A stretch of DNA of 12,122 nucleotides from JBDROU01 sp043809745 [NCBI: bacterium] (lineage in GTDB: Bacteria > Elusimicrobiota > JBDRMW01): contig JBDROU010000018.1 in NCBI GenBank assembly GCA_043809745.1, positions 1 through 12,122 of the forward strand. Reading direction: 5' to 3'. The notes beneath the pieces are model-generated. The model did no database searches. It saw nothing but the letters and a program-made list of their open reading frames with translations, and was not told the DNA's origin. Made by a program: the position numbers and the translations under genes. This document shows, one piece after another, positions 1-12,122 of this stretch. Position 1 is the first letter of the stretch. Each line of letters begins with the position of its first letter.

Positions 1-16
1 ATAATTTTACATTTTC

Positions 17-49
17 TTTACATAAACCTTAACAAAATGCGTGTATAAT
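17..49 (+). promoter_or_regulatory. Candidate sigma-70-type promoter for the three-gene unit
   Basis: A perfect TATAAT hexamer lies at 44-49, only 7 nt before the ATG at 57. No good -35 element sits at the normal spacing: TTTACA at 17-22 leaves a 21-nt spacer, and CATAAA at 21-26 has a 17-nt spacer but matches poorly. If TATAAT is the -10 box, transcription would start at about 56-57, on the start codon itself, giving a leaderless or nearly leaderless mRNA. In AT-rich DNA a chance TATAAT is common, so this is moderate evidence only. A stronger promoter further upstream, outside the window, cannot be excluded. Confidence 0.4.
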
Positions 50-56
50 AATTGAT

Positions 57-149
57 ATGATAATTAAACCAACATTGCTAAAAAGACTATTGGGAGGGCT
101 GGTGTCTTTCAGCTTGATTATTACCAGTCTGCCTCCTTCCGCATTGGCT
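57..149 (+). other. Signal peptide or signal anchor of paralogue 1
   Basis: Residues 1-31 show a basic n-region, a hydrophobic core (about 11-24) and a Pro/Ala-rich c-region ending ALA, a plausible signal peptidase I site (31/32). Whether it is cleaved or stays as an anchor cannot be decided from sequence. The LAPPC motif is encoded at 159-173, four residues beyond the putative cleavage point. Confidence 0.7.
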
Positions 150-3100
150 TCTAATCAACTTGCTCCTCCGTGCACAAATGAAACGAAGGGTGCTATTGTA
201 TTTACTGATAAGGATAATTCGCAAGCTGTCACTGAAAATAATCCTCCAGATGCATATTCGCCAAATCTTGTTGATTTATTTAATGGTTATAACGAAATCA
301 AGCCTCTTGTGTGGTGGGAGCGGTTTTTTATCGGGCGGTTTAATGATATATGGGATTTATTAATCCCCCGTGATCGAATTCCCGAAAAGGGTAAGCGCAA
401 TAAACGCCGCATTATGATTATTGTTGCAGTACTTACGATACCGATTGCTGCCGCGGTGCTTTTGCTTAAAGGGATTTCGCCGGCAGACATGGCAAATAGT
501 TTTTTAACAAATGAATCGCTTTTTGTCGGCGCTGTGTTAAAATTTAAGCTTTTGCTGGAATATGTGCGCTGTTCCATTTTTCAGGATGTTGATTCATTCC
601 GGGATTTTCTTTCCACTCAGCTGAAAAATAAAGGTTCTGATATAATCGCTGTTGCAAGTGCGATTAAATTGGGCAGGAAGAAGAAATCAAACGGTAAGTT
701 ATCCGGAAGAAAAAAATCTGTGGCTGTAAGTGCTGATAAGCTTATGAAAGACAAAAATGAAATTTTGGAATTATATAGAGACATTAAAGGCAATCAAAAA
801 GAAATACTTCAAGGCTGGGATATGATTATAAAAATAACGGAAGATAAGAATGAGTATTTTAACCATCATGTTGAGGCTTTTGCACAGAAAGCGAATGTAT
901 TGACTGACTTAGGACAGATAGATGAAGCAATCTCTCACTATGCCAAAGCAATTTCCATTTATGAGAAGAAAAAGGGGCGTTTGCCCGATAATCACATTTA
1001 TTATGTTTATTATCGGACTCTTATTGGTGTTAAACTTTGGGAACAGAAAAAAGATTTTAAGAATGCACATAATATTTTCTTAAAAGAACTGAAAATTAAC
1101 AAAAATAATGCCGATGTATACATCAGAATTATGAATTTAAATTTTGAAGCGGGCTTTCTGGATGATGCGGAAACAACTGCTAAAGAATTACTAGGAAAAG
1201 CATCAGAATCCGATCTCCATGAACACTTCACGCCAACATCATTATTTCATTCACTTAAGATGCTAGGGAGTATTGGATTAATTAGAAAGGATTTTGAGGA
1301 AGCAGAAAAATATTATGATAAAACGTTAGAGATTGCACCTGATGATTTTGAAACTTATAAATATTTGGTTTTGACTAAATTGCAGTTAGGTTTGCTTGGT
1401 GATATAGAAGAAAAGTTAAACGAAGCAAAAAAACTCGGTTATTCAGAAGACTGGCTAAAACTAATGAATTTCGGGCTTCATTTGAAAAGAAATGAGATGG
1501 AAATTGCAAAGGATGAGATAAATATGTTGCTCCCAAAACAGGCTGATAATTGGGTGTTGTATTATATTATTATGACTAACACACCTGATGCAGATAAGAA
1601 GAATGAATTTCTCAAAAAAATGTTTTCAGAAGAAAATGAAGATTGTCAAGAATTGATCCGTAAAGGTTTGAATTTGTGCTGTTCAGAACAGGTTTTTACA
1701 GACGATTTATTAGATAATATTAAAACTATAATTGCCAACTTGATACAGGATTCTAATGAAACTGTTTCATGCAATGCACAAAGAGCATTTGATGAAATTA
1801 GAACCGCATTATCTTATAAATGTATTAGCAGAGCGCAAGTTTTAGTAAACATAGGTGATTGTAAAGAAGGGATTAATCTGTATATGAAAGCAGAAAGTTT
1901 GGATCCATATGTTGATGGATTAAATACTGGTTTTGGTGAAGCATTGATCCTGAATGAACAATTTGAAAAAGGTATCAAAAGAATGGAAGCAGTATTAGAG
2001 CAGCATGAATACGACGAAAGAATAGAACGGATATTAATGAAAGCGTATCTAAAATACAGCGAATCTCTTTTCAAAAGCAACAATATCGAAAAAGCATTTG
2101 AAATATTGGGAAAAGCTCTATTAACCGAGATTGATTTTGACATGGAAAAAATAGATGTAAAAAACTCATTGGCTTTTGTCGGTCAATTTGTAGATGTCCT
2201 TTCTGCAATCAGCGAATCCCGTCCTTTAATCGGTGAGGCAATCGAATTTTTTAAAGAGATGGAACAAAATTATGCGGGTAAAATTCGTAAAAAATCTAAG
2301 AGAAATCTTACGCCGGCTCTTATTAGTTATGCGATTGGATTGCTCAACTACCTTAAAGCAAGGCATAAGAGAGTTCTTATATATCCTGAAACATTTAAAT
2401 ATTTGGCTGAGGCCCTGAAAATGCTTCCTAGCGAAACCAGGGCTCAGGGAGGCCTTAAATTTTACCTGCACAGGGGACTTTTTGAGGCGCATACTGATTG
2501 TTTTGCTTATAATGAGGCCAAAAGAGATCTCGAATTTTGTTTAAATGAGGGAATACGGGAAAATATACGCGTTCAGGTAGAAACCCAGCTGGCTATTATT
2601 GAGGAAAAAGTTGGTGAGTACAAAAGTGCGATAAAGAAATTAAGCGCAATAAATGAGGAGTTGCTTCCGAGTGATGTAAAAATTGATCGGTTGATTTCAC
2701 TGGCGCAGGCTTATTTTAAGCTTGGTAATTATGATAAAGCTCTGGAGAATCTTAATATTTCAATGAAAATAGCAAGGGAAAAGGATCCGGCGTATATCTC
2801 ATTTATTAAAGTTTTAACCGGTGAGGTATATTTAAATATGGGTGAATTTGAAAATGCGAGAATTGAAATTGAAGCCGGATTTAAGTTATTGCTGGAGGAA
2901 TGTGGTATTGTTCCCAAGGATACGCGGATTGACATTATAAGCGAAGTTGAAAAATTAAAGGAATCCGCGGGAAATGTGCCTGGCATGGATCTTCAGCATA
3001 TTAGCGAAACCCTTTCAATAAATGAGCGGAGCATGGACCTCCAGCATATTAGCGAAACACTTTCAATAATGAGTAATATATATAAATCGCTCGGTAGAGG

Positions 3101-5774
3101 TTTGGAAGATCTGGCGGAAAGCTCGCGAATTGCAAGCATTAATCTTGCAAAGCAGGATATAGATAACCGAAACGCATTGATCAAGGAAAAGGTTAAAATT
3201 GACCGGTTTGCAGGACTGGCTGATGATACGCTGTATTATATAACCGTTGAACTATTTGGTAAAGCTGTAGAAGCTTCCGATAAAAACAAATTTAAGGAAT
3301 GGATGGAATATGTCACGGAGCTTAAAGGGCGAAACTTTGAAAATATTTATGATCATATAAAATACGCTTCCAAATATTTTGACGAGAGGTTATATCTCAA
3401 GAAGAAGTTTAAGGATGTGTGGAAGGATCTAATAGTTCTTAATAAATCAGCTCAGCAGCGTGATATTGAAATAGAACAAAAGGCTGCTGAAAATATAAAA
3501 CAGGAAAAGTCAGAGCTGATGGGAATGCTTACGCCTGATATATTATTAAAAGTTAGAGAGGCATTTGCTGAAATTCATGCTAAGCCAAATATTAAGAAAG
3601 CAGTTGAGTTATTAATAGAAAATGATCGGCCTAAAGAATTAATTGAATTATTAGTTATTGTCTGGTTGGAAAGTATAAAGGAATATAAACCGCAAATTGA
3701 GGAGATATTAGAAGCTAAAGAAATAGAATCATTAATTCGTAAGGGTTTGAAAGGGCTGGAAGTTGAAAAGATGAAGGAAATAATTCCTAATCTTAATTCG
3801 CGCGCAGAAATACAAAAATTGAGAAATGAGGTATTTAGCAGGGAAATAGAGTATGGGATAACGGTTGAAGACAGACTGAAAGCTACATTCGGCGATAAGA
3901 CTGAAGAGCTTATTTCTTATGCTGTTAATTATGCTGTGATAAAGCAAAAATATGATCCCTGGGATGAATCCGAATTTGAGTTAAAACTCCTTTCAGCTGT
4001 TTGGATGGGGTATATTTTACTCCACAAACGAATAATAACAGAGGTGCTGGATAAAGATTATGTAGAAAAAATAATCAGCAGCGCTCTAAAGGAAGATGAG
4101 TGGGAAACAATTCTCAGTGTTCTTCTTATAGAGGTTTTCAATACTGCTATTTTTCGATATCCTCAATATGACCGCCTTAGGGAAACTAATATTGAATTAA
4201 TAAAGAATACTTTGGAAAAAGCCAGGTCGCTCTCTGATTTCGAAACTTCTCTTGATAAAATAGCCTTGATCTCCGGCTGGAAGGATTCAGTTAAAATAGG
4301 AATTGAGGGAAAGTTAATATGTTGCGCGGTGTTTGATAAGTGTACTTTTGAAATAGAGAGAAGCGGAAAATATAAATACGGGGAGGAAATAATTATAAGC
4401 AGTTCTGATAATGATTTTGATGTTGAATTTGTAGCTTCTCATGCTGAATTAATTAAAAAGAAATTAATTGAAAGTAAATTGAGCAATATATGGAATAACT
4501 GTCAGCCTGAAGTTATCTTCGATCGGCCCAAAAAGGCCGGAGAGGATGAAGCTGTTTATCAAGAAAGTGTCTTAAATACAAGTGATGAGTTAAACAAGTT
4601 GTTTTATGAACTTTGGGGAGTTTTTGTCGATTTAAATACTAAAAAAGCCGTTTTAAGCGTAAAGGCTGAAGCTAAAAGGGCAGGTATTAAAAAAGAATTG
4701 CCTACAGTCTTTAAAGCATTTTATTTAACAAAAAATGAGGAAGAATTTGCAAAAGCAAAATTTGAATGTGTATCTAACGAGAAAGGCGAAATGTTCTTAC
4801 AATCACCTGATGTTGCAATTCTTTTCATGGCTCAGTGGGGAAAAATTCGCGGCAATATTACTAATATAAGGGAGGGTTCAGGAATTTTCGGTGCCGAGAT
4901 TAAGAACTACGCGCTACTCAATGAGCCGGTAGTGAGAGACAACATACTGCGCACACTGCTAAGTGGACAGAGGAAATATTTAGGTCCTGAAGGGAAGTGC
5001 TGCTTCTATAAGGATGAAGGGCGGGACAAAATAATGATTGTGGTTCTGTCTAAAAGAAATTATATAGAAGAAATAGCTGAATTTGAAGGGGATGAAAGCC
5101 TGGCTGCTGTACTCTATATGCATACCCGGTTGTCTGTAGAACAAATAAGATTGCTTGTAAAAACAGTTCAAGAGCCTGAAATAAATGTTAAACTCAAAAA
5201 TAATGACATTCCTGCTCCTAAAGATCAGGAAATGCTGAATAATCTAGTTAAGGGCAACGGCACTGAGCGAGATATTTATTGGGATTATGGAGAAAAAGCA
5301 TTCTATTTTGTGAATGAAGATAAAGAATTATTTGAAGCGTTAAATAGAGAAATAAAGCAATTTCGGATTGTTTCAAGCAGAAACAATGTTAAATATTTTC
5401 AGAAAAAATATCGTGATCTAAAATTATTGCCATTGACACTTTTCTTTGAAAATAACGGTCAAGAAGCTGAAAAATTTATCTCTGGCGAACGTAAAAGTAT
5501 TTCTACAGAAAATACTTCACTTTTAAAATCCGTTATTTCCTTATTTATTGCCGTATTCTTAAGCGTCTGGTTTGCTCTTCCCAATACCAGCAATGCGGTT
5601 GCTGCTGAGTTCGTATCAAATGGTATGTCAGCTGTCAATAATATAGAGCATTTGCTGAAGCATGAGGATAAGTTGACTCCCAAACCAGTTATCTTAATAG
5701 ATACGGATGTGCGGAAAGGCGGTGTTCACAGGATCAGGCCTTTCGAGCAGGAATCCTTATTCCAGAGTCTGTAA
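57..5774 (+). CDS. Giant membrane-associated TPR-repeat protein (paralogue 1, 1905 aa)
   Basis: Not recognised as a named gene. Residues 1-31 form a signal-type segment (K4, K9, R10, then a hydrophobic stretch, with ALA before residue 32). LAPPC follows at 35-39. A second membrane helix spans about 119-138, just after the basic KRNKRR. TPR-like helical hairpins are visible at about 271-305, 352-379, 396-430, 592-617, 663-689, 842-865, 877-906 and 916-945; TPRs are protein-protein interaction scaffolds. A long charged helical part leads to a conserved C-terminal region (about 1158-1815) with CCAVFD at 1422-1427, NILRTLLSGQ at 1629-1638 and IAEFEG at 1673-1678, all shared with the next gene but of unknown family. 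The last 85 residues contain another hydrophobic helix and are absent from the paralogue. No Shine-Dalgarno precedes the ATG; this start is preferred because it keeps the basic n-region of the signal segment. The role is inferred to be a membrane-anchored scaffold; the TPR assignment is secure, the function is not. Confidence 0.9.
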   Translation: MIIKPTLLKRLLGGLVSFSLIITSLPPSALASNQLAPPCTNETKGAIVFTDKDNSQAVTENNPPDAYSPNLVDLFNGYNEIKPLVWWERFFIGRFNDIWDLLIPRDRIPEKGKRNKRRIMIIVAVLTIPIAAAVLLLKGISPADMANSFLTNESLFVGAVLKFKLLLEYVRCSIFQDVDSFRDFLSTQLKNKGSDIIAVASAIKLGRKKKSNGKLSGRKKSVAVSADKLMKDKNEILELYRDIKGNQKEILQGWDMIIKITEDKNEYFNHHVEAFAQKANVLTDLGQIDEAISHYAKAISIYEKKKGRLPDNHIYYVYYRTLIGVKLWEQKKDFKNAHNIFLKELKINKNNADVYIRIMNLNFEAGFLDDAETTAKELLGKASESDLHEHFTPTSLFHSLKMLGSIGLIRKDFEEAEKYYDKTLEIAPDDFETYKYLVLTKLQLGLLGDIEEKLNEAKKLGYSEDWLKLMNFGLHLKRNEMEIAKDEINMLLPKQADNWVLYYIIMTNTPDADKKNEFLKKMFSEENEDCQELIRKGLNLCCSEQVFTDDLLDNIKTIIANLIQDSNETVSCNAQRAFDEIRTALSYKCISRAQVLVNIGDCKEGINLYMKAESLDPYVDGLNTGFGEALILNEQFEKGIKRMEAVLEQHEYDERIERILMKAYLKYSESLFKSNNIEKAFEILGKALLTEIDFDMEKIDVKNSLAFVGQFVDVLSAISESRPLIGEAIEFFKEMEQNYAGKIRKKSKRNLTPALISYAIGLLNYLKARHKRVLIYPETFKYLAEALKMLPSETRAQGGLKFYLHRGLFEAHTDCFAYNEAKRDLEFCLNEGIRENIRVQVETQLAIIEEKVGEYKSAIKKLSAINEELLPSDVKIDRLISLAQAYFKLGNYDKALENLNISMKIAREKDPAYISFIKVLTGEVYLNMGEFENARIEIEAGFKLLLEECGIVPKDTRIDIISEVEKLKESAGNVPGMDLQHISETLSINERSMDLQHISETLSIMSNIYKSLGRGLEDLAESSRIASINLAKQDIDNRNALIKEKVKIDRFAGLADDTLYYITVELFGKAVEASDKNKFKEWMEYVTELKGRNFENIYDHIKYASKYFDERLYLKKKFKDVWKDLIVLNKSAQQRDIEIEQKAAENIKQEKSELMGMLTPDILLKVREAFAEIHAKPNIKKAVELLIENDRPKELIELLVIVWLESIKEYKPQIEEILEAKEIESLIRKGLKGLEVEKMKEIIPNLNSRAEIQKLRNEVFSREIEYGITVEDRLKATFGDKTEELISYAVNYAVIKQKYDPWDESEFELKLLSAVWMGYILLHKRIITEVLDKDYVEKIISSALKEDEWETILSVLLIEVFNTAIFRYPQYDRLRETNIELIKNTLEKARSLSDFETSLDKIALISGWKDSVKIGIEGKLICCAVFDKCTFEIERSGKYKYGEEIIISSSDNDFDVEFVASHAELIKKKLIESKLSNIWNNCQPEVIFDRPKKAGEDEAVYQESVLNTSDELNKLFYELWGVFVDLNTKKAVLSVKAEAKRAGIKKELPTVFKAFYLTKNEEEFAKAKFECVSNEKGEMFLQSPDVAILFMAQWGKIRGNITNIREGSGIFGAEIKNYALLNEPVVRDNILRTLLSGQRKYLGPEGKCCFYKDEGRDKIMIVVLSKRNYIEEIAEFEGDESLAAVLYMHTRLSVEQIRLLVKTVQEPEINVKLKNNDIPAPKDQEMLNNLVKGNGTERDIYWDYGEKAFYFVNEDKELFEALNREIKQFRIVSSRNNVKYFQKKYRDLKLLPLTLFFENNGQEAEKFISGERKSISTENTSLLKSVISLFIAVFLSVWFALPNTSNAVAAEFVSNGMSAVNNIEHLLKHEDKLTPKPVILIDTDVRKGGVHRIRPFEQESLFQSL
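411..470 (+). other. Second transmembrane helix of paralogue 1
   Basis: Residues about 119-138 form an uninterrupted hydrophobic run (MIIVAVLTIPIAAAVLLLKG), preceded by KGKRNKRR. Paralogue 2 has a hydrophobic helix at the matching place (about 115-136). Conservation of position between two diverged proteins supports a real membrane span. Confidence 0.75.
2985..3080 (+). repeat. 48-bp in-frame tandem duplication inside paralogue 1
   Basis: Two adjacent units begin at 2985 and 3033, each encoding MDLQHISETLSI (from residues 977 and 993). Their first 37 nt differ at three positions, all synonymous: GAT/GAC, CTT/CTC and ACC/ACA. Paralogue 2 has a single counterpart, ending LSIMS, which matches the second unit; the first unit is therefore the extra copy. 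The 16-residue period adds about four helical turns at the end of the TPR region. Confidence 0.9.
5517..5771 (+). other. Signal-peptide-like C-terminal extension unique to paralogue 1
   Basis: Residues 1821-1905 have no counterpart in paralogue 2. K1824 is followed by a hydrophobic stretch (about 1825-1841) and an Ala-rich segment (AVAA at 1847-1850), which has the order of a Sec signal peptide although it sits at the C-terminal end of a 1905-residue protein. A short tail follows with KPVILIDTD and a basic segment. It could act as a C-terminal membrane anchor, or it could be the remnant of a downstream gene fused in frame. Confidence 0.6.
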
Positions 5775-5780
5775 ATTATC

Positions 5781-5876
5781 ATGTATATCAATAAATTAAA
5801 AAAATCGTTTGCCTCTTTAATATCCTTATGTTTGTGCGTAACCGGTTTCCCTTGTTTGGCGCCTAATTCATACGCG
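5781..5876 (+). other. Signal peptide or signal anchor of paralogue 2
   Basis: Residues 1-32 start with a basic region (K5, K7, K8), followed by a hydrophobic core (about 10-22) and a c-region ending Ser-Tyr-Ala. Cleavage there would leave LAPPC (encoded at 5877-5891) as the exact mature N-terminus. Confidence 0.7.
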
Positions 5877-8800
5877 CTGGCGCCGCCTTGCCTTACAGAT
5901 ACTGCAGATACTTTCAACCTTATTAAAACAAGTAATCCGAGTCCGATAAAGATTAAGCCGGGAGAGACTCAAAAAAGAAAAGGTGCTCGAAAAACAGTGC
6001 AGAGTGTCAAAAAAATATCAATTCCTCAATTGATAGGGCCGCTGGTAACTTCTGATACGATAACGGAAAATATTGAATCTCTGCTCGAGTCGGGATATCC
6101 GGTCAAAAGGCAGTCACAGCGATTTTTTATTCTTGCTTCAATTGTCATTGCTCTTCCATTCATTGCGATGCTGGCATTAGGAATTTTAGTTGGAGATATA
6201 AGCAATCTTTTCTCCGGTAGTCAGTCCTTTGTAGATTTGATCGTGTTTCGTTATGACATGATTGTTGAATATGCGCTTGCTGCTATTACGCAAGATGCGG
6301 TATCGGTGTCGAAATATTTCACATCACAATTAATTAACAATAATTTACTGACAGCGGTTGGCATTGCCGCAAATATTTCGAAATCTAATAATACGTTGGA
6401 ACAGAAGCAATCACAAATTGAAAGTTTGTTTAATAAGGCGATACATGACAAGAAAATATTCGGAGAAATTATTCAATGGTGCGACCAGGAATTGAAAACG
6501 CTTTCGAAAGAAGATCCAATATGCCTGCTTATGCTTATGTATAAGGGAAACGTTTTATTTTTTAAAGAGCAATATTCTGAGGCAAGCGAAGTATACTATG
6601 AGCTTATAAAAAGGGCAAAAGAACCTATACCCTTAGAAGACAGTATATGGAGCGCTTATAGGATTTCCAAAGCTATGGAAGTTTATCAGACTAAGGGGGA
6701 TGTTGCTGCCACATTAAAAATATTCAGCGAGGAAACACAGCGGTGCGGTGATAATTATCTGCCTTTCTGGCATATAGCGCGCATCAATATCATGCAAAAT
6801 GATTTAGATAACGCGGAAAAAGATTATCTTATTCTGTTAAGTTTGCTGAAGGATTCCTATGGGGTGCAGCCCATATTTAAACAGAGCGAATATATGCTGA
6901 ATTTATTTGAGCCTGGTTTAAGTTCCCAGGTATTAATTACTGTTGATGCCTGCTATTTCAAAAGCACAGCGCTTGTTAAGTTGGGTGCAATATCCGAAAA
7001 AAGTAACAAACTGGAAGAAGCAGAAAGGCATTACTATGAAGCGATAGCAGTTGATCCTAAATGCATAGACGCATATTACAAACTGCTTTCAATGAAATTA
7101 AAACAAGGACTGCGCAATGAAGCAGAGAGAATCATAAATGAACTCGACTATCCTGAAGAGCTAAAAGGCACAATCGAATTTATTTTTGCATTAAACCAGG
7201 GTGATTACGGTAAAGCGCGCCGTATGCTTGCTGACATTCTAAAGAGCGATGATCATATCTGGCATGTGTATGAAGCTTTACTAGAGCATCTGACAGTTCA
7301 AATAAAAAGGAACGAGTTTTTCGAATATATTTTTTCTTTTGAAGAGGAAGAAACGCTCCAACAAATTCATAAAGGCTTGAGAGAGTATATCAGGGGTGAA
7401 ATATTAGATGATAAAGATATTGAGATTCTTGTTGACACGCTTGAGACTGCAGGAAGTTCCAGTAATCCAATTGCAAGAAAAAATGCCCGGTTTAATTTAG
7501 AAGAGATCCAAGAACTGTTTTGTAGCAGGAAATCAAAGAAAGCATATAATCTTATACTTAAAGGCGAGTTTGAAGCCGCAGTGAATATATACCGCGAGTT
7601 AGAAAAAATACAACCGCTCAGCGTAGATGTTAACCTTCACTACGGTTTAGTCCTTTTAGAACGAAGGGAATGCGCCAAAGGCATAGTAAGATTGCAAAGA
7701 GCATTAAGGCATTGCGAAAATAAAGAAGTCGCACTTATAATAAAACTGAAGCTCGCAATCGCGTATTTAATCAGTGCAGGGAATCTGGTTGAAAAGGGAA
7801 ATATTAAAAGCGGATATAAATATCTGGAAAAAGCATTTGAGATTGAGACCGAAACTTCGCTTGAGCATGAATACGATCAGAATAAAGTAGTAAAAGCCAG
7901 CAGGCATAATATTGTGTTTTTTTTCAATGAATTTATTGATGTGCTTCCAACCCATTCCGATCTGTGCGAACAGCATATCGATAATTTTAATAATTTATTA
8001 ACTCAATTTAAAGAACAAAAGCCCTTGAAGAGCACAACCCCTGCGCTAATTCATTATGCGCTTGCAGAATTGTATTTAGCAAAATCCAGAAATGAAAATG
8101 TTTTCGGCTATATAGAGACATTTAAGTATTTTGAAACTGCGCTTAAGCTAACTCCTAAAGATCCGGAGATAAGAAGGACGCTTCAATTTTTTATTTATCA
8201 AGCGCGTGCGGAGGCATTCTCCGAGTGTTATGCAGTTCGGATGGCAAAAAAAGACATTGAGGAATGCTTAAAAATAGGACTTTCGGAATATGATCCTTCA
8301 GTAATTAGTACAGTGCTGGGCTTTTTTCAGGCACAGGTGAATGAGTATTCGGATGCGATAAAAACCTTGAATGCCGTTGATGCTGCTGTTCTGAAAGGTG
8401 ATTTATTGATTACCCATACAGCTGCGCTGGCAATATCATATTTTGAGCTCGGGGATTTTGAATCATCTGAAAGGCTTTTTGAAGAAGTGAAGACAATCCT
8501 GGAAGAAAATCAGGAAATCGAAGCTCCCACTAGATTTAGACTCGATCTCAGCCGGTTTCTGCTTCATCAAGGAAGACTTGATGAAGCAGAAAGAGAAGTT
8601 GAGAGAGCTTCGCGTGAGCTTCTTGAAAATATAAACAAAGCCTCTTTCTCAGAATTTACTTTCAATATGAATAACCTGGAAGAACACATTGATGAAATAG
8701 CAGTTAAACAGCTTCTGAGGCTTAGTGAGCTGCTTTCCATTATGAGCAGGTTGCACCATTCCCGCGATAGAGAGGAACTGGCGTTAAGTGCGCGTAATTT

Positions 8801-11102
8801 GAGTGTCAAGCTGGCTAAAAAGGATTTGGAATCCCGGTGGAAAACAAGAAAAACCGGGGTGGATGTTGATATGTTCATCGATATTGACAGCGAAGTGTTA
8901 TTCAAGCTGGCTGAAGAAAAATTTAAAAACGGCGAGTATGATTTTTGGATAATGTTGACGAGAGAACTTATAACCAGAAAATTCGCCCCTATATTTCCTT
9001 ACTTTAGTGACAAATTTAAGCTAATAATAAATTTAAAAAAATTAAGTAATCCCTTACGGACTGAAATAAAAGAACTGAGTAAAGAAAGCGTTAAAGCCTT
9101 GCAGTGGCAGCAGCAAAAAGCAAGAGAGTCAGTTATGACTCCAGAGGTAAAAAAAATAGTGGGGGATGTGCTCGGCAAGGATAATCAAACATACGTGGAT
9201 GCAGCATTTAAGCTGCTGGCAAAGAAAAATTTGCCTTCAGATGATGTTGTTGAGTTCTTCCGTGTCCTTTTGCTTACTTATTTTGTACAAACTAGACCCG
9301 GAATTATGAATACTTTAAGCCGTAAAGAAGTGAACTCTATAATACGGGATGGTGTAAAGGATTTGGATATTAAGGAGATGCGAAATATAGAGTTTAATCT
9401 TACGAAAAGGGAGATCGAAATAACTCTGAATGAAAAAATATTTGATAATAAGCTTAAAAGGCAGTTATCATCAGTTTTTGGCAATGAGATAAAAGGCATT
9501 ATTTCTCTTGTGATCCGCAGGGAAGGGCTTGAACAGAAAATTGATACCAGGAAAAAGGAGTGGTGGAGGGAAGAGGTTTTACTGGTGAGGCTTTTTTCTT
9601 CAATATGTATAGAGTACATATATTGCTATAAACCAATCATTATTGAACTGCTGGGTGATGAATTTGTGGAATATAAAATTAATGAGCTTACAGCCAGAAG
9701 GTTATGGAACGAAGTTATGCCGGCGCTGCTTCTTTCAGTTAGCAAAATAATTGGAGCGTTTTATCCAAAGTATTACCGTTTGGAAAGAGTTGACAGGATG
9801 ATTATTGCCAAAACACTTAAAGAGGCACGTTCATGCAGCGATTTTCAAAAACTTCTGGATGAGGAAGCCGAAAAAATAGGCTGGCAAAAACCTTTGGTTG
9901 AAATAGCAATTGGTGATAAAAAAATCTGTTTTGCGGTATTTGACTCAAAATCGAATGAAACAAAAGAAGGTCAGCTTGAATACGATAACGAAATAGTCAT
10001 CAGTATGCCAGATTATACAATGGACGGTGCTTTTTTGGATACTTACAGTGAATCCCTAAAACAAGCTTTTGCCGGAAGCGGGTTAAGCGAAGTTTGGGAA
10101 AAACAGAGACCCAAAGTGAAACTTTACAGCGATATTGAGTCGAAGCCGGCGAAAAAGTCAAAAGCAGGGGTGTCTTATGAATTGGAAAATAAATTTGCTA
10201 AAATGTTTGAGGAGAGCTGGCATAACGTTGTTGAAAGCAATAACAGCAAGGCTGAAAAAGTGCTGACAGAAGCTGCCAATTCAGGTAAACTCGACAAGAG
10301 TTTTGTTGTAGGTAAATTAGTTTATAAAGCATTTTTTACAGATCAGGAAGATATATCTCTTAAAACCAGAACGGGGAAAATTCCTAATATTGTTGTGCTT
10401 GATTTGTCAACCTGGCAGGCCATAAAAAAATACAGTTTACAAAGACCTGACCTTATGATGTTCGGTACAGGCCCGAAGAAAACAGCTGAATCTAACGAAA
10501 CTGCACTGATTGAGAATATTGTCCGGACATTAATTTGCGGACAAACGTATTCATTTGAAAACAGTAGAAACTATTTTGTTTATAATGATAAAAGGCGGAA
10601 TAAAATTATGATTGCAGTGATTAATCTTAACGGACGTATATGCAAGATCGCTGAATTTGAAGGTTATGAAGAAAGCGCAGCCGAAATATATATTCAAACT
10701 GAAATTGCGCCGAGATATATAAGAAGTTTTGTAAATATACTACAGGGGGGCAAAAAAATCGGATTTGACAGACGCAGTGAAGGGATTCTAGATTGCTCAA
10801 GCATAAAGGATCTGGTGAGCGAAAAAGAGGTTAAAAGAAAAATATATTGGAACAAAAAAACAGGAAGTTTTATTTGTTCTGATGTGGATGAAGAATTTGC
10901 GGTTGCAATAGGGAAAAACGGCATTTCTTACTGGAACGGTTCAATGGATGAGATCTACAAAGAGTACGCAGAGTCTGATCTAGTTGAAATAACAACAATG
11001 TTTGAAAAGTTGGTTAATGTTGCAGTATATTCAAATATTAATAAAACAGAAAAAGCAGTTGTACAGCTTAAACTACTTGCGGATCCCGGAGATTCGAATT
11101 GA
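5781..11102 (+). CDS. Giant membrane-associated TPR-repeat protein (paralogue 2, 1773 aa)
   Basis: A collinear paralogue of the preceding gene. Residues 1-32 form a signal-type segment ending SYA, followed directly by LAPPC (33-37). A second membrane helix lies at about 115-136 after KRQSQR. TPR-like hairpins are visible at about 254-280, 393-428, 587-642, 881-910 and 915-945. One gap-free 40-residue stretch (753-792) matches residues 752-791 of paralogue 1 at 21 positions. The C-terminal region (from about 1119) repeats the same blocks: ICFAVFD (1382-1388), NIVRTLICGQ (1579-1588), KIMIAV (from 1608) and IAEFEG (1623-1628). It lacks paralogue 1's C-terminal hydrophobic tail. The ATG lies 6 nt after the upstream stop with no Shine-Dalgarno, so translation is probably coupled to gene 1. 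Function is unknown; it may act with, or as an alternative to, paralogue 1 as a scaffold. Confidence 0.9.
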   Translation: MYINKLKKSFASLISLCLCVTGFPCLAPNSYALAPPCLTDTADTFNLIKTSNPSPIKIKPGETQKRKGARKTVQSVKKISIPQLIGPLVTSDTITENIESLLESGYPVKRQSQRFFILASIVIALPFIAMLALGILVGDISNLFSGSQSFVDLIVFRYDMIVEYALAAITQDAVSVSKYFTSQLINNNLLTAVGIAANISKSNNTLEQKQSQIESLFNKAIHDKKIFGEIIQWCDQELKTLSKEDPICLLMLMYKGNVLFFKEQYSEASEVYYELIKRAKEPIPLEDSIWSAYRISKAMEVYQTKGDVAATLKIFSEETQRCGDNYLPFWHIARINIMQNDLDNAEKDYLILLSLLKDSYGVQPIFKQSEYMLNLFEPGLSSQVLITVDACYFKSTALVKLGAISEKSNKLEEAERHYYEAIAVDPKCIDAYYKLLSMKLKQGLRNEAERIINELDYPEELKGTIEFIFALNQGDYGKARRMLADILKSDDHIWHVYEALLEHLTVQIKRNEFFEYIFSFEEEETLQQIHKGLREYIRGEILDDKDIEILVDTLETAGSSSNPIARKNARFNLEEIQELFCSRKSKKAYNLILKGEFEAAVNIYRELEKIQPLSVDVNLHYGLVLLERRECAKGIVRLQRALRHCENKEVALIIKLKLAIAYLISAGNLVEKGNIKSGYKYLEKAFEIETETSLEHEYDQNKVVKASRHNIVFFFNEFIDVLPTHSDLCEQHIDNFNNLLTQFKEQKPLKSTTPALIHYALAELYLAKSRNENVFGYIETFKYFETALKLTPKDPEIRRTLQFFIYQARAEAFSECYAVRMAKKDIEECLKIGLSEYDPSVISTVLGFFQAQVNEYSDAIKTLNAVDAAVLKGDLLITHTAALAISYFELGDFESSERLFEEVKTILEENQEIEAPTRFRLDLSRFLLHQGRLDEAEREVERASRELLENINKASFSEFTFNMNNLEEHIDEIAVKQLLRLSELLSIMSRLHHSRDREELALSARNLSVKLAKKDLESRWKTRKTGVDVDMFIDIDSEVLFKLAEEKFKNGEYDFWIMLTRELITRKFAPIFPYFSDKFKLIINLKKLSNPLRTEIKELSKESVKALQWQQQKARESVMTPEVKKIVGDVLGKDNQTYVDAAFKLLAKKNLPSDDVVEFFRVLLLTYFVQTRPGIMNTLSRKEVNSIIRDGVKDLDIKEMRNIEFNLTKREIEITLNEKIFDNKLKRQLSSVFGNEIKGIISLVIRREGLEQKIDTRKKEWWREEVLLVRLFSSICIEYIYCYKPIIIELLGDEFVEYKINELTARRLWNEVMPALLLSVSKIIGAFYPKYYRLERVDRMIIAKTLKEARSCSDFQKLLDEEAEKIGWQKPLVEIAIGDKKICFAVFDSKSNETKEGQLEYDNEIVISMPDYTMDGAFLDTYSESLKQAFAGSGLSEVWEKQRPKVKLYSDIESKPAKKSKAGVSYELENKFAKMFEESWHNVVESNNSKAEKVLTEAANSGKLDKSFVVGKLVYKAFFTDQEDISLKTRTGKIPNIVVLDLSTWQAIKKYSLQRPDLMMFGTGPKKTAESNETALIENIVRTLICGQTYSFENSRNYFVYNDKRRNKIMIAVINLNGRICKIAEFEGYEESAAEIYIQTEIAPRYIRSFVNILQGGKKIGFDRRSEGILDCSSIKDLVSEKEVKRKIYWNKKTGSFICSDVDEEFAVAIGKNGISYWNGSMDEIYKEYAESDLVEITTMFEKLVNVAVYSNINKTEKAVVQLKLLADPGDSN
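6123..6188 (+). other. Second transmembrane helix of paralogue 2
   Basis: Residues about 115-136 are strongly hydrophobic, run from FFILASIVIAL to ALGILVG, and follow KRQSQR. The position matches the second helix of paralogue 1, although the sequences have diverged. Confidence 0.75.
11088..11101 (+). promoter_or_regulatory. Ribosome binding site that fixes a TTG start for gene 3
   Basis: GGAG at 11088-11091 lies 7 nt before TTG at 11099-11101, inside the end of paralogue 2. The TTG overlaps the TGA stop (11100-11102) as TTGA. Good spacing plus the stop-start overlap favours this rare start over the in-frame ATG at 11312, which has no Shine-Dalgarno and would discard the hydrophobic N-terminus. 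Confidence 0.65.
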
Positions 11103-11203
11103 AAAACAGCGGGCAATTTACATTCCAATTTATTAAAATCAGGAAGCAAAAACCGGTTATTATTATCGTGATCTGTGTTTTATTCTTTTCTTCTGCTCAT
11201 AGC
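11099..11203 (+). other. Signal peptide or anchor of the methyltransferase-like protein
   Basis: Residues 1-35 comprise a basic stretch, the hydrophobic core PVIIIVICVLFF and a short c-region Ser-Ser-Ala-His-Ser. A cut after A-H-S would make LSPPS (encoded at 11204-11218) the mature N-terminus, as predicted for paralogue 2. Confidence 0.6.
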
Positions 11204-12122
11204 CTTTCGCCGCCAAGTATAGAAGAATTGAAAACCGGCCAGGGACAGGAAGAACAATTGCCGTGGTTAAGAGATCCGGTTTACTTGCAGCAGAAATACA
11301 TAGATCACAAAATGTTTGCTGTATTTCCTGCAGAGGACTTAAAAGAACTTCTTGCAAAGGCAGAGGATATAACAGGAATTTCTCTGGCTAATGCCTCAGG
11401 GAAAATAGTAGTCGGCGGATTTTCCAACACTGAAGAGCACCTGGTTGAAACTGCTCGTTTTATGAAATCAGCTGAAATTATCGGGATAGAATGGGATCCA
11501 CATTCTTGCAATGAAGCAAGAAAGAAAATTGATGATTATGATCCTGAGATTGTCTCCCGAATAAAGATCGAATGCGCTGACCTCAGGAATCTGAGGGGCT
11601 GTATAAAGGATAATTCCGTAACGGTATTCTTGCTCCATATGGTACTTGATCTCTGGAAAGAGGATGAGGGTTCTCTGAAGCGAATACTTTCCGAGGTTTC
11701 GCGGGTTTTGGCTCCCAATGGTTTGCTGATAGCCGGCAGTGAAGGTCTGGCTTTTTCAAAAGTGATTCTGGAAACACAGCATAATATGATTGATATTGCG
11801 CCCGATAAAAATGATATTTTGATTTATTTCAATAACCGAAAAGGCAACGGGGCAGTAAATTGGGAACAAATGAGAGTAAAAAAAGATAATGAAAAACAAT
11901 CAGCTTCAGAATCAAAGGGTCCGGATAATTCTTTCTTGCCGGTAAATCAAATTGATCCCGAGATGGCAGAAAAAATTATTACCAGCGCCCTTAATTTTAA
12001 GGCGGGTAATCCTTTCCATATTAAAAGTATAACTGACGAGTTAAATCTAAAGCCGGAGATAGTTAGAGGGGTTTTACTTGGCAATGGCTTTGCTGATATA
12101 GCTGGAAAAACCGGGTATATGG
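11099..12122 (+). CDS. Membrane-targeted SAM methyltransferase-like protein, 3' end outside window
   Basis: An open frame of 341 codons reaches the right edge with no stop. Residues 13-18 are basic (KIRKQK), about 19-32 are hydrophobic, and AHS precedes LSPPS at 36-40, echoing LAPPC of the two TPR proteins. Residues about 100-245 have the order of a class I SAM-dependent methyltransferase: a beta strand and loop KIVVGGFSN (102-110), an acidic end to the second strand in IIGIEW (E131), an Asp after the third strand (CADL, D161), strand VTVFLLH, and the typical EVSRVLAPNGLLIAG (199-213). The first loop departs from the usual GxGxG, so SAM binding is uncertain. Residues about 288-341 look helical with a possible helix-turn-helix (SITDELNLKPEIVRGVLL), but this is weak. 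The substrate is unknown. It is probably translationally coupled to paralogue 2. Confidence refers to the gene being real; the fold assignment is about 0.65. Confidence 0.85.
   Translation, partial: MKNSGQFTFQFIKIRKQKPVIIIVICVLFFSSAHSLSPPSIEELKTGQGQEEQLPWLRDPVYLQQKYIDHKMFAVFPAEDLKELLAKAEDITGISLANASGKIVVGGFSNTEEHLVETARFMKSAEIIGIEWDPHSCNEARKKIDDYDPEIVSRIKIECADLRNLRGCIKDNSVTVFLLHMVLDLWKEDEGSLKRILSEVSRVLAPNGLLIAGSEGLAFSKVILETQHNMIDIAPDKNDILIYFNNRKGNGAVNWEQMRVKKDNEKQSASESKGPDNSFLPVNQIDPEMAEKIITSALNFKAGNPFHIKSITDELNLKPEIVRGVLLGNGFADIAGKTGYM

What the first reader, a model, noticed from the sequence alone, without database searches (positions are those of the whole stretch)
159..11218. Shared L-[AS]-P-P-[CS] motif right after the signal segment in all three proteins
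LAPPC (159-173), LAPPC (5877-5891) and LSPPS (11204-11218) lie directly after an N-terminal hydrophobic segment in three genes, one of which is unrelated in its main domain. In genes 2 and 3 the motif would be the exact mature N-terminus after signal peptidase cleavage. This suggests a targeting, processing or modification tag specific to this lineage. It is not a lipobox. I have a vague recollection of similar Leu-Ala-Pro motifs in Omnitrophota proteins, which I cannot verify here.
Basis: partly seen in the sequence, partly recalled or inferred. Interest (0 to 1): 0.62.

Follow-up and report, generated by a model that had tools for sequence, protein, structure and literature searches.

The report
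Post-signal Leu-x-Pro box, Omnitrophota giant proteins
Three neighbouring bacterial genes carry the same short Leu-Ala/Ser-Pro-Pro stretch just after their export signal; the exact stretch is not common in relatives, but a looser Leu-x-Pro version recurs at that place in very long exported proteins of the same phylum, which may mean a special export leader for giant proteins.

Summary
Genes 1 and 2 are homologues (27% identity), so only two instances are independent. The window is placed in Omnitrophota: its TPR module recurs in 2 of 384 genomes, inside ORFs of 3,470 and 6,838 aa. The exact motif is not a phylum-wide tag: YALAPP is no commoner than its reversed control and none of 30 hits follows a signal. 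A looser box, L-[AQS]-P, is over-represented in the first 37 residues after the signal of long ORFs: 10 of 57 proteins against 8 of 499 later windows, first of 400 patterns of that shape, though [AQS] was partly chosen on these data. A sequence-conserved signal peptide tied to long ORFs also turned up, in 61 of 160 further genomes at E<1e-3. The window proteins do not match that leader. An export role is inference; paralogy plus coincidence is nearly as likely.

The parts
57..5774 (+). gene 1: 1905-aa TPR protein with N-terminal signal-like segment
   Evidence: TPR families in Pfam; homologous to gene 2
57..149 (+). gene 1 signal-like segment, aa 1-31, ending ALA
   Evidence: sequence; 12-residue hydropathy 2.4, not above 1.6 over 19 residues; cleavage site read by eye
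159..173 (+). LAPPC, gene 1 aa 35-39
402..485 (+). gene 1 second hydrophobic segment, aa 116-143, likely membrane anchor
   Evidence: 19-residue hydropathy 3.01
5511..5591 (+). gene 1 third hydrophobic segment, aa 1819-1845, itself signal-like (followed by NAVAAEF)
   Evidence: signal-likeness read by eye
5781..11102 (+). gene 2: 1773-aa TPR protein, homologue of gene 1
5781..5876 (+). gene 2 signal-like segment, aa 1-32, ending SYA
   Evidence: hydropathy 1.87; cleavage site read by eye
5877..5891 (+). LAPPC, gene 2 aa 33-37
6114..6218 (+). gene 2 second hydrophobic segment, aa 112-146
   Evidence: hydropathy 2.76
11099..12122 (+). gene 3: SAM-dependent methyltransferase with signal-like N-terminus; TTG start; runs off the window
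11099..11203 (+). gene 3 signal-like segment, aa 1-35, ending AHS
   Evidence: hydropathy 2.11; cleavage site read by eye
11204..11218 (+). LSPPS, gene 3 aa 36-40
11450..11746 (+). methyltransferase domain of gene 3, aa 118-216
   Evidence: Pfam Methyltransf_11/25/31

Best explanation
The window comes from an Omnitrophota bacterium and encodes long (or, for gene 3, perhaps long) exported or membrane-anchored multi-domain proteins. LAPP[CS] is the local form of a degenerate post-signal box, L-[AQS]-P, that recurs in the first ~37 residues after the signal segment of long exported ORFs in this phylum. Most likely it is part of an export leader for very long proteins: a short extended, proline-containing early-mature segment next to the signal peptidase I site, which keeps the cleavage site and the first mature residues open for SecA/SecY and signal peptidase while a very long chain is being made. 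Shown: the three motifs, the excess of the loose box in long ORFs but not in shorter ones, and a separate sequence-conserved signal peptide tied to long ORFs. Inferred: the export role, and that the window motif is a version of that box rather than a look-alike.
For: Motif present in 3 of 3 window genes, one of them unrelated in its main domain. Window module found in 2 of 384 Omnitrophota genomes, in giant ORFs whose mature N-terminus reads TLQPxTLF. Sample of one order (1.46 Mb, 19 genomes, 360 signal-like ORFs): L[AQSE]P in the first 37-residue window of 9 of 34 ORFs of 700 aa or more, against 0-2 of 34 in each of 11 later windows; without the 5 proteins used to build the search profile 6/29 against 8/319, Fisher 0.0004, 18 of 5000 within-window shuffles. 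Further genomes, selected with a signal-only profile that holds no motif: L[AQS]P 5/28 against 4/238 (Fisher 0.0009; shuffle 85 of 5000). Pooled, L[AQS]P ranks first of 400 X[AQS]Z patterns (10/57 against 8/499). Leader profile matches below E 1e-3: 124 of 175 lie in open frames of 700 aa or more; rough baseline 34/360.
Against: Window proteins score 2.3, -0.5 and -1.5 bits with the leader profile, ranks 36, 130 and 216 of 313 reported: they are not members by sequence. In the post-signal window S.L is more strongly enriched than L.P, and the reversed P[AQS]L is 3/28 against 2/238 in the further genomes (Fisher 0.009, but 1061 of 5000 shuffles), so a Pro/Leu-rich composition explains part. One of the 5 hits there (L289) lies 28 residues downstream. 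Of 8 leaders whose profile match ended before or just at the box, none has L[AQS]P in the 45 residues shown and 2 have a looser LAVxS. A longer consensus L[AQS]..[STC], striking in the profile-selected set (26/37), shows no excess in either set not selected on it (3/29; 3/28 against 20/238). The class [AQS] was partly chosen after seeing some of the same proteins. Only about one in four to one in six long exported ORFs has the box (9/34, 6/29, 5/28).
Confidence: 0.4

Rival explanations
1. Ordinary: genes 1 and 2 share LAPPC because they are paralogues; gene 3 has LSPPS by chance in an early-mature region that in exported proteins is generally flexible and rich in Pro, Ala and Ser. No dedicated function.
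For: Genes 1/2 homologous. Exact motif not enriched in 384 genomes. Composition accounts for part of the loose box (P[AQS]L 3/28; S.L and F.P also enriched). Window proteins fall outside the leader family.
Against: Chance of L[AS]PP[CS] near the signal of gene 3 about 2e-5 from composition; the loose box exceeds within-window shuffles in two sets (L[AQSE]P 18/5000; L[AQS]P 85/5000) and tops 400 patterns.
Confidence: 0.36
2. One reading: a recognition tag for a dedicated processing, modification or sorting enzyme of this lineage, acting on the new N-terminus LAPP/LSPP.
For: By eye the motif starts at mature residue 4, 1 and 1 in genes 1, 2 and 3 (sequence).
Against: In relatives the box is degenerate, sits up to about 30 residues behind the signal and is absent from most exported ORFs. 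No enzyme was sought; the own genome is not held.
Confidence: 0.12
3. Leader shuffling: a signal-plus-linker module is copied between long ORFs by recombination, so the box marks common descent of leaders and not a function.
For: A conserved signal sequence stands in front of many long ORFs with differing downstream sequence.
Against: The leader of gene 3 does not align with those of genes 1 and 2 beyond the motif, and none of the three matches the conserved leader.
Confidence: 0.1

Closest known systems
Giant ORFs of Omnitrophota (Seymour et al. 2023, PMC10066038; passages read)
   Same: Same phylum; long ORFs with few annotated domains and predicted membrane segments; window genes 1/2 share a module with 3,470- and 6,838-aa ORFs.
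   Different: That paper's main text has no occurrence of 'signal peptide', and the passages shown describe no leader or post-signal motif; the window ORFs are 1.8-1.9 kaa, below its 20-kb limit.
Extended signal peptide region (ESPR) of large autotransporters (papers seen as search listing only; position and function recalled)
   Same: A conserved N-terminal export feature tied to large exported proteins.
   Different: ESPR precedes the hydrophobic core; here the conserved parts are the core itself and a box behind it. No Pfam match of the window N-termini at E<=1.
YSIRK-type signal peptides of Gram-positive surface proteins (recalled)
   Same: Signal peptide with a conserved sequence motif in a class of large surface proteins.
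   Different: Different motif, inside the signal, in cell-wall-anchored proteins; no such match in the NCBIfam or Pfam scans of the N-termini.
Lipobox of bacterial lipoproteins (recalled)
   Same: Short motif with Cys at the end of a signal segment.
   Different: A-P-P-C does not fit [LVI][ASTVI][GAS]C, and gene 3 has Ser in place of Cys.

Membership tests
Omnitrophota long-ORF leader (defined here) | Signal sequence with majority consensus K-x-I-x7-F-x-x-Q-x-I-x-W-A-x-P | tested here: not met
   Leader HMM: g2 2.3, g1 -0.5, g3 -1.5 bits, in the range of short exported ORFs
Omnitrophota long-ORF leader (defined here) | L-[AQS]-P within 37 residues of the signal end | tested here: met
   LAPPC, LAPPC, LSPPS; but only part of the leader-bearing ORFs have it (5/28)
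Omnitrophota long-ORF leader (defined here) | Long ORF (700 aa or more) | tested here: inconclusive
   Genes 1 and 2: 1905 and 1773 aa; gene 3 at least 341 aa, runs off the window
Lipoprotein (lipobox) | [LVI][ASTVI][GAS]C at the signal end | tested here: not met
   A-P-P-C / S-P-P-S in the sequence; consensus recalled
YSIRK, ESPR and other N-terminal signal families in Pfam/NCBIfam | Match of the first 80 residues to a library model | tested here: not met
   Window g1-g3: no Pfam match at E<=1; NCBIfam only a weak EF0750_LPXTG match for g1, E 0.013, 16 bits, cut-off 47. That YSIRK and ESPR models are in the libraries is recalled.
Omnitrophota origin of the window | Closest homologues of genes 1/2 in Omnitrophota genomes | tested here: met
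   E 2.1e-65 and 3.0e-43, TPR plus a non-TPR region, in 2 of 384 genomes of the phylum; no other phylum was searched at this depth, so nearer relatives elsewhere are not excluded
   Own genome not held; in relatives not enriched

The most novel reading that the evidence does not exclude
Omnitrophota have a dedicated export leader for giant proteins: a signal peptide conserved in sequence across the phylum, followed by a Leu-x-Pro box, placed in front of otherwise unrelated multi-kilo-residue ORFs; the window shows a clade in which the box has become a fixed LAPP[CS]/LSPP[CS] mature N-terminus read by the export or processing machinery.
Probability: 0.25. Interest if true: 0.72.

Novelty: new variant of a known kind. 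Interest (0 to 1): 0.45.

Why it matters
Omnitrophota encode some of the largest proteins reported (PMC11573180, passage), and how such chains leave the cell is open. A leader that is conserved in sequence and tied to long ORFs would give a handle to list the exported giants of an Omnitrophota genome and to test their route. The window motif itself is a small part of this and may be ordinary.

Tried and rejected
First scan of genome contigs with the two-gene alignment found nothing; viral contigs with two queries found nothing; plasmids by tblastn of gene 2 nothing. The lineage was reached instead through a 16S pattern.

YALAPP as a phylum-wide tag: rejected. One search had looked at one strand of the loci only; one search repeats it on both.

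The longer consensus [TNKD]-L-[AQS]-x-x-[ST]-x-F, which looked convincing in profile-selected N-termini, was rejected as a general motif because its core L[AQS]..[STC] shows no excess in the two sets not selected on it (3/29; 3/28).

Rows dropped before counts: of 52 loci 4 gave no reading, 5 were profile-training rows and 6 had the wrong frame, leaving 37, 5 training rows of 34 removed, 2 of 30 loci too short for a full window. The 34 long ORFs include some that look non-exported (by eye RNA polymerase subunits at L208, L204, and a transporter), which were kept. The signal finder is a home-made hydropathy rule; L289 and L295 were counted as found, though L295 lies in a 170-aa frame.

AlphaFold2 models of the gene 2 N-terminus (mean pLDDT 39) and of the gene 1 C-terminal region (54) are too poor to use; no fold search was made. 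No search for a co-occurring protease or transferase was made.

Literature: searches listed no paper whose title or abstract start names such a leader or motif in Omnitrophota; most hits were seen as listings only; PMC10066038, PMC11573180 and PMC13153191 were seen as passages.
Full report
The observation. The three motifs stand at the stated coordinates and each is the only copy in its protein. On DNA level the pattern has 3 matches where shuffles give 0.23 on average and never 3 in 200. Genes 1 and 2 are homologous over their whole length (498 of 1872 positions identical) and both are TPR proteins; gene 3 is a SAM methyltransferase. The evidence is therefore one shared inheritance plus one independent instance. 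All three N-termini have a hydrophobic segment, that of gene 1 weaker; genes 1 and 2 have a second strong one within residues 112-146, which would anchor them, so that the TPR part may lie on either side of the membrane.

The lineage. No genome is held for the window. I reached Omnitrophota genomes through a 16S pattern taken from the OP3-565 probe (read in PMC13153191); all 35 stretches found in genome contigs are titled Omnitrophota or Omnitrophica, or bear the names Aceula, Gygaella or Velamenicoccus, genera of that phylum. A profile of genes 1 and 2 then matched, at E <= 1e-8, 4 of 384 genomes of that phylum: G082 (E 2.1e-65) and G354 (3.0e-43) over TPR and a later non-TPR region, G232 and G026 over the C-terminal region only, each inside a much longer open frame (6,838, 3,470, 30,185 and 57,099 aa). 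A four-sequence profile in 384 genomes of the class matched 72 genomes at E <= 1e-10, but apart from G082 and G354 with E no better than 1.5e-19 and nearly all over the TPR part, which I read as generic TPR hits. In both searches mostly two candidates per genome were scored, so a relative may have been missed. Other phyla were not searched.

Homologues do not carry LAPPC. The G082 and G354 ORFs begin with a signal and then read EPDAFSKHTLQPQTLF and NPDAFQKNTLQPYTLF. The two best homologues of gene 3, 33% and 30% identical, are internal domains of 9,605- and 7,832-aa frames in G054 and G351, by eye without L[AS]PP just before them (4 of 368 genomes at E <= 1e-4).

The exact motif in relatives. 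YALAPP, read on both strands of 384 genomes, has 30 matches, the reversed control 40 by my count of the table. None of the 30 follows a signal segment. The sample (0.38 Mb of G082 and 11 kb of G354) has no L[AS]PP behind a signal-like segment; 8 frames of 80 to 157 aa have another residue in place of Leu. Over the sequence held, three ORFs have [LMIV][ASQ]PP behind a signal-like segment: LSPPN in an 883-aa ORF of G247, LSPPM in a 928-aa ORF of G251, and LSPPS in a doubtful 141-aa frame of G176.

The loose box. N-termini of long ORFs from the order of G082 pointed to L-[AQSE]-P. In 34 ORFs of 700 aa or more with a signal-like start, it occurs in the first 37 residues of 9, and in 0 to 2 in each of 11 later windows; in 326 shorter ORFs there is no excess (10 against 8, 11, 4). 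With the 5 profile-training proteins removed: 6 of 29 against 8 of 319, and 18 of 5000 shuffles of the window reach 6. I then wrote down the test (note; there with 35 residues, run with 37) and used a profile of the signal alone, ending before the box, on 160 genomes outside that order, none of which had given a row to the profile. Loci were cut for the best match of 30 genomes. Pooled over 57 proteins, L[AQS]P is the most enriched of 400 patterns of the form X[AQS]Z (10/57 against 8/499) and L.P is second of 400 of the form X.Z, after S.L. Against this, of 8 leaders whose profile match ended before or just at the box none has L[AQS]P in the 45 residues shown. The excess is real but modest, partly compositional, and the class [AQS] was partly chosen on the first set.

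The leader. The signal itself is conserved: majority consensus K-x-I-x7-F-x-x-Q-x-I-x-W-A-x-P over 37 sequences (42 leaders aligned). A profile of leaders, without the rows that were also targets, ranks ten ORFs of 700 aa or more as the top ten of 363 N-termini; five of the ten had seeded the search that found the leaders, five had not. With the signal-only profile 56 of 80 and 51 of 80 genomes have a match at E <= 0.1, and by my count 32 and 29 at E < 1e-3; of 175 matches below 1e-3, 124 lie in open frames of 700 aa or more. The baseline of 34 in 360 signal-like ORFs is rough: it comes from one order, from stretches cut at 20 kb, and with a crude signal rule. Short frames among the matches may be cut by contig ends; this was not checked. 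Three leaders tried against Pfam and NCBIfam gave no match better than E 0.13.

The window against the leader. Genes 2, 1 and 3 score 2.3, -0.5 and -1.5 bits. They are not members of this leader family. What they share with its carriers is the loose box and, for genes 1 and 2, the length and the TPR module.

How it may work. The early part of an exported chain must stay extended for SecA, SecY and signal peptidase (established knowledge of the Sec pathway, recalled). A proline-containing stretch directly behind the cleavage site does that, and very long chains may need it more. This is my best reading (0.40). That the motif is a tag for a dedicated enzyme (0.12) or mere leader shuffling (0.10) is less likely; paralogy plus chance and composition (0.36) is nearly as likely as the best reading.

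Known and new. Giant ORFs of Omnitrophota are published (PMC10066038, passages). Searches listed no paper that names a conserved leader or post-signal box for them; most subscription journals and bioRxiv preprints are outside the library, and the listed papers were not read whole.

Noticed in passing
L287-L316, L231-L282 (places): A signal peptide conserved in sequence (..F..[QDN][DN]IAWA.P..) in front of long ORFs with differing downstream sequence across Omnitrophota; no Pfam or NCBIfam match better than E 0.13 for the three examples tried.
   Followed up: partly
G026:C6, G232:C4, G367:C47, G024:C51: Open frames of 57,099, 30,185, 23,462 and 18,022 aa in relatives; the C-terminal region of genes 1/2 recurs in the first two.
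   Followed up: no
G082:C2 (L091, L092), frame from 4285: 6,838-aa ORF with a signal and, by eye, methyltransferase-like, P-loop, TPR (homologous to window genes 1/2), repeated helix-turn-helix-like and SAM-methyltransferase-like parts: cytosolic-type enzymes behind a signal peptide.
   Followed up: no
window 5511-5650: Gene 1 ends with a second signal-like segment (aa 1819-1845, then NAVAAEF) followed further on by KLTPKPV, another L-x-P.
   Followed up: no
L148:15391 onward (G247): ORF of at least 1,534 aa with a signal, an LQPQ box and, by eye, a SecA-like ELRTGGGKTLTL stretch.
   Followed up: no
L283, L286: Linkers of the type RSE[LM]R around domains in giant ORFs, three in 993 aa of L283 and one in L286; possible processing sites between units.
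   Followed up: no
window 11085-11103: Gene 3 starts at TTG overlapping the stop of gene 2 by 4 bases, with GGAG upstream: translational coupling likely.
   Followed up: no
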